From the NCBI RefSeq assembly GCF_039724765.1, contig NZ_CP155729.1, forward strand, positions 2,489,501 through 2,553,500: a stretch of 64,000 bases of DNA. Reading direction: 5' to 3'. The stretch comes from Sagittula stellata E-37. Its GTDB lineage: Bacteria; Pseudomonadota; Alphaproteobacteria; Rhodobacterales; Rhodobacteraceae. The notes under the pieces are model-generated. The model saw only the letters and a program-made list of their open reading frames with translations, searched no databases and was not told where the DNA came from. Each line of letters opens with the position of its first letter. Positions within the stretch are counted from its first letter, which is position 1. The translations under genes and the position numbers were made by a program. This document shows, in pieces, positions 1-64,000 of this stretch.

Positions 1-389
1 CCGCGCTCGACCTGATTGCGGCGAACCCGGATCTGAAAGGCTTCCTCGCCTTCGGATCGCAGGGGCCGATCGGCGCAGGCCGTGCCGTGGAAGAGCGTCG
101 CAAGATCGGCGAGATCCAGGTCATGGGGCCGTTCTCCCCCGGTCAGGGGCGCAAGATGATCCACTCGGGCGTCCTGGCAGGAGGTTACATGTGGAACCCC
201 GCGCAGGCGGGCGAGGTCTTCGTCACGCTGGGCGTCATGCTGGCCAAGGGTGAAGAGATCACGGACGGCATGGATATTCCCGGCCTCGGGGTTGTGCATC
301 CGGATGTCGAGAACAAGGACATCATCACCGACAACCTGTTGGAGATCAACGCGGATACCGTTGACGACTTGGCGGACAAGGGTCTGTAA
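1..389 (+). CDS. Sugar ABC transporter substrate-binding protein, C-terminal part (cut by window start)
   Basis: The reading frame is already open at base 3 and ends in TAA at 389, so only about the last 128 residues are visible. The fragment reads like the second lobe of a type I periplasmic sugar-binding protein of the LsrB/RhaS/RbsB kind (AFGSQGPIGAGRAVEERR, then GGYMWNPAQAGEVFV). It is followed by a two-domain sugar ATPase and two permeases on the same strand, so it should deliver the substrate to that importer in the periplasm. The substrate cannot be read from the fragment. A strong hairpin at 402-432 separates it from the ATPase gene. Confidence 0.85.
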   Translation, partial: ALDLIAANPDLKGFLAFGSQGPIGAGRAVEERRKIGEIQVMGPFSPGQGRKMIHSGVLAGGYMWNPAQAGEVFVTLGVMLAKGEEITDGMDIPGLGVVHPDVENKDIITDNLLEINADTVDDLADKGL

Positions 390-401
390 GGGCTCCTCCC
401 T

Positions 402-432
402 GCGGGCGGGTGGCCAGCGTGTCCCCGCCCGC
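402..432 (+). terminator. Intercistronic hairpin after the binding-protein gene
   Basis: The arms GCGGGCGGG (402-410) and CCCGCCCGC (424-432) are perfect 9-bp complements with a 13-base loop. No T-tract follows, so it is more likely an mRNA-stabilising or partial attenuating hairpin that keeps the binding protein in excess over the membrane parts than a full terminator. Confidence 0.6.
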
Positions 433-455
433 GCATTCCTGACAAGAGGTGAGCA

Positions 456-1961
456 ATGACTGCCGAGGCAGATCGGTTCGCCCTGCGCCTTCACCGGGTC
501 TCAAAGGCCTTCGGCGGGGTGCAGGCGCTCAAGGCCGTCGATTTCGAAGTGCGCGCCGGAGAGGTGCATTGCCTCGCCGGAGAGAACGGTTGCGGCAAGT
601 CCACGCTGATCAAGGTGGTGACCGGTGTGCATACACCCGAGAGCGCCGACCTGATCGAGCTGTTCGGTGAACGGGTGTCGAAGATAAACCCGGTGCAGGC
701 GCGGGCGCGCGGCGTATCGGTGATCTGGCAGGACCTCGCGCTGTTTCCCTACATGAGCGTGGCCGAGAACATCGCTTTCGACGACTTGGTGGGCCTGACA
801 CCCCGCCCGGTGAAATACCGCGACATGGCGGCGCGCGCGGGTGCCGTGCTGGACCGTCTGGGCGTGACGCTGGATCTGCGGTCCCCTCTGGGGGCGCTGC
901 CCATCGCGCAGCGGCAGGTGGTGGCCATCGCCCGCGCCCTGATGAACGACGCGCGACTGATCTTCATGGACGAGCCGACGGCCTCTCTGACGCAAGCCGA
1001 AACCGACCGCCTGCTCGATATCGTTCGCAAGTTGTCGGCGGATGGCGTGGCGGTTGTCTTCGTCTCGCACCGGCTGGCGGAGGTGCTGGAGATCGCAGAG
1101 CGGGTGACCGTCGTGCGCGACGGCAATCTCGTCGGTGTGTACCCGACGGAGGGCATGACGCAGGCGCGGTTGGGTGAGCTGATGACCGGCCATCTGATCG
1201 ACGATACGGTCTCGGCCCGCGACGTATCGCCGGACGCGGCAGAGGTCTTTGCCTGCGAGGGGCTGACGCGGCGGGGCGACTTCCGGGACGTGTCGCTCAA
1301 GGTGCGCGCGGGTGAGGTGCTGGGCCTGACAGGGCTGATCGGCGCGGGGCGGACGGAGTTGGCGCATGTCATGATGGGCATGACCGGAGCCGACGCTGGC
1401 GAGATGATGCTGGAGGGCCGCCCATACAATCCCCGCTCCATCCGCGAGGCCATCGCCCGCGGCATGGCCTATGTCTCTGAGGACCGCCTGTCGCTGGGCC
1501 TGCTGCAAAAGCAGAGCATCGCCGACAACACCGTGATTTCCGTGCTGAAGCGGCTGACCACGGCGACGGGGCTGATCTCGGACAGGCGCAAGGCCGAACT
1601 GGTGCGTCACTGGATCAAGGAGCTGGGCGTAAAGATCGGTGCTCCCGAAGATGCCATCTCCACGTTGTCGGGTGGCAACCAGCAGAAGGTTGTGTTGGCG
1701 AAATGGCTTGCGACAGAGCCGCGCCTCCTGATCCTCGACAGCCCCACGGTGGGCGTTGACGTGGGCGCACGGGCGGGGATTTTCCGCATCGTGCGGGCTC
1801 TGGCCGACGAAGGACTGGCGATCCTGCTGATCTCGGACGAGGTGACGGAAGTCATGCAGAACGCGGACCGCATCCTGCACATGGCGGATGGGCGTATCGT
1901 TTCGGAGGTCGACCCGCGCCGCATCACCGTCCCCGAACTGGAGGAGCGTATCTATGCATAA
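456..1961 (+). CDS. Sugar ABC transporter ATP-binding protein (two NBDs)
   Basis: This 501-residue protein has the two fused nucleotide-binding domains typical of ribose/rhamnose/AI-2-type importers. NBD1 has Walker A GENGCGKST (residues 42-50), a weak signature (LPIAQRQ) and Walker B LIFMDEP (about 168-174). NBD2 has the usual degenerate Walker A (GLIGAGRTEL), a strong signature LSGGNQQK, and Walker B LILDSPTVGVDVG, in which Ser stands where the catalytic Glu is expected. The start ATG follows AAGAGGTGAG. The stop overlaps the next permease start by 8 bases, so the two are translationally coupled. It should energise uptake of the sugar bound by the upstream binding protein. Confidence 0.93.
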   Translation: MTAEADRFALRLHRVSKAFGGVQALKAVDFEVRAGEVHCLAGENGCGKSTLIKVVTGVHTPESADLIELFGERVSKINPVQARARGVSVIWQDLALFPYMSVAENIAFDDLVGLTPRPVKYRDMAARAGAVLDRLGVTLDLRSPLGALPIAQRQVVAIARALMNDARLIFMDEPTASLTQAETDRLLDIVRKLSADGVAVVFVSHRLAEVLEIAERVTVVRDGNLVGVYPTEGMTQARLGELMTGHLIDDTVSARDVSPDAAEVFACEGLTRRGDFRDVSLKVRAGEVLGLTGLIGAGRTELAHVMMGMTGADAGEMMLEGRPYNPRSIREAIARGMAYVSEDRLSLGLLQKQSIADNTVISVLKRLTTATGLISDRRKAELVRHWIKELGVKIGAPEDAISTLSGGNQQKVVLAKWLATEPRLLILDSPTVGVDVGARAGIFRIVRALADEGLAILLISDEVTEVMQNADRILHMADGRIVSEVDPRRITVPELEERIYA

Positions 1962-2940
1962 CCACACGGTCGAACTCCGCCTTGCGGTGGTGCTTGCGCT
2001 GATCTGCGCGGGCCTGTCCATTGCCGCGCCGCAATTCGCCACGCTGCCAAACCTGACATCGCTGCTGAACAACAGCGCGGTCAACCTGATCTGGGCCGTG
2101 GGACTGCTTGTCGTGCTGGTCGCGGGGGGCATCGACATCTCTTTCGCCGTCGCGTCTTCGGTCGTCCAGTACATCGCGGCCAAGTTGCTGATCTCCATGG
2201 GGGGTGGCAACTGGGTGCTGGGTTTCCTGTTCTGTGGGTCGATCGGCATCCTGCTGGGGCTGCTCAATGCATGGCTGATCCACGGTTTCCGGATCATCTC
2301 CATTGTCGTGACCATCGCCACCTTCAACGCCTTCTTCGGCCTGTTGATGTTCTTCACCGGCGGGCGCAACATTTACAACCTTCCGGACTGGTGGACGGCA
2401 CGCATCTTCATCTTCGAGCATGAGGGCGCGGACGGGATCTGGTCGGAGCTGACGTTGCCCGTCGGCATCATGATCGGCTGCGTCGTGGCCACGTGGATCC
2501 TTTTGCGCCGGACCAACATCGGGCGGCAGTTGTTCGCCTTCGGCGACAACCCGGAGGGCGCGCGCCGCGCCGGCGTCAACATCGCTGTCATGCAGGGTAT
2601 CGCCTTTGGCTGGATGGGGCTGATGGCCGGGATCGCGGGCCTGTGTCAGGTCAACATCGTGAAGGAGGTCGTGCCGAACGCGCTTTACGGACGTGAACTG
2701 GACGTGCTGGCGGCGGTGGTGCTGGGCGGCGCGCGACTGGGGGGCGGCAAGGGCACGATCCTCGGCTGTATCCTCGGCGTGATGTTCGTGGCTGTCACCC
2801 AGAACGGGCTGAACCTGCTGGGTGTCTCGCCCTTCGCGTTCCAGATGATCATCGGTGCGGCGATCCTGATCGCGATCTCGACATCGAACATCGACCTGAG
2901 CCGCATCCTGCGCCTTGGTCAAAGGGAGGCCCGCGCATGA
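1954..2940 (+). CDS. Sugar ABC transporter permease (first)
   Basis: A 328-residue BPD_transp_2 (RbsC-like) membrane protein with about eight to ten hydrophobic segments and the family motif GGIDISFA near residue 50. The open frame extends upstream to 1888, but that part lies inside the ATPase gene; the ATG at 1954, overlapping the ATPase stop, gives the normal family N-terminus (MHNHTVELRLAVVLAL). It forms the channel together with the next permease. Its stop overlaps the downstream start as ATGA. Confidence 0.93.
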   Translation: MHNHTVELRLAVVLALICAGLSIAAPQFATLPNLTSLLNNSAVNLIWAVGLLVVLVAGGIDISFAVASSVVQYIAAKLLISMGGGNWVLGFLFCGSIGILLGLLNAWLIHGFRIISIVVTIATFNAFFGLLMFFTGGRNIYNLPDWWTARIFIFEHEGADGIWSELTLPVGIMIGCVVATWILLRRTNIGRQLFAFGDNPEGARRAGVNIAVMQGIAFGWMGLMAGIAGLCQVNIVKEVVPNALYGRELDVLAAVVLGGARLGGGKGTILGCILGVMFVAVTQNGLNLLGVSPFAFQMIIGAAILIAISTSNIDLSRILRLGQREARA

Positions 2941-3953
2941 TGGCCCGTACCTCGACCGCTGTCCCGAAGGAGCCCCGCAAGGCTCTGATCGGAAAGGAAA
3001 ACCTTGGGCTTCTGGCGATGCTTGCCGTGCTGGTGGTGGCCTTTTCGCTGACCTCGGATAGGTTCCTGACTGGGGCAAACCTCGGCTCGATGGGGTTCCA
3101 GATGCCGCTTCTGGGCCTGCTGACGCTGGCCATGCTGGCCCCCATCGTGTCCGGCGGATTGAATCTGGCCATCGTCTATACCGCAAATATCAGCGGGCTG
3201 ACGCTAGCCTGGACACTGATGCAGTTCGGCGGTCCGGAAGCGGGGATCCCCGCTTTCATCCTCGGCTGTGCATTGGCGCTGATCGTCGGCGCCATCGCGG
3301 GGGCCACGATGGGTGCGGTGATCGCCTACATCGGGGCACACCCGATCCTGGTCTCGCTCGCGATGATGATCTTCCTGCGCGGCCTGGGAGAGTTCCTGAC
3401 ACGCGGCGGCGACATCTCGGGCTTCCCGGGCTACATGAACGTTCTCGGGCACGGCAGCCTGGCGGGCATACCGGTGCCCCTGATCCTTTTCGCGGTGACT
3501 GCGTTGGCCTGGCACATCCTGCTGCGTCGCACGCCGCATGGGTTCTCGGTGTATATGACCGGGTCGAACATGCGCGCGGCTGAATACGCAGGGTTGAATG
3601 CGCGCCGTACTCTGGTGCTGATCTACACGCTCTCGGGCATCCTCTGCGCCATCGCGGGGATCCTCATGGCGGCGCGCTTCAACTCCGTTCGCGTGGGCCA
3701 CGGAGAGGCGATGCTGCTGATCACGGTGCTGGCCTGTTTCCTTGGCGGCATCGATCCGTTCGGCGGGCATGGCCGCGTGGCCCCCGTCATCCTTTCGCTG
3801 GTCATCCTCCAGGTGCTGTCCTCCGGGCTGAACCTGATCGGTGCCAACCAGCATCTTGCAACCGCCGTTTGGGGCCTGTTCTTGATCGCCGTCATGGTGA
3901 TGCGATCCGACCGGCTGAAACGGACATTCCGATTTTCCCGAAAGGACACGTAA
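2937..3953 (+). CDS. Sugar ABC transporter permease (second)
   Basis: A 338-residue RbsC-like permease with an N-terminal cytoplasmic stretch of about 20 residues and then repeated hydrophobic helices. The family loop is diverged here (SGGLNLAIVYTANISG instead of GGIDLSVG). The start ATG overlaps the previous stop as ATGA and is preceded by AAAGGGAGG. Two non-identical permeases in tandem suggest a heterodimeric channel, as in LsrCD and YtfT-YjfF systems. Confidence 0.92.
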   Translation: MMARTSTAVPKEPRKALIGKENLGLLAMLAVLVVAFSLTSDRFLTGANLGSMGFQMPLLGLLTLAMLAPIVSGGLNLAIVYTANISGLTLAWTLMQFGGPEAGIPAFILGCALALIVGAIAGATMGAVIAYIGAHPILVSLAMMIFLRGLGEFLTRGGDISGFPGYMNVLGHGSLAGIPVPLILFAVTALAWHILLRRTPHGFSVYMTGSNMRAAEYAGLNARRTLVLIYTLSGILCAIAGILMAARFNSVRVGHGEAMLLITVLACFLGGIDPFGGHGRVAPVILSLVILQVLSSGLNLIGANQHLATAVWGLFLIAVMVMRSDRLKRTFRFSRKDT

Positions 3954-4802
3954 ATGGAAGGCTTTGGCGTACACACAAGCATGTGGACGATGAACTGGGA
4001 CCGGGAGGGCGCCGAGCGCGCCGTTGCCGGGGCCAAGGAATACGGTGTCGATTTCATCGAGATCCCGATGCTGCGCCCGTCGGAGGTGGACACGGCCCAC
4101 ACCGCCGACCTGATCGAGAAGAACGGCCTGCGGGCGATCTGCTCGCTTGGTCTGCCCGAGCAGTACTGGGCCTCCGTGAACCCCGAGGGGGCCATTGACT
4201 ACCTGAAGTTGTCGATCGACAAGACGAAGGCCTGTGGCGCCGAGGCGCTGTCTGGTGTGACCTTCGGCGGCATCGGCCAGCGCACCGGCACATGGCCGAC
4301 GCAGGGCGAATACGACAACATCGCCACGGTGCTCGATGCCGCGTCCAGATATGCGAAACAGGTCGGTCTGCTGTTCGGAATCGAACCGGTCAACCGCTAC
4401 GAGAACCACCTGATCAACACGGGCTGGCAGGCGCGCGACATGATCGAGCGCGTGGGGTCGGACAATATCTTCATTCACCTCGACACCTACCACATGAACA
4501 TCGAGGAGAAGGGCGCTGGCAACGGTATCCTCGATGCGCGCGACTACCTGAAGTATATCCACCTGAGCGAAAGCGACCGCGGTACGCCGGGCGAAGGCAC
4601 TTGCGACTGGGACGAGATCTTTGCAACCTTGAAGGCCATTGACTTCAAGGGGGGACTCGCAATGGAGAGCTTCATCAACATGCCGCCCGAGGTGGGCTTT
4701 GGCCTGGCCGTCTGGCGGCCCGTGGCAAAGGACCACGACGAGGTGATGTCGAAGGGCCTGCCTTTCCTTCGCAACAAGGCCAAGCAATACCGGCTGATCT
4801 GA
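3954..4802 (+). CDS. Sugar isomerase/epimerase, D-tagatose 3-epimerase-like TIM barrel
   Basis: A 282-residue AP-endonuclease-2-like TIM barrel. The four metal ligands of the D-tagatose/D-psicose 3-epimerase family are all visible: E144 (GIEPVNRYE), D177 (HLDTYHMN), H203 (YIHLSESDRG) and E238 (MESF). Their spacing of 33, 26 and 35 residues equals that of the Pseudomonas cichorii enzyme (152/185/211/246). It should epimerise or isomerise a ketose taken up by the upstream importer, in the cytoplasm. Which carbon and which sugar it acts on cannot be decided here. It starts directly after the permease stop and overlaps the next gene by one base, so it is part of the same operon. Confidence 0.88.
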   Translation: MEGFGVHTSMWTMNWDREGAERAVAGAKEYGVDFIEIPMLRPSEVDTAHTADLIEKNGLRAICSLGLPEQYWASVNPEGAIDYLKLSIDKTKACGAEALSGVTFGGIGQRTGTWPTQGEYDNIATVLDAASRYAKQVGLLFGIEPVNRYENHLINTGWQARDMIERVGSDNIFIHLDTYHMNIEEKGAGNGILDARDYLKYIHLSESDRGTPGEGTCDWDEIFATLKAIDFKGGLAMESFINMPPEVGFGLAVWRPVAKDHDEVMSKGLPFLRNKAKQYRLI

Positions 4803-5464
4803 TGGGGCGCACCGTCGATATGGAGGGCCTCCGGACGGAGGCCCTTGCGCTGCTCGACCGCCCCGGTCGGCGGTTCGTGGCAATCGCGGGCGCGCCCGGG
4901 TCGGGCAAGAGCACAACGGTCGAACGGCTCTTCGATGCGCTGGAGGCTACGCATCCCGGTGTCGCGGCGATCCTGCCGATGGACGGGTTCCATTACGACG
5001 ACGCGGTACTCCACGCGATGAACCGTCGCCCTTGGAAAGGCGCGCCGGACACCTTCGACGTGGGCGGGCTTGCGTCGGTTCTGGACCGCCTGAAACCCGC
5101 GGACGACACGGTGGCGGTGCCGGTATTCGACCGTGAGCTCGAAATCTCGCGCGGGTCGGCGCGGCTCATTGGGATGGACGCGCGGCTGATCCTCTGCGAG
5201 GGCAACTACCTGCTGTTGAACCGCGCGCCTTGGGATCGGCTGGCGGGGCGCTTCGATCTGGAAGTGATGATCGACGTGCCCGAACAGGAACTGGCCCGCC
5301 GGTTGCGGCGCCGCTGGGTGCACTACAAGCTGACGGAGGACGAGATCCGCGCGAAGCTGGAGGACAACGATCTGCCGAACGGGCGGACAGTCAGGTCGGA
5401 GAGCCGCGAAGCGGACCTCGTTCTGCTTCAAGGGCGCGCCGAGCAGGAACCGAGGCCATCCTGA
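4802..5464 (+). CDS. FrcK-like nucleoside/sugar P-loop kinase
   Basis: A 220-residue P-loop kinase of the uridine kinase/phosphoribulokinase-like group. The Walker A motif GAPGSGKST is at residues 30-38, followed by MDGFHYDD and the lid-like motif RRLRRRWVHYKLTEDE. Proteins of this kind are encoded at the end of fructose/ribose-type ABC operons (frcBCAK), where a role in phosphorylating the imported sugar or a nucleoside has been proposed but not firmly shown. Its ATG overlaps the epimerase stop (TGATG). Last gene of the first operon; no clear terminator follows. Confidence 0.85.
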   Translation: MGRTVDMEGLRTEALALLDRPGRRFVAIAGAPGSGKSTTVERLFDALEATHPGVAAILPMDGFHYDDAVLHAMNRRPWKGAPDTFDVGGLASVLDRLKPADDTVAVPVFDRELEISRGSARLIGMDARLILCEGNYLLLNRAPWDRLAGRFDLEVMIDVPEQELARRLRRRWVHYKLTEDEIRAKLEDNDLPNGRTVRSESREADLVLLQGRAEQEPRPS

Positions 5465-5632
5465 CGCCCTGAGCATTCATGCGGATGTGTATGTCGTCCG
5501 ACGGTACACGCGCGCGGTCAAAGGGGTATGCGCCCGCGAACAGGCCATGCTCCGTCGTCTAAACGGTCGACACGCCCGCGAAGCATTGGCCGGAGGGCGC
5601 CTTGGTCGTACGCTCACCGGCCAAGAGAACCA

Positions 5633-6424
5633 TCACCAGCAGCAGAAACCGCCGTCCACGAGCAGGTCCACGCCGGTGACGAAGGTGGATGCGTCCGACA
5701 GCAGGAAGACCGCCGGGCCGACCATCTCGTCGACCGATGCCATGCGCTGCATCGGTGTCTGGCTCTCGAATTCGCGGGTCTGGTGCACCATCTCGGGGCG
5801 GGTGTTCATCGGCGTTGCCGTGTAGCCCGGAGAGATCGTATTGACCCGGATGCCGTGACCGACCCACTCCATGGCGATGCTCTTGGACATGTGGATCACA
5901 CCGGCCTTCGACGCGTTGTAGTGCGCCTGGTTCAGTCCACGGTTCACGATCACACCGGACATGGAGGCGATATTGACGATGGAGCCGCCCTTGCCGTGGG
6001 CGATCATCGCGCGGCCCTGCGCGCGGCAAGTCAGCCAGATGCCCTTCATGTTGATGTCCATGAGGGTCTGGTACTGGTCTTCCTCCATCTCCTCGATCTT
6101 GTTGGCGTTGGCGATGCCTGCCGCGTTCAGACAGAGCGTCAGGGGGCCCAGGTCGGCTTCGGTCCTGGCCACCGCATCGGCCATGGCGTCGGCGGAAGTC
6201 ACGTCCGCGGCGATCTGCAACGATTTACGCCCCGCCTTTGCGATGAAGTCCGCGGTCTGCGCCAGCCCGTCGTCGGTGCGCCGGTCCACCAACGCCACGT
6301 CCGCGCCGCATTGGGCAAGGCCCATGGCGATGCGCTGGCCAATGCCGCTGCCCGCACCGGTGACGAATGCCGTGCGCCCGGACAGATCGAACATCTGCGG
6401 CGCGTTGAGGGTGATCTCGGCCAT
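5633..6424 (-). CDS. SDR family NAD(P)-dependent oxidoreductase (first of pair)
   Basis: A 263-residue classical short-chain dehydrogenase. It has the cofactor motif TGAGSGIG (22-29), NAAG (100-103), and catalytic S154, Y169 and K173 (YNASK). The frame is open further upstream, but the ATG at 6424 follows AGGAAGGAGA and gives a normal length. It is the last gene of a minus-strand operon with a ribose-type importer, so it likely oxidises a polyol or reduces a keto-sugar brought in by that importer. It is a paralogue, not a duplicate, of the next SDR. Confidence 0.9.
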   Translation of the reverse strand: MAEITLNAPQMFDLSGRTAFVTGAGSGIGQRIAMGLAQCGADVALVDRRTDDGLAQTADFIAKAGRKSLQIAADVTSADAMADAVARTEADLGPLTLCLNAAGIANANKIEEMEEDQYQTLMDINMKGIWLTCRAQGRAMIAHGKGGSIVNIASMSGVIVNRGLNQAHYNASKAGVIHMSKSIAMEWVGHGIRVNTISPGYTATPMNTRPEMVHQTREFESQTPMQRMASVDEMVGPAVFLLSDASTFVTGVDLLVDGGFCCW

Positions 6425-6453
6425 ATAGGCTCTCCTTCCTTGATGCCCTGCGA

Positions 6454-7233
6454 TCAGGACATGATCAGGCCGCCATCGACGTTGATGGTCTGGCCCGTGA
6501 TGTAATCCGCGTCGGCGCTGGCGAGAAAGGCGATCAGCCCGGCGACATCCTTGCCTTCGCCCGCGCGCTTCATCGGGACGCCCTCGACCCACGAGGTCAT
6601 GAGCTCGCCCGGGCCATAGTCGCCCAGCATCTTGCCCCACACGCGGTCGTTGTAGTCCCACATATCGGTCTTGATGATCCCAGGGCAGATCGCGTTGACG
6701 GTGATGTTGTCCAGCGCGACTTCCTTGGCAAGGCTCTGCGTCATACCCATGACGCCGAACTTCGAAGCGGCGTAATGCGGTGTGTAGATGAAGCCGTCGC
6801 GCGCCTGACCTGAGGCGAGGTTGATCAGCCGACCGCCGCCGTTCCTACGCATCCGGCGGATGGCCTCCTGGCAGCAAAGGAAGGCGCCCTTTGTGTTCAC
6901 AGCCATGGTGGCGTCCCATTCGCTTTCGGTTAGGTCCTCGACCTTGGCGATGGTGATGATCCCGGCGTTCTGGACGGAGATGTCGACCGCGCCGAACGCC
7001 GCCTGGGCCTTGTCGTAGAGCGCGACCACCGCCGCCTTGTCGGTCACGTCGCAGACCACGCCGATGGCCCGGGGCAGGGACTTGGCCGCCTCCATCACCT
7101 GCTCTTCGACCGAAGCCAGCACGACGTTCGCGCCCTCGTCCGAAAACCGTTGCGCGATGGCAAGGCCGATGCCCTTGTTGCCGCCGGTTACTACGACCGT
7201 TTTGTTTTCAAAGCGTTGCATTGCGTTCCCCAT
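6454..7233 (-). CDS. SDR family oxidoreductase, polyol/acetoin dehydrogenase-like
   Basis: A 259-residue short-chain dehydrogenase with TGGNKGIG (16-23), QNAG (88-91) and the catalytic S141, Y154 and K158. The C-terminal part (KDVAGLIAFLAS then YITGQTINVDGG) resembles sorbitol, galactitol and 2,3-butanediol dehydrogenases. Two starts are possible: ATG at 7233, 11 bases after the ATPase stop, or ATG at 7221, which is preceded by GGGGAACGCA. It probably acts on the substrate of the adjacent importer. Confidence 0.9.
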   Translation of the reverse strand: MGNAMQRFENKTVVVTGGNKGIGLAIAQRFSDEGANVVLASVEEQVMEAAKSLPRAIGVVCDVTDKAAVVALYDKAQAAFGAVDISVQNAGIITIAKVEDLTESEWDATMAVNTKGAFLCCQEAIRRMRRNGGGRLINLASGQARDGFIYTPHYAASKFGVMGMTQSLAKEVALDNITVNAICPGIIKTDMWDYNDRVWGKMLGDYGPGELMTSWVEGVPMKRAGEGKDVAGLIAFLASADADYITGQTINVDGGLIMS

Positions 7234-7244
7234 TGTGGCGCGCC

Positions 7245-8735
7245 TCAGGCGGTCGCCAGTTCCATGACCGACACATCATTCGCGTCGGCGTGATCCAGGA
7301 TGCCCGACTGCCGACCGGCAGCCATGACCATGATGCGGTTTGACACGCCGAGCACCTCTTCGAGGTCCGAGCTGACCACGATCACGGCCACGCCTTCCTG
7401 CGCCAGCCCGACGATGATGTCGTAGATCGACGACCGGGCGCCGACGTCGATGCCACGGGTCGGTTCGTCCAGGACGACGACGCTTGGTTCGCGCGCCAGC
7501 CATTTGGCGATGACGACCTTCTGCTGGTTGCCGCCCGACAATTCGTTGGCCTTCTGTGGACCGCGCCCCTTTACGCCGAAGCGGTGGATATTGTTGTCAG
7601 CGAAGGCATTGACCTTGCCGGTGGTGACGATCCCACCGGTCGAAACCTTTGTCAGGTTCGCATAGCCGATGTTCTCGGCGATGGTGTGGTCAAGCACGAG
7701 GCCCTGCAACTTGCGGTCCTCCGGGACCAGCACGATCCCGTTGCGGATGGCGTCACGCGGGGACTTCGGAGTTATGTCGCGGCCCTTCAGCAGAACCGTT
7801 CCGCTGGCGATGGGATCGGCCCCCGCGATAGCGCGCACCAGTTCCGTCCGGCCTGCGCCGACCAACCCCGCGATGCCGAGGATCTCGCCCCGGCGGACGG
7901 TGAAGTTGATGTCCTCGAAATCGCCGCGCGCAGAGGTGAGATTGCGCACTTCCAGCACCGGTTCATCCGAGGGGGTGGGCAGGGCAGGGAACATGCGTTC
8001 GAGCTGGCGACCCACCATGGCCTCGACGATCTGGCGCACGGGAATGTCGGCGCTGTCGAACTCCTCGACCTTGGAGCCGTCGCGCATGACGACGATGCGG
8101 TCGGCCACCTTGCGGATCTCTTCGAGACGGTGGGAAATGTAGATGATACCGACGCCGTCCGCCTTCAGGCGCGCGATCTGTTCGAAGAGCTTCTGGGTCT
8201 CCTCGCCGCCAAGTGCGGCGGTCGGTTCGTCCAGTATCAACAGGCGCGCATTCAGCGTCAGGGCCTTTGCGATCTCGACGAGCTGCTGGTTGGCGGTGGA
8301 CAGACCGTCGACCCTGCGCGCGGGCGAGATGTTGAGCCCCAGACGTTCAAGTCCGCTGCGCGCCTGATCGTTCATCGCTTGCCGGTCGACAAGGCCTGCG
8401 CGGCGCGGATAACGACCGACAAAGACGTTCTCGGCAATGGTCAGATGCGGCAGAAGCATCAGCTCCTGGTGGATCATGCCGACACCGGCGTCGATCGCTT
8501 CGCGCGGCGAGGAGGGCGCGTAAGGCTTGCCCTGCCACGTCATTTCACCCGAGGACTGCGGCGTGGTGCCCGATATGATCTTCGATATGGTCGACTTGCC
8601 CGCGCCGTTTTCGCCCAGAAGCGCCACCACCTCGCCCGGGCGGACGTCCAGGTCGATCCCGTGCAGCACCTCGATGGGGCCGTAGGACTTGCGGATGTTG
8701 CGCAAGGACAGGATGGGAGCGGCGGCATTGGTCAT
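7245..8735 (-). CDS. Sugar ABC transporter ATP-binding protein (two NBDs)
   Basis: A 496-residue RbsA-like ATPase with two fused NBDs. NBD1 has Walker A GENGAGKST near residues 41-49 and Walker B LLILDEPTAAL; NBD2 has GLVGAGRTEL, the signature LSGGNQQKVVIAKWL and Walker B VVVLDEPTRGIDVGAR, with both catalytic Glu residues present. It lies between the binding protein and the SDR pair on the minus strand. A single permease gene is present in this operon, so the channel is probably a homodimer, unlike the other two importers here. Confidence 0.94.
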   Translation of the reverse strand: MTNAAAPILSLRNIRKSYGPIEVLHGIDLDVRPGEVVALLGENGAGKSTISKIISGTTPQSSGEMTWQGKPYAPSSPREAIDAGVGMIHQELMLLPHLTIAENVFVGRYPRRAGLVDRQAMNDQARSGLERLGLNISPARRVDGLSTANQQLVEIAKALTLNARLLILDEPTAALGGEETQKLFEQIARLKADGVGIIYISHRLEEIRKVADRIVVMRDGSKVEEFDSADIPVRQIVEAMVGRQLERMFPALPTPSDEPVLEVRNLTSARGDFEDINFTVRRGEILGIAGLVGAGRTELVRAIAGADPIASGTVLLKGRDITPKSPRDAIRNGIVLVPEDRKLQGLVLDHTIAENIGYANLTKVSTGGIVTTGKVNAFADNNIHRFGVKGRGPQKANELSGGNQQKVVIAKWLAREPSVVVLDEPTRGIDVGARSSIYDIIVGLAQEGVAVIVVSSDLEEVLGVSNRIMVMAAGRQSGILDHADANDVSVMELATA

Positions 8736-8767
8736 GGCGGGGCCTTTCGGTACGTCCGGTCAGGGGT

Positions 8768-8797
8768 GGCCGACACCGGGGAGGATCGGTGTCGGCC
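8768..8797 (-). terminator. Intercistronic hairpin between binding-protein and ATPase genes
   Basis: The arms GGCCGACACCG (8768-8778) and CGGTGTCGGCC (8787-8797) pair perfectly over 11 bp with an 8-base loop. No T-run follows in either direction. It sits just after the binding-protein stop on the minus strand, as expected for a transcript-stabilising or attenuating hairpin. Confidence 0.6.
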
Positions 8798-8817
8798 TGC
8801 TCTGATCCCCTCAGGGA

Positions 8818-9747
8818 TCAGGGATGCTCTTCAACGTACTGCTGAGCGTTCTCCGGGGTCGTCAGGAAGCCCGGCAGCAGCTGCTCGGCGGGAAGCTCTT
8901 CGCCCGCCGCCAGCTTGATTGCGCTGTCCACGGCCAGTCGACCGATCCCGCGCACCTGCTGGGTGGCGGTGGCGTCGTAGCCGCCTTCGGCCAGAACGGG
9001 CAGGGCGGTGGTGTCGCCGTCAAAACCGCCGATGTAGACGCGCTGCTCGACGCCCGAGACCTTCACACCCTGCATGGCGCCCATTGCCAGACCGTCGGCC
9101 TGACCGAAGATCAGGTTCACGTCGGGGTTCGCCTGCAGCAGGTTCTGCGAGATGTCGAGACCTTCGGCCTGCGACCACTGGTTCGACCACTGCTGGGCCA
9201 CCAGCTCGACGCCGGGGTTCTCGTCGATGGCCTTCATGCAGCCCTTGGTGCGCTCCACTTCGGGGGTGGTGCCCTTCTGGCCGTGGATCATGATCATCTT
9301 GCCCTCGCCACCGGCGAGACCGATGATGTGGTTGCAGACCTCGTAGGCGGAGGCGGCATTGTCCGTGGCGATGAAGGTGTCGCCCGGCTCGCCTTCGGCG
9401 TTGCGGTCGACGTTGACGACGGGGATGCCCTGCGCCTTCGCCAGACGCGCCGGAACGGTCGCGGCGGCGGCACCTGCGGGCAGGTAGATCAGCGCGTCGA
9501 TGTCCTGCGTCAGCAGGTCCTGCACCTGGCTCACCTGAGTTGCGCCATCGTTCTTGGCGTCCACGGTGATGACCTCGATACCAAGTTCCTTGGCATATTC
9601 CTCGACGCCGATCTTGATTTGGTTGAAGTAGTCGGCCTGCAGGTTGGTGACAGCAAGACCGAGGCGCTTGACCTCTTCGGCCTGTGCGCCGGACAGCGCG
9701 GTCACGGCGAGCGCGGTGGCTGCCAGCAGGGTTGCCTTGAGTTTCAT
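8818..9747 (-). CDS. Sugar ABC transporter substrate-binding protein
   Basis: A 309-residue type I periplasmic binding protein (Peripla_BP_4, RbsB-like). A Sec signal peptide is visible at residues 1-23 (MKLKATLLAATALAVTALSG, then AQA before EE). Family landmarks are DALIYLPAGAAAATVPARL, VVNVDRN and YIGGFDGD. The frame is open to 9780, but ATG 9747 follows GGAGGAG and starts exactly at the signal peptide. It should capture the sugar or polyol for the permease/ATPase pair of this operon. Confidence 0.93.
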   Translation of the reverse strand: MKLKATLLAATALAVTALSGAQAEEVKRLGLAVTNLQADYFNQIKIGVEEYAKELGIEVITVDAKNDGATQVSQVQDLLTQDIDALIYLPAGAAAATVPARLAKAQGIPVVNVDRNAEGEPGDTFIATDNAASAYEVCNHIIGLAGGEGKMIMIHGQKGTTPEVERTKGCMKAIDENPGVELVAQQWSNQWSQAEGLDISQNLLQANPDVNLIFGQADGLAMGAMQGVKVSGVEQRVYIGGFDGDTTALPVLAEGGYDATATQQVRGIGRLAVDSAIKLAAGEELPAEQLLPGFLTTPENAQQYVEEHP

Positions 9748-9855
9748 ATGTCTTTCTCCTCCGGTTGGGCTGGGGTCCATGCATTGGCCCCTTGGGTGTC
9801 CGGGTCGCCCCGGACAGGTTTGAGGCGGTCCGCCGCCGGGCGAACCGCCGGAAAG

Positions 9856-10830
9856 TCAGCGTTTCTTGAAGGCCTCGGCGGCCACGGCCAACGCGATGAC
9901 GACACCGATGACGACCGCTTGGGTGAAGGGCGAGACGCCCAGCAGGTTCAGACCGTTGCGCAACACGCCGATGATGAGCACGCCGATGATGGTGCCGACG
10001 ATTCCGCCCTGTCCGCCGCTGAGGCTGGTGCCGCCGATGACGACCGCCGCGATGGTGTCGAGCTCATAGGTGAAACCGGCGGTCGGTTGCACGGAGTCCA
10101 GCCGCATCGCCAGCACCACGCCGCCGAGACCGGCCAGCAGGCTGGAGACGACGTAGACGCCGACGGTCATCAGGCTGACGTTGATCCCGGCAAGGCGTGC
10201 GACTTCGGGGTTGCCGCCGATGGCATAAAGGCTGCGGCCCGCCGAGGTGTAGCGCAGGAAGAACCACCCCAGCGCGAAGACGATCAGCATCACGGCGACG
10301 GTGGTGGTCAGGAAGCCCCAGTGGCGGATGAAGGCCAGCATCGAGAACCACGCCGGAAAGCCCACGATCTGCTGACCGTCGGTGATCATGTTGGCCAGTC
10401 CGCGTGCGATGGACATCATCGCCAATGTCGAGATGAAGGCAGGGACGTTGAAGAGTGTGATGAGCAGACCCGACACCGCGCCGCTGGCGGCGGCACAGGC
10501 AAGGGCCACAATGATCGCCAGCCCGAGGGGGAAGCCCGCGACGTTGGCGACGTACCCCATCACCATCATGGCCAGCGCCAGAACCGATCCCACCGCAAGG
10601 TCGATACCGCCGATCAAAATGACCAGCGTCATGCCCACTGCCATGATTCCCAGCACCGTGATCTGGTCGAGCACGTTCAGCAGGTTACGCATCGTGAAAA
10701 AGGAGTCTGTCGCGAATGACAGGAAGATGCAAAGCAGCACCAGGCCGATCAGCGGGCCGGTCGCGCCGCTGAGCGAGAACAGGTCGGCAAGACGGGGCCT
10801 CTCCGCTGTTGTGGAATGGGTCATGGTCAT
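9856..10830 (-). CDS. Sugar ABC transporter permease
   Basis: A 324-residue RbsC-like permease with many hydrophobic helices and the motif LIGGIDLAVGSVLAL. The upstream-most ATG (10863) has no ribosome site; ATG 10830 is preceded by GGGAGGAtcgg and is preferred (MTMTHSTT). It is the first gene of the minus-strand operon, divergent from the transketolase operon, so both probably respond to the same regulator. Confidence 0.92.
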   Translation of the reverse strand: MTMTHSTTAERPRLADLFSLSGATGPLIGLVLLCIFLSFATDSFFTMRNLLNVLDQITVLGIMAVGMTLVILIGGIDLAVGSVLALAMMVMGYVANVAGFPLGLAIIVALACAAASGAVSGLLITLFNVPAFISTLAMMSIARGLANMITDGQQIVGFPAWFSMLAFIRHWGFLTTTVAVMLIVFALGWFFLRYTSAGRSLYAIGGNPEVARLAGINVSLMTVGVYVVSSLLAGLGGVVLAMRLDSVQPTAGFTYELDTIAAVVIGGTSLSGGQGGIVGTIIGVLIIGVLRNGLNLLGVSPFTQAVVIGVVIALAVAAEAFKKR

Positions 10831-10878
10831 CCGATCCTCCTCCCGGTCATTCCTAACGTTCATATTTCACGCTCTAAT

Positions 10879-10892
10879 GCATAAATATTCAC
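10879..10892. promoter_or_regulatory. Putative SorC-type operator, permease side of the divergent region
   Basis: GCATAAATATTCAC matches, at 12 of 14 positions, the reverse complement of the site at 11038-11051 (GCATAATTATTCGC). It shares the half-site TATTCAC with the palindrome in front of the SorC gene at 14300. It lies between the weak minus-strand promoter and the permease start. The assignment to SorC is inferred. Confidence 0.5.
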
Positions 10893-10905
10893 GTTTGATG
10901 CAAAA

Positions 10906-10934
10906 TGCCTAATTGACCTGTTCGGGGCTGTCAA
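10906..10934 (-). promoter_or_regulatory. Possible weak promoter for the minus-strand importer operon
   Basis: Reading the minus strand, TTGACA (10934-10929) is followed after 17 bases by TAGGCA (10911-10906). The -35 is perfect and the -10 poor, which would fit a promoter needing activation. The putative operator at 10879-10892 is just downstream. Confidence 0.35.
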
Positions 10935-11003
10935 GGATCGGATTTGCGTCTAGCGCTATACACCTTAGCTGCATTAGTTGCCTCCAGATCAACGCACATC
11001 CGC

Positions 11004-11033
11004 TTGACATAAACTTTGACCGCATGTTTATAT
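11004..11033 (+). promoter_or_regulatory. Sigma70-type promoter of the transketolase operon
   Basis: TTGACA (11004-11009), a 17-base spacer and TTTATA (11027-11032, or TTATAT one base later) form a near-consensus promoter. The expected start of transcription near 11040 falls inside the putative SorC operator, which suits repression by a SorC/EryD-like protein. Confidence 0.65.
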
Positions 11034-11037
11034 GGCT

Positions 11038-11051
11038 GCGAATAATTATGC
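11038..11051. promoter_or_regulatory. Putative SorC operator overlapping the transcription start
   Basis: GCGAATAATTATGC is an imperfect palindrome at the predicted +1 and just before the ribosome site (AGAGG) of the first transketolase gene. Its reverse complement agrees with the site at 10879-10892 at 12 of 14 bases. Confidence 0.5.
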
Positions 11052-11060
11052 AGAGGTAAC

Positions 11061-11882
11061 ATGGAACCGCAAGATCTACGCCGCATGGCGAACCAGATCC
11101 GCCAGCGCGATGTCCGCGCCGTGTACGAGGCAGGGGCCGGTCACATCGGTGGCGAGTTGTCCGTCACCGACCTGCTGACCGCGCTCTACTTCGATACGAT
11201 GAACGTCGACCCGGCGAACCCGTTTGCCCCGAATCGCGACCGCCTCGTGCTGAGCAAGGGCCACACGGCTCTGGCGCTCTACATCACGCTGTCGAAGAAG
11301 GGTTTCATCGCCGAAGAGGAGATCGAGACCTTCCTGAAGCACAACTCGCGCCTCAACGGTCACCCGAACCGGGTAAAAGTGCCGGGGGTCGAGACCAACA
11401 CAGGTCCGCTTGGCCACGGCCTGCCTGTGGGTGTCGGCATGGCCAAGGCCGCAAAGCTCGACGGAGCGTCCTGGCGCACCTTCGTCATCACGGGCGACGG
11501 CGAGATGCAGGAAGGTTCGAACTGGGAGGCGATCATGGCCGCCGCACAGTTCAAGCTCGACAATCTGACGCTTATCGTCGACCACAACCGGCTCCAGCAG
11601 GGCGCGCGGCTCGCGGATACGAACAACCTCGCGCCCATCGCGCCCAAGGTCGAGGCTTTCGGCTGGGCAGTCGAGGAAATCGACGGTCACGATATGGAGC
11701 AGATCACTAGGGCGCTCTCGGCCGACACGGTCACCGCTGGCAAGCCCAAGTGTATCGTGGCGCACACCAACAAGGGGCAGGGCGTCAGCTTCATGTCCGA
11801 TGACGTCGCGTGGCACCACAAGGTGCCGAACGAGGAACAGTACAAGCAGGCCATGGCAGAACTTCAGGAGGCCATCCAATGA
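11061..11882 (+). CDS. Transketolase, N-terminal (TPP-binding) subunit
   Basis: A 273-residue protein equal to the N-terminal third of transketolase. It has the conserved SKGHTALALY (65-74), GPLGHGLPVGVGMA and the thiamine-pyrophosphate motif starting GDGEMQEGSNWEA (145) and ending DHN (174-176). With the next gene it forms the two-subunit transketolase found in many sugar-catabolic clusters. The reaction is transfer of a two-carbon ketol unit to or from a phosphorylated ketose in the cytoplasm. Its stop overlaps the next start (ATGA), so the subunits are made together. Confidence 0.93.
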   Translation: MEPQDLRRMANQIRQRDVRAVYEAGAGHIGGELSVTDLLTALYFDTMNVDPANPFAPNRDRLVLSKGHTALALYITLSKKGFIAEEEIETFLKHNSRLNGHPNRVKVPGVETNTGPLGHGLPVGVGMAKAAKLDGASWRTFVITGDGEMQEGSNWEAIMAAAQFKLDNLTLIVDHNRLQQGARLADTNNLAPIAPKVEAFGWAVEEIDGHDMEQITRALSADTVTAGKPKCIVAHTNKGQGVSFMSDDVAWHHKVPNEEQYKQAMAELQEAIQ

Positions 11883-12838
11883 ACATGCCGTTCAAGGACG
11901 CAAAGCTGCACGACTGCCGCAACGCTTTCGTTGCCGCACTCGAAGATCTCGCCGGAGCCAACACCGACATCGTCGCCGTCTGCAACGACTCCGTTGGCTC
12001 TTCCAAGTTGGGCGGCTTCAAGGAGAAGTATCCCGAACGCCTGATCAACGTGGGCATCGCCGAGCAGAACATGGTCGGCGTGGGCGCGGGGCTGGCAAAC
12101 GGCGGCAAGATCCCGTTTGTCTGTGCTGCTTCGCCCTTCCTGACGGGCCGCGCGTTGGAGCAGATCAAGGCAGACGTCGCCTATAGCCAGACCAACGTGA
12201 AACTGGTCGGGATATCGTCGGGCATGGCCTACGGCGATCTGGGGCCGACCCACCATTCCATCGAGGATTTTGCCTGGGTCCGTGCCTTGCCCAACGTCCC
12301 GGTCATCGCGCCGGCAGACCGGATCGAGACGGACGCCGTGATCCGCTGGGCTGCTGACTATGAAGGTGGCTGCTTCCTGCGCCTTTCCCGAGTCGGTGTG
12401 CCGGACTTGCTGCCCGAAGGCCATGTCTTCGAACTGGGCAAGGCCAACCTGCTGCAGGACGGGTCCGATCTGACAATCATCGCCAACGGCACCCTCACGC
12501 ATCGCGCCATGACTGCCGCCGCCATGCTCGCGGACAAGGGCATCAAGGCGCGTGTGTTGAACATGGCCACCGTGCGCCCCATCGACGAAGACGCCATCGT
12601 CGCCGCGGCCAATGAGACCGGTGCGATCATGACGCTGGAAGAACACACCACGTTCGGCGGGCTGGGCTCTGCCGTGGCCGAAGTCGTGGTGGACAAGTCG
12701 CCCGTGCCGATGGCTCGGCTGGGTGTGCCGGGTGTCTTCGCGCACACCGGTTCGGCGGAACAGCTGCTCGACGATTTCGGTATGGCGCCCTCGGCCATCG
12801 TCGACAGCGCAGTGACCCTGCTGAAGCGGAAGGGGTAA
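11879..12838 (+). CDS. Transketolase, C-terminal subunit
   Basis: A 319-residue protein carrying the pyrimidine-binding and C-terminal domains of transketolase. Landmarks are INVGIAEQNMVGVGAGLA with the catalytic Glu, and the RVLNMATVRPIDEDAIVAAA segment of the C-terminal domain. The open frame continues upstream to 11810, but the ATG at 11879 overlapping the previous stop is the natural coupled start. In known apiose/apulose clusters and related polyol loci such a split enzyme cleaves a branched or short ketose phosphate; that role here is inferred from the kinase next door. Confidence 0.93.
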   Translation: MNMPFKDAKLHDCRNAFVAALEDLAGANTDIVAVCNDSVGSSKLGGFKEKYPERLINVGIAEQNMVGVGAGLANGGKIPFVCAASPFLTGRALEQIKADVAYSQTNVKLVGISSGMAYGDLGPTHHSIEDFAWVRALPNVPVIAPADRIETDAVIRWAADYEGGCFLRLSRVGVPDLLPEGHVFELGKANLLQDGSDLTIIANGTLTHRAMTAAAMLADKGIKARVLNMATVRPIDEDAIVAAANETGAIMTLEEHTTFGGLGSAVAEVVVDKSPVPMARLGVPGVFAHTGSAEQLLDDFGMAPSAIVDSAVTLLKRKG

Positions 12839-12842
12839 GGGC

Positions 12843-14300
12843 ATGGAACGGGCCGTCCTGGCAATCGACGAAGGCACCACGAATTCGAAGGCTGTGTTGG
12901 TCTCCCTTTCCGGGAAAATCGTGGCCAGCGGCTCGTGCCCTGTTCCGACGCAATACCCACAACCGGGGTGGGTGCAGCAGGATGCGTCCGCCATCTGGAC
13001 GGCGACGCAGGAGGCAATCGCCGCCTGCCTCGCGCAGACACAGGATGTCGAGGTCGTGGCCATCGGCATCTCGAACCAGCGCGAATCGATCCTGATGTGG
13101 GACCGTGCGACGGGTGCGCCGCTAGGGCCGGTGGTGACGTGGCAGTGCCACCGCACGTCCGACGCCTGCGAGGCGCTCAAGGCGGCGGGGCATGAACCAG
13201 GGGTCATCGCCCGAACCGGCCTGCCCATCGATCCGATGTTTCCACCGACAAAGGCCGCCTGGTTGCTGCAGCATCACGCCACGGCGGGCGACATCTGTAT
13301 CGGCACCGTGGACAGCTGGCTGATCTGGAACCTGTCGGGCGGCGCTGTCCACGCCACGGATCGGTCGAACGCCGCCCGCACCCAGCTTTTCAACCTTGCG
13401 GGCGGCGTGTGGGACGACGACCTCTGTGCGCTCTTCGGTGTCGACAAGGCACTGCTGCCGGACGTGCACGACAGCGCGCATGTCTTCGGCCGGACGAAAG
13501 GCGCGGGCGTCTTGCCGGATGGCATCCCCATCGCCTCGGCCATCGGGGATTCGCACGCGGCCCTCTTCGGTCACGGCGCGTTCCATCCCGGCGACGGCAA
13601 GATCACCTTCGGCACCGGGTCGTCCGTCATGACCACGATCCCCGAGTTCATCGTGCCGCCCAAGGGCATCACGACGACCATCGCCTGGTCGATGAATGGC
13701 CAAAGCACCTTCGCCTTCGAGGGCAACATCCTGGTGTCCGCCTCTATCCTGCCGTGGACGGCAACGATGCTGGGCCTGCCGGATGTGGATGCGCTCATGG
13801 AACTGGCGCAGTCGACGGACGACAGCATGGGCGTCACGTTGGTGCCCGCGCACGTCGGCCTCGGCGCTCCTCATTGGAACACGGAGGCGCGGGGTCTGAT
13901 TTCCGGTCTGACCTTCGGGGTGGGTCCTGCGCAGATCGCCCGGGCGGCGGTTGAAAGTATCCCTTTCCAGGTCGGCGACGTCTTCGCGATCATGGCCGAC
14001 GCGGCGGGCGGGATCGGCCGTGTTTCTGTCGATGGCGGCCCCAGTCGCAACCGGTTTCTCATGGGGCTGGTGGCGGACATCCTGAACCACGCCGTCACGC
14101 CCGCCCGCAGCACGGAGGCCTCGGCCCTCGGCGCGGCGCATCTGGCCGGGCTTGCCACAGGCATCTGGCCCGACCTCGCCGCGCTGACGCAACTGGCCGA
14201 CCGCGACGCCGATATTGCGCCGCAGATGCCGCCCGGGACACGCGAGGCGCGCAAGGCGGCCTGGCACAAGGCAATTGCCCGCACAGTCTGCGCCGTGTAG
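12843..14300 (+). CDS. FGGY-family carbohydrate kinase
   Basis: A 485-residue kinase of the FGGY (glycerol/xylulose/erythritol kinase) family. The N-terminal phosphate loop DEGTTNSKAV (residues 9-18), GISNQRES, the domain-II motif ITFGTGSSVM and the C-terminal VDGGPSRNRFLMG adenosine loop are all present. It phosphorylates a ketose or polyol before the transketolase step. The substrate cannot be read from sequence; the glycerol-kinase-like GISNQRES region leaves apulose, erythritol or erythrulose as candidates. It begins four bases after the transketolase gene, so it is co-transcribed. Confidence 0.9.
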   Translation: MERAVLAIDEGTTNSKAVLVSLSGKIVASGSCPVPTQYPQPGWVQQDASAIWTATQEAIAACLAQTQDVEVVAIGISNQRESILMWDRATGAPLGPVVTWQCHRTSDACEALKAAGHEPGVIARTGLPIDPMFPPTKAAWLLQHHATAGDICIGTVDSWLIWNLSGGAVHATDRSNAARTQLFNLAGGVWDDDLCALFGVDKALLPDVHDSAHVFGRTKGAGVLPDGIPIASAIGDSHAALFGHGAFHPGDGKITFGTGSSVMTTIPEFIVPPKGITTTIAWSMNGQSTFAFEGNILVSASILPWTATMLGLPDVDALMELAQSTDDSMGVTLVPAHVGLGAPHWNTEARGLISGLTFGVGPAQIARAAVESIPFQVGDVFAIMADAAGGIGRVSVDGGPSRNRFLMGLVADILNHAVTPARSTEASALGAAHLAGLATGIWPDLAALTQLADRDADIAPQMPPGTREARKAAWHKAIARTVCAV

Positions 14301-14315
14301 TGAATAAAAATTCAC
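14300..14315. promoter_or_regulatory. Perfect palindrome in front of the SorC gene (putative operator)
   Basis: GTGAATAAAAATTCAC is a perfect inverted repeat (GTGAAT and ATTCAC around AAAA). Its first base is the last base of the kinase stop and it lies 28 bases upstream of the regulator start. The half-site is shared with the sites in the divergent promoter region, suggesting autoregulation. Confidence 0.6.
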
Positions 14316-14343
14316 TCCGAGGAATGGCCTGGAGGGTCCGGAC

Positions 14344-15318
14344 ATGTCCCGCCTGAACGAGCTGCGCATGATCGCGCGCGTGGCTCAGATGTACTACGTC
14401 GAACGCCAGCGGCAGGCGGATATAGCCCGACACCTGCGGATTTCGCAGGCAACGGTCTCGCGGATGCTGAAGAAGGCCCAGGAAGAGGACATCGTGCGCA
14501 CCACGGTCGTCGCGCCGTCCGGGGTCTATGCCGACCTCGAAGCCGGCCTGCGCGAACAGTTTGGCCTGTCAGAGGCCATCGTAGTCGAATGCTCGGAGGA
14601 TCGCGATGGCGCGATCATGGCGCGCATCGGCGAAGCGGCGGCGCATTTCCTCGAAGCGACGTTGCAGCCCGGCGAGATCATCGGCGTGTCGAGCTGGTCG
14701 GAAACCATCCTGCGCATGGTCGACAACATCCATCCGATGAAGTCCGGCAAGGCACGTGCCGTCGTGCAGACGCTTGGCGGGATGGGTGACCCGGCAGTGC
14801 AGACCCATGCCAATCAACTGACGACGCGGCTGGCGCGGCTGACCGGCGCCGAGGCCCGTCTGTTGTCCGCCCCCGGGGTCGCACAGTCGCGCGAGGCGAA
14901 ACTGGTGCTGCTGGGTGACCCTTATGTCCGAGAGACCATGAACCTGTTCAGCAAGATCACCCTTGCCATTGTCGGCATCGGTGCCGTCGAACCGTCGTCC
15001 ATGCTCGCGCGGTCAGGCAACGTGTTCTCGTCCCGCGAACTGGCCGAGGTGACGGAGGCAGGAGGCGTCGGCGACATGTCCCTGCGCTTCTTCGACAAGG
15101 ATGGACAGCCGGTCCGCACGCCATTGGACGAGCGTGTGATCGGCATGTCGCTGGATGAGCTGTCCAAGGTCGAGCGTGTGATCGGCCTTGCCGGCGGTCA
15201 ATCCAAGACCGAGGCCATTCGCGGTGCGTTGCGGGCGGGGGTTCTGGATCTTCTGGTGACGGACCGGTTCACGGCGTCACGGCTGCTGTCTCTGGACGAG
15301 GTATCGGAGCCAGCCTAG
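14344..15318 (+). CDS. SorC/DeoR-type sugar-binding transcriptional regulator (EryD-like)
   Basis: A 324-residue regulator. The N-terminal helix-turn-helix spans about residues 15-45 (RQADIARHLRISQATVSRML), followed by a SorC sugar-phosphate-binding domain (GVSSWSETI, VVQTLGGMG, LLSAPGV). Such proteins, EryD being the best known in rhizobia, bind a phosphorylated intermediate and release their operators. As last gene of the operon with palindromic sites at both promoters, it likely controls both divergent operons. Confidence 0.9.
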   Translation: MSRLNELRMIARVAQMYYVERQRQADIARHLRISQATVSRMLKKAQEEDIVRTTVVAPSGVYADLEAGLREQFGLSEAIVVECSEDRDGAIMARIGEAAAHFLEATLQPGEIIGVSSWSETILRMVDNIHPMKSGKARAVVQTLGGMGDPAVQTHANQLTTRLARLTGAEARLLSAPGVAQSREAKLVLLGDPYVRETMNLFSKITLAIVGIGAVEPSSMLARSGNVFSSRELAEVTEAGGVGDMSLRFFDKDGQPVRTPLDERVIGMSLDELSKVERVIGLAGGQSKTEAIRGALRAGVLDLLVTDRFTASRLLSLDEVSEPA

Positions 15319-15726
15319 GCCTTTACCGGCGATGCGCGTCTCTGTGGCAGCTTAAAGCGCACCGATTCCAATGCATCCGCAGACCTGCGTCTCCAAATTA
15401 GCGAGAAGCGTCGTTCACGTGCGGTGGCGACCGATTTGTTCAATCGTTCCCGACGGTCTTCCCGCGTTTTCGACCTGTCCGATAAACATGCGGGAGGGTG
15501 CAAGGCCAGCCCTTGGCAAACAAGGGAGCTGCGACATGTCCAGATCCCGGAGCTCGGTTTTTGACCGCGACTGGCGCGTTTCGAGATGAGAAACATCACG
15601 GAGTATACTGATACTATTTACAAAAATTGATCTCCGGCATCTGCGAAACTCGCCGGTTTACAAAAGTGATAAAATAATACTTAATTGAATCGCGGAGCGT
15701 CAGAAGGCTCCGACAGGGAGGACATC
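15319..15726 (+). promoter_or_regulatory. Intergenic region and probable promoter of the galactofuranose-type operon
   Basis: No convincing gene lies here. The first 280 bases are GC-rich without recognisable signals. From about 15600 the composition becomes strongly AT-rich and holds a direct repeat TTTACAAAA at 15617-15625 and again at 15657-15665, exactly 40 bases apart. TTTACA could serve as a -35 or the repeats as regulator sites. A ribosome site GGGAGG precedes the next gene. Confidence 0.5.
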
Positions 15727-16680
15727 ATGACATTCAAGACAACGCTACTGGCGTCCACGCTCGCTATTGCCCCGATCGCCGCAATGGCCGCCGATCTCAC
15801 CATCGGGTTCAGCCAGATCGGATCGGAATCCGGTTGGCGCGCGGCAGAGACAACCGTGACCAAGCAAGAAGCCGAAAAGCGCGGGATCGACCTCAAGTTC
15901 GCGGATGCGCAGCAGAAGCAGGAGAACCAGATCAAGGCGATCCGGAGCTTCATCGCACAGGGCGTCGACGCGATCCTCGTGGCACCCGTGGTCGCAACCG
16001 GTTGGGACGAGGTTCTGGAAGAGGCCAAGGACGCCGACATCCCGGTCGTGCTGCTCGACCGCACCGTCGATGCGGACAAGTCGCTTTACCTGACCGCTGT
16101 GACCTCCGATCTCGTGCACGAGGGCCGGGTGGCCGGTGAATGGCTGGTGAGCGAGATGGGCGATCAGGATTGCCGCATCGTCGAGCTGCAGGGCACCACG
16201 GGGTCGTCGCCGGCAATCGATCGCAAGAAGGGCTTCGAAGAAGGCATCGCCGGACACGACAACCTTCAGATCGTGCGCAGCCAGACGGGTGATTTCACCC
16301 GTGCGCAGGGCAAAGTCGTCATGGAGAGCTTCCTGAAAGCGGAAGGTGGCGAGAACATCTGCGCGCTGTATGCCCATAACGATGACATGGCGGTCGGCGC
16401 GATCCAGGCAATCAAGGAAGCGGGCCTGAAACCGGGCGAGGACATCAAGATCGTCGCCATCGACGCCGTGCCGGACGCGCACAAGGCGATTGCCGAGGGC
16501 GAGATGAACGCCACCATCGAATTGACGCCGAACATGGCCGGGCCCGCGCTCGATGCACTGGAGGCCTACCTCGCCAGCGGCACCGAGCCCGAGAAGTGGA
16601 TTCAGACCGAATCCAAGCTGTTCACCAGTGAAGACGATAACCAGGCGATCTACGATATGAAGAAAGACCTGGGCTACTGA
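15727..16680 (+). CDS. ytfQ: Galactofuranose-type ABC transporter substrate-binding protein YtfQ
   Basis: A 317-residue periplasmic binding protein with an N-terminal signal peptide ending AMAA before DLT. It follows Escherichia coli YtfQ closely along its length: GFSQIGSESGWRAAET, AEKRGI, QQKQENQIKA, RSFIAQGVDAI, ELQGTTGSS, IDRKKGF, AIQAIKEAGLKPGEDI and ELTPNMAGPA. YtfQ binds galactofuranose. The frame is open to 15685, but ATG 15727 follows GGGAGGACATC and starts the signal peptide. The order ytfQ-ytfR-ytfT-yjfF is as in enterobacteria. Confidence 0.93.
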   Translation: MTFKTTLLASTLAIAPIAAMAADLTIGFSQIGSESGWRAAETTVTKQEAEKRGIDLKFADAQQKQENQIKAIRSFIAQGVDAILVAPVVATGWDEVLEEAKDADIPVVLLDRTVDADKSLYLTAVTSDLVHEGRVAGEWLVSEMGDQDCRIVELQGTTGSSPAIDRKKGFEEGIAGHDNLQIVRSQTGDFTRAQGKVVMESFLKAEGGENICALYAHNDDMAVGAIQAIKEAGLKPGEDIKIVAIDAVPDAHKAIAEGEMNATIELTPNMAGPALDALEAYLASGTEPEKWIQTESKLFTSEDDNQAIYDMKKDLGY

Positions 16681-16712
16681 GTGCTGCAGAGAGCCGCGAT
16701 GCTCTCCCTTGT

Positions 16713-16739
16713 CCGCCGGGCCGTTTCAGGGTCCGGCGG
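16713..16739 (+). terminator. Hairpin between ytfQ and ytfR
   Basis: CCGCCGG (16713-16719) pairs with CCGGCGG (16733-16739), followed by CATTTCCTT. With a weak T-rich tail it could be a leaky terminator or mRNA-stabilising element that raises the binding-protein to ATPase ratio. Confidence 0.6.
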
Positions 16740-16782
16740 CATTTCCTTAGGCATATCCCGGCGCCGCCGGTAAGGTTTTCCA

Positions 16783-18303
16783 ATGAAAGACACGCTGACA
16801 CCCGATGACCGCCCGGTGCTGCGGGCGCGCGGGGTATCGAAATTCTTCCCCGGCACCATCGCGCTGGACGATGTGGACCTCGCGCTTCGGCCCGGCGAGG
16901 TGCATGCGCTTCTGGGCGAGAACGGCGCGGGAAAGTCGACGCTGATCAAGTGTCTGACCGGTGCCTACCGCCGTGACGCAGGCTTGATCGAACTGGACGG
17001 GCAGGAGGTTGAGCCGCAATCCACCGCCGACAGCCAGAAGCTGGGGATTGGCACGGTCTACCAGGAGGTCAATCTGCTGCCGAACCTGACCGTTGCAGAG
17101 AACCTGTTCCTTGGCCGACAGCCGATGCGCGCGGGGTTCGTTGCGCGGAGGCGGATGAACCGCGAGGCGCGGGATGTTCTGGCGGGCTACGGACTGGACG
17201 TCGATCCGGGCGAGCCGCTGACTGCTTATTCGGTCGCCATCCAGCAGGTCATAGCCATTGCCCGCGCAGTCGAGATGTCGGGCAAGGTTCTGATCCTCGA
17301 CGAGCCGACGGCCAGCCTAGACCGGGACGAGGTGCAACTGCTGTTCGGCGTGATCCGGCAACTCACCGCGCGCGGGCTGGCGGTTGTCTTCATCACGCAC
17401 TTCCTCGACCAGGTCTTCGATATATCGGACCGTGCGACCGTGCTGAGGAATGGCCGGGTCGTGGGCACGGTCAATATGTCCGAAGTGTCCCAGCGGGACG
17501 TCATCACGATGATGCTGGGCCGCCAGCTGGAGGCCCGGGTCCAGCGCCACGAGGTCGGTCCGGCAGGCAAGGGACTGGTCGCCATCGAGGGGCTGGCGAA
17601 GCGCGGCATGATCGAGCCGTTCTCGCTGAACATTCGCGAAGGCGAAGTGGTCGGGCTTGCCGGGCTACTTGGTTCGGGCCGGACGGAGACCTGCAATCTC
17701 ATTTTCGGCGCAGTGCAAGCCGATCAGGGGCGCATCTTGTTGCGGGAAAAGGAAATCTCCGTGTCCCGTCCGCGAGACGCCATCGCGCATCGCTTTGCCC
17801 TGTGCCCGGAAGATCGAAAGGTGGATGGCATCGTCGGCGACCTTTCGGTGCGCGACAACATCATCCTGGCCCTGCAGGCGCGGCAAGGCTGGATGCGGCC
17901 CATTCCGCGCGCCAAGGTCAACGAGATCGCCGAAAGCTATGTGCGCGCGCTGGACATCCGGCTGGCCTCTCTCGACATGCCGATCCGGCTGTTGTCGGGG
18001 GGCAACCAGCAGAAGGCGCTCCTGGCACGCTGGCTGGCGACCAACCCGGATTTCCTGATCCTCGACGAACCGACCCGGGGCATCGACGTGGGGGCCCATG
18101 CCGAGATCATCGCCCTGATCGAACAATTGCGTGCGGACGGGATGGCCCTTCTGGTCGCCTCGTCGGAGATGGAGGAGCTGGTGGCCTACAGCACCCGCGT
18201 GGTCGTCCTGCGCGACCGGCAACAGGTGTCGGAGCTGACGGGAGACGCGATCACGCCCGAAAACATCGTTCGGGCCATTGCGGATGAAGGAGAGGCAGCG
18301 TGA
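16783..18303 (+). CDS. ytfR: Galactofuranose-type ABC transporter ATP-binding protein YtfR
   Basis: A 506-residue two-NBD sugar ATPase. NBD1 has Walker A GENGAGKST near residue 45 and Walker B LILDEPTASLDRDE; NBD2 has GLLGSGRTET, the signature LLSGGNQQKALLARWL and Walker B LILDEPTRGIDVGAH. The operon position after ytfQ and before two permeases supports the name. The stop TGA shares its A with the start ATG of the next gene. Confidence 0.92.
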   Translation: MKDTLTPDDRPVLRARGVSKFFPGTIALDDVDLALRPGEVHALLGENGAGKSTLIKCLTGAYRRDAGLIELDGQEVEPQSTADSQKLGIGTVYQEVNLLPNLTVAENLFLGRQPMRAGFVARRRMNREARDVLAGYGLDVDPGEPLTAYSVAIQQVIAIARAVEMSGKVLILDEPTASLDRDEVQLLFGVIRQLTARGLAVVFITHFLDQVFDISDRATVLRNGRVVGTVNMSEVSQRDVITMMLGRQLEARVQRHEVGPAGKGLVAIEGLAKRGMIEPFSLNIREGEVVGLAGLLGSGRTETCNLIFGAVQADQGRILLREKEISVSRPRDAIAHRFALCPEDRKVDGIVGDLSVRDNIILALQARQGWMRPIPRAKVNEIAESYVRALDIRLASLDMPIRLLSGGNQQKALLARWLATNPDFLILDEPTRGIDVGAHAEIIALIEQLRADGMALLVASSEMEELVAYSTRVVVLRDRQQVSELTGDAITPENIVRAIADEGEAA

Positions 18304-19343
18304 TGGGACCGAAACCTTCGACACTGAAACGGGTGATGCCTCAGTTGCTGATCCTCGCTGCGGCGCTTGCGCTGAACGTACTGGTGTTCCCGGAGTTCTT
18401 CCACATCGACTTCCGCAATGGACGGTTGTTCGGCAACGTCGTGGACGTGCTGAACCGCGGCGCGCCGGTGGCCTTGCTGTGCATCGGGATGACGCTGGTC
18501 ATCGCGACGCGGGGCATCGACCTGTCGGTGGGCGCGGTCATGGCCATCGCGGGTGCTGTCGCGGCGTCGGTTGTCGTCGACGGGCACGGCTGGGTCACGG
18601 CCCTTTTGGCCGCGCTTGCGGCGGGTGGTGTCTGCGGGCTGTGGAACGGGTTCCTCGTTGCGGTCCTGCGCATTCAGCCCATCGTCGCGACGCTGGTCCT
18701 GATGGTGGCCGGGCGTGGCATCGCGCAGCTTGTGACGGAGGGCAAGATCCTGACGTTCTCCGACCCGGGGCTGATCCACCTCGGCGCAGGCGTGGTGGCC
18801 GGAATCCCCACGCCGATCCTGATCTGGGTGACGCTGGGCCTGCTGGTGGCCTGGGCCGTGCGCAAGACGGCGCTGGGGATGCTGATCGAGGCCATCGGGA
18901 TCAATGAACGATCCTCGCGGCTGGCCGGGATCAACAGCCGCGTCCTGCTGATCTGCGTCTACACCGTTTCGGGTCTGTGTGCCGCGCTGGCCGGTGTCAT
19001 CGTCGCCGCCGACATCAAGGGGGCCGACGCCAATAACGCGGGGCTCTGGCTGGAACTCGACGCGATCCTGGCCGTGGTTATCGGCGGCAATTCCCTTCTG
19101 GGCGGGCGGTTCTCTATCCTCGCCTCGCTGATCGGTGCGCTGATCATCCAGTCGGTCAACTCCGTCATCCTGCTGTCGGGTATGCCGCCGGAGTTCAACC
19201 TGGTCATCAAGGCTGTGCTGATCCTCTGTATCCTGGTGATCCAGTCGCCACGGATCGGGAACCTGATCTACATCCTGCGCGCGTCCGGGCCGCAACCTCA
19301 GCCCGACCGGCCGCCCTTACCTAAAAAGGAGGCGGCACGATGA
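18303..19343 (+). CDS. ytfT: Galactofuranose-type ABC transporter permease YtfT
   Basis: A 346-residue permease of the RbsC family with many membrane helices and the motif ATRGIDLSVGAVMAIAGA. The ATG at 18303 follows AAGGAGAGG with suitable spacing; a GTG three bases upstream is also possible. The C-terminal end is hydrophilic and proline-rich (GPQPQPDRPPLPKKE). It forms the channel with YjfF. The stop overlaps the next start as ATGA. Confidence 0.92.
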   Translation: MGPKPSTLKRVMPQLLILAAALALNVLVFPEFFHIDFRNGRLFGNVVDVLNRGAPVALLCIGMTLVIATRGIDLSVGAVMAIAGAVAASVVVDGHGWVTALLAALAAGGVCGLWNGFLVAVLRIQPIVATLVLMVAGRGIAQLVTEGKILTFSDPGLIHLGAGVVAGIPTPILIWVTLGLLVAWAVRKTALGMLIEAIGINERSSRLAGINSRVLLICVYTVSGLCAALAGVIVAADIKGADANNAGLWLELDAILAVVIGGNSLLGGRFSILASLIGALIIQSVNSVILLSGMPPEFNLVIKAVLILCILVIQSPRIGNLIYILRASGPQPQPDRPPLPKKEAAR

Positions 19344-20347
19344 TCCGCTCGACACATCTGCCCCTACTGGTGACACTGGCGACCTTGGTCCTGGCCTACG
19401 CCCTGTGCGCCGCAGCCTATCCGGCGATGCTCTCGACGCGGGTGATGTCCAACCTGCTGACCGACAACGCCTTCCTCGGGATCGCGGCGGTGGGCATGAC
19501 CTTCGTCATCCTGTCCGGCGGGATCGACCTGTCGATCGGATCGGTGATCGCCTTCACCGGCGTCTTCCTCGCCGTGGTGCTGCGCGAAACGTCGATGCAC
19601 CCGCTTCTGGCCTTCGTACTCGTGCTGTGTATCACCACCGGGTTCGGCGCGGCGATGGGGGCCACGATCCACTACCTGGAGATGCCGCCGTTCATCGTCA
19701 CGCTGGCGGGTATGTTTCTTGCCCGTGGCGCAGCCTACGTGCTGTCGACGGAAAGCGTGCCGATCACGCATGAGTTCTACGACACGCTGCAGGGCCTTTA
19801 CTGGAAGGCGCCGGGAGGCGGGCGGTTCCGGCTGATTGGCGGCATCATGGTGTTGACATTCATCGTCGGCATTGTCGTGGCTCACCGCACCCGGTTCGGA
19901 CAGAATGTCTATGCCCTTGGCGGCGGAGAGCAGGCGGCGCGGCTGATGGGGGTTCCGCAGGCGATGACCACAGTGGGCATCTATGCGACATCCGGTTGCC
20001 TCGCGGGGCTGTCTGGTATTGTGTTCTCGCTCTATACCTCTGCGGGGTATTCTCTGGCGACGGTCGGCGTCGAGCTCGACGCCATCGCGGCGGTGGTGAT
20101 CGGGGGCACCTTGCTGACCGGAGGATACGGCTTTGTCGGGGGCACGTTCTTCGGCATCCTCATCATGGGTCTGATCCAGACCTACATCGTGTTCGACGGC
20201 ACCCTGTCGAGCTGGTGGACCAAGATCGTGATCGGAGGGCTGCTGTTCGCATTCATCCTCCTGCAGAAAGGACTGACGTGGGCAACGCAGGCAAAGGCGA
20301 CCCGGGCAAGACGACGAACAGCGACTGGCTCCGCCGCTCTCTCATGA
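19340..20347 (+). CDS. yjfF: Galactofuranose-type ABC transporter permease YjfF
   Basis: A 335-residue permease with the motif LSGGIDLSIGSVIAFTGV, typical of YjfF. It has about nine hydrophobic segments and a short basic C-terminus (TRARRRTATG). It overlaps the upstream permease by four bases and the downstream GntR gene, so the five genes from ytfQ to the regulator form one transcription unit. Confidence 0.92.
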   Translation: MIRSTHLPLLVTLATLVLAYALCAAAYPAMLSTRVMSNLLTDNAFLGIAAVGMTFVILSGGIDLSIGSVIAFTGVFLAVVLRETSMHPLLAFVLVLCITTGFGAAMGATIHYLEMPPFIVTLAGMFLARGAAYVLSTESVPITHEFYDTLQGLYWKAPGGGRFRLIGGIMVLTFIVGIVVAHRTRFGQNVYALGGGEQAARLMGVPQAMTTVGIYATSGCLAGLSGIVFSLYTSAGYSLATVGVELDAIAAVVIGGTLLTGGYGFVGGTFFGILIMGLIQTYIVFDGTLSSWWTKIVIGGLLFAFILLQKGLTWATQAKATRARRRTATGSAALS

Positions 20348-21081
20348 CCCTGATGCAGGCCGGCGGCGGGGCGGAGCGCGCGTCGAACCACACGGCCTTC
20401 GTGGTGGAACAGTTGGGGCGGGCCATCGTTGCCGGGGAATACCCGGCGGACACCATGATCCCGCTCGACCCCGACCTGTGCGAGATGTTCGGCGTCTCGC
20501 GGACCGTCGTGCGCGAGGCCAAGAAGACCCTGATCGCCAAAGGCCTGATCCAGTCCAAGGCCAAGGTCGGCACGCATGTGCGGCCCGCCGACGAATGGAA
20601 CATGTTCGACCAGGACGTGATGCGCTGGCATGCGGCGGTCAAGAACCCGACCCGGTTCTACGAAGAGCTTTTCGAGATCCGCATGATCTTTGAACCGGCC
20701 GCGGCGGCGCAGGCTGCGGGACGGGTGAACCAGCTTGGATGCGAAGAGCTTTACCGCCTATGCGACCAGATCGCGGCAGCCACCAGCCGCGCGGATTTCG
20801 CGCTGGCGGACTATGCCTTTCACAAGCAGGTCCTGAAGATGTCGGGCAACCGTTTCCTGCAGTCGCTGGGGGATCTGGTGCAGACGGCGCTCTATTCGCT
20901 GTTCATGTCCGAATCGAACCGGGACTATGCCGACCGGCGGGAAGGCGTGGCCGAGCGTCACCGGGCCATCGCGGCGGCCATCGCCTCCGGGACGCCGGAG
21001 GCTGCGCGGGAGGCCATGGGCCGGGTGATCCACGATGGCTACTGGAATGCCATTCCCGACGCGCGCGTTGCGGGTGGGTAA
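20344..21081 (+). CDS. FadR/GntR-family transcriptional regulator
   Basis: A 245-residue GntR regulator. The winged HTH covers about residues 18-80 (VEQLGRAIVAGEYPADTMIP, then DLCEMFGVSRTVVREAKKTL) and the rest is an FCD all-helical effector domain with metal-ligand-like D and H residues (DYAFHKQVL, ERHRAIAAAI). I chose ATG 20344, which overlaps the yjfF stop; a GTG at 20278 has a better ribosome site (AGAAAGGAC) and would add 22 residues. It likely controls this galactofuranose-type operon. It ends convergent with the phosphatase gene. Confidence 0.88.
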   Translation: MTLMQAGGGAERASNHTAFVVEQLGRAIVAGEYPADTMIPLDPDLCEMFGVSRTVVREAKKTLIAKGLIQSKAKVGTHVRPADEWNMFDQDVMRWHAAVKNPTRFYEELFEIRMIFEPAAAAQAAGRVNQLGCEELYRLCDQIAAATSRADFALADYAFHKQVLKMSGNRFLQSLGDLVQTALYSLFMSESNRDYADRREGVAERHRAIAAAIASGTPEAAREAMGRVIHDGYWNAIPDARVAGG

Positions 21082-21137
21082 ATGGCGTGCGGTGCACTTG
21101 CTCTGTGCGGGCCATCGGCCTGGGACGGTCGGTGGCG

Positions 21138-22100
21138 TCAACCGTTCAGGTAGCGCGCGATGATGTCCACCTCTTCCGCCGCTCCGAAAACGAGCGGCAC
21201 ATTCTTATGCGGGTGGGAGGGGACCAGGTCCAGAATGCGGCGCGTGCCGTCAGTCGCCTTGCCACCTGCGGCCTCCATGAGAAAGGCGATGGGCACCGCT
21301 TCGTAGGCAAGGCGCAAGCGGCCATTCTCGTATCCCTTGCGCCGGTCTGCCGGATACAGGAACGCGCCGCCCTTCAGGACGATGCGGTGCAGGTCGCCGA
21401 CTGCGGCTGCCAGCCAGCGCATGTTGAAATCCCGTCCGCGCGGGCCGTCCTTGCCAAGCCGCAGATCTCGCGCCCAGGCCTGCAGACTGTCCGGCCAGTG
21501 CCGCTCGTTCGAGGCGTTGTAAGCGATGGTCGACGCCGTGGGCCTGAGCATCAGATCGCGCGCCGCTTCCCGGAAGTCCTGCCCGTCATATGTGAAAACC
21601 TGTATCCCTTTTCCGAGCGTGTATCCAAAGTCGAGCGAGTGCCCGAAGGACGCGTACCCGGACGCGACCGCCTCGGAACCGGGACGCGCGAAGGTCTTGG
21701 GGCCGGTGGGGTAGATGACGAACAACATCCCCAGAGGCGCGCCGATCCCGATGGACCCGGATCCGTCGATGGGGTCGATGGCGATGTCGTAGCAGCCCTC
21801 GGGATCGAGCGTTTCGACCGCCTCCGCCTCTTCCGATAGCATGTGGCGGACGTCGCACCCGCGCAGCTCCGCAAGGATGTGGTCGTGGGCGCCGACATCG
21901 AGAGCCTTCTGCGCATCGCCACTGTCATTGGTGCCGACAAGCGCCGCAGGGTCGCCCGGAAGCCGGCCCGCCGCAAGGCGCGCGGCGATGGCGGGCAGGG
22001 CGTGGGCAAGCGCGTTGACGATGCGCCCGACGCCGTCCCCCGGCAGGCAGGCAGGCAGGATCGGCGCCTTCGAAAGCGTGTCGTGGGGCAGGGTCAGCAT
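21138..22100 (-). CDS. fbp: Class I fructose-1,6-bisphosphatase
   Basis: A 320-residue enzyme hydrolysing fructose 1,6-bisphosphate to fructose 6-phosphate. The metal/phosphate motif DPIDGSGSIG (109-118) with the SEE acidic pair (89-91), the sugar-phosphate contacts YENGRLRLAYEA and the conserved EAAGGKATDG are visible. Length and motifs are those of class I. The central sugar-phosphate role fits a neighbourhood of pentose and hexose catabolism. It lies about 196 bases downstream of the lumazine synthase gene on the same strand. Confidence 0.92.
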   Translation of the reverse strand: MLTLPHDTLSKAPILPACLPGDGVGRIVNALAHALPAIAARLAAGRLPGDPAALVGTNDSGDAQKALDVGAHDHILAELRGCDVRHMLSEEAEAVETLDPEGCYDIAIDPIDGSGSIGIGAPLGMLFVIYPTGPKTFARPGSEAVASGYASFGHSLDFGYTLGKGIQVFTYDGQDFREAARDLMLRPTASTIAYNASNERHWPDSLQAWARDLRLGKDGPRGRDFNMRWLAAAVGDLHRIVLKGGAFLYPADRRKGYENGRLRLAYEAVPIAFLMEAAGGKATDGTRRILDLVPSHPHKNVPLVFGAAEEVDIIARYLNG

Positions 22101-22264
22101 GGGCGCTCCGTTCTTGTCGAAACGGGCAGGGGTTACCCGTCAAACCGCCGCATATCACGCGCGCCGCGTAGCGGGGGATTTTTCTGGGATCGAGTCGACG
22201 TCGGTCGCGATGCCAGCCAGCCGCGTCATCGAAATGGCGCCACCGCCGAAGAAGTCGGCGAGAT

Positions 22265-22287
22265 GTCCCCGACGAGACGCCGGGGAC
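22265..22287 (-). terminator. Possible hairpin terminator after lumazine synthase
   Basis: GTCCCCG (22265-22271) and CGGGGAC (22281-22287) pair over 7 bp with a 9-base loop just beyond the lumazine synthase stop. No T-tract is visible, so termination would be weak or Rho-assisted. Confidence 0.35.
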
Positions 22288-22296
22288 GACCTTGGT

Positions 22297-22770
22297 TCAG
22301 CCGTTCACCACAGCCAGCTCGGGACGGGGCAGGGCGATGTCGAACACGCCTCGGACGGCGCGCGCCGCTTCCGCGCCCTTGGTGACGAAATGCTCACGGT
22401 AGAACGCAGTCAGCAGTTCTGTTTCCTGATAGTTGTGGGGTGTCAACGATACGCTGAACACCGGCACGTCGGTCTGCATCTGCGCGTCCATCAGCCCCTT
22501 GACCACAGCGTCCGCGACGAAGTCGTGCCGGTAGATGCCGCCATCGACGACGAAGGCCGCGGCGACCACCGCGTCGTAGCGCCGGGTATGGGCCAGCCGC
22601 TTGGCCAGCAGCGGCATCTCGAAAGCGCCGGGCACATCGTAGGCGTCCACCTGCGCGCCGGGCAATTGCGTCTTCGCCTCGGCCAGGAAACCCTCGTGCG
22701 CCCGGTCGACGATGTCGGCGTGCCAGCGCGCGCGGATGAAGGCGATGCGTTTGTCTGTGAAATCGGTCAT
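22297..22770 (-). CDS. ribH: 6,7-dimethyl-8-ribityllumazine synthase (RibH2-like)
   Basis: A 157-residue lumazine synthase, which condenses ribulose-derived dihydroxybutanone phosphate with the ribitylamino pyrimidine in riboflavin synthesis. Family landmarks are ARWHADIVD, DVPGAFEMPLLAKRL and PVFSVSLTPHNYQETE; the last is characteristic of the RibH2 type known from Brucella and rhizobia. The frame is open to 22887, but ATG 22770 follows CGGAGGG. An FMN riboswitch lies upstream, so it is a FMN-repressed stand-alone gene. Confidence 0.92.
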   Translation of the reverse strand: MTDFTDKRIAFIRARWHADIVDRAHEGFLAEAKTQLPGAQVDAYDVPGAFEMPLLAKRLAHTRRYDAVVAAAFVVDGGIYRHDFVADAVVKGLMDAQMQTDVPVFSVSLTPHNYQETELLTAFYREHFVTKGAEAARAVRGVFDIALPRPELAVVNG

Positions 22771-22813
22771 GTCGGAACCCTCCGTTTGATACAAAAGGTC
22801 CCAAGGCTTACGG

Positions 22814-22831
22814 CCGCACGGAACCGTGCGG
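22814..22831 (-). terminator. Expression-platform hairpin of the FMN riboswitch
   Basis: CCGCACGG, AA and CCGTGCGG form a perfect 8-bp hairpin between the aptamer and the lumazine synthase ribosome site. A CCTTTTG stretch lies about 20 bases further on. It is probably the switchable element, acting on elongation or translation. Confidence 0.55.
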
Positions 22832-22843
22832 TCCCGTCCGTCG

Positions 22844-22966
22844 CGTCTCTTCCATCCGGACTTTGACCGTCGGCTCCGGAGTTCCACCGGATCTGCTTGA
22901 CCCCCTCCTTGTGGAGGGGCGCTCGCGGGCTTTTACCGCCGGTGGGGAGTTTCACCCCGCCCTGAG
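22844..22966 (-). ncRNA. FMN riboswitch (RFN element)
   Basis: Read on the minus strand, the element shows the nearly invariant RFN blocks in order: CTCAGGGCGGGGTGAAA, CCCCACCGGCGGTAAA, AGCCCGCGAGCG, GGTCAAGCAGATCCGGTG, CTCCGGAGCCGACGG, then AAAGTCCGGATGGAAGAGA. It ends about 75 bases before the ATG of the lumazine synthase gene. FMN binding should shut off expression. Confidence 0.95.
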
Positions 22967-23278
22967 AACGCGGCCAGCCTAGCGGCTGTGTCGGGAGATG
23001 CCAGCGCGAAACCGTCGGCTCCCGTCATTTTCGCGACGGCGGGACAGGGGCGTACGGCGGCCCCTGCCATTATGCGTTTGCAGGCGGACGGGATCGGTGC
23101 TCAATGTGTGGCGGGTTGCGCGACCGGTTCCGTACGCGCTCGACACCCCTGGGGCCGGCTCTCGGATCAGAAAATGAACCGCGACAAGATGGGCCAGAGG
23201 GGGTGGCGCAAACACCCGGTCTCAGGGCAGAAAGAGCCCGGGCGGATCGGACGCCGCCGCCATACGCAAGGAGGTCAC

Positions 23279-24145
23279 ATGCGATATCACAGTCCCACGA
23301 GTTTCACGGACGCCGCAGGCATTGCTGCGGGGGCGTCCGGGCTGACGCGGTTTCTGGCCGGCGGTACGGATGTCCTTGTGCAGATGCGGGCGGGCATGGT
23401 GCAACCCGACGACCTGATCGACCTCAAGAAGATCCCCGGGGTTGGCGACATCACCCGCACCGATGACGGCGGCTGGCGAATCGGCGTCGCGGTGCCGGGT
23501 ATTGCCCTCGGGGCCAACGCGGGGCTTAAGACAGACTGGCCCGGTGTGGTCGAGGGCATGGAACTGGTGGGCTCCACCCAGATCCAGGGCCGTGCGACGC
23601 TGGCCGGGAACCTGTGCAACGGCTCGCCCGCTGCGGATTCCGTGCCGGGTCTCGTGGCGGCCGGTGCAACGGTCGAGATCACCGGCCCGGAAGGCACGCG
23701 GACCCTCCCGGTGGAAGAGTTGCCCGCGGGCCCCGGCAAGACGCACCTCGCAAAAGGCGAAATGGTCAGCGCGATCCTGCTTCCGCCGCGCGGACAGCAC
23801 GGTGGCGACGCTTACCTGCGTTTCATTCCACGGACCGAGATGGACATCGCCGTGGTCGGCTGTGCGGTCAACCTGACCCTCGACGGCGACACGATCAAAT
23901 CCGCGCGCGTCGCCCTGGGGGCCGTGGCGCCCACTGTGATCCTCGTCCCGGAGGCTGCAGAGGCCATCATCGGCACCACGCTCGACGACGCCGCCATAGC
24001 GAAGCTAGAATCCGTGGCCAAAAGCGCTGCCAAACCGATCAGTGACAAGCGCGGCACCTCGGAGTTCCGCGTGGAGATCGCGGGTGTTCTGGCGAAACGT
24101 GCCGCGCGCATCGCCTACGCCCGCGCGAAAGGAGAACAGGCATGA
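23279..24145 (+). CDS. Xanthine dehydrogenase family protein, FAD-binding subunit
   Basis: A 288-residue medium subunit of a molybdenum hydroxylase (CoxM/FAD_binding_5 plus CO_deh_flav_C). The FAD loops FLAGGTDVLVQM (about 26-37) and TLAGNLCNGSPAADS (about 103-117) are clear. It transfers electrons from the iron-sulphur subunit to an external acceptor. The start ATG follows a perfect AAGGAGGTCAC; the open frame upstream to 22988 is not used. The stop overlaps the next start as ATGA. Confidence 0.93.
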   Translation: MRYHSPTSFTDAAGIAAGASGLTRFLAGGTDVLVQMRAGMVQPDDLIDLKKIPGVGDITRTDDGGWRIGVAVPGIALGANAGLKTDWPGVVEGMELVGSTQIQGRATLAGNLCNGSPAADSVPGLVAAGATVEITGPEGTRTLPVEELPAGPGKTHLAKGEMVSAILLPPRGQHGGDAYLRFIPRTEMDIAVVGCAVNLTLDGDTIKSARVALGAVAPTVILVPEAAEAIIGTTLDDAAIAKLESVAKSAAKPISDKRGTSEFRVEIAGVLAKRAARIAYARAKGEQA

Positions 24146-24624
24146 GCAAGATCCATGTGACAACGACGATCAACGGCGATCCGGTCGAATTCCTCGCCGA
24201 CCCGCGCGAGACGCTGCTGGACTGTCTGCGCGACAAGGTCGGGCTGACCGGCTCCAAGGAGGGCTGTGGCACCGGCGACTGCGGCGCCTGCAGCGTCGAA
24301 CTGGACGGGACGCTGGTGTGCTCCTGCCTGGTGCTGGGCGTTGAGGCCGACGGCAAGTCGGTTTCCACCATCGAGGGCATGGCATCGGACAACGATCTGC
24401 ATCCGCTCCAGCGCAAGTTCATCGAACACGCGGCGCTGCAGTGCGGGTTCTGCACTCCGGGCATCCTTGTTGCGGCGAAGAAGCTGCTGGAGGTGAACCC
24501 TGACCCGACCGAGGAAGAGACCCGCTATTGGCTGGCGGGCAACCTGTGCCGCTGCACCGGTTACGACAAGATCGTGCGCGCCGTGATGGATGCGGCGGCT
24601 GAAATGCGTCAGGAGGTGGCGTGA
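24142..24624 (+). CDS. Xanthine dehydrogenase family protein, [2Fe-2S] subunit
   Basis: A 160-residue small subunit. The plant-ferredoxin-type cluster is bound by C42, C47, C50 and C62 ([11 protein letters not shown]), and the second, alpha-helical cluster by C101, C104, C136 and C138 (CGFCTPG, CRCTGY). All eight ligands are present. It links the molybdenum site to the FAD subunit in the cytoplasm. Confidence 0.95.
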
Positions 24625-26861
24625 TGGCGAAAGACGGATTGAACGAATTCAAGCTGGTCGGCACGCGTCCTGACCGTCCCGACGGTCTCGACAAGGTGAC
24701 GGGCCGGGCGCGCTACGGTGCGGATTTCTCGCTGCCGGGAATGCTGTGGGGCGCTGTCGTGCGCTCGCCGCATGCGCATGCGAAGATCGTGAAGATCGAC
24801 GCCACGAAGGCGCTGGCGATGGAAGGTGTGAAGGCCGTGGTAACGCGCGCCGACTTCCCCGAAGGACTGAGCGGCGAGGACTGGGACCTTCAGGAGAACA
24901 CCATCGCAGGCGAGAAGGCGCTTTACGATGGCCATGCCGTCGCCGCCGTCGCCGCCACGTCGAAGCTGATCGCCGAAGACGCGGCGCGGCTGATCGAAGT
25001 CGAGTACGAAGTCCTGCCGCATGTCATCGACGTTGACGATGCCATGGCCGAGGGCGCGCCGGTGATCCGTGAAGGCGCGGCCGATCCGACCGTACCCGAA
25101 GGGCTCCACCCCAACGTGGTGAAGTACATGGAGTTCGGGCACGGCGACGTGGAGAAGGGCTTTGCCGAGGCCGACATCGTCCGCGAGAAGTCCTACAAGA
25201 CAGAGGCGACTCACCAGGGCTACATCGAACCGCACGCCTGCGTCGGGCAGATGGGGCGCGACGACAAAGGCGAGATGTGGGTCTGCACCCAGGGCCAATG
25301 GTTCATCCGCAAGATGTGCACCGCGGTTCTGGGCGTCGAAGCGTCGCAATTGCGGGTGACACCGTCCGAGATCGGCGGCGGCTTCGGCGGCAAGACCACG
25401 ATCTTCATGGAACCGCTGTCGCTGGCACTGTCGCGCAAGGCGGGCGGGCGTCCGGTCAAGATCGTCATGAGCCGGTCCGAGGTGCTGCGCGCCACGGGTC
25501 CGACAGCGTCGGCAAGCATGGACGTCAAGATCGGCATGAAGAAGGACGGCACCATCACTGGCGCCCGGGCCGAGTTCCGGATGCAGGGCGGCGCCTTTCC
25601 GGGCGCCCCGGTGGACATGGCGCTGTACTGCGCTTTTGCCGGTTACAAGCTGGAGAACGTGCAACACATCGGCTACGACGTGCTGGCCAACCGCCCGAAG
25701 TGTGCGGCCTACCGTGCGCCCGGCTCGCCCATGGGTGCGTTCGCCGTGGAAAGCCTTGTCGACGAGATGGCCGCCGAGCTTGAGCTTGACCCCATCGCCG
25801 TCCGTCAGAAAAACGCGGTCCGGTCCGGTGACAAGGCCTCCTACGGTCCGAAGTTCGGCTCCATCGGCCTTGTCGAGGTCCTCGACGCGCTGAAGGACCA
25901 TCCGAACCTGCAGGCCGAACTAGGCGAGAATCAGGGCCGTGGCTTTGCCGTGGGCTATTGGTTCAATCACAACGGCGAAACCTCGGTCTCCATGGCGATC
26001 GGCGAGGATGGCACCGCGCAGGTCTCTATCGGTACGCCGGACATCGGCGGCAGCCGGGCCTCTGTGTCGCTCATGGTCGCCGAGACGCTCGGCATCCCCT
26101 ACGAGGACGTGCGCGTCAACGTTGTGGAAACCGGCGCGCTTGGCGTGAACGAACCGACCCACGGCAGCCGCGCCACCTTTGCCACGGGCAAGGCCGCGGT
26201 CGAGGCTACGGGCCACGCCATCAAGGAAATGTGCCGCCGCGCCGCCGCCGAATGGGGTATCGACGAGGACGCTGTGGAGTGGGTGGACGGTGCCGCTCAG
26301 CCCGCCGGACCCAATGCCGGCAAGTTCCCCCCGATGACCATCAAGGAAATCGCGGGCAACATGGGCAGCACGGGCGGCCCGATCTCTGGTCACCATGAAT
26401 CGGTGCCTGACGGTGTCGGCGCATCCTTCGGGGCCCATGCCGTCGATCTGGAGGTCGATCCCGAAACCGGGCGCGTGACCATCCTGCGATACCTCGTGGT
26501 GCAGGACGCGGGTCGGGCGATTCACCCGTCCTACGTCGAGGGCCAGTACCAAGGCGGCGCTGCGCAGGGTATCGGCTGGGCATTGAACGAGGAATACGTC
26601 TACGACGACAAGGGCCGTCTGGCGAACCCCATTTTCCTCGACTACCGGGTGCCGGTCGCATCTGACCTGCCGATGATCGACACGGTGATTGTCGAGGTGC
26701 CGAACCCCGGCCATCCGTTCGGTGTGCGCGGTGTTGGCGAGACGGGTATCACCCCGCCGCTGCCAGCCATCGCCAACGCCATCGCGGACGCCGTGGGGGT
26801 GCGGATGACGCATCTCCCGATCAGCCCGCCAAAGCTCCTTGCTGCGCTGAAGTCGCGCTGA
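24624..26861 (+). CDS. Xanthine dehydrogenase family protein, molybdopterin-binding subunit
   Basis: A 745-residue large subunit. It has the molybdopterin-binding IGGGFGGKTT near residue 250, AAYRAPGSPMG near 361 and the catalytic Glu in GVRGVGETGI near 705. The active-site loop is AYRAPG, not the AYRCSFR of form I carbon monoxide dehydrogenase, so this is a hydroxylase of an unknown, probably aromatic or N-heterocyclic, substrate. ATG 24624 follows AGGAGG and shares a base with the previous stop. Confidence 0.93.
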   Translation: MAKDGLNEFKLVGTRPDRPDGLDKVTGRARYGADFSLPGMLWGAVVRSPHAHAKIVKIDATKALAMEGVKAVVTRADFPEGLSGEDWDLQENTIAGEKALYDGHAVAAVAATSKLIAEDAARLIEVEYEVLPHVIDVDDAMAEGAPVIREGAADPTVPEGLHPNVVKYMEFGHGDVEKGFAEADIVREKSYKTEATHQGYIEPHACVGQMGRDDKGEMWVCTQGQWFIRKMCTAVLGVEASQLRVTPSEIGGGFGGKTTIFMEPLSLALSRKAGGRPVKIVMSRSEVLRATGPTASASMDVKIGMKKDGTITGARAEFRMQGGAFPGAPVDMALYCAFAGYKLENVQHIGYDVLANRPKCAAYRAPGSPMGAFAVESLVDEMAAELELDPIAVRQKNAVRSGDKASYGPKFGSIGLVEVLDALKDHPNLQAELGENQGRGFAVGYWFNHNGETSVSMAIGEDGTAQVSIGTPDIGGSRASVSLMVAETLGIPYEDVRVNVVETGALGVNEPTHGSRATFATGKAAVEATGHAIKEMCRRAAAEWGIDEDAVEWVDGAAQPAGPNAGKFPPMTIKEIAGNMGSTGGPISGHHESVPDGVGASFGAHAVDLEVDPETGRVTILRYLVVQDAGRAIHPSYVEGQYQGGAAQGIGWALNEEYVYDDKGRLANPIFLDYRVPVASDLPMIDTVIVEVPNPGHPFGVRGVGETGITPPLPAIANAIADAVGVRMTHLPISPPKLLAALKSR

Positions 26862-27109
26862 TGGCGCAGGTGACGGTCCACCTGTGGTCCGGCCTGCGGC
26901 GCCTGACGGACGGCGCCGAAACGGTCGAGGTCGAGGCCTCGACCGTGGGCGAGGCACTGGATGCGCTGGCGACGGCGCATCCGGGCGTCAAACCTGTACT
27001 GGATGCCGGCGTCTCCGTTGTCATCGACGGCGAGATGACCACGTCACGCCACCAGCAGATCACGCCGGACAACGAGATCTACCTGATGCAAAGACTGAAA
27101 GGCGGCTGA
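26861..27109 (+). CDS. MoaD/ThiS-family small protein
   Basis: An 82-residue beta-grasp protein ending in the LKGG tail typical of MoaD and ThiS sulphur carriers. The ATG overlaps the stop of the molybdenum subunit by one base, so it belongs to the hydroxylase operon. MoaD carries the sulphur for molybdopterin; this copy may serve the dedicated cofactor supply or sulphuration of the neighbouring enzyme. The role is inferred from fold and context. Confidence 0.82.
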   Translation: MAQVTVHLWSGLRRLTDGAETVEVEASTVGEALDALATAHPGVKPVLDAGVSVVIDGEMTTSRHQQITPDNEIYLMQRLKGG

Positions 27110-27597
27110 CTTCGCTCGCCCGGATGCCGGCGGCTGGTGTCCGGATTCTTCTGGAGTGGTCGTCTTGGATGGCGCACATCGCCTGTGGCGGCATGTCTGT
27201 TGCCATCCCGGCATCCCCGCATTGTGCATGCCATGAAATCGACTGGGTAATTGGGGTGCATTCGTGGACCTGAATGGTCCAATTCCGTTCGTGCTTGCTG
27301 GGCACAGCAAAGCGGACTGGTACATGCCCAGAAACATCCGGTTCGAACCTGTAATCTTAAGAAACGCGGTCTCTTCGCTGCGCAATTCCGGCGTCTCATG
27401 CCGTACAATCCGCGTTGCGATGTCTCACGAGTGGCGATGCCGCCTTTGTGACGCCGGGTTTGCAGTCACATGCGTTGCGTCGGAAAAGCCAAAGCAACGG
27501 AAACGGATTGAATAATTATTCGAACCCATTTCGAACGTATTGTGACGCGAAGCCATGTGCCCCGACGCAGGCACGCACCCGGACAGAAGGACACTGG
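27110..27597 (+). other. Intergenic stretch before the broken monooxygenase, no gene recognised
   Basis: About 490 bases with several short open frames, none with a ribosome site or a family I recognise. The last 100 bases become AT-rich (around AATAATTATTCGAACCC) and probably held the promoter of the flavin monooxygenase cluster. Confidence 0.5.
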
Positions 27598-28872
27598 ACG
27601 ACTGTTGAGAGCATCGACACGCTCGTCATCGGCGCGGGACAGGCCGGCGTCGCCATGAGCAAACACCTGTCATGTCACGATATCGCGCATGTCGTTCTCG
27701 AAATGGACCGGATCGCCGAGCGCTAGCGGACAGGCCGCTGGGATTCGCTCGTTGCGAATGGTCCGGCCCGGCATGATCGCTTTCCCGGTATGGCCCTCGA
27801 CGAGGGTGGAGAGGCCTTCGTCCACAAGGACAGCGTGGCCGACTATTTCGAACGTTATACGACACGCATTCAGGCGCCCGTCCCATGCGGGGTCGAGGTG
27901 AGGCGAGTCTCGCGTCTGGAGGGCCGCACGGGATTTCGGTTCGAGACCACACATGGCGTCTACGAAGCGCAGTCCGTCGTCAGCGTGACGGGACCGTTCC
28001 AAGTGCCTGTGATCCCGCCCGTGATCCCCAAACAGACGGCTGTGCAGCAGATCCACTCCGCCGATTACCGAAGTCCTGACGCCCTTCCACAAGGTGCAGT
28101 GCTGGTGGTCGGCGCCGGATCGTCGGGTGTACAGATCGCGGATGAGCTCAACATTGCAGGGCGCAAAGTCTATCTCTCGGTCGGCCCGCACGACCGGCCG
28201 CCGCGCCGCTACCGTGGTCGCGACTTCGTCTGGTGGCTTGGCGTGCTGGGCAAGTGGGACATGGCGGCGCCAGCGCCGGGCACCGATCATGTGACCATCG
28301 CAGTCAGCGGTGCGCGCGGTGGCGAGACCGCCGATTTCCGCAGGCTGGCGCATGACGGGCTGACCCTCGTCGGGCGCACCGAAAGCTGTGAGGACGGCGT
28401 CCTGCGGTTCGCGCCCGATCTGATCCCGAACATCGCGCGCGGCGATGCCAACCTGCTCTCGCTCCTTGACGAGGCCGACGCATACGTGACCGCAAACGGT
28501 CTCGATCTGCCGGAAGAGCCCGAGGCGCGTGTCTTTCCGAATGACCCGGACTGCATGACCAATCCGCTGACCGAGCTGAACCTGTCACAGGCGGGCGTCG
28601 GCACGGTGATCTGGGCGACGGGCTATGCGCTCGACTACAATTGGCTGGACGTGGATGTTCTGGACGACACCGGGAAACCCCGCCATCAGCGCGGTGTTTC
28701 GTCGGTGCGCGGCTTGTATTATGTCGGATTGCCGTGGTTGTCCCGGCGCGGATCGAGCTTCATTTGGGGTGTCTGGCACGACGTGACGCATGTGGCCGAC
28801 CAGATCGCCATTCAGAGCGCCTACGAAACCTATGACGCGCAGGCCGGCGGCCTTGGCGCGGCGGAAGAATGA
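27598..28872 (+). pseudogene. Flavin-containing monooxygenase, broken by an in-frame amber codon
   Basis: The frame encodes a two-Rossmann flavoprotein monooxygenase: FAD motif VIGAGQAGVAMS near 27625, NADPH motif VVGAGSSGVQIADEL near 28105 and the late ATG motif VIWATGYALDYNW. TAG at 27724-27726 interrupts the line ERxRTGRWDSL where relatives carry Trp, so TGG became TAG; the following GPARHDRFPG also has Arg for the usual Trp. No ATG in a natural position is seen at the N-terminus. ATG 27790 could yield only a protein without the FAD motif. Normal partners RidA and DUF1028 follow. Confidence 0.85.
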
Positions 28873-29312
28873 GAAGGACCCGCAAGGTGGCCCATACCCG
28901 CATACGCAAGTTCAACACGCGCGAAACCTACCCGGAGCAGTCTTTGGACAACGATCTGTGTCAGGCTGTCGTGACACGCGGCGGCCGGACCGTCTGGCTG
29001 CGCGGCCAGTGTCCGCAGGACCTCGACACGGCGCAGAACATCGACAGCCACGACCCGGTCGAGCAGACGCACAAGGTCATGCAGAACATCCGCCAGTTGA
29101 TCGAAGAGGCGGGCGGTGAGATGGCGCATCTGGTGAAGGTGGTCGTCTACATCACCGATGTTCGGCATCGCGAAGCCGTCTATCGAACGATGGGCGAATG
29201 CCTGAGGGGTGTCCACCCGGTGTCGACCGGCCTCGTGGTACAGACGCTTGCCCGGCCCGAGTGGCTGGTCGAGATCGACGGCATCGCAGTCATTCCCGAC
29301 GAAGAGGGCTGA
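28869..29312 (+). CDS. RidA family protein
   Basis: A 147-residue YjgF/YER057c/UK114 protein, intact. Relatives deaminate reactive enamine/imine intermediates; this one carries extra N-terminal residues. Features are AVVTRGGRTVWLRGQ, QNIRQLIEEAGGEMAHLVKVVVYITD and GLARPEWLVEID-like C-terminal strand (TLARPEWLVEIDGIAV). The ATG overlaps the monooxygenase stop; a GTG at 28887 preceded by GAAGGA is an alternative start. It lies between two broken genes of the same pathway. Confidence 0.88.
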   Translation: MRRTRKVAHTRIRKFNTRETYPEQSLDNDLCQAVVTRGGRTVWLRGQCPQDLDTAQNIDSHDPVEQTHKVMQNIRQLIEEAGGEMAHLVKVVVYITDVRHREAVYRTMGECLRGVHPVSTGLVVQTLARPEWLVEIDGIAVIPDEEG

Positions 29313-29316
29313 GGTC

Positions 29317-29936
29317 ATGACGTTTTCCCTGGTGGGCCGCTGCGCCGAAACCGGCATGTTCGGTATCGTGATCTCTTCGTCTTCACCGGCCGTTGCGGCG
29401 CGGTGTTCCTATGCCCGGGCGGGCGTTGGAGCGGTGGCCTCTGGCAGCAGCGCGGCAGAGGCCGTCCGGACCGTACGACGGGACGGATCTTTCATGGATT
29501 ACCGGCAAGTTCTGGCCGTGGACGCCAAGGGCGGAACCGCGATCCATTCGGGGTCCCGGGCGCTGGGAATCTGGACGGAGGCTCAGGCGCAAGACGCGGC
29601 GGCATGCGGCAACCTTCTGGCGAACGACGGCATACCGCGCGCGATGGTAGAAGCCTACGCCAATGCGACTGGCCACATCGGCGACAGGCTGATCACCGCG
29701 TGCGCGCCGGACTGGCCGCGGGCGGCGAGGCTGGCCCCGTGCATTCCTCCGGGCTGAAGATCGTCGACACGGTGTCCTGGCCTGTAGCCGATTTGCGTTG
29801 CGACTGGACGGAAGACTGCCCGATCGAAGCCGTCGCTGCCGCGTGGGACGTCTACAAACCGCAGCTAGACGCCTACGTGCAAAGAGCGCTCGACCCGCGC
29901 GAAGCGCCATCTTACGGAGTGCCCGGCGATCAGTGA
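29317..29936 (+). pseudogene. DUF1028 family protein, frameshifted
   Basis: The frame from ATG 29317 encodes the DUF1028 N-terminal nucleophile-like fold (MTFSLVGRCAETGMFGIVISS) up to GHIGDRLITA. It then goes out of frame and stops at 29757. The rest continues in another frame as RAGLAAGGEAGPVHSSGLKI, then VSWPVADLRCDWTEDCPIEA and a normal C-terminus ending at 29936. Loss of one base at about 29700 (GCG-TGC where GCGCTGC is expected) explains it. DUF1028 proteins are commonly encoded with RidA and flavin monooxygenases. Confidence 0.85.
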
Positions 29937-30199
29937 CCTTTGACGGCGCGACCGGAGAGCTTTGGTTTGGACGTGTCATCGATCAGGGAAACTTGTGGGT
30001 TGGGCCGGTCAGTCGGTTTGATCGGCTGGCTTGCCGTTCAGAAGACCGGTATTTATGCCGACAGGTGCGCGGCGCCTGTTGGCGTTGAGGGTTTCTCTCG
30101 CAGCAGAAAGTGGACTGTCCGAGATGTCGTCGCTTAGGTTCAGGACCCATTGATTTGGTTGAGCGAGCGTGATTCACCGTTCGAAAACGAGCGGTGAAC

Positions 30200-30547
30200 A
30201 TGTCTGATCTCTACTGGTTGAGCGATGCGCAGATGGCGCGTCTGGAGCCTTACTTCCCCAAGTCGCACGGCAAGCCCCGGGTTGATGACCGGCGCGTTCT
30301 GAGCGGTATTATCTTTATCAATCGCAATGGATTGCGGTGGCGAGATGCGCCAAGGGAATACGGCCCGCACAAGACACTCTACAACCGCTGGAAGCGGTGG
30401 AGCGATAGAGGCGTCTTCGCCCGGATCATGGCCGGGCTGGCGGGCGAGCATGGTGAGGAGACGACCGTGATGATCGACGCAACTCATCTGAAGGCCCATC
30501 GCACGGCGTCCAGCCTGGGCGTGAAAAAGGGGGGCGTGGACGGCTGA
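30200..30547 (+). CDS. IS5/IS427 transposase, first frame
   Basis: A 115-residue N-terminal half: MSDLYWLSDAQMARLEPYFP, the DUF4096-like region NGLRWRDAPREYGPHKTLYN and the first catalytic Asp in MIDATHLKAHR. ATG 30200 is preferred to the GTG at 30194. The run AAAAAGGGGGG near 30526-30536, just before the stop, is a typical slippery site for -1 frameshifting into the second frame. Confidence 0.88.
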   Translation: MSDLYWLSDAQMARLEPYFPKSHGKPRVDDRRVLSGIIFINRNGLRWRDAPREYGPHKTLYNRWKRWSDRGVFARIMAGLAGEHGEETTVMIDATHLKAHRTASSLGVKKGGVDG

Positions 30548-30567
30548 TTGGCCGGACGAAGGGAGGC

Positions 30568-30957
30568 ATGAACACGAAGTTGCACGCCGTCTGCGACAGC
30601 CATGGCCGGCCCATCGACCTGTTCCTGACTGCCGGCCCCGTCAGCGACTACATCGGGGCGCGTGCGCTGGTCGGCGGGCTGCCAGACGTGAAATGGCTGC
30701 TCGGAGATCGCGGCTACGATGCCGACTGGTTCAGAGAAGCCTTGCAAGACAAGAAGATACGCCCTTGCATCCCGGGCCGGACGAAACGGAAGACGCCCGT
30801 CCCGTACGACAAGCGCAGGTACAAGCGTCGCAACCGGATCGAGATCATGTTCGGCAGGCTCAAGGATTGGAGACGGGTGGCGACCCGTTATGACCGATGC
30901 CCAAAGACCTTCTTCTCAGCGATCGCACTCGCTGCGACCGTGATCTTCTGGCTTTGA
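30568..30957 (+). CDS. IS5/IS427 transposase, second frame
   Basis: Encodes the C-terminal half of the DDE transposase, with the second Asp in GDRGYDADWF and the Glu-containing RNRIEIMFGRLKDWRR followed by TRYDRCPKTF. The frame is open upstream to about 30535, so a fused protein is made by -1 slippage; the internal ATG at 30568 may not be used alone. Confidence 0.85.
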   Translation: MNTKLHAVCDSHGRPIDLFLTAGPVSDYIGARALVGGLPDVKWLLGDRGYDADWFREALQDKKIRPCIPGRTKRKTPVPYDKRRYKRRNRIEIMFGRLKDWRRVATRYDRCPKTFFSAIALAATVIFWL

Positions 30958-31027
30958 GAGAGAACGAGTCCTGACCCTAGGCGACGGACGGCGCGTGCAT
31001 TTGGGTCTCGGCAAGGACGTCTGTTTT

Positions 31028-31963
31028 TCAAGCCATTGGCGGCGGCGCGTCCATGCCCGGTACATGGTCGTCTGCGAACAACGCACGGCAATGCGCACGG
31101 AATGTCGAGACCAGCCGGGTCGGCTGGCGCCGGGCGATCCGCAGCAAGCCGATCCGCATCGGCTGCGGGTCCCCCTCGATGCGCAGCAGAGAGACGTCGT
31201 GCCCGTCCATTGCCCGTGTGGATCGCGGGCGCACGTTTGCAATGGCATAGCCGAAGTCGTTGGCCACCAGCGTCCGGATCACGTCGGCATGCGGAATGCG
31301 CGCCACGATGCGCGGGGTCAAACCCTCGCGCGCAAACAGTCCCATGAAATAATCGCGCGACAGTGGCAGGTCCAAAAGGATGAGCCCGTGACCGGAGAGG
31401 TCCTCCAGACTGACCGACGGCCGATCTGCCAAGGCATGGCTCTGCGCCACCATGGCGTAGGGGGGCAGTTCGGCCAACGGCTCGAATTCGAACTCGTCAG
31501 GGACCATCAGGTCATAGCCGAGGGCCACGTCCAGTTCCGCGCTCTCCAGCCTGTTCAACAGGGTTTCCTGGTCTGCCACGCCTGGCAGCACCTGGGTGCC
31601 CGGATAGCGAGCGGTGAATTTCTGCGACACCTCTGGCAGGATCATCGGCGCCAGCGTCACGAGGCATCCGAGCGCCAGCGTCCCGCGCACGGTTTCGGTG
31701 GCTTCCGATGCGGTCTCGTAAAGCCGGTTCGCCTTGTCCAGAAGGAGCTTTGCTTCCGCCAGCACCTGCCGCCCGACCGGCGTGAGAGACAGTCCCTGCG
31801 CGTGCCTGCGCAGGAAAAGCTGCGCGCCCAGTTCACGTTCGAGTTGGGAAATGGCGGTGGAGATCGACGGCTGCGAAATGTTTATCCGTTCGGACGCCAG
31901 TTTTATCGACCCGGATTCGGCGGCGGCGATGAAATACTCGATCTGACGGAAGGTGAACCTCAT
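31028..31963 (-). CDS. LysR-family transcriptional regulator
   Basis: A 311-residue regulator with an N-terminal HTH (FRQIEYFIAAAESGSIKLAS, then SQPSISTAISQLERELG) and a LysR substrate-binding domain. The frame is open to 32014, but ATG 31963 follows ACCGGAGGCACG and gives the usual N-terminus. It is downstream of the TctE-like sensor and periplasmic protein genes on the same strand, so it may help control the tricarboxylate-type transporter region. Target unknown. Confidence 0.88.
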   Translation of the reverse strand: MRFTFRQIEYFIAAAESGSIKLASERINISQPSISTAISQLERELGAQLFLRRHAQGLSLTPVGRQVLAEAKLLLDKANRLYETASEATETVRGTLALGCLVTLAPMILPEVSQKFTARYPGTQVLPGVADQETLLNRLESAELDVALGYDLMVPDEFEFEPLAELPPYAMVAQSHALADRPSVSLEDLSGHGLILLDLPLSRDYFMGLFAREGLTPRIVARIPHADVIRTLVANDFGYAIANVRPRSTRAMDGHDVSLLRIEGDPQPMRIGLLRIARRQPTRLVSTFRAHCRALFADDHVPGMDAPPPMA

Positions 31964-32130
31964 CGTGCCTCCGGTGGCGTGTCCCGCATGGCGCGGCGCG
32001 GTCGTGTCGGACATCTGTTAGGCTGTGGCCCGATGCAATGTCACCCCGAATGTGGACAGGCTTGCAGTCCCGACCTTGCATCGGGATGATCGTCGCGCGA
32101 CCGATACGCGCCCCATGGCTGCGGTCGCGG

Positions 32131-33219
32131 TCATTCCGGCGGGACTTCGGCGGCGCCGTTCTCATTCGGGAAGGTCGACCGCCAGAGGGCGACGAATTCC
32201 CGCCGCTTGTGCTGGTCGAGACCGACCAGCAACGATGGCGTAAGCGCGATGGGCCGGAGGCTGGTTTCCGGCGTTTCCAGCAGGCGCAGCGCCTCGGGGT
32301 CTTCCTGGTCGGTCTGCGCAATCAGATGTTCCGAACGCAAGGACGCGCGACCGGAAGCGGACAGCAGGAAATCCAGGAACGCCCCGGCCAACTCCGGCTC
32401 GTTGGCGCGCCGGGGGATCAATGCGGCACGGGACAGGACCAGCGTGTAGTCGTCTGGCGCAACAGCGACGATGTCCGGGTTTTCCTCCGCCCGGGCCATC
32501 GCGTACGAGCCAAGGACATTATAGGCGATCAAGTAGGTGCCGTTTGCCACACCGTCGATCAGCTCGGCCGAGCAGCAGGTCGCTATGGCCCCACTGCGTC
32601 CGAAGGCCTCGATCAGGCTGCCGAACGTCGTCGCCTGCTGCGCGTCGGCGAAGGCGAAAAGATACCCCAACCCCGAGGCCTCGATGTCGTAGGTGGCGAC
32701 CCGTCCACGAAACCTGCTGTCTTCCGGCCGCAAGAGGTCGATCAGGTCGAACCGCGAACGCGGCACCTCGGACCCGCTGAGCAGACGCTTGTTGTAGACG
32801 ATCACGGCAAGTTCTCGGGTGATGCCGAAGACCTCGTCACGCCAGTTGGCGACCTGGGGAAGGCGGGCCGTCGCGGTCGAGCGGTGCGCCGTGGCACAGC
32901 CGTCATTGGCAAGCTTGACCTGGAGATCGACGGCAGAGCTGATCACCATGTCGGCGGCTTGTGCGCCCTTTTGGCATTCCGCCCGGGTTATCTCGTACAA
33001 ATCGTTGGAGCCCCATTGCTCATAAAGTATCCGCGGGCTGCCCGGGCGCGACGCGAAAAGGTTCAACACCGCCTCGAAGCGGGCGATATCGGTTGTGCCA
33101 CGCACCAGAAGATCGCGCGTCGCTTCGATGGGGCCATACGACTTGACGGCTTCGGGCACCGGCTGGGCGGTCGCCCCGCCAGCGAGCAACATGGTAAACG
33201 CCAGACCTAGCAGCCTCAT
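32131..33219 (-). CDS. Periplasmic extracellular solute-binding protein, two-component associated
   Basis: A 362-residue protein with a Sec signal peptide (MRLLGLAFTMLLAGGATAQ). It reads as a type II periplasmic binding protein of the iron/molybdate-like class (NKRLLSGSEVPRSRFDLIDL, SGLGYLFAFADAQ, AYNVLGSYAMA, FLDFLLS). Its ATG overlaps the stop of the histidine kinase gene, so it is co-produced with the sensor. No permease or ATPase accompanies it; it may act as an accessory ligand-sensing protein for the kinase. Confidence 0.78.
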   Translation of the reverse strand: MRLLGLAFTMLLAGGATAQPVPEAVKSYGPIEATRDLLVRGTTDIARFEAVLNLFASRPGSPRILYEQWGSNDLYEITRAECQKGAQAADMVISSAVDLQVKLANDGCATAHRSTATARLPQVANWRDEVFGITRELAVIVYNKRLLSGSEVPRSRFDLIDLLRPEDSRFRGRVATYDIEASGLGYLFAFADAQQATTFGSLIEAFGRSGAIATCCSAELIDGVANGTYLIAYNVLGSYAMARAEENPDIVAVAPDDYTLVLSRAALIPRRANEPELAGAFLDFLLSASGRASLRSEHLIAQTDQEDPEALRLLETPETSLRPIALTPSLLVGLDQHKRREFVALWRSTFPNENGAAEVPPE

Positions 33220-34607
33220 GCCTCTGTGCCCCTCACACTCGGCAGCTCCAAGTATACCTCGAACCGGTCTGCGGCGGGGCGCTGGATCGTCATCCGTCCG
33301 CCGTGCGCCTGGGCCACCGCGCTGACAATGGACAGTCCCAACCCGGCGCTGGTGGAGGACACGCCCGAGCGTTTCGCAAAGCGTTTACCCGCATCTTTCC
33401 ACATCTCTTCCGCCATTCCATAGCCCCTGTCGCGCACGCCGAGGCAAAGCGTTGCGCCGTCGTCGCGCACGAAGACGGTGATCGGCGGCTTGCCATAGGC
33501 ATTAGCATTGTTGATCAGGTTCTTGCAGGCCTCGACCAGCGATAGCGCGTCTCCGTCGCAGACCGTCGGTGCCTCGGGCAGGTCGATACGCACGACGGCC
33601 TCCGCGCCTGGCATGGTCTGGTCGAACTGGTCGACGGCGTCGCTGGCAACCACCCGCAGATCCACGGGCGCCATGTCGACACTGTCGGCACGGTGAATGA
33701 TCATCGCGTGGTTCAGGAGCTGGTCCGTCAATCGGCTGAGGTTCCGCGACCTTTCGTATATCTTCTCGACGATCTGAAGCTGATCCTGGGGATCGGTCTC
33801 CTCGCGGGCCAGCTCGGCCTGTGCCCTGAGCGCCGCAATCGGCGTGCGAAGCTGGTGCGACGCATCGGCGATCAGAGTGCGCATGACCCTAAGCTGGCGG
33901 TCGATCCGTCCGATAAACCGGTTCAGTGCCGCGACCAGGCTGGCAATCTCCTGCGGCACCTCGACATCGACGGGTGTCAGGTCACGGCTCGAGCGGGCAG
34001 CGAAGTCGCGCTCGATCCGGCGCAGGGGACGCAGGGCGGAGTTTACCGCCAGAACGGCCAGCGCTGAAATCACCAGTCCGACAACGGCCACCGCCAGCAG
34101 TGCGTTGCGCGTGATCTGTTGCGCCAGCTCGCGGCGTGCCTCGGTGGTCTGGCCGACGACAACGTCCACGGCGCCCAGGAAGGAGCGCTCGGCGATCTGC
34201 CGTCTGACATGTACGTATCGCGCTGGTTCGCCCGCGAAACTGCCGTTGAAAAAACCTCCGGCGCGCTCGGGCAGCACCACGCTGTCGTAGCCGGTGACCA
34301 GCCGTCCGGCATTGTCGAAGACCGCATAGACCACTCGATCCCTCGGGGCCAGCGACAGAAGTTCGAAAGCGGATACCGGGATATCGACGATCACCTCTCC
34401 GTCCCTGAGCCCCAGCGATCCGGCAATCTGGTTGGCCGCGCCGATCAGCAGCCTGTCAAACGATTGCTGCGCCGCGCTGCGCCCGTAGGCATAGGCCGCC
34501 AGCGACACGGCCACACCGCCTATGGCGAGAACCAGAACCAGTGCCGCGCCGAGCCGGAAACTCAGAGATCCGTGCAGCCGTGTTCCGTTCAGCGGCTCAG
34601 TCCCCAT
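33216..34607 (-). CDS. TctE-like sensor histidine kinase
   Basis: A 463-residue membrane sensor. It has an N-terminal helix (FRLGAALVLVLAIGGVAVSL), a periplasmic 2CSK_N-type domain, a second helix (ALLAVAVVGLVISALAVLAV), HAMP linker, HisKA with H251 (DASHQLRTPIAAL), N-box (NLINNANAYG) and the HATPase G-boxes (DRGYGM, SAGLGLSIV). The open frame runs on upstream inside the regulator gene; ATG 34607 overlaps the regulator's last codons. TctD/TctE systems activate tricarboxylate transporters, and such a transporter operon starts 1.6 kb away in the opposite direction. Confidence 0.88.
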   Translation of the reverse strand: MGTEPLNGTRLHGSLSFRLGAALVLVLAIGGVAVSLAAYAYGRSAAQQSFDRLLIGAANQIAGSLGLRDGEVIVDIPVSAFELLSLAPRDRVVYAVFDNAGRLVTGYDSVVLPERAGGFFNGSFAGEPARYVHVRRQIAERSFLGAVDVVVGQTTEARRELAQQITRNALLAVAVVGLVISALAVLAVNSALRPLRRIERDFAARSSRDLTPVDVEVPQEIASLVAALNRFIGRIDRQLRVMRTLIADASHQLRTPIAALRAQAELAREETDPQDQLQIVEKIYERSRNLSRLTDQLLNHAMIIHRADSVDMAPVDLRVVASDAVDQFDQTMPGAEAVVRIDLPEAPTVCDGDALSLVEACKNLINNANAYGKPPITVFVRDDGATLCLGVRDRGYGMAEEMWKDAGKRFAKRSGVSSTSAGLGLSIVSAVAQAHGGRMTIQRPAADRFEVYLELPSVRGTEA

Positions 34608-35268
34608 CGACCAGCTGATAGCCGAGCCCACGCAGTGTCTTGATCGTGATCTGGCTATTGCAGAGCTTCTTGCGCAAGCGGCCGACATAGAGCTCGACAG
34701 CATTCGGGCTGACGTCTTCGTCGTTGAAGGCATACATACGTTCGAGCAACTTGTCCTTCGGAACCACCCGTTCGCGGTTGGCGAGCAGGATCTCCAGTAC
34801 GTTGAACTCACGGCGGACCAGCGCCACCGGGCGACCCTTGACCTCCACCGTGAGGCCGGCCGGGTCGAAGGTGATGTCGCCGAACTCGATGACGCCCGAG
34901 CGGTCCACGTCCTGCCTGCGCAACATCGCGCGGACGCGGGCGTGCAATTCGCGCAGATCGAAGGGCTTGATCAGGTAGTCGTCGGCCCCCTTGTCGAGCG
35001 CCGCGACGCGGTCCTCGATGTTGGAACGTGCGGTCAGCATCATCACGGGCGTGGGTGTGCCGCGGCTGCGGAGGCTGGACAGAATGTCGGTTCCCAGTCC
35101 GTCGGGCAGGCCGATATCGAGGATGATCACGTCGTAGTCCTGAACAGCCAGTGCGCCCAAAGCGTCCTCGACCGAATTCACATGATCCACTGCATCGCCG
35201 CGATGCCCGAAGCTCGCAACGATGGCATCCGCAACATCCGCTGTGTCTTCGACCAGAAGCAGACGCAT
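34597..35268 (-). CDS. TctD-like response regulator (OmpR family)
   Basis: A 223-residue regulator with a receiver domain (acid pocket ED at 7-8, phospho-acceptor D51 in VIILDIGLPDG, TAR and LIKPFD) and a winged-helix C-terminal domain (RREFNVLEILLANRERVVPK, ELYVGRLRKKL, TLRGLGYQL). ATG 35268 is chosen; a GGGAGGA lies 13 bases upstream, somewhat far. ATG 35298 would add 10 residues. Partner of the TctE-like kinase, and likely activator of the divergent tct operon. Confidence 0.88.
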   Translation of the reverse strand: MRLLLVEDTADVADAIVASFGHRGDAVDHVNSVEDALGALAVQDYDVIILDIGLPDGLGTDILSSLRSRGTPTPVMMLTARSNIEDRVAALDKGADDYLIKPFDLRELHARVRAMLRRQDVDRSGVIEFGDITFDPAGLTVEVKGRPVALVRREFNVLEILLANRERVVPKDKLLERMYAFNDEDVSPNAVELYVGRLRKKLCNSQITIKTLRGLGYQLVDGD

Positions 35269-36166
35269 ATCGGCAAACAATCCTCCCTGATTCAGCATCC
35301 TTCAGTTCCGGGGAAAAAACCAGCCGGTTCCTTGAAGCCCGCGCACAGGCGGAGCGAAACATGCGGGTGGTTATTGCCACGGACCTGTCGTCCGTGGTGC
35401 CCTTTTTCCATCCGCTGGAGCATACCGCGCAGATCGGTGCGTGCTATGTCTCCAAGCCGCTTATGATGACGCCGGTGAGCCTGGTAATGGCGGCTTTTCG
35501 CAAGGGCTCACTGTTCAAGATGCCGCGTCTTGCATCGGGTGACAGACCTGAATTTGTGCCCCGGCTTCTTCTTGCTGGCGATGACGCCGGTCGCCATGCT
35601 CGACGCCCCGTTCTTGCTGCTCAGGAAGAAGGAGGCGAGTGACAGCAGTCGCGCGATACGAAGCCCGTGCAGTTCCCGTCGTGAGGGCGGCGCCATCGCG
35701 CCCGTGATCCGCCAGCCGTATGGATCGGGCGGGACAACTCACAGAACTGCTGATCCTGCCGGGCATTCGCACCACGGCGCCGGAATTTGGCTGGTGTCCG
35801 CTGGCATCTCTGTTGATCGGGGGTATCGCGGCCCAGATTACGGAAGATAGCCTGGCTCGCTCCAAACAATTCCCGTGCGGCAAAATCTGGATCATCGATT
35901 GGTCGATGACACCGTTGTCGGGGTGATTGCGGCACCGCTCATGGTGCTGCCCAGAAGCGCAGCGCCACCCGTCTTCATCTACTGGCATCGGTCATAGTCT
36001 GCGGGTTGCGCATGCAGGCCGCCGCTGAAGGACAACAGACGTTCCGATCCGTCTCTTCCCCGGACAACCATGTCCCACCGATTCATGGCAATGCGCCTTG
36101 CAAGAAATCAATTGCCAGTTCTCACCGCTCGTTATACGTAACATACATCAGTTCGGGGAGGAGCAG
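35269..36166. other. Divergent intergenic region of about 900 bases, no gene recognised
   Basis: Several short frames exist on both strands but none has a ribosome site, family motif or sensible composition. It separates the tctDE-like genes from the dehydrogenase/transporter operon, so it should contain both promoters. Near the right end the AT-rich stretch TTATACGTAACATACATC and a GGGAGGAGCAG ribosome site precede the dehydrogenase. The length suggests a degenerated gene or regulatory space. Confidence 0.5.
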
Positions 36167-37573
36167 ATGTCAGACGAGAGCACCGGAACCGACACCCTGT
36201 CGGCGCTGCGCAATCTGCTGGGGCCTGCAGGCTACCTTGCCGGGGCGGATCTGCCAGCGCGCAACCGCACCGACTGGAGCTTTCTTCCTCCTGCAAACCC
36301 CGTCGCCGTTCTGCGCCCGACGACTACGGATGAAGTGGTCGCGATCCTGCAACACTGCCACGCACACGATATTGTCGTCACGCCTCAGGGCGGGCTGACC
36401 GGCCTATGCGGCGGCGCACGCCCGCTGGACGGTGGGATCGCATTGTCTCTGGAACGTATGGCGGGGATCGAGGATCTGGACCCGGACGGCATGACGATGA
36501 CGGTCCGCGCGGGCACGCCCCTGGAAACCATCCAGAAAGCCGCAGCCGAAGCGGGGCTCTTCTTTCCCCTCGACCTCGGTGCGCGCGGCTCCTGTGCCAT
36601 CGGCGGCAACCTCTCTACCAACGCGGGTGGAAACCGGGTAATCCGCTACGGAATGACCCGCGATCTGGTTCTGGGGGTCGAGGCCGTTCTGCCTGACGGC
36701 ACCCTGCTGCCGATGCTGAACCGGATGATCAAGAACAACGCGGGCTATGACCTCAAGCAACTGTTCCTGGGGACGGAAGGGACGCTTGGGGTCATCACAC
36801 GCGTCGTCCTGCGCCTTTACCCGCAGCCGGGTTGCACCAGTGCGGCGCTTTGCATCGTGCCCGATTACGACACCGTGCTCTCGGTGCTATCCGCCAGCCG
36901 CAAACGGCTTGGCCCGCTCTTGTCGGCCTTCGAGGTGATGTGGGCGGACTACTGGCACCAGGCGACCGAGCGTACAGGGCTTCGTGCGCCCGTGGCGATG
37001 GGGCAGGGGAGCCACGCGATCCTGATCGAAATGCAGGGGCTGGACGAAGACATCGACGGCCCGCGCTTCGAGGCTTTGCTGGAACACCTGATGAACGAGG
37101 GTTTGGTTCAGGATGGCGCGGTGGCCCAAAGCCTGAGCGACATCGCGGCGTTCTGGGCAACCCGGGACGCCGCCGCGGAATTCGCCAACCCCGCAATCAT
37201 CGGCCCGCACATCAGCTTCGACGTCGGTCTGGCCGTGGCGCGCATGGACGAGTTCGCCAACCGTGCCAAGGCCGCGTTGATGGAGAGGCTTGGCTGCCAC
37301 TCGGTTTACTATGGCCATGTTGGCGACGGTAACCTGCACGTCGTCGCCTGGGTGCCGGGCGCCGATCCACAGCCGTTGAGCGCGGCCAGCGAAGTCGTCT
37401 ACGGCATCGTGGGCGAAATGAAGGGCACCGTGTCGGCCGAACACGGTATCGGAGCGCTCAAGAAACCTTATCTGCCGCTCAGCCGTAGCCCCGCGGAACT
37501 GGACCTGATGCGGCAGATCAAGACGTCGCTGGATCCGAAGGGCCTGATGAACCCCACGAAGATCTTCGATTGA
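36167..37573 (+). CDS. FAD-binding D-2-hydroxyacid dehydrogenase (GlcD/D-lactate dehydrogenase-like)
   Basis: A 468-residue FAD enzyme of the PCMH/FAD-oxidase-C class. The FAD motifs PQGGLTGLCGGA (about 75-86) and GGNLSTNAGG, and the C-terminal catalytic/metal motifs YYGHVGDGNLHV and SAEHGIGALKK, are typical of D-lactate, D-2-hydroxyglutarate and glycolate dehydrogenases. ATG 36167 follows GGGAGGAGCAG. It heads the operon with a tripartite tricarboxylate transporter, so it probably oxidises the hydroxyacid that the transporter imports. Which acid is unknown. Confidence 0.9.
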   Translation: MSDESTGTDTLSALRNLLGPAGYLAGADLPARNRTDWSFLPPANPVAVLRPTTTDEVVAILQHCHAHDIVVTPQGGLTGLCGGARPLDGGIALSLERMAGIEDLDPDGMTMTVRAGTPLETIQKAAAEAGLFFPLDLGARGSCAIGGNLSTNAGGNRVIRYGMTRDLVLGVEAVLPDGTLLPMLNRMIKNNAGYDLKQLFLGTEGTLGVITRVVLRLYPQPGCTSAALCIVPDYDTVLSVLSASRKRLGPLLSAFEVMWADYWHQATERTGLRAPVAMGQGSHAILIEMQGLDEDIDGPRFEALLEHLMNEGLVQDGAVAQSLSDIAAFWATRDAAAEFANPAIIGPHISFDVGLAVARMDEFANRAKAALMERLGCHSVYYGHVGDGNLHVVAWVPGADPQPLSAASEVVYGIVGEMKGTVSAEHGIGALKKPYLPLSRSPAELDLMRQIKTSLDPKGLMNPTKIFD

Positions 37574-37643
37574 TCGCAAAGACCACCGCCTGACGCCGGT
37601 GACACTTCCGGGCAGGCGTTCACTGCAGAGGAGGAGACTTATT

Positions 37644-38621
37644 ATGACCCTGACAAAACGGCATTTGCTGGCCGCGATGGCAGCCCTGATGACGACAAGC
37701 GCGCTGCCCGCCGCAGCACAGGACTGGCCCGACGGGCCGGTGACCATGATCGTGCCTTGGGGTGCGGGCGGCGGCACCGATGCGACCGCGCGGATGATCG
37801 CATCCTTGCTGGAAAAGGAAATCGGCGTGCCCGTGCCGGTTGAAAACCGCACCGGCGGTTCCGGCGTGATCGGCCACAGCGCCATTGCGGACGCAGCCCC
37901 CGACGGCCAGACCATCGGCGTGGCAACGCTGGAGATCGGCACCATGCACAACCTGGGCCTGACCGAACTGGACTACACCGGCTATACGCCGCTTGGCCTC
38001 TACAACTCCGACCCAGCCGCGATCTTCGTGAACGCCAACAGCGGTTACGACGATATCGAGGCGCTGCTGACCGCTCTCGAAGGCTCCGAGAACCGCGAGT
38101 TCAAGGCCTCCGGTTCCGCTCAGGGCGGCGTCAATCACCTTGCCCTTGCCGGCATGCTGATGGCCGCCGGAATGCCCGCCGAGCGCGTCGCCTGGGTGCC
38201 TTCCGAAGGAGCGGCGCCGGGACTTCAGGACCTGGCGGCGGGCGGGGTCGAGATGGCCACTGCCTCGCTGCCCGAAGCGGCCGCGCTGATGCAGGCCGGG
38301 CTGATCCGTCCGCTGGCGGTCTTTTCGGACGCGCGGCTGGACATCGCACCCGACGTGCCGACGTTCACCGAGGCGACAGGACATGAGTTCGCGCTCGGGT
38401 CGTGGCGTGGGCTGGTCGCTCCGGCCGGTCTGGAACCCGAGGTCGCCGACAAGCTGACCGCTGCTCTGGGCAATGTCCTGCAGGATCCGGAATACACCAA
38501 GTTTATGCAGGATCGCGGTTACGCGATGCAATGGACCACCGGCGCTGATTTCGAGGCTTTCATGAAGTCTTCCGACGCGGCGCTGAGCGACACGCTCAAG
38601 GCGGTTGGCCTGTCCAACTGA
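37644..38621 (+). CDS. tctC: Tripartite tricarboxylate transporter substrate-binding protein (TctC/Bug)
   Basis: A 325-residue periplasmic protein with a signal peptide (residues 1-25, ending LPAAAQ). It is of the Bug/TctC family: the ligand loop WPDGPVTMIVPWGAGGGTDA and the second loop around GSAQGGVNHLAL. ATG 37644 follows GAGGAGGAGA. It captures a carboxylate for TctAB. A 10-bp hairpin at 38644-38674 separates it from tctB. Confidence 0.92.
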   Translation: MTLTKRHLLAAMAALMTTSALPAAAQDWPDGPVTMIVPWGAGGGTDATARMIASLLEKEIGVPVPVENRTGGSGVIGHSAIADAAPDGQTIGVATLEIGTMHNLGLTELDYTGYTPLGLYNSDPAAIFVNANSGYDDIEALLTALEGSENREFKASGSAQGGVNHLALAGMLMAAGMPAERVAWVPSEGAAPGLQDLAAGGVEMATASLPEAAALMQAGLIRPLAVFSDARLDIAPDVPTFTEATGHEFALGSWRGLVAPAGLEPEVADKLTAALGNVLQDPEYTKFMQDRGYAMQWTTGADFEAFMKSSDAALSDTLKAVGLSN

Positions 38622-38643
38622 TCTGACCGCGCATTGGCAATCC

Positions 38644-38674
38644 GTCTGGCGCCGGAAATATTCGGGCGCCAGAC
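38644..38674 (+). terminator. Hairpin between tctC and tctB
   Basis: GTCTGGCGCC (38644-38653) and GGCGCCAGAC (38665-38674) are perfect 10-bp complements with an 11-base AT-rich loop. No T-run follows. As after the sugar-binding protein genes, it may favour binding-protein mRNA over the membrane genes. Confidence 0.6.
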
Positions 38675-38714
38675 ACACTCTGTACCATGGGAGGAACAGG
38701 GGGGAGGAATACGC

Positions 38715-39179
38715 ATGAAAATTCATGACAGCGTCATCGGCGCCGTGCTGGTGATGTTCGGCGCCTGGGTCGCGCTGACGGCTTCGGGCTTTCCGCGACT
38801 GACCGGCCAGCCCATCGGGCCGGGCACATTCCCGGTCGTTCTCGGCACCCTTTGTGCGCTCGGCGGAGCCGTCATGGTCGTGGCGGGGCTGCGGAGCGGC
38901 GCGGCGATCGCAGCGCTTCATCCCGGCTGGCGACGACACGACCGGCTTCTCACCGCACTCGTCATGATCGTAGGCACCGGTGTGCTGGCCGCCCAGTTTG
39001 AAACCGTCGGCTTTCCCCTCGGTGGCAGTCTGCTGCTGGCCGTGCTCTTCCTGGTTTCCGGCAAACGCCACCCGGTCTGGATCGCGGTGGCGGTGGTCTT
39101 CGTCTGCCTCGTGCATGTACTTCTGACGCGGTTCCTGCAGGTGCCCCTGCCACCGGGCGTTCTGAAAGGGGTGTTCTAA
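38715..39179 (+). CDS. tctB: Tripartite tricarboxylate transporter small membrane subunit TctB
   Basis: A 154-residue protein with four predicted membrane helices, the usual TctB size and layout. The motif GQPIGPGTFPVVLG after the first helix is typical. ATG 38715 follows GGGGAGGAATACGC. Its stop shares a base with the tctA start. Confidence 0.88.
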   Translation: MKIHDSVIGAVLVMFGAWVALTASGFPRLTGQPIGPGTFPVVLGTLCALGGAVMVVAGLRSGAAIAALHPGWRRHDRLLTALVMIVGTGVLAAQFETVGFPLGGSLLLAVLFLVSGKRHPVWIAVAVVFVCLVHVLLTRFLQVPLPPGVLKGVF

Positions 39180-40672
39180 TGCTCTCCCATTTGTCCGAGG
39201 CCCTTCCGCTGGTGCTGAACTGGCACATGGCGTTTGTCATGCTGGCCTGTGCGGCATTCGGCTTGTTCGTCGGGGCGGTGCCCGGGCTTTCGGCAACCAT
39301 GGCCACAGCGATGCTTGTGCCGATCACGTTCTACATGGACCCGGTTCCCGCTATTGCCGCCATCGTCACCACCGCCGCGATGGCGATCTTTGCGTCGGAT
39401 ATTCCTGCGGCCTTGCTGCGCATCCCCGGCACAGCCGCCTCTGCCGCTTATATCGACGACCTGAATGCCCTGACCCGAGAAGGCCGCGTCGGCCGGGCAC
39501 TGGGAATCTCGGTCACGGCGTCGGCAATCGGCGGCGTTTTCGGTTCGCTCGTACTGATGCTCGCAGCCCCGAAACTGGCGCTGGTGTCGCTCAACTTCAC
39601 ATCCTTCGAATACTTCTGGCTGGCGCTCCTGGGCCTGTCGGCGGCAGTCATGCTGGGCACCGGGTCGATCCTGAAATCGCTCTTGTCGCTGCTGTTCGGG
39701 CTGCTGATCGCCAGCGTCGGCATGGACACGACATCGGGCTTTCCGCGCTTCACGTTCGGCATCGACGCCTTGCTGGGCGGCGTGGCCTTCGTGCCCGCAC
39801 TGATCGGCATGTTCGCCATCCCCGAGCTGATCCGCACCTTCGTCAACCGCGATGAGGTGCCCCCGGTGGCGCCCATCGGCAACCCTTTGGCCATGTTCAA
39901 AGGCATCGGCAGCCTGTTGTGGAAGACCAAGACAGGCCTGCTGCGCGGATCGACCATCGGGACCGTGATCGGCATTCTGCCCGGAGCCGGGTCCGACATC
40001 GGCTCGTGGATTTCCTACGCGGTATCGAAACGCTTTTCAAAAACACCGGAGAAGTACGGCAGGGGCACCGAGACCGGCCTGACCGAAGCCTGCGCAGCCA
40101 ACAATTCCGCTCTATCCGGCGCCTACGTGCCCGCGATGGTGTTCGGGATCCCCGGGGACAGCATCACGGCAATCGTGATCGGTGTGCTCTACGTCAAGGG
40201 ACTGAACCCCGGCCCGATGGTCTTCCTGACGTCGGGGGACAAGATCATGGCGATCTTCCTGGTCTTTCTCATCGCGAACCTGCTGATCGTGCCGCTGGGT
40301 CTTTTGGCCGTCGCGCTGGCCTCGCAGGTACTGCGGGTGCCGAAACTGACACTTGCACCGCTGATCCTGATCTTCTGCATCGTCGGCTCCTATTCCATCG
40401 ACTCCTCGGCCTCGGGGATTGTGATCATGCTGGTTCTAGGTATCGTTGCCTATGTGATGGAGGAAAACGGCTTTCCGGTCGCGCCCGCCATCCTGGGGAT
40501 CGTCATGGGGCTGCTGGTGGAACGCAACTTCGTCACATCGCTGATCAAGGCCGACGGCATGGCACCGGGTTTCGTGGAACGTCCCATCGCGGCAGGACTT
40601 GCCCTTCTTGTCCTGCTTGTCTGGGTCACTCCGGTGGTGATGTGGCTGTTCCGGCGCAGGGCCGCGAAGTGA
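39179..40672 (+). CDS. tctA: Tripartite tricarboxylate transporter large permease TctA
   Basis: A 497-residue, highly hydrophobic permease with about twelve helices. The TctA fingerprint is present: GAVPGLSATMATAMLVPITF, IPGTAASAAYIDD and, in the second half, GILPGAGSDIGSWISYAVSK with GIPGDSITAIVIG. It moves the TctC-bound carboxylate across the inner membrane using an ion gradient. The stop overlaps the downstream GTG start. Confidence 0.94.
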   Translation: MLSHLSEALPLVLNWHMAFVMLACAAFGLFVGAVPGLSATMATAMLVPITFYMDPVPAIAAIVTTAAMAIFASDIPAALLRIPGTAASAAYIDDLNALTREGRVGRALGISVTASAIGGVFGSLVLMLAAPKLALVSLNFTSFEYFWLALLGLSAAVMLGTGSILKSLLSLLFGLLIASVGMDTTSGFPRFTFGIDALLGGVAFVPALIGMFAIPELIRTFVNRDEVPPVAPIGNPLAMFKGIGSLLWKTKTGLLRGSTIGTVIGILPGAGSDIGSWISYAVSKRFSKTPEKYGRGTETGLTEACAANNSALSGAYVPAMVFGIPGDSITAIVIGVLYVKGLNPGPMVFLTSGDKIMAIFLVFLIANLLIVPLGLLAVALASQVLRVPKLTLAPLILIFCIVGSYSIDSSASGIVIMLVLGIVAYVMEENGFPVAPAILGIVMGLLVERNFVTSLIKADGMAPGFVERPIAAGLALLVLLVWVTPVVMWLFRRRAAK

Positions 40673-41355
40673 CGCTCGAACGGATAAGACCGGCCAAGTC
40701 GCTGGCCGAAACCGCCGCTGCGCAAATCCGGGACGCCATCCTGTCGGGTGCGTTTCGGCTGGGGGAAAACATTTCCGAGGATCGGCTGGTGGAACGGCTC
40801 GGCGTCTCGCGCACGCCGGTCCGCGACGCCATGGCGCTCTTGGCGCGTGAAGGTCTGGTGGTGGTGCGCCCCAAGCGTGGGTCCTTCGTGTTCCAGACCT
40901 CGCCGGAGGATATCAAGGCGATCTGCGATTACCGCGAACTTCTGGAAACCCAAGGCGTGCGGGTTGCGTTGCGGGTCGCGCGACACCCCTATCTCGACGA
41001 GTTGGCCTCGGTGGTCACGGCCATGGAAGACGCCCTGGCCAGGGACGACGCCGACACCTACGGGCGGCTGGACACGCAGTTTCACAACGCCGCCTTCACC
41101 CATTGCGGCAATTCCTATCTGCGCGATGCCAACACGCTTGTGGCGGGGCGCATCGCCGCGCTGCGTGCCAACATCACGGCGCCCTATGCGGAACGACGTG
41201 CGGAATCCATGGCTGAACACGTGACAATGACCCGGCTGCTGGCCGATGGCGATCTGGAAGCCTTCGACGCCGCACTGAATATTCACATTCGCAGGACAGA
41301 GGACGTGTACAGCCGTGCCCTGGTCGACGGCCATCTGGGCGCGCACCGCGGGTGA
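40669..41355 (+). CDS. GntR-family (FCD domain) transcriptional regulator
   Basis: A 228-residue regulator: winged HTH (ETAAAQIRDAILSGAFRLGE, ERLGVSRTPVRDAMALL) and an FCD effector domain (DTQFHNAAF, HVTMTRLLADGD). No ATG is available near the family N-terminus; GTG 40669, overlapping the tctA stop as GTGA, is the natural start (VTLERIRPAKSLAE). It probably represses this dehydrogenase/tct operon in the absence of substrate. Confidence 0.88.
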   Translation: MTLERIRPAKSLAETAAAQIRDAILSGAFRLGENISEDRLVERLGVSRTPVRDAMALLAREGLVVVRPKRGSFVFQTSPEDIKAICDYRELLETQGVRVALRVARHPYLDELASVVTAMEDALARDDADTYGRLDTQFHNAAFTHCGNSYLRDANTLVAGRIAALRANITAPYAERRAESMAEHVTMTRLLADGDLEAFDAALNIHIRRTEDVYSRALVDGHLGAHRG

Positions 41356-41774
41356 GACCAGGGTGTGATCGAGAGTGAGAACGGCAGGCTCTTGTGTGCC
41401 GGATGACGCAGATCGGCCTGACAGGTCTCAAGCGTAGAATTCGAAGCCGTCTGAATGTCCAGTACGCCCTTGCTAGGGCTGAAAGCTGCGGCCGGTGCTG
41501 ACAGTTGGAACCGGCTTGCCACGCGCCTCATACATGCTCCGGACTAAACCTCAGACCGCCATCCCGCGCTTCACTTTGTCCTGATCGACGCGGCAGTGAA
41601 GGCGTTCGTGGATTTCCGAAGGCGCGCTGGGTGCCATGTCGGGACCTTCAAAAGGTTCAGAAAACTGGCCCTCCTATCGGTGCCCAAAAATTTCCCCTTG
41701 TGGTACCACGGAAGCTGGCCCGATGCGGTGTAGCCCATATGCAGCGCAGCCGTATCGGGCCAGCGGGGGCGTGG
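41356..41774. other. Gene-free stretch at the edge of an IS graveyard
   Basis: No gene is recognised. The right half (from about 41690) lies immediately beyond the IstB-like stop codon and may be the outer end of the IS21-type remnant; I could not define a terminal repeat. Confidence 0.4.
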
Positions 41775-42341
41775 TCATTCGCGGGTCTTGAAGCCCCAGC
41801 TCTCGTTGCCAGTTTCGACGATGTCACAGTGCTGTGTCAGGCGGTCGAGGAGAGCCGTGGTCATCTTGGCATGCACTGCCCGGCAGTGCATTGCGAAGCA
41901 TTGTCACGAGAGGGGCCAAAGACGGAAGGCCATTCGCCAAAGTCGAGGTTGGTCTTCAGGTCCCCGACCGTCGCCCGTTTCCGCCATTTGGCCACCGTCT
42001 TCGGGTTGATGCCCAGTTCCCGGCTTAGGGCCAGACCCGCCATGATCTGGGCGAAGACGCCGTTCTCGCTCCAACGTTTCCAACGGTTTTAGAGCGTCTT
42101 GTGGGGGCCATACTCCCTTGGGGTGTCGCGCCAACGCAAACCGTTGCGATTAATGAAGGTTATGCCATTCAGAACACATCGATCATCAACTAGGGGCTCG
42201 CCATCGGACATCAGAAAGCAAGGCTCTAGACGTGCCATCTGTGCGTCGCTCAAACAGATAAGATCAGACATGGTAACCACCCATTTTCGAACGGTGAATC
42301 ATCCACGCCAAACCAAACCAAACCAATTGGTCCTGACCCTA
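41775..42341 (-). pseudogene. Chimeric transposase remnant: IS427 + IS481-like + IS21 IstB pieces
   Basis: Read on the minus strand: an IS427-type left end (TAGGGTCAGGACC at 42341) and start MSDLICLSDAQMARLEPCFL, carrying a nonsense codon after HKTL (TAC to TAA). It runs in the same frame to QIMAGLA, where it switches at about 42029 to an IS481-like helix-turn-helix (ELGINPKTVAKWRKRATV). At about 41950 it switches again to the IstB C-terminus (GEWPSVFG ... [21 protein letters not shown]). The IstB part is split by a 41-bp insertion at 41874-41914. None of the parts can be functional. Confidence 0.75.
41874..41914 (-). repeat. 41-bp palindromic micro-insertion, copy A (in IstB remnant)
   Basis: Relative of the two copies at 49301 and 49675, in reverse orientation. 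Read on the minus strand it starts CCCTCTCG, contains the hairpin arms CAATGC and GCAATG around TTC, and ends CTGCCGGGCAGTG. It interrupts IstB between VFG and the residue before [11 protein letters not shown]. Two base pairs of the hairpin differ from the other copies with compensating changes. Confidence 0.8.
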
Positions 42342-42592
42342 CTTGACCGAAGCCGTCCAGAATAGCGAGGTGTCGGCATGAACCACGATCAGACCCGCGC
42401 GACGGCGAAACTGCGCGAGCAACTGCAAGAGACGCTGCGTGACCGAGATGCGTTCCATGGCAGGCCGACCCAACGGCTTGCTCTCGGACCGCAGCGCAGT
42501 TGATCGACCAAGAGCGGCAGTCGCCGTGGGCGCTCTGCCATACCATCGAGCAAATCGACGTTCTGCGCAGCGGCCTTGCCGCAGCGAAGGTG
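42342..42592 (+). other. Unrecognised remnant between IS elements
   Basis: The plus strand can encode MNHDQTRATAKLREQLQETL from 42378 and, in another frame, QLIDQERQSPWALCHTIEQI ending at the TGA in front of the IS3 element. Together they look like one short coiled-coil-like protein broken by a frameshift. I do not recognise the family. Confidence 0.35.
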
Positions 42593-42631
42593 TGAGCTAC
42601 TCCCCATCTCTTGGACAGTATCTGGCGTAAA

Positions 42632-43507
42632 TTAAGCTACTCGTTGCACCTGCTGACCGGGTTGGTTGATATCATTTCTCTGCCAATAGACCAGCGCCGG
42701 TGGCTTGCCGCCGAGGGCTGAGTGAGGGCGCTGGTGGTTGTAGAAGGTCATCCATTTCCGGATCACCGCCTTCGTTTCCGATCCTGTCTCCCAGGCATGC
42801 AGGTAGACGCACTCGTATTTCAGGGTGCGCCACAGCCTCTCGATGAAGATGTTGTCGAGAAACCGGCCTTTCCCATCCATCGAGATCTTCACGCCCGACC
42901 GGCGGAGCCGATCCGTCCAAGCGAAGGGCGTGAACTGAGAACCCTGATCCGTATTCATTATCTCGGGCGGGCCGAACTTGTGGATGGCCTCGTTCAGCGC
43001 CTCGACACAGAAGTCGGCCTCCAGCGTGTTCGAGATCCGCCAAGACAGAACCTTGCGGGTGTGCCAGTCCATGATCGCCACGAGGTAGAGGAACCCGCGC
43101 CGCATGGGTAGGTAGGTGATATCCGAGCACCAGACCTGGTTCGGACGCTCCACCCGCAGCCCTCTCAGCAGATATGGATAGGTCTTGTGGCCCTTTGCTG
43201 GCCTGCTGGTGTTGGGTTTCTGGTAAATCGGCATGAGCCCCATCAGGCGCATCAGCCGCCGTATCCGCTTCTCGTTCACCGGGTGTCCGTCGTTACGCAG
43301 GTGCCAAGTCATTTGCCGGACGCCGAAGAACGGGGTCTCCAAGAACTGCTCGTCGATCCCCCGCATCAGGCAGAGGTTCTGTTCGGTCTCGCCCTTGGGG
43401 GTGTAGTAGAAAGACGAGCGCGCGATCGACAGCAGCTTGCACTGCTGGCCGATCGATAGGTCCGGGTGGTCAGGCTCGATCATGCCGCGCCTCACTTCCC
43501 GCCCCAA
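42632..43507 (-). CDS. IS3-family transposase OrfB (DDE integrase domain)
   Basis: A frame of 291 codons with an HTH_21-like region and an rve integrase core. The catalytic triad is visible: WCSDITYLP, NTDQGSQFT and IFIERLWRTLKYE. It overlaps the OrfA frame by 16 bases in another register, as expected for production of OrfAB by -1 frameshifting. Confidence 0.92.
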   Translation of the reverse strand: MGREVRRGMIEPDHPDLSIGQQCKLLSIARSSFYYTPKGETEQNLCLMRGIDEQFLETPFFGVRQMTWHLRNDGHPVNEKRIRRLMRLMGLMPIYQKPNTSRPAKGHKTYPYLLRGLRVERPNQVWCSDITYLPMRRGFLYLVAIMDWHTRKVLSWRISNTLEADFCVEALNEAIHKFGPPEIMNTDQGSQFTPFAWTDRLRRSGVKISMDGKGRFLDNIFIERLWRTLKYECVYLHAWETGSETKAVIRKWMTFYNHQRPHSALGGKPPALVYWQRNDINQPGQQVQRVA

Positions 43508-43785
43508 GGCTTCAGCTTTCGTTCCAAAAAAGAGTTGGCCACCGCCAGCTCCCCGATCTTGGCGTGGAGCTCCTTCACCTGCTCCTCGTCAATCTCGGCC
43601 TTCTTGCGGCTCCCGCGCTCGAAAACGCCCGACGCGCCTTCGAGCAGGGCACGCTTCCATTGATGAATCATCGTTGGATGCACCCCGAACCGGCTCGCCA
43701 GCTCGGCCGCTGTCTCTTCACCCTTCAGGGCTTCCAGCGCGACCTTTGCCTTGAACTCAGGCGCGTGCTGCTTGCGTTTCGACAT
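43492..43785 (-). CDS. IS3-family transposase OrfA
   Basis: A 97-residue HTH_Tnp_1 protein: MSKRKQHAPEFKAKVALEAL, the helix-turn-helix AAELASRFGVHPTMIHQWKR and a leucine-zipper-like C-terminus (EQVKELHAKIGELAVANSFL). It binds the element ends. Confidence 0.92.
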   Translation of the reverse strand: MSKRKQHAPEFKAKVALEALKGEETAAELASRFGVHPTMIHQWKRALLEGASGVFERGSRKKAEIDEEQVKELHAKIGELAVANSFLERKLKPWGGK

Positions 43786-43865
43786 CTCTGATCTCCTTCT
43801 CGTCGAAGATCAGCAGACTGCAAATCGTAGCTTATGTCAGTGTCCGAATTTCGGGGGGCAGCTCA

Positions 43866-44269
43866 CTGTGAACCGCCCAATGTTGTTGAGTTGTTGCAGA
43901 GCCTACCGAAAACGACGAAGGCCGCTCCGCGGTCGGCCTGTATCGTTTTGTAATCTATATGAGATTTTGGATCCGACGGTGGGGTGCGGAGCCATTTTCG
44001 CCGATACCTCTTAAGCCATTGATTTGGTTCTGTGCCCCGCCGAAATTCTCACGCCGGAAGGCTGGATTTGTGTGCCGCGTTTGTGCCGAAGGTGCTCCGG
44101 GTGTGTGCGGCCATGGGTCAGCATTATATCCCGGGTAAAGAGGACGTCGAGATCATCTAGTGAATGCGTCATTGTTTCCGACGATGTCGCCGTCAGCTAA
44201 GCCGAAAATCGCGTCGGCTGATCAGGTCGCATCACCCAGAACGTCGAACAGTTCGCGGGGAGCAAACAC
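43866..44269. other. Gene-free stretch containing a diverged tRNA-Asn end
   Basis: No gene is recognised between the IS3 element and the protease gene. The segment 43891-43984 repeats the sequence at 49962-50044, including a terminator-like hairpin (CCGCTCCGCGGTCGG context at 43922-43937) and the diverged attachment-like core. Confidence 0.6.
43963..43984. repeat. Third, diverged tRNA-Asn-type attachment core
   Basis: 19 of 22 bases match the core at 50023 and at the tRNA-Asn 3' end (GATTTTGGATCCGACGGT then GGGG). About 70 bases in front of it also match those in front of the 50023 copy. It probably marks an older insertion at the same tRNA. Confidence 0.6.
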
Positions 44270-46240
44270 CTATTCTTGACGCATCACCCGGATATTGATG
44301 TGAAAACTTTCGTCCCATTCGCCATCCTCGAAAGTGATCGCGCGGCCGGTTGTCCAGCGTTTCGCCAGCTGTTCGTTCAGGTCCAGCACTTTGGGGCGTG
44401 GTTTGCCGAACAGAAAGTTGATGGTCGAACGCAGCTTCAGCCTACCGTCGGGCGAGAGCGACACGCGCAGGTCTTTGTAGGCATCGCTCTCGACGCGCGC
44501 CAGATCCTGAAAGCCCAGCACGTCGGTGCGGCCATTTTCCACCCGGATTGCAACGGACCCGATCGTCTCGATCTTGCCGGGCCGATAGGCGGGGTCGGGC
44601 TTGCGCCGGTGATAAGCGTCGTCCCAGCGGCGGCGGATGAAGATGCGATAAGTGCCATCCAGTGTGGCGGGCGCGCCGTTGTATTCGTCGGCGATGCGGT
44701 CCAGCAGGCTGGCGGACAGATAGCCGCTTTCCTCGATCAGGTTTTCCTTTTGAAAGGCGCGGACGGCACTACGTGAGGCCGGGCCGAACAGCCCGTCCGG
44801 TTCCCCAAGCCCATAGCCAAGCGCGTCCAGCGTGTGCTGGATGTCGCGGTATTCTTCGCGGGAAAAAGCCAGCGCGGCCTCAGCCTCTTCGGGCGACAGT
44901 TCGGGGGCCGTGTCGGGAGAGGGCACCGGTGTGTTCAGCAATGCGGCAAAGCGGTTGTCCGACCCTCGGGAGGCGGGCTCGGGCTTGGTGGCCCGCGGCG
45001 CGGGTGCAGGACTGTCGAGCTGGGTCAGGGCCAGTTGCGCAGCTTGTGCGGCCATGGTGGCGGGGTGGTCCTGGATGACCTGTTGCAAGGCGGCGGAGCG
45101 GGCGGTGCTGTCAGCCACACCCAAGGCGGCGAGCAGCGCGGTGTTGGCGCGGCTCTCACGCGCGACGGTGGCGCGGGCGGCGGCACTGTCGGCCTGCTCG
45201 GCGGTTGCACGGGCGGCCGCGGCCCTTGCGGCCTCTGCCTCGGCGGCCAGTCGTTGGCGCTCGGCCTCGGCTTCGGCGAGGATGCGGGCCTTTTCATCGG
45301 CCAGCGCCGCTTTTTCCGCCGCGAGGCGCGCGCGCTCTGCCTCGATGTCGTCGCGCACAACGTCTGTCTGCACCGACGCTTTGAGCAAGTTGGACGTGGC
45401 GAGGATGTCGGCCATGGGCACGGCAAAGTTCACCGCCCCGGCGCGCGATCCGGCATGGTGCAGCGCCACCACCTGCTTGAGGTCGGCATCGATCACCGGA
45501 GAGCCGGAGTTGCCCGGCAAGGTATCGCAGGTGTGCCGCAACCGACCCGAGGCGACGGCGGGACTGTCGGTCTGGCATTTCTCGCGGCTGATGCGCTGCG
45601 CCTCGCCCATGGGATGGCCGATCACCCATAGCGGGTCGCGGTCACCGGGCAGCGCGGCCGACAGATCGAGCGCGCCGAATTCGGCATTGGCATCGCCCCC
45701 GACCACTTGCAGCACCGAGTAGTCGAGATCCTTGTTCGTCTCCAGAGGGATTGGATTGACGTGGAACATGCGGGTGCCGTCCTCGATCCCGTCGCGCACA
45801 TAGCCAAGGCGGATCTGGACGGCGATAATCGCGCTGGCCCCCAGCCGGTCATTGTCAAGGATTCCGGGCACACAGTGGTGGTTGGTCACCAATCGGTTGC
45901 CGTCGACCAGGAAGGCGGTGCAGGGCGCGTGGCCCTTGTCGGTCAGGATATCCAGCCGCCCGACCGGCCTCCCCGTGCGGGCAAAGACAGAGGTCGCACC
46001 ATAGTTCGAGATGAACTCGTTGTTGTAGTCACCGATCTGCGCCTCCAGTTCGGCTCCGGCAAGGGCGGACTGGTTGCGCGACAGAACGGCATTTCCAAAG
46101 GTGCTGGCGTCGAACATCAGCAGATCCTGAGCTGGGGCTGCCTGCGCCAGAAGGAGCACGCCGCTCAATACGGAAAATGTGTGTTTCAATCGAGTTCTCC
46201 CGCATGGTTCTGGGCGATAAAAGGCCAGTTTAAAAGTCAT
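44270..46240 (-). CDS. Secreted trypsin-like serine protease with peptidoglycan-binding domain
   Basis: A 656-residue exported protein. Residues 1-38 contain a signal peptide; a TTG at 46189 preceded by GGGAGAACTCGA (MKHTFSVLSGVLLLAQ) may be the true start. The chymotrypsin-fold triad is H122 (VTNHHC), D173 (KDLDYSVL) and S245 (TLPGNSGSPV). An alanine/glutamate-rich coiled coil covers about 305-400, then a Pro-rich linker, then a peptidoglycan-binding-1 repeat (TLDALGYGLGEPDGLFGPAS). It likely acts in the periplasm or at the wall. It has no operon partner and lies between two attachment-like repeats. Confidence 0.85.
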   Translation of the reverse strand: MTFKLAFYRPEPCGRTRLKHTFSVLSGVLLLAQAAPAQDLLMFDASTFGNAVLSRNQSALAGAELEAQIGDYNNEFISNYGATSVFARTGRPVGRLDILTDKGHAPCTAFLVDGNRLVTNHHCVPGILDNDRLGASAIIAVQIRLGYVRDGIEDGTRMFHVNPIPLETNKDLDYSVLQVVGGDANAEFGALDLSAALPGDRDPLWVIGHPMGEAQRISREKCQTDSPAVASGRLRHTCDTLPGNSGSPVIDADLKQVVALHHAGSRAGAVNFAVPMADILATSNLLKASVQTDVVRDDIEAERARLAAEKAALADEKARILAEAEAERQRLAAEAEAARAAAARATAEQADSAAARATVARESRANTALLAALGVADSTARSAALQQVIQDHPATMAAQAAQLALTQLDSPAPAPRATKPEPASRGSDNRFAALLNTPVPSPDTAPELSPEEAEAALAFSREEYRDIQHTLDALGYGLGEPDGLFGPASRSAVRAFQKENLIEESGYLSASLLDRIADEYNGAPATLDGTYRIFIRRRWDDAYHRRKPDPAYRPGKIETIGSVAIRVENGRTDVLGFQDLARVESDAYKDLRVSLSPDGRLKLRSTINFLFGKPRPKVLDLNEQLAKRWTTGRAITFEDGEWDESFHINIRVMRQE

Positions 46241-46641
46241 TCTGAAATCCGTTCAGGCCGTTGAAGGGCGACCCGACCGCAGCCTAGGCCAAATCGCCTT
46301 GTATGCCAATCATCAAGGCCCGCCGAGTTGGGGCGGGCCTTTTGACCGTGCGGGTGGTGTCCGAAAAGCGTATTGGTTCGCACGCTGCTTGGATACAACG
46401 GTGGGTTTGCTGAAGCGTCCAAGGTCCGGGGGAATCCAAAATGCCCGGTTTCGAGCCTACCGTACTCAGCCGCATGCTTGCTCGCCTGTCCCGCTTGGAG
46501 GCTCACCGGCTTGGGGACAAGGCAAGGCCCACTACCGGAGTTCGGTTGATTTAACCCTTGTTGGCAGTGCTCGGTGCATGGCGATTGGGGCAGCTTCGGT
46601 TGAAGATCTCGGGTAGCTTGAGACTACCGGGAAAATGCGTT
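46241..46641. other. Gene-free stretch with a terminator-like hairpin
   Basis: No gene is recognised. GGCCCGCC and GGCGGGCC pair around GAGTTGG at about 46317-46339 and TTTT follows on the plus strand, so it would end a plus-strand transcript, though no plus-strand gene precedes it. Confidence 0.5.
46317..46343 (+). terminator. Rho-independent terminator-like hairpin
   Basis: An 8-bp GC stem (GGCCCGCC / GGCGGGCC) with a short loop, followed by TTTTGA. It has the classical form; the gene it once served is not present. Confidence 0.55.
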
Positions 46642-47440
46642 TTACCGCACGGGGCTTTTTTCCCGGTGCGGTGCAGGATCGCGTGCCGTTCGGTATGCGT
46701 CAGGGGCGTGTTGTCCTGCCGCGATCTTGCAAGGCAGCGCGGCGAGTGCATTCACAAGACGCATCTGTTCGACCGTTTCGCAACGGCTGTCGCGCAGACG
46801 AGACGTGCCAAAGACCAAGGCCAGCGCCTTGGCGCGGGAGACGGCAACGTTCATCCGGTTGCGGGAGAAAAGAAAATCCATGCCGCGTGAAGGCTCTTCT
46901 GCACTGGCGGCGGTCATCGAGACGAGACAGACAGGCGCCTCCTGACCTTGGAACTTGTCTACCGTGCCGCCGCGCACCTCAGCGAGCAAGGCGTCGCGCA
47001 GTGCATTGACCTTGGCGTTGAAGGGCGCGACGACGATGGTATCCGATCCTCGCAAAGGGCGCCGGGTCGGGCCGTCTCGCCAAGTTCCACGGATCAACCG
47101 GGCAATGCAGTCCCGGATCGCGGAGATTTCCTCGTATTCAATCTGGGTGTTGCCCTCATGCGCGACATCGATCCACCACGCGCCGGTTTCGGGCATACCT
47201 TCGACCTGAACCGAAGGGGCGGCGGCGGTGTCATGGGCGCTCAGGCGGCCTGCATAGAATTGATCCGAGACATAGGCACAAAGGTCGGGATGCATCTGGC
47301 GCGACATCGGCAGGAAGATTCCGCGGTCCTCGGACACCGTGGTCTGGTTGCCTCGCATCCATTCGAGACACGACAGGTTTGCCGGTTCCGGGTGGCCGTC
47401 CCCGATCACTTGCGGCAGCTGGTTCGGATCGACGAGCGGA
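46642..47440 (-). pseudogene. Superfamily 1 helicase, C-terminal fragment
   Basis: The minus-strand frame (open to 47511) carries the C-terminal part of an AAA_11/AAA_12 (UPF1-like, RecB-nuclease-associated) helicase: DPNQLPQVIGDGHPE, ANLSCLEWM, PMSRQMHPDLCAYVS, VVAPFNAKVNALRDAL, TVDKFQGQEAPV and FSRNRMNVAVSRAKAL. The Walker A half is missing: above about 47440 the sequence becomes the phage terminase fragment on the other strand. The C-terminus also reads into unrelated sequence after EQMRLVNAL. Remnant. Confidence 0.8.
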
Positions 47441-47519
47441 TGCCAAACTACGATGCGAACGGACGGCAAGAACTGACTAAACGCCGCCGCGAGATCGTGC
47501 AGGCGGACCATCTGCCCGC

Positions 47520-48000
47520 AATGTCATACGCCGACCTCGCCATCGTGACCCGGAACCTGATGGTGGACCCGTCCATCGCGGGCCGAGCCTATCTCGTCGT
47601 GGATTCCTCTGGCGTCAGGCGGGCATTCTGCGACCTGCTCGACACGAAGCCGGTCCAGCACACCCGCGTTCAGATGGTGGCCCGGGAGAACGAGACGGAA
47701 ACCACCGAACGCGGGCGCACCTTCAACAACGTGGGGCGAACCCGGATCTTGTCGGCGCTAAACTGGGCAATCCACACGGGCGACCTTTCCATCGGCAACT
47801 TCGCGGACCTTGGCCTCATGCGCCAAGAGCTTGAGAGCTTTGAGGCCGATGTGGGATCGAGCGGGCGCGTGAGGATCGAAGGGGGCACGAAGTTCGGCCA
47901 CGCGGACCTTGCCGTTTCCGCCGCGCTGGCGCTGTGGCTATCCGATCACCGCAGCGTCGGCGCACACATCGGGCAAGTGCCGCTCAAGGGCTACTGGTAA
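47520..48000 (+). pseudogene. Phage terminase large subunit, C-terminal fragment
   Basis: The plus-strand frame ending at 48000 reads AYLVVDSSGVRRAFCDLL, RGRTFNNVGRTRILSALNWA and GTKFGHADLAVSAALALWLS up to QVPLKGYW. This is the nuclease-domain end of a large terminase. The ATPase half and start are absent; upstream the frame enters the antisense of the helicase fragment. Evidence of a lost prophage. Confidence 0.75.
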
Positions 48001-48180
48001 AGCGCCCGGGCAGTGCGTCGATCTCGTGTGGTGTTTTCGTTTCGCCAATACCGTTTGTGCCAGAACCGGCCACACGCACATTAGACGGGCGCTCGGGCGG
48101 TCATGGTTTAGTGCCTAGGTTCAGGACCCATTGATTTGGTTGAGCGAGCGTGATTCACCGTTCGAAAACGAGCGGTGAAC

Positions 48181-48528
48181 ATGTCTGATCTCTACTGGTT
48201 GAGCGATGCGCAGATGGCGCGTCTGGAGCCTTACTTCCCCAAGTCGCACGGCAAGCCCCGGGTTGATGACCGGCGCGTTCTGAGCGGTATTATCTTTATC
48301 AATCGCAATGGATTGCGGTGGCGAGATGCGCCAAGGGAATACGGCCCGCACAAGACACTCTACAACCGCTGGAAGCGGTGGAGCGATAGAGGCGTCTTCG
48401 CCCGGATCATGGCCGGGCTGGCGGGCGAGCATGGTGAGGAGACGACCGTGATGATCGACGCAACTCATCTGAAGGCCCATCGCACGGCGTCCAGCCTGGG
48501 CGTGAAAAAGGGGGGCGTGGACGGCTGA
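48181..48528 (+). CDS. IS5/IS427 transposase, first frame (copy 2)
   Basis: Identical in translation to the frame at 30200, with the first catalytic Asp in MIDATHLKAHR and the A/G slippery run before the stop. It begins at ATG 48181. Confidence 0.87.
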   Translation: MSDLYWLSDAQMARLEPYFPKSHGKPRVDDRRVLSGIIFINRNGLRWRDAPREYGPHKTLYNRWKRWSDRGVFARIMAGLAGEHGEETTVMIDATHLKAHRTASSLGVKKGGVDG

Positions 48529-48548
48529 TTGGCCGGACGAAGGGAGGC

Positions 48549-48938
48549 ATGAACACGAAGTTGCACGCCGTCTGCGACAGCCATGGCCGGCCCATCGACC
48601 TGTTCCTGACTGCCGGCCCCGTCAGCGACTACATCGGGGCGCGTGCGCTGGTCGGCGGGCTGCCAGACGTGAAATGGCTGCTCGGAGATCGCGGCTACGA
48701 TGCCGACTGGTTCAGAGAAGCCTTGCAAGACAAGAAGATACGCCCTTGCATCCCGGGCCGGACGAAACGGAAGACGCCCGTCCCGTACGACAAGCGCAGG
48801 TACAAGCGTCGCAACCGGATCGAGATCATGTTCGGCAGGCTCAAGGATTGGAGACGGGTGGCGACCCGTTATGACCGATGCCCAAAGACCTTCTTCTCAG
48901 CGATCGCACTCGCTGCGACCGTGATCTTCTGGCTTTGA
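48549..48938 (+). CDS. IS5/IS427 transposase, second frame (copy 2)
   Basis: Identical in translation to the frame at 30568; supplies the second Asp (GDRGYDADWF) and the Glu (RNRIEIMFGRLKDWRR) of the DDE site by -1 frameshifting. Confidence 0.85.
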   Translation: MNTKLHAVCDSHGRPIDLFLTAGPVSDYIGARALVGGLPDVKWLLGDRGYDADWFREALQDKKIRPCIPGRTKRKTPVPYDKRRYKRRNRIEIMFGRLKDWRRVATRYDRCPKTFFSAIALAATVIFWL

Positions 48939-49300
48939 GAGAGAACGAGTCCTGACCCTAGGGTCAGGCTGCATTGATTTCGCGCGAACAGCATGATTCA
49001 CGGCTTCGAAAACGGAGCGATGACATGAGCGATCTCTTCTGGCTGACCGACGTGCAGATGGCGCGCCTGGCCCCTTTCTTCCCGAAGTCCCACGGCAAGC
49101 CTCGTGTTGATGACCGGCGTGTTTTGAGCGGGATTATCTTCATCAATCGCAATGGCTTGCGTTGGCGGGATGCGCCGAAGGAGTATGGTCCGCATAAGAC
49201 GCTCTACAGCCGGTGGAAGCGGTGGAGCGAGAAGGGCATCTTCGCCCGGATGATGGCAGGTCTGGCCGCTGAGCACGGCGAAGAGAAGACCGTGATGATC

Positions 49301-49341
49301 CCCTCTCGGGACATCACTTCGTGATGCCCTGCCGGGCAGTG
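49301..49341 (+). repeat. 41-bp palindromic micro-insertion, copy B
   Basis: Starts CCCTCTCGGG, contains the hairpin CATCAC-TTC-GTGATG and ends with a second hairpin CTGCCGGGCAG plus TG. It sits exactly between the codons for I and the catalytic D of VMIDATYLKAHR and matches the copy at 49675 at 39 of 41 bases. Confidence 0.85.
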
Positions 49342-49674
49342 GACGCGACATATCTGAAAGCACATAGACCGGCGACCAGCATGGCCGCAAAAAAGGGGGG
49401 GCGCGGTCACCTGATCGGTCGCATCAAGGGCGGCATGAACACCAAACTGCACGCCATCTGCGACAGTCAGGGACGACCGATCGACCTGTTCGTCACCGCG
49501 GGACAGGTCAGCGACTACATCGGAGCACGGGCGCTGCTCAGCGGCCTACCAAACGTCAAATGGCTGCTCGGGGATCGGGGCTACGACGCTGACTGGTTCA
49601 GAGAAGCTTTGCAGGACAAGGGGATACGCGCCTGTATCCCAGGCCGAAAGAAACGCAAGACGCCGGTCAAATAC

Positions 49675-49715
49675 CCCTCTCGGGCCATCACTGCGTGATG
49701 CCCTGCCGGGCAGTG
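49675..49715 (+). repeat. 41-bp palindromic micro-insertion, copy C
   Basis: Starts CCCTCTCGGG, contains CATCAC-TGC-GTGATG and ends CTGCCGGGCAGTG. It sits between the codons for Y and D of VKYDQRRYKRR, 374 bases downstream of copy B in the same gene and orientation. Confidence 0.85.
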
Positions 49716-49908
49716 GACCAGCGCCGATACAAGCGGCGCAATCGCATCGAGATCATGTTCGGAAGACTCAAAGACTGGAGGCGTGTGGCCACCCGATATG
49801 ACCGGTGCCCGAAGGTCTTCCTTTCGGCCAGCGCCCTCGCCGCCCTCGTCATCTACTGGTTATGAATCCTGAGCCTAACCTGCCGCAACGCACTCTTTTG
49901 AAACCCTC

Positions 49909-49931
49909 GCCGCGCCTTCGGGCGCGGCCTT
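49909..49931 (+). terminator. Rho-independent terminator-like hairpin
   Basis: GCCGCGCC (49909-49916), TTCG, GGCGCGGC (49921-49928), then CTTTCC. A compact tetraloop hairpin just beyond the IS element. Confidence 0.55.
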
Positions 49932-50022
49932 TCCGTTGCGCAACCGCCTAAGGTTGTATAGTTGTTGCATAGCCTACCGAAAACGACGAAGGGCGGCCTT
50001 TATCGTATTGTAATCTCTATTA

Positions 50023-50044
50023 GATTTTGGCTCCGGCGGTAGGG
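50023..50044. repeat. Attachment-site repeat (distal end of the tRNA-Asn island)
   Basis: 22 bases identical to 57599-57620, which form the last 17 bases of the tRNA-Asn gene plus 5 bases beyond (core GATTTTGGCTCCGGCGGT, then AGGG). This is the duplication expected after integration at the 3' end of the tRNA. Recombinase genes lie between the copies. Confidence 0.8.
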
Positions 50045-50568
50045 GCCTCTCCGCGCAGCCAAGTCCCTTTGATTTCAAAGGAATTTCCGACGCGACCGTG
50101 CACCGGCTCCGGATGGACTCCAAGATGTGCCCGGAGTCGTGTCGTACATCGGGCACCAGATCAAGCACTATCAGCAGCCTCGCGCGGCAAGCCGTGGAAC
50201 GGGCGGCGAAGGTCGCCTTGCCGGAGCATGCCGAGATGGTCGCGGCTCCACGCGGGCACCGCGTCCCGGACCAGCATTTCGAGCAGCGATGCGAAGGGGG
50301 CAGCTGACCGCTGCGATGCAGCACTTTGGGCCGCCGTGTGACGTCTGATCGGGTCCCTTTATGCCTGTCCGGAGGGCGACTAAAATGGCAACCCGATCAG
50401 GAGCCGGAACAGGGAGAGTGCACCGAGCGGCGAGACGGCTTCCTCGAAAAGAGTGTCGGTGACGGCGCTGTCCAAGGCGGCGTTTTCGATCCCGGCATCG
50501 ATGACCAAGTCTGAGCCCATCTGAGCGGCACCCGGACATTTTTGCGCGCATGCAAAGGAGAACATGAT
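50045..50568 (+). other. Island end without recognised gene
   Basis: No gene is recognised in about 520 bases. A perfect inverted repeat CCTTTGA-TT-TCAAAGG lies at 50066-50081, 21 bases inside the attachment repeat, where recombinase or excisionase arm sites could be. An AAAGGAG ribosome site closes the stretch. Confidence 0.5.
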
Positions 50569-51951
50569 ATGAAAGCCAAGCTCGACGCGAAACTGAAAGA
50601 TGTGCCGGCCGCGATCCGCCGTGCCATGCTGGAAGACGCGCCGCAACTCGAGCCGGGTGCGGCGCAGGTGATGGGTCGTTTCTGGTCGGCGGTCAGGGCA
50701 GGCAAGGGCAGTCTCGCCATGCCGCCCACGGAGGCATACCGGCACGCGGCCGCTTCGGAATCGACATTTAGATGCCTGCTGCGCGCACTCGCGCGATACG
50801 CGCCGCATGTTTCGACCGCCTTGGCCAAGGTCGTCAGCGCGGAATGGTATGCCCGGCGACCGAAGCCCGCCTTGAAGGTCGCGCCGACCTTTGAGACGAT
50901 CATCGGCGCGGCTTGGCCCGAAACGTGGCGGCGGATGAAGTCAGACCTCGACGACGCACGTATCAAGGCCAGCACCAGGCAGCGCTACATCGCCAGCATT
51001 GATCGATGCGCCACGATCGTCGCGGAAGGTCTCGCATCCGACGTGCACGGCTTCGTCGCGGCGTGCGAACTGTCGGAAGCGTTCCTGTTCCACCCCGACC
51101 CGGAACGGCGCGTGAAGCCGGTCTCGGCCGCGAACTACCTCGACGGCCTGATTGCCTTGGGCGCGAAAGGTGGGGTTGCAAACGAAAGCCTGACCGCCAT
51201 GCGGGTCATCTCGCGCGACCTCCGGGACCAGGCCGAACTGGCTGAGCAGAACAAGTATGAACGGCTGTCGCGACTCATGGAACGCGGAGGCTATGCTCAT
51301 GTCGCCGACCGGATCCGCGAACTCAGGGAACGCGCGCATGACCTGCCGGCACATAGCGCAGCGCGACGCCGCTGCATGCAGCAGGCGGTCGTCTGCGCGG
51401 TCATCATGAACAAGCCGCCGCGCAAGGGCGATCTCGTATCCTGGCGCTTCGGTCATCAGATCGTCCGTGAGATCGACGGAACCTGGCGCGCCGAGTGGGC
51501 GCAGGAGAAGACCCGGGCCGAGGCGGAAACGGGGGCGATCTGGCCCGAGATCTGCGAAATCCTCGACGAGTGGATCCTCGACGGACGGCCCGATCGCCTT
51601 ATCCATATCCGCTACCAGGAGCTTGTCGGCAGCAACTGGTTATCGCTCGATCACAGCCAGCCCTACCGGAATCTGCCGACCGAACTTACAAAGGCTGCGA
51701 TTGGTGTCCCCTCACACGATCTGAGGACCCTTGCCGCGGACTACATGCGTCGTCACGACCCGGCACGTGCCGCCGATGTCATTGCGACCCAACTGGGGCA
51801 TGGCACGCGAAAAGCCGGCAAGGCTTATCGGGCCGAGTGCGAAGGGGCGGCGGGGGAGGCGATCTGGCAAGTGGCGCGAAAGACCATTGCGGCGCAGTCG
51901 AAAAATTCAATCGGCAAGCGCAAGACTCGGGCCCGCGCGACGCATCTGTAG
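50569..51951 (+). CDS. Tyrosine recombinase-like protein of the island
   Basis: A 460-residue protein. The C-terminal part carries the tyrosine-recombinase signature in order: Arg I in NKPPRKGDLVSW, HxxR as PSHDLRTLAADYM, the LGH box as TQLGHGT and the nucleophile Tyr in KAYRAE. The N-terminal part looks like a SAM-like core-binding domain. ATG 50569 follows AAAGGAGAACATGAT. It lies near the distal attachment repeat, opposite in position and strand to the main integrase. Overall similarity to the other recombinases here is low. Confidence 0.7.
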   Translation: MKAKLDAKLKDVPAAIRRAMLEDAPQLEPGAAQVMGRFWSAVRAGKGSLAMPPTEAYRHAAASESTFRCLLRALARYAPHVSTALAKVVSAEWYARRPKPALKVAPTFETIIGAAWPETWRRMKSDLDDARIKASTRQRYIASIDRCATIVAEGLASDVHGFVAACELSEAFLFHPDPERRVKPVSAANYLDGLIALGAKGGVANESLTAMRVISRDLRDQAELAEQNKYERLSRLMERGGYAHVADRIRELRERAHDLPAHSAARRRCMQQAVVCAVIMNKPPRKGDLVSWRFGHQIVREIDGTWRAEWAQEKTRAEAETGAIWPEICEILDEWILDGRPDRLIHIRYQELVGSNWLSLDHSQPYRNLPTELTKAAIGVPSHDLRTLAADYMRRHDPARAADVIATQLGHGTRKAGKAYRAECEGAAGEAIWQVARKTIAAQSKNSIGKRKTRARATHL

Positions 51952-52362
51952 CTTCGCGACGGTGTCTGCCTGGCGGCAAGCGCGCAAGAATTGGAAGAGC
52001 GGATCGTCCCCGATCGATCGCGGCCATCCGGGTGAGGCCGCGATCGACGAGGCCGAGCTGATCGGCATGAAAGCTGCCGCACGAGACGCGATACGAATGG
52101 TGTCGGTTGGCAGTCCCGCAGGATCCGCGAGCGACAAGACGCAGCAAGATATTCGTGCACGAGCCGTCGGACTGCGCGCCCCTCTGCGTGAGGGCGCGCC
52201 GCCTGCGCCTCGCGCGCCAACACAGAAGGAACGGGTTCGATACTACTGTCACTCTCCTGGCTGCTACCGAAGAGAGTCGAGCCCCGCATCCCGCCCCGAA
52301 GAAAGGAGAAATCAGGGCGCTTGAAGCGGACACGGACTGTCCGTGACAGAAGGAACTCACCC
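51952..52362 (+). other. Intergenic stretch in the island, no gene recognised
   Basis: About 410 bases with overlapping open frames on both strands but no ribosome site for any of them. CGGACACGGACTGTCCG near 52327 is a short hairpin just before the next ribosome site. Confidence 0.4.
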
Positions 52363-52773
52363 ATGCCCAACATCACCCCCGCCCGGTCTGCAGGTGCAAT
52401 TGCCCTATGGTCAATACGGAGGTTTGTCGCCGATCATCGCGCAGATCTCTGGGAGGCATCACTGCTGCTCGGCGGGCCGGCGGCGCAGCGCCGATTTCTG
52501 CGCCTGGTTTCGCGGCTTCGACACGCGTCCGGACTCGGGCCCCACCTGCGGCGCGAGATCCGCTGGCTCCATGGGGTGCTGACCCTCGAGCTGGTCGGCG
52601 ATCCGGATGCGACCGATCCTGGCCACTTCTGCGACATCCATCCCGAGGATCTCGTGGTCACCGGAATTTGCCGCCTTGGGGACGCAATGACCGAGGTTCT
52701 GTGTGCTCTGCCGGATGCGTCGGTGCCTGCGGCCACGCCGTTGCCCGCGAAAGGTGCCCGCGTCGCCGCCTGA
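52363..52773 (+). CDS. Hypothetical protein
   Basis: A 136-residue protein of unknown family, beginning MPNITPARSAGAIALWSIRR after AAGGAACTCACC. It is rich in Leu, Arg and His, with no signal peptide or membrane helix. It is the first of three small co-directional genes in the island with ordinary codon use, so probably a real gene. No function can be proposed. Confidence 0.6.
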   Translation: MPNITPARSAGAIALWSIRRFVADHRADLWEASLLLGGPAAQRRFLRLVSRLRHASGLGPHLRREIRWLHGVLTLELVGDPDATDPGHFCDIHPEDLVVTGICRLGDAMTEVLCALPDASVPAATPLPAKGARVAA

Positions 52774-52853
52774 TCTCTCTCCCCGGCCCTATGGGCCGGT
52801 TCTTGAAGGCACTGCGCTGTGCGGTGCCAGTGACCGATTTCTGGAGAGACTGG

Positions 52854-53297
52854 ATGAACGACATACGACTCTATGTGATGCCAATCGAAGAGCTTGCCGC
52901 GCGGACAATCGTGGCCTGCAGGGCTCTTGCCGAGGACCTGCCCGTGAACCTACTGTGCTCAGATGCACATCAGCACCGTCATATCCGCGGCCTGCTGAAC
53001 GACATCTCTGGAGATGATCCAGCTGGTCCGCGTGCGCTGCAGTCCGTCGGTCTGCTCGCGGACATTCTCCGAGCGGAACGCGAGACGGAGACGCTGGGCT
53101 ACGAGGACGTGTTCGAGGGGGAGAATGATCCCGAATACGGAGCGACTGGCGCGGTCTACAGGCACAGGGTTCTCTCGGACCGTGGCGAAGCGATCGAGGT
53201 CTGGTCCAACAAGCTTCTTTACCTCGCGCGCATGGTGCGGATCCTCGACGCGCGTCTCCGTGGCGAGCGGATGGTCAATCGCAGGTTCGCGGGCTGA
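52854..53297 (+). CDS. Hypothetical protein
   Basis: A 147-residue soluble protein starting MNDIRLYVMPIEELAARTIV after CTGGAGAGAC. It has an acidic centre (YEDVFEGENDPEYGATG) and a basic C-terminus (ARLRGERMVNRRFAG). Not recognised. It lies 80 bases after the previous hypothetical gene on the same strand. Confidence 0.6.
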   Translation: MNDIRLYVMPIEELAARTIVACRALAEDLPVNLLCSDAHQHRHIRGLLNDISGDDPAGPRALQSVGLLADILRAERETETLGYEDVFEGENDPEYGATGAVYRHRVLSDRGEAIEVWSNKLLYLARMVRILDARLRGERMVNRRFAG

Positions 53298-53366
53298 TGC
53301 ATACCGGTGACAGCACGAAAGCGCGTTTCGGCGTGCCTACCGCCTCGGGGTTCGGCGCAAGCTCCC

Positions 53367-53756
53367 ATGGTGAGTAGGAATGACCCGTTCACCGGAGACC
53401 GCCGCAGGATTGCCGACCACATGGGCATGGCCTGGGCATGGTGCGAATATGTTCATCCTGATCTCCGGCCATTCACCCTTGTCGGAGGGGTTTTCGATCT
53501 CGGGGATGGTCGCTTCGGGGTCGAACCGGGAATCGAGGAAACCGAGTGGTATTTCGAGTGTGGTGTCATACGGGAGACGTCCCTCGAGGCACTCGGCACG
53601 CTCGGCTATCTCGAAGCCCCGACAAGGTGGTATGCGCACTATCCAACCGCGTTCATATTCGCCCGGCGGCTTTCCGCACATGAGACCCTACGTGCGTTGG
53701 CCTGGCTTCGGAGAAGGGGGCTCGTCGCGCCAAGGAGTTGCCGTAGACGGAAATAA
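53367..53756 (+). CDS. Hypothetical protein
   Basis: A 129-residue protein starting MVSRNDPFTGDRRRIADHMG. The frame is open to a GTG at 53307, but no good ribosome site is seen for either start. It has a Trp/Tyr-rich centre (EETEWYFECGVIRE) and a basic C-terminal tail (LRRRGLVAPRSCRRRK). Family not recognised. A terminator follows. Confidence 0.5.
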   Translation: MVSRNDPFTGDRRRIADHMGMAWAWCEYVHPDLRPFTLVGGVFDLGDGRFGVEPGIEETEWYFECGVIRETSLEALGTLGYLEAPTRWYAHYPTAFIFARRLSAHETLRALAWLRRRGLVAPRSCRRRK

Positions 53757-53771
53757 TACGAAATCATGCAG

Positions 53772-53806
53772 AAGGCCCGGAGCATATGCCCGGGCCTTCT
53801 CTTTGT
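53772..53806 (+). terminator. Rho-independent terminator after the small island genes
   Basis: AAGGCCCGG and CCGGGCCTT pair around AGCATATGC, followed by CTCTTTGTT. It separates the plus-strand genes from the convergent recombinase genes and may work in both directions. Confidence 0.7.
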
Positions 53807-53812
53807 TATGGT

Positions 53813-55021
53813 TCAGCGGTTCGGGCCGACGATATCCGTAAGACCCGCGCCTGCCTCGGTTAGTGCCTGCTGGACGGTTTGAAGCAGGCTGTCGTCGAGA
53901 AACCTGCCCCACGTATCCCGAGACATCTGACCCATGGCGTTTCTGACCACGTGATCCGGGCATTCCTGGTCGAGCAGCGCATGATGCAAGGCTCTCCGGA
54001 AATCCTGAGCGTGGAGCGTCGAAGCATCGATCCCGTGCGTCTCGCAGTAGCGAATAAAATCCTTTCGAAACCGCGCTGTGGCAGTTCCGGGCCGATCCGC
54101 CGCGAGTTGCGGAAAGAGCAATGCTTCATTCTGGTCCCGCCGCAATTCGAACAATTCGACGAGGCCAAGGTCCTGCAGCCTCCGAGTGACAGGGATCTCC
54201 CGGCAAGCCGCTGGTGTCTTCCCGTCACGATCAATGCAGATGACCGGCATACCGTGACGAAACTGCAGATCCTCGGTCGTGAGGTGGACGGCTTCGTCGA
54301 GCCGCAGACCCCCGAGACACATCAAGAGCGGGATCCAGAACAACGGGTCCCCGGCATCCCTCATGTCTCCCTTGAATATCGGCGAGGACAGGTAGCTCTC
54401 TACTGCCTCAGACCATTCACGGGTCTCGGATGGGCGCTCCTGCTGCCGTAGACAGGCCTCCTCGGCCGTCGACCAGGAACAGATGTCGAACGGGTTCGCG
54501 TCTTCGAGGTTCAATTCGACCAGTAGATCGCCAACCTGCCGTGCCGTCCGCCCGAACTTCAGGAATGTCGAAATCCCGATGCGGTCGCGAGCGGAAGTTT
54601 CTTTTCCCAACCCACTTTCATGATCGGTGCCACTGCTGCTGCGTTTCCCGTGGCATTTCGGCAGATTCCGGATCTTTTCCAACGCAACGACGATATCTTC
54701 CCGCTCGATATCGGAAAAGAACGGATTCCCGAGGGCCCGCGTCCATACACGCTTCGCACTCTGCGTATTCGCACCGCTGATCCGGTGCCAGTGTTCACCA
54801 CGAGCGGCATCGAGCCGCAGGGCACCAGGCCGATATCCCAGCGACCGTGCGTTGATGAAGAGCTCGAAGGCCGTCTCGAGGCAGATTTGCATTTCCCCGT
54901 CGAGGACGGCGCGTGATTGTTCAGTGATATTGGCGGCCTCGAGAAGGGATCGAGGTGTCTGCCAGGTGGTGGTTTCCTGAGGCATTTCCGTGTCAATTCG
55001 GGTGGCGAGGTTATCGCGCAT
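53813..55021 (-). CDS. Degenerate tyrosine recombinase paralogue
   Basis: About 402 residues from ATG 55021, which follows CGGAGATACAGGAA; the frame is open to 55210. It aligns along its length with the catalytic part of the next integrase (FLKFGRTARQVGDLLVELNL / NPFDICSW; GGLRLDEAVHLTTEDL). Arg I is present (GGLRLDE), but where the active paralogue has HALR this one has QDFR, the WHE box is GQM and the nucleophile Tyr is not in place (DTWGRF). It is therefore probably not catalytic and may be a regulatory or architectural partner. Confidence 0.65.
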   Translation of the reverse strand: MRDNLATRIDTEMPQETTTWQTPRSLLEAANITEQSRAVLDGEMQICLETAFELFINARSLGYRPGALRLDAARGEHWHRISGANTQSAKRVWTRALGNPFFSDIEREDIVVALEKIRNLPKCHGKRSSSGTDHESGLGKETSARDRIGISTFLKFGRTARQVGDLLVELNLEDANPFDICSWSTAEEACLRQQERPSETREWSEAVESYLSSPIFKGDMRDAGDPLFWIPLLMCLGGLRLDEAVHLTTEDLQFRHGMPVICIDRDGKTPAACREIPVTRRLQDLGLVELFELRRDQNEALLFPQLAADRPGTATARFRKDFIRYCETHGIDASTLHAQDFRRALHHALLDQECPDHVVRNAMGQMSRDTWGRFLDDSLLQTVQQALTEAGAGLTDIVGPNR

Positions 55022-55178
55022 TTCCTGTATCTCCGTGAGTGGTGGAATGCCGCCCCTATGCCCCGGATACGCGAGAAACAGTTGATCCAAGTCAAAATTT
55101 CGGATCGTTATCTCCCATGATGCATCACGCCTTCGTGAGGTCGAATGTCTCCGCGGTGGGCAGTGCCGACTCGGAATT

Positions 55179-56811
55179 TCAGGCCGGCCGGCGACGAAAC
55201 CCGACGACATTACCGTGATCGCCCTGAACCTGGGTCGGCACGGTCTCGGGAGCTGCGGCCTCGGACGCGGCGAACGGGCTCTTGATCCTCGAGATATCCA
55301 GATCGATCCGGCTGATGACCTCGTGAAGCGTCTTCACCCAGATCTCGCGCGTGTAGGACCCGTCACCCTCGTCGACCGGCTTCTCGTGCCACATGAGGCG
55401 CCGGCGCACCATATCGGGGCAGAGCAGGTTGCCGAGGTCGTTGTGGAAGGTCGTGCGCAAGGCATGGAAGTCGAGGCCCGGCCAGTAGCAGTCGTTCGTC
55501 TTGCGGTAATAGCCGAAGGTCTTGCTGTAGAGTTCGGAAAACGTCTCCTTCGTCTGGCCGCGGTTGAGGTTCGGGAACAGGCGCGACTGCTTCTGCCCCC
55601 GCCGCATCTCCACGAAGTGGAGAAGTCCGAGCTCGACGAGCTTCGGGTGCACGGCGATGCGGCGCTCCCCGGCGGTGGATTTCACGTGGTTGCCGGTCAC
55701 ATTGCGGACCGTGAAATAAGCGACGCCGTTCTCCGACCCGAAATCCTCTGGTGCGAGTTGCAGCATTTCCTCGGCGCGACAGCCGGCAAGGCGCGCGATA
55801 AGAGGGCCCCAGAACAGCGGGTAATCCTTTCCCTCGCATTGCCCCTGATAGACCGGAGACGCGAAGAGCTTCTGAATCCTGTCGTCCCAGAGCATGCGCG
55901 ACCGGTCTTCCTCGTTCGCCTTCATGTCCTTCGCCTCGTCGTTGGTCCAGGAACAGATCTCGAACGGGTTCCTCTCGATCAGCTTCATGGATTTCAGCAT
56001 CTTGCCGACTCGGTTCGCCATGCGGCCATGGCGGAGGAAGGTGGCGACACGAAGCCTGGGGATCTTCGCATCGAGGTCCGCGCGTTCGAGCTCGGCCGGC
56101 GTCGCCTTCCCACGAGCGGCAAGCAACTCCTTTGCGGCTGTCGCCGCCGCGAGTTCCTGCTCGTCGGCACGCTCGACAAGGTCGCGGAAACCTTTCGTAT
56201 TGAGAAGATTCTTCTTCTTGCCGTGGTATTTGGGGATCCGGCGAATGACGTTCAGGACGCCGTCGACCTCGGTCCACTCGATCTGGTGGAACGGCTGGTT
56301 GCCCAGGACATCAACCCAGATATCACGGCCCTTTCTGGCGTTTCCACCGGACGTCCGTTTCCAGTCCTTGCCTTTATCCGGGAAGCGCTTTTGGCGGGTC
56401 CCGAAGAGATCTCCATATCCGAGCTCCTTGAGTTCGAAATAGAGATCGAAGGCCTCGCGAAGCTCAATGTTGGGCCCTTTCGCCAGGGCGGTGCGCGCCT
56501 CGTCCGAGAGGAGCGATTGATCGATCAGGATCTGGGGCTCCTCCCGTGACGTTACGGAGCGCATCGGCGCCGTCTCCTGCGCCTGGGCGGCGGGAACGAG
56601 GGCGCGTTCCTGGGAAGATGGCGCACGGGAGCTATTGTTCTCGAAATTGAGCGCTGCGGTTTCGGGCTCGACGCCGAGCGTCTCGACTTGGTTCTGAACG
56701 GGACAGGCCATCTTTGGTTCGGCCGGTGTGGTGGCCGCCGGCATCGTTGACACCGGCACGGAAATCGCGATTGGCGCGGCTGCTGCCGGGATGGCCAGGG
56801 CGGGGCGGACG
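55179..56811 (-). pseudogene. Island integrase, catalytic part (downstream of a probable frameshift)
   Basis: The frame (first ATG 56759) encodes a 526-residue tyrosine recombinase. The catalytic residues are visible: Arg I in LAGCRAEEMLQL, HALR in LDFHALRTTF, the WHE box in LMWHEK and Tyr in GDGSYTREIW. It lies next to tRNA-Asn, as expected for the integrase that made the island. Upstream, the Ala/Pro linker continues in this frame (ALAIPAAAAPIAISVPVSTM) with no start, and the N-terminal domain is in the frame of the next entry. One missing G near 56811 would explain the split. Confidence 0.7.
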
Positions 56812-57451
56812 AATCCGAGGCAGCCACGGGCAGGGCGGTGGCAGGGGAAGCCAACCGGCTTGCCATGACCGACCGGAAGATCGGGGTCGCTTCCTCGTAG
56901 GTCCCGACCTCGCGCCGTTCCCGTTCGCGGGACACGTCGAGCATGACCCGCAGAGCCTCGAAGGCGAGGGCACGCCAGTCCGAGCTGGTCTCGTCGAGGG
57001 TCACGCCGAACTGCCGCGCCATCTCGCGCAAGGGCTCTGTAACCGGCGTTCGGTCGCCGAGCGCCAGGGCCCGGCGCAGCATGTCCTGAGTCGCGCGCTC
57101 CGTTTGCGCCGCGAAATTCGCCGCCGCCTCCGAACGCGGCTCGGTGCAGGCCCGCAGGGCCTCGTGGGCAGCGATCTGGCAGCGGGCCAGTTCAGTCAGC
57201 AATGTCACGTGCTCGGCGCTCAGGTGGTCCACCGGTCTCTCCGTCGTCAGCGCGACGGCCAGGTCCGTGAGTGCCGTAAGGGCGCGGACGCGGCATGTCG
57301 CTTCGGAGAGGACGTCGGTCCGTAGCGAGAGGCAGATGGCCGAACTTTGACCAGGGTTCGATATCTCGACCCAGGCCTTCGGCAGACGGCGCCGGAAAAA
57401 GTAGCCCGAGGGGCGTTTTTCGAGATGGGGGGTGTGTTCGACTCCGGCCAT
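56811..57451 (-). pseudogene. Island integrase, N-terminal DUF6538-like part
   Basis: From ATG 57451 the frame encodes the N-terminal domain typical of this integrase group (HLEKRPSGYFFRRRLPKAW, SLRTDVLSEA, EVGTYEEATPIFRSVMAS). After about 56811 it turns into an Arg/Pro/Ser-rich translation and stops at 56552, a clear sign of a wrong frame. The expected continuation is in the frame of the catalytic part. If the shift is real the integrase is dead, unless ribosomes slip. Confidence 0.65.
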
Positions 57452-57598
57452 GGCAGGTGCTCCGAAAACGGTTCCAGGGCATCCGGGAGTCGGGATCCGT
57501 GCACCGGTTCGGGCACGCGTTTCTGCACCTATTTGTGCACGTGCACGCGTGGCTCCGACTCCGGTCGGGGCTCAACCAATGAAATCAACCACTTAGGG

Positions 57599-57620
57599 GA
57601 TTTTGGCTCCGGCGGTAGGG
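57599..57620. repeat. Attachment-site repeat at the tRNA-Asn 3' end
   Basis: Identical to 50023-50044 over 22 bases. It covers the CCA, discriminator, acceptor 3' strand and the end of the T arm of tRNA-Asn, so integration left the tRNA intact. Confidence 0.8.
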
Positions 57621-57678
57621 ATCGAACCTACGACCAATTGATTAACAGTCAACTGCTCTACCGCTGAGCTACGCCGGA
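57604..57678 (-). tRNA. tRNA-Asn (anticodon GTT)
   Basis: 75 bases including encoded CCA. Acceptor TCCGGCG pairs with CGCCGGA; D arm GCTCAGCGGTAGAGC; anticodon arm GTTGA-CTGTTAA-TCAAT, giving anticodon GTT; T arm TTCGATC. The 3' end is the attachment site of the neighbouring island. Confidence 0.97.
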
Positions 57679-57759
57679 ACACGTGGGCCGTATAGCAATG
57701 GCGATTTGGGTCGTCCAGAGGGTTTCGGCACTTTTTTCGGAAAACCTGACAGTCCGGTA

Positions 57760-58677
57760 TCAGGACAGGGAAAATCGGGCTTCGGAGCCCATTTCCTCGA
57801 TTGGGGCGACGGCGCTTCTTTCAACGAGATCAATGAGATGGGCCAGGACGTTGCGCGTGGCGGCGGGCAGGAGAGCCGGGGGGGTGTCGATGTAGATGCG
57901 GGCCGCAAGCTCCGAGGCGGTAGCCGGGCCATCCGACAGTGCCGCGAGGATCGAGGTTTCGCGGCTTTCACGGTGGGACAGCAGCTTGGCGATGCGTGCG
58001 GCGGGTTGCGACACCACGTCTCCGTGTCCCGGCAGGAAACAAGCCCAGGGCCGTTCGGCCAGCCTGCGGAGCGATGCCATGAAGGCCGTAAGGTCGCCAT
58101 CCGGAGGTGAGACCAGAGAGGTGGCCCAGCCCATGACGAGGTCGCCGGAAAACAGAACGTCGTCGAGAGCGAAGGACAGGTGATTGGCCATGTGGCCCGG
58201 CGTGTGCAACGCCTCCAGGCACCATCCGTCGCCTTCCACGGTTTCTCTGTCTGCAAGGCGGTGGTCGGGCGCAAAGGCCGTGTCGACGCCTTCGCCGCCG
58301 CCGACAAGACCGCCTTCGGCCAATCGGGTCATGACGGCGCTGCGGCCGGCAAGTGCGTCTCCGAAGGCAAACACCGGTGCACCGGTCACGTCGGACAGCT
58401 TCCGAGCCAGCGGAGAATGGTCGAGGTGCGCGTGCGTCACCAGGATGTGGCTGATGTGCTGACCGGGGCCGACTGCCGCAAGAAGCGCGTCGAGGTGCTT
58501 GCCCATCTCCGGCCCTGGGTCGATCAGTGCGAGACCTCTTGTGCCGACAAGATAACTGTTGGTGCCACGGAACGTCATGGCCGATGGGTTCGGGGCCACC
58601 AGACGGCGGACGCCCGGCAGCAATTCCTCCGGCTTGCCTGGAACCGGCTGGAAGTCCGGCTGTGGGTCCTGCATCAT
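57760..58677 (-). CDS. MBL-fold metallo-hydrolase (LACTB2-like)
   Basis: A 305-residue metallo-beta-lactamase-fold enzyme with HAHLDHS as the metal motif, then HTPGHMANH, SGDLVMGW and the late PGHGD. A C-terminal winged-helix segment (SILAALSDGPATASELAARI) follows, as in LACTB2/SNM1-like hydrolases. Start ATG 58677 (or 58674) follows GGAGAGGC. The substrate is unknown; glyoxalase-II-like thioester or RNA-type substrates are possible. It is divergent from the kinase gene, with 44 bases between the starts. Confidence 0.88.
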   Translation of the reverse strand: MMQDPQPDFQPVPGKPEELLPGVRRLVAPNPSAMTFRGTNSYLVGTRGLALIDPGPEMGKHLDALLAAVGPGQHISHILVTHAHLDHSPLARKLSDVTGAPVFAFGDALAGRSAVMTRLAEGGLVGGGEGVDTAFAPDHRLADRETVEGDGWCLEALHTPGHMANHLSFALDDVLFSGDLVMGWATSLVSPPDGDLTAFMASLRRLAERPWACFLPGHGDVVSQPAARIAKLLSHRESRETSILAALSDGPATASELAARIYIDTPPALLPAATRNVLAHLIDLVERSAVAPIEEMGSEARFSLS

Positions 58678-58721
58678 GCCTCTCCATCGACGCCGCGCAT
58701 GCGGCTTGTCCGGAGGGCACA

Positions 58722-60011
58722 ATGTCATTCCAATGGCTCAAACGCTATATGCCGCGCAGTCTTTTTGGGCGCGCGGCACTGATCCTGGTGCTGCCGGTGG
58801 TGACGCTTCAACTGGTGGTGTCGATTGTCTTCGTTCAGAGACATTTCGAGGACGTCACCGAACAGCTGAGCCGGGAACTGTCGCGGGCGGTCAACCTTGC
58901 GGTGGACGAGGCCGTGGCCACCGGCATCGACGGCGTGCTGGGAGTTTTTCCGCGGGCCGTCGACGACGCGGCAGAGCCGGCGGAGAACCTGCGCCGATGG
59001 TACGACTTCACCGGAATTATCGTGATACGTACACTGGACGCGCGGGTGCGCGGGCTGGAGAAGGTCGAACTGCCGGACGACAAGATCGTGCGTCTCTACA
59101 TCCGGCGCAACGGGCAACTCTGGCTGGTGTCGGTGGACCGGACCCGAAGCTCGGCGGCCAATGCGCACCAATTGTTCGTCAACATGATGTTCTTCGGTAT
59201 TCTGATGACGTTGATCGCCTTTCTTTACCTGCGCAACCAGTTGCGGCCGATCACGCGCATGGCCGAAGCGGCCGAAGCCTTCGGGAAAGGGCGGATCGTG
59301 CGGTATTCGCCTGCGGGTGCGACCGAGGTACGCGCCGCGGGGCGGGCTTTTCTGGATATGCGAAGCCGCATCGAGCGGCACATCGAACAGCGCACCATGA
59401 TGTTGTCCGGGGTCAGCCACGACCTGCGGACCCCGATCACCCGGCTGCGGTTGGGGCTGTCGCTCCTGGATGACGAGGATCGCGAACCGCTGGAGCGCGA
59501 CGTGGAGGAGATGCAGCGCCTGATCGACACCTTCCTCGATTTCGCGCGGGGCGATGCGCAGGCTGGTCCACCTGAGCCGGTCGATCCTATGGCCCTGATC
59601 ACATCCATCGTCGAGGATGCGCAGCGGGCGGGACAGAATGTCAGTCTCGGTGCGCTGGACGGGCAGGGCGAGGCCGCGCTGAGGCCGAGATCGATGCGCC
59701 GCGCAATCGAGAACCTGATCGGCAACGCAACGCGCTACGGCACGCAGTGCCGGGTTTCGGCCAACATGACGGAACGGTCCCTGCGCATCAGGGTCGAAGA
59801 CGACGGACCAGGCATCCCGCCGGAAGACCGGGAGAGCGCGCTGAAGCCCTTCGTCAGGCTCGATCCGGCCCGCAACCAGAACAAGGGGTCCGGTGTGGGT
59901 CTTGGCCTGGCGATTGCCGCCGACATCACCCGGTCGCACGGCGGTGTGCTGAGGCTTGGCGAAAGCGACGACCTGGGTGGCCTCCGCGCCGAGATCGTGA
60001 TCGCGCTTTAA
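58722..60011 (+). CDS. EnvZ-like sensor histidine kinase
   Basis: A 429-residue sensor with two membrane helices (AALILVLPVVTLQLVVSIVF near 17-40 and MMFFGILMTLIAFLYL near 150), a periplasmic domain, HAMP, HisKA with H233 (SGVSHDLRTPITRLRL), N-box NLIGNATRYG and G-boxes DDGPGIP and GVGLGLAIA. The resemblance is to EnvZ/FeuQ kinases. ATG 58722 follows CGGAGGGCACA. No response regulator gene is in the window, so the partner is elsewhere. Confidence 0.9.
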   Translation: MSFQWLKRYMPRSLFGRAALILVLPVVTLQLVVSIVFVQRHFEDVTEQLSRELSRAVNLAVDEAVATGIDGVLGVFPRAVDDAAEPAENLRRWYDFTGIIVIRTLDARVRGLEKVELPDDKIVRLYIRRNGQLWLVSVDRTRSSAANAHQLFVNMMFFGILMTLIAFLYLRNQLRPITRMAEAAEAFGKGRIVRYSPAGATEVRAAGRAFLDMRSRIERHIEQRTMMLSGVSHDLRTPITRLRLGLSLLDDEDREPLERDVEEMQRLIDTFLDFARGDAQAGPPEPVDPMALITSIVEDAQRAGQNVSLGALDGQGEAALRPRSMRRAIENLIGNATRYGTQCRVSANMTERSLRIRVEDDGPGIPPEDRESALKPFVRLDPARNQNKGSGVGLGLAIAADITRSHGGVLRLGESDDLGGLRAEIVIAL

Positions 60012-60172
60012 CGGTGGCGCGCAGGTCTTTGTAAAGAAATCACTAATATTCAAATGCGAGGCTCGGGACACGAATTTGCCGCGTTCTGTTCACGTGGCGG
60101 TCGGGTATCGGGGGGACTGTCCGGCCATGCGCTTCATGCGCCGCAGATCAACCCCGAGGGAGATATTGCCAA

Positions 60173-60448
60173 ATGGCCTTCACCGCATTCGCCGCAGCAA
60201 CGCTGGGACTGGCATCGCTGACCGCATCAGAGGCGGAGACGCCCAAGCAGATGATCCTCGCGCAGGCGCAGCCGTACCTCGCGCAGAATTATGTCGCGCC
60301 GCAGGGTGGCGACTACATGACCACGCCCGAAGGGTGCACTTACCGACGGACACAGGCGCCTGGATATCCGCCGCGCTGGATCCTCGTGCTTAACCCGCAC
60401 CATGTGGGCAAGGGCGTTGCGCGCGGCAAGTGTAGCGGGATGCGCTGA
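60173..60448 (+). CDS. Small secreted hypothetical protein
   Basis: A 91-residue protein after AGGGAGATATTGCC. The N-terminus (MAFTAFAAATLGLASLTASE) looks like a signal peptide. The mature part has two Cys (EGCTYRRT and GKCSGMR) that could form a disulphide. It lies 161 bases after the EnvZ-like kinase. Function unknown. Confidence 0.65.
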   Translation: MAFTAFAAATLGLASLTASEAETPKQMILAQAQPYLAQNYVAPQGGDYMTTPEGCTYRRTQAPGYPPRWILVLNPHHVGKGVARGKCSGMR

Positions 60449-60604
60449 CAGTTTGTCCTACCCGCGCGGTCGGGCGTGTGTCGATCGCCTACGCGAATAC
60501 GTCCGCAAGCGTCGGTGCATACCGGGGCGTTTTTCCCGGCCCGAGAGGGGCCGGGGCGTGTCCAACGGTGGTGAAGGGAAACGTTCGCCGCGCGCCCTGG
60601 CGTG

Positions 60605-62815
60605 TCAGTTCATCTCGCGCGCCACCTCTTCAAGGAACCGGCCAAGCTTGTGCCTGTCCAGCGGCTTGGCCAGCAACTCGATCCCCAGCGACTTGCAGTC
60701 CTGCCGCAACTGCGGCGAGCGGTCGGCCGAGATCACTGCGCAGGGCAGGGGCCGCGCGGCCCCGTCGTTGATGGCATGATACAGGCCGATCCCGTTCGCC
60801 CCCGGTCCAAGCTGGTAATCCAGCAGAAGCACGTCGGGACGAAGTTGCAGATCGTCCAGCAAGGAGAGGGCAGACGCCGCGTCTGCCGCTTCGATCACGT
60901 TGACGCCCCAGCTTTCCAGCATGATCGACAGCGCGCGCCGGAGCGTCGGGTCGTTCTCAACCATAAGCGCGATCAAACCGGCGTGGGACAGCTTTACCGG
61001 GCGGGCGCTGCGCGGACGGGCATCGGCCGTTCCCGGAGCGTGGCCGGCAATTGGCACATTGACCATGAAGCAACTGCCGCGCCCGACTTCGGACCAGAGC
61101 CCCAGCGGATGCCCCAGTCGCGCACAGGCCCGCTCTACGATGGCCAGACCCAGCCCGAGGCCCTCGTTGCTGGACGCCTTGGTGTCGAGGCGGCGGAACT
61201 CCTCGTAGATGGCATTCTGGTCCTCTTCGGCAATGCCGGGGCCGGTGTCCCAGACCTCGATCCGGGCGGAGCCTCCGTTGCGGCGTACGCCGACCAGCAC
61301 CTTGCCCTGCACGGTGTAGCGGATGGCATTGCCCAGAAGGTTCTGAACGATGCGGCGCAGATAGGTCGGGTCGCTTTCGACGATCAGATTGCAATCGACG
61401 ATGGTCAGCTCAAGCCCCTTGCGCTCGGCCAGCACGCTCATCTCGTCGCTCAGGGGGCGCAGAATCTCGGACATCATGACCGAACGCACGTTGAAGTGGG
61501 TGCCATCCGAGTCGAGCTTCGAAATGTCCAGCAGCGCGTCGATGATCTGTTCCGCTGAGTTCAGGGCCGATTCCGCTTTCTCCAGAACGCTGTGTTCGGC
61601 GGTGCCCTGGCAACGATCCGCAAGCGAAGAGATATAGAGCTTTGCCGCCGACAAGGGCTGCAAGAGGTCATGAGAGGCCGCTGCCACGAAGCGCGATTTT
61701 GACGCATTGGCCCTCTCTGCCGCCGACAATGCATCTTCCAGCTCCAGGGTCCGCTCCATAACGCGCTGTTCGAGGACCTCGTTCATCTCGAACAGTCTGC
61801 GCGCCGCTTCGCGTTCGGACGTCACATCCGTCACAGAGACCACGAAGCCCCCGTCCGGCATGCCGCGGCCAAAGACCTGCAGCACCGTCCGCGCACCGCG
61901 CGTAACCTCGAACGAGATCGGTGCACGGTAATCGCGGCTCATGGCCCAACGCTGGAACCCTTCCCGGTCTATGCCCTGCGTGAACTCCACGTCGAGTGCC
62001 AGCCGCTCGATCAATCCGATGAATGAGGCCCCGATCTGCAACCGCCGCGCATCGAGTGTCAGCAAAGACCCGAGCTTGCCGTTCCAGCCCACAAGCCGGC
62101 CCTGATCGTCGAAGATTCCGACACCCTGGTTGAGGTGGTCCAGCGTCGCGCGGACCATGACCGCCTGCTTGTCGCGCAGCCGATCGCGTTCAGCCCGTTC
62201 GATCCGAACAAGGTCGGTAACGTCGGTCTGCAGCACCACTGTGCCGCCGTTGGCGGTACGATGTTCCGACACCTGAAGCCAACGGCCCGGCCGAACCTGC
62301 ACGTTGAACATGACGTGCCGGTTCTGATGCCTGCGGATGCGTCGCGCGGACCAGCTTTCCGGGGTCTCTCCGTCGGGCAGGACCAGATAGGCCGAGCGGC
62401 TGATCCGCGCCACGTAGCCATCGAAAGACAGTCCCGGCGACAGGTCGCGCGTGGTGTCGCGAAAATCCATGCAAAATCGCGTGTTGCACATCACCAGCCG
62501 CTCGTCGGCATCGAAGAGGGCGAACCCCTCCGAAACTGCCTCGATCGCGTCGGCGAGGTTGCGGCGGGCCGCCTCGGCCTGCGCGTTCGCCTCAGACAAC
62601 TGTGCGTTCGATTCGTGCAGCAGGTTGAGCGTGCGTTGCAGTTCCAGCGTCCGTTCGCGCACCCGCTTTTCCAGGAGTGCGGCGCGTTCGAACTGCGCAT
62701 AGGCCGCGCCGGATTGCTCGGCGCCGTATTCGACACGCTTCATCAGCGCTTGTGCGATCTGCAGCAGCTTCTCGTTCTGTCGTTCGAGGCTGTCGTTCGG
62801 ATTGACTAGCGACAT
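60605..62815 (-). CDS. NahK-like hybrid histidine kinase (PAS-HisKA-HATPase-REC)
   Basis: A 736-residue cytosolic kinase. An N-terminal coiled coil (about 8-85) is followed by two PAS-like domains (about 85-200 and 215-330), a second coiled coil, HisKA with H382 (AASHDLLQPLSAAKLYISSL), HATPase (NLLGNAIRYT, DTGPGIA, GLGLGLAI) and a receiver domain with D666 (VLLLDYQLG). It matches NahK-type kinases, which signal in biofilm/dispersal pathways and are inhibited by NO-bound NosP. It starts five bases after the FIST-domain gene stop. Confidence 0.88.
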   Translation of the reverse strand: MSLVNPNDSLERQNEKLLQIAQALMKRVEYGAEQSGAAYAQFERAALLEKRVRERTLELQRTLNLLHESNAQLSEANAQAEAARRNLADAIEAVSEGFALFDADERLVMCNTRFCMDFRDTTRDLSPGLSFDGYVARISRSAYLVLPDGETPESWSARRIRRHQNRHVMFNVQVRPGRWLQVSEHRTANGGTVVLQTDVTDLVRIERAERDRLRDKQAVMVRATLDHLNQGVGIFDDQGRLVGWNGKLGSLLTLDARRLQIGASFIGLIERLALDVEFTQGIDREGFQRWAMSRDYRAPISFEVTRGARTVLQVFGRGMPDGGFVVSVTDVTSEREAARRLFEMNEVLEQRVMERTLELEDALSAAERANASKSRFVAAASHDLLQPLSAAKLYISSLADRCQGTAEHSVLEKAESALNSAEQIIDALLDISKLDSDGTHFNVRSVMMSEILRPLSDEMSVLAERKGLELTIVDCNLIVESDPTYLRRIVQNLLGNAIRYTVQGKVLVGVRRNGGSARIEVWDTGPGIAEEDQNAIYEEFRRLDTKASSNEGLGLGLAIVERACARLGHPLGLWSEVGRGSCFMVNVPIAGHAPGTADARPRSARPVKLSHAGLIALMVENDPTLRRALSIMLESWGVNVIEAADAASALSLLDDLQLRPDVLLLDYQLGPGANGIGLYHAINDGAARPLPCAVISADRSPQLRQDCKSLGIELLAKPLDRHKLGRFLEEVAREMN

Positions 62816-62820
62816 GTGCG

Positions 62821-64000
62821 TTATGCCGGTTCGTCGTCCGGCGGGTAGATGGCCACGCCGGTCAGGGTCTGGTTCACGTGCAGGCCTCCGATCTGTTCAC
62901 CATACGTGGAAAATCCCACCACCCGGTGTTGCCGCAGAAGGGAAGAGATTTCCCGCGTTTTCTGAACCTGTCCCGCCGCAATGCGACGCAGAAGACAGTC
63001 GAAGCCCAGAATGTGATCGGGCGCGCAATCCTCTGCCATGGCCTTCAGCCCTGCTTCGAGGTGTTGGGCGATGTCCTGGTCGCTGGCCAGCGTCAGCACC
63101 ATCCCTTCGTTGATCGCCGAGAAAAATACGAGGTCGCCGTTATCGTTGACCCGCTGGATGGCGCGGACATGGTGGCTGTCGCCCAGTCGAACCACGACCG
63201 GGTGCGCCGCGAACGTAAACGGGCCAAGCTGGTTCGGGTCCTTGGCGAGGAGCCGCGCGTATTCCTGCGCGGCCGGTTCTGCGTTGATTTCATGGACGAC
63301 GCGGATCTCTGGCGTGGCAGAGGTAACGACCATTCGTATTCCAGTCGGCACGAGGTGATCGAGGCTGAACACCTTGATCGGGCAGCGCGTGCGCACCATG
63401 GCAACAAGAGCGGCGTTCTGAAGGACGACCCCGTTTCGCGACAGGAAGGTGGCGCCGAAATTGGTGCCGTCGCCGGACGAACCGCCGAACAGCGGGACCG
63501 GACCCAGCCCGGTGGCCAGAACGGCGGTCAGCTGTTCTTCGCGCAGGGACAAGCCGTCGACCAGCGTGAAGGCAAACTCCGAACCCATCTCGGGCGCGCG
63601 CCGGGTCAGTTCCAGCCGGTCGTTGATAAGGCGGTCGATCAACCCCTGTTCGTCGAACCGGTCGAGCGTTTCAACGGCGCAGGTGATGACTTCGAAATGA
63701 GACTTGGGAAACCCGATGGCGACGATCTGGCCGTCCTCGTAGCCCGCGCTGCCCAGTTCCCCGGCCGTGGTGCAGGCCAACACGTCGGCCCCGCCGAAGG
63801 CGTCGGCGGCGTCCCGCGTCAAGGCGGCGAAATCCGCGTCGGGTGAAGCGAAAAGACAAACCAGCTCAAGGGGAGAGTTCCCCAGGGCCTTTGCCAGTTC
63901 AGTGACCGGATCGTCGTTCAGGCAGTGCACCTGTGCGGTGCGCAGAGCCGTTGACCCGGTCTTTTCCTCCCGCGCGGAACGTTCTTGCGCTCCGTCCACT
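62821..64000 (-). CDS. FIST N/C-domain protein, NosP-like (5' end at or beyond window edge)
   Basis: At least 392 residues. It has a FIST N domain (CLFASPDADFAALTRDAADA, ADVLACTTAGELG) and a FIST C domain (about 240-380, with LAKDPNQLGPFTFAAHPVVV and GFSTYGEQIGGLHVNQT at the end). FIST proteins co-encoded with NahK are the NosP haem-NO sensors that inhibit the kinase. The frame reaches a GTG at 63999, so the true start may be this GTG, an internal one or outside the window. Confidence 0.85.
   Translation of the reverse strand, partial: VDGAQERSAREEKTGSTALRTAQVHCLNDDPVTELAKALGNSPLELVCLFASPDADFAALTRDAADAFGGADVLACTTAGELGSAGYEDGQIVAIGFPKSHFEVITCAVETLDRFDEQGLIDRLINDRLELTRRAPEMGSEFAFTLVDGLSLREEQLTAVLATGLGPVPLFGGSSGDGTNFGATFLSRNGVVLQNAALVAMVRTRCPIKVFSLDHLVPTGIRMVVTSATPEIRVVHEINAEPAAQEYARLLAKDPNQLGPFTFAAHPVVVRLGDSHHVRAIQRVNDNGDLVFFSAINEGMVLTLASDQDIAQHLEAGLKAMAEDCAPDHILGFDCLLRRIAAGQVQKTREISSLLRQHRVVGFSTYGEQIGGLHVNQTLTGVAIYPPDDEPA

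Follow-up and report, generated by a model that had tools for sequence, protein, structure and literature searches.

Results

Three insertions in genes of insertion sequences

The window, a stretch of 64,000 nucleotides from the Sagittula stellata genome, contains three copies of a 41-nucleotide (nt), two-hairpin element, here called family A, inside genes of insertion sequences (IS). Copies 1 and 2 are separated by 333 bases within one IS427-type transposase gene and agree at 39 of 41 positions; copy 3 lies in an istB remnant. The gene holding copies 1 and 2 was placed in the IS5 family by a homologue (L021) and the NCBIfam model transpos_IS5_3, and the name IS427 is that of an earlier note on this DNA. 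The features are as follows.

41874..41914, minus strand: diverged family A copy 3, within an istB (IS21) remnant that is read on this strand too (63.7 bits, E 9.5e-13)
48130..48960, plus strand: intact tandem IS neighbour, a natural empty-site control for both insertions (alignment)
48974..49880, plus strand: filled IS427-type (IS5 family) copy holding copies 1 and 2 (alignment with the intact neighbour)
49300..49342, plus strand: junction 1, ATC / element / GAC (filled/empty alignment)
49301..49341, plus strand: family A copy 1 (68.4 bits, E 5.8e-14), with 5' box at 49301-49308, stem 1 with a bulged A at 49309-49328, hairpin 2 (CTGC CGG GCAG) at 49329-49339, then TG
49674..49716, plus strand: junction 2, TAC / element / GAC (filled/empty alignment)
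49675..49715, plus strand: family A copy 2, in the same IS427 gene as copy 1 (66.8 bits, E 1.6e-13)

When the filled copy (48974-49880) is aligned with the intact one (48130-48960), exactly two gaps of 41 nt appear, at ATC^GAC and TAC^GAC, the caret marking the point of insertion. The boundaries are unambiguous, and neither IS427 junction has a duplication of target bases in this alignment. For copy 3, an insert-free homologue, an IstB protein, was found in L098. The earlier note had described three such copies, each interrupting an otherwise alignable transposase and followed by an Asp codon. Coordinates, strands and the 39/41 identity all hold, as does the interruption; the Asp codon is present at the two IS427 sites, whereas in the istB copy the codon after the insert is now CAT, with GAT or GAC in two homologues. 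All three copies have the sense orientation and stand between codons.

Sequence and structure of family A

A BLAST search with the region against its own genome yielded further copies, and 14 copies could be aligned in 42 columns. A near-constant 5' box, CCCTCTCG, is followed by the first stem (eight pairs and a bulged A), by a near-constant hairpin 2 (CTGC CGG GCAG) and by two more bases, mostly TG. Copies thus start with CCCTCTCG and end with CTGCCGGGCAGYG or near variants of these, and their two ends do not form inverted repeats. Most are 41 nt long (121 of 174 copies), with model matches ranging from 36 to 53 nt.

Stem 1 varies yet remains paired, and the 5' box and the second hairpin are constant. 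Pairing is found in 93.5% of the cells of the 14 copies, against 77.5% in shuffles and 23-52% with the partner slid, the structure tested being drawn from the same 14 sequences and so favoured over its slid versions. Changes on both sides affect 8 of the 12 pairs (shuffle mean 4.0) and 24 cells (shuffle mean 6.7), values reached in 0 of 500 shuffles, and every pair of the first stem has such a change in at least one copy. The folding of single copies, computed as DNA, is unremarkable (z -1.0 to -2.3); the support for the structure is covariation, not folding energy. The earlier note's proposal that the structure is kept by paired changes agrees with these counts. Compensatory changes could also arise by template switching between the arms, without selection. 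A search of Rfam 15 with window positions 41000-50500 gave no match up to E 1.

At the usual IS5 site in another locus (L132:967), a remnant, CCCTCTCGGGCAGCG, resembles a family A copy with the middle deleted.

Abundance and spread

A covariance model run on the 5.3-Mb genome gave 44 matches at an E limit of 0.1; 40 have values below 1e-4, and the best has 1.8e-14. Among 61 relatives, 19 have matches at E up to 1e-3, comprising 18 of the 37 genomes of the same family and one weak match outside it; in a wider draw from the family with one genome per genus, 60 of 198 do so at a limit of E 1e-6. Of the 72,556 plasmids of PLSDB, 101 match one 41-mer, and the genera are of Rhodobacteraceae type among the matches listed (all but 41 records); most of the listed copies coincide with no feature in the plasmid gene table, which omits pseudogenes. 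Phages were rejected, the 50,697 records searched giving a single match that is weak and partial.

A scan of genomes with a two-box pattern returned at least 120 stretches, in which the boxes are conserved partly because the pattern demands them; this bias does not affect 13 of the 14 copies in the structure alignment or the covariance-model searches of the own genome, the relatives and the wider draw. About 30 of the scanned stretches are labelled outside Rhodobacterales or vaguely, most of which reach no more than about 26 bits or have no model match. The higher and middle scorers among them are L104 (68 bits, an alphaproteobacterium), L090 (38, Labrenzia) and L146 (30, Kitasatospora), as well as L184 (71 bits), which is labelled Enemella but whose matches agree with contig G005:C7, placed in the window's family.

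A structure like family A also occurs beside an EF-Tu gene, both in the own genome (L061 and L062, which have one and the same flank, at C1:4419574 and C1:4446387; E 3.4e-5) and in another genus (L216, E 1.0e-5). These apparently intergenic structures are possibly a relative or a source of family A, or a chance likeness.

Insertion mode and target

The absence of the inserted bases from intact relatives, exact at both IS427 sites, extends to other loci: for 113 of 162 sites with long flanks, a match among the sampled loci was counted as an empty homologue, although some of the 113 are only 60-70% identical, a few are doubtful and one matches a filled copy (L151 337 vs. L086). The alignment is ungapped at the junction in 72 cases, and the remaining empty homologues are off by a base or two near a C run, or by more. 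In L162 and L166, filled and empty flanks are 96% identical over 222 bases, which suggests that the insertion there was fairly recent.

Across 174 sites, homologous ones counted separately, the position before the element is C in 122 and the following four are G in 124, A in 115, Y in 145 and R in 134, with little signal beyond +5. The target is thus C^GAYR, carrying about 3 bits in all, mainly on the right side, and GAY is present at 86 of the 174 sites. Read on the corresponding side, YRTC precedes the element but is present in empty sites too.

Among the 133 sites with a clear host strand, 75 insertions are sense and 58 antisense, and the 73 sites spanning a homologue have codon phases of 40, 17 and 16. 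Insertion confined to the sense strand and to one codon phase is therefore ruled out. As both orientations and all codon phases occur, the Asp codon that follows the insert is a by-product of a DNA-level preference for C^GAY, and a rule at the codon level is excluded. That phase 0 is in excess fits a target that resembles an Asp codon together with sites common to related IS. A DNA-level target also argues against an intron or translational bypass. Were the element a mini-intron or bypass element acting in RNA, the interrupted transposases would still be made, and this would suit the three sense, between-codon copies of the window and the multiplication of IS with several inserts (see below). 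It has against it the 58 antisense sites and the spread of codon phases, the mismatch between the insert's last codon and the codon preceding the insert, and the host gene of one further examined copy, which has additional stops and a frameshift; we regard it as extremely improbable. Integron-type and self-splicing readings are, by reasoning, a misfit with the junctions. We instead favour, with a probability of about 0.7, the reading of family A as a non-autonomous palindromic mobile element that is moved as DNA, perhaps single-stranded.

Concentration in insertion sequences

To describe the host genes, we combined 192 matches (97 of 117 and 65 of 98 from two locus model searches and 30 of 44 from the own genome) into 177 distinct flank contexts; the rows dropped were mostly weak (about 33-35 bits or less) and duplicates of one place. 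The joined flanks, compared in six frames with open frames of other loci, found a match for 156 of the 177. At 139 of the 177 sites, the flanks fall into clusters whose representatives NCBIfam names transposase or IS helper, these labels coming from one representative per single-linkage cluster and from a flank frame chosen by a heuristic that is at times wrong. The host families are IS3, two IS5 groups, IS481, IS110, IS66 and its TnpB, IstB, IS256, IS91 and IS1182, and one further site lies in a tyrosine recombinase like those adjoining IS91 transposases. The other 37 sites have no automatic label; about 14 of them are transposase by eye, and about 20 have no host assignment. Most copies, but not every one, are thus in mobile-element genes, a point that the earlier note had raised, and with 177 flank contexts in about 10 IS families, vertical descent of a single IS does not account for them. 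Among the unassigned sites, one resembles an RHS protein and one adjoins EF-Tu.

In an independent scan of 140 single-flank frames (of the 177), IS5 was found in up to 34 and IS3 in 25 (Pfam was scanned too). In a control of 114 flanks at random positions on the same contigs, each transposase family occurred at most twice; the 114 came from 140 positions, overlapping ones being left out, and a few of these controls are themselves IS genes. The bias towards IS genes is genuine and strong, if not expressible as an exact share, and insertion in identified non-IS genes is only rare. A target logo of about 3 bits is insufficient to account for this concentration.

IS copies with the element inside have multiplied, the ATC^GACAGC site being found in six copies, and some IS copies carry three to five insertions. 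Related IS5-type copies of the own genome share family A inserts (C1:1224k, 1961k, 3035k, 3346k and 3945k and C2:403k, one of them at a contig edge). They mostly hold three each, and at least three of them have the family B pattern and a family C-type insert, described below, as well. Given the shared inserts, the interrupted IS5-type element has multiplied.

The concentration could arise by survivorship, with insertion anywhere at C^GAY, purging of the copies in cellular genes and tolerance of those in IS, which then disperse them. The multiplication of IS copies with an element inside accords with this, and mobile DNA is a frequent home of group II introns for like reasons. Many intergenic copies would be expected, however, and few or none could be made out in the 177 contexts, which were classed by host gene and of which about 20 are unassigned; the three to five insertions in single IS copies are also at odds with it. 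We consider this explanation possible but rather unlikely.

Other micro-insertions in the same genes

Comparison of transposase genes with their relatives revealed other structured micro-insertions. Family B is about 37 nt long, with the loop CGCCATTGGTCCGAG in a variable stem, and is found in transposase genes, often beside family A. Family C, of 56-62 nt, has a variable stem (e.g., AACGATCC-GGG-GGATCGTT) and a common GAACGGGCGGAGCCC part and is found in IS5 and IS66 genes. Examples are as follows.

L131:2595-2639: family B
L193:1687-1704: family B
L118:5483-5506: family B
L019:859-910: family B
L013:773-838: family C
L011:1203-1272: family C
L115:7167-7242: family C

The B-loop pattern occurs at eight places in the own genome, seven of them within 0.3 kb of a family A match (the exception is C1:3469616), and 10 of 30 loci with the pattern, drawn from 13 genomes and including chance matches, contain a family A match. 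Within 0.7 kb, a single IS5 copy contains four A and one B, and one IS66 has a C-type insert together with two A found by the model and one or two more seen by eye.

This crowding, together with a target logo too weak to explain the concentration in IS, is what would be expected if a host or element-borne process attacked IS, small hairpin DNAs of the three families breaking transposase genes as a repeat-directed defence. Against such a process, no effector gene was identified, IS copies bearing inserts still multiply and the exceptional B-pattern place has no A nearby, and we judge it distinctly unlikely. In a broader form, the IS of Rhodobacteraceae would be the specific prey of several unrelated small hairpin elements (A, B and C) inserted into transposase genes by a system that recognises IS as such. 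That system could be a parasite specific to IS or the bacterial equivalent of transposon silencing directed by repeats; we offer this as a speculation that is probably wrong.

Shared sites and descent

Four target sequences of IS5, IS427 and IS3 genes are shared by groups of 10, 12, 12 and 6 copies, the third group mixing sites, with only 15 of its 66 pairs having flanks 0.60 or more alike. Within the groups, the flanks are 0.67-0.75 alike and the elements 0.81-0.90. Elements from unrelated sites are likewise 0.81 alike, because of their constant ends, and we therefore rejected same-site copies as proof of repeated insertion. The variable middle is 0.77, 0.80, 0.68 and 0.87 alike within the four groups and 0.695 between unrelated sites, and same-site pairs with clearly different middles number 13 of 35, 19 of 66, 8 of 15 and 0 of 12.

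Sharing of sites is partly descent; another part, judged by the middles, may come from recurrent insertion or from a stem that changes quickly. Descent alone, in the form of a few early insertions per IS family that were carried along as the IS diverged and moved, would explain why the middle is more alike than the unrelated baseline at three of the four sites and why the same inserts recur across IS copies. It is hard to reconcile with the number of distinct flank contexts, the value of 0.68 at the remaining site, the pairs with different middles and the nearly identical filled and empty flanks of L162 and L166, and mainly old vertical inheritance appears very unlikely.

Proposed mechanism and candidate enzymes

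As a mobile DNA element, family A would insert in either orientation, preferably between C and GAY-R, and without duplicating target bases. It may move as a folded single strand, read 5'-YRTC / CRYTGCCCGGCAG..CGAGAGGG-3', which an HUH-type enzyme, or another that makes no target duplication, would cut and join. The target would then adjoin hairpin 2, as in the IS200/IS605 and REP systems, and subsequent spread from genome to genome would be as a passenger of the host IS.

Non-Watson-Crick pairs bear on the strand that folds. On the top strand, stem 1 has 14 G-T and 26 A-C pairs (100 of 134 distinct elements; 30 of the 134, with fewer than five Watson-Crick pairs by a simple rule, were omitted) and hairpin 2 has 10 and 31 (131 of 134), giving 24 G-T and 57 A-C cells in both hairpins with related copies counted separately. 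The excess of A-C over G-T on the top strand means that wobble pairs prevail on the bottom strand, a bias in the sequences that is suggestive of the bottom strand being the folding one. Along the bottom strand, target YRTC comes first, then hairpin 2, hairpin 1 and the tail CGAGAGGG, and target followed by hairpin is the polarity of IS200/IS605 and REP systems.

A RAYT/Y1 transposase was rejected as the present mobiliser: the Y1 family (PF01797) has 0 members in the S. stellata genome, and of the 7 family genomes that have at least four family A matches, only G010 has one. Y2 transposases are present in 5 of these 7 genomes and in 2 of the 30 others (37 family genomes), an association that might simply reflect genomes rich in IS. 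In five Y2 elements, the conserved end has no likeness to family A, and the IS91/Y2 copy of the own genome is a degraded fragment without ends; IS91/Y2 is an unlikely but possible mobiliser. Neither did the sampled loci reveal a longer autonomous relative with a gene between the same ends. Of 152 3'-box matches in the loci, 8 have no recognised 5' box, some being degenerate, and of 209 5'-box matches, 14 have no recognised 3' part; none is obviously a long element. The 3'-box pattern has matches in 18 of the 37 genomes, few of which were inspected. An enzyme guided by structure alone would not explain the preference for IS genes, and this counts against our best explanation.

Discussion

Insertion of family A is precise, its ends are constant and its stem covaries, and it is present in many genera with a strong concentration in transposase genes. 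The earlier reading, of a small structured element inserted in transposase genes and foreign to the intact genes, is supported. Family A is a real and widespread palindromic micro-element and apparently an undescribed one: the literature searched, judged by titles and the starts of abstracts and with subscription papers mostly outside its scope, gave no description of it or of palindromic elements preferring transposase genes, and the earlier note likewise knew of no described family with this form. We therefore treat its novelty as provisional. The concentration in insertion sequences is its most interesting point. Family A may explain many broken transposases of an abundant group, and it offers a bacterial system for testing mobility without target duplication and without a known enzyme, with a striking preference for transposase genes.

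Among known mobile elements, family A lacks the terminal inverted repeats of a MITE of a DDE transposon and has no duplication at the two IS427 sites. Members of IS200/IS605 make no target duplication, have hairpins near their ends and keep the target 5' on the folded strand; their known non-autonomous derivatives are larger. Like these derivatives, family A inserts without target duplication and 3' of a short target on what is probably the folded strand, but they use Y1 (TnpA), for which the S. stellata genome has no gene.

The small palindromic repeats known so far are chiefly extragenic, and those of the GTAG type have GTGG as an alternative tag. GTAG REPs with RAYT (Y1) transposases are extragenic hairpins of 20-40 bp, one end of which bears a constant tetranucleotide, whereas family A is mainly inside IS genes, has no GTAG tag and is accompanied here by no Y1 gene (PMC3733652). 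CGTC REPs, which include dRS3 and Rickettsia RPE-4/6, are mostly alphaproteobacterial and apparently without a dedicated transposase; they end in CGTC, often TGTC or CCTC, and have a single 8-9 bp stem opening with A-T pairs and a tail CCA (PMC3733652). Family A has two hairpins, not one, and neither stems starting with A-T nor the CCA tail; the tag is part of the CGTC repeat, whereas YRTC appears to be a target preference of family A and is found in empty sites.

By form, there are likenesses in mitochondria. The double-hairpin elements of Allomyces and Schizosaccharomyces are small G+C-rich units of two hairpins, scattered and potentially mobile (PMC10085805). Family A likewise consists of two adjacent G+C-rich hairpins and is scattered; the mitochondrial elements, compared by description only, differ in residing in mtDNA, mostly between genes and with no preference for transposase genes described there (PMC10085805). 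Yeast mitochondrial GC clusters (GC42) are 42-nt palindromic units of high copy number and rapid turnover whose mechanism is debated; they lie mostly between genes, with direct repeats of AG or ACT on either side, in contrast to family A, which has no direct repeats at the tested junctions and is mainly in IS genes (PMC4478555).

The palindromic repeats Br-REP1 and 2 are treated in PMC5082802, which refers to work on insertion sequences that target small palindromic repeats. Family A reverses this relation, its palindromic units settling inside insertion sequences; it is new in its niche and its combination of features and akin by kind to REP and double-hairpin elements.
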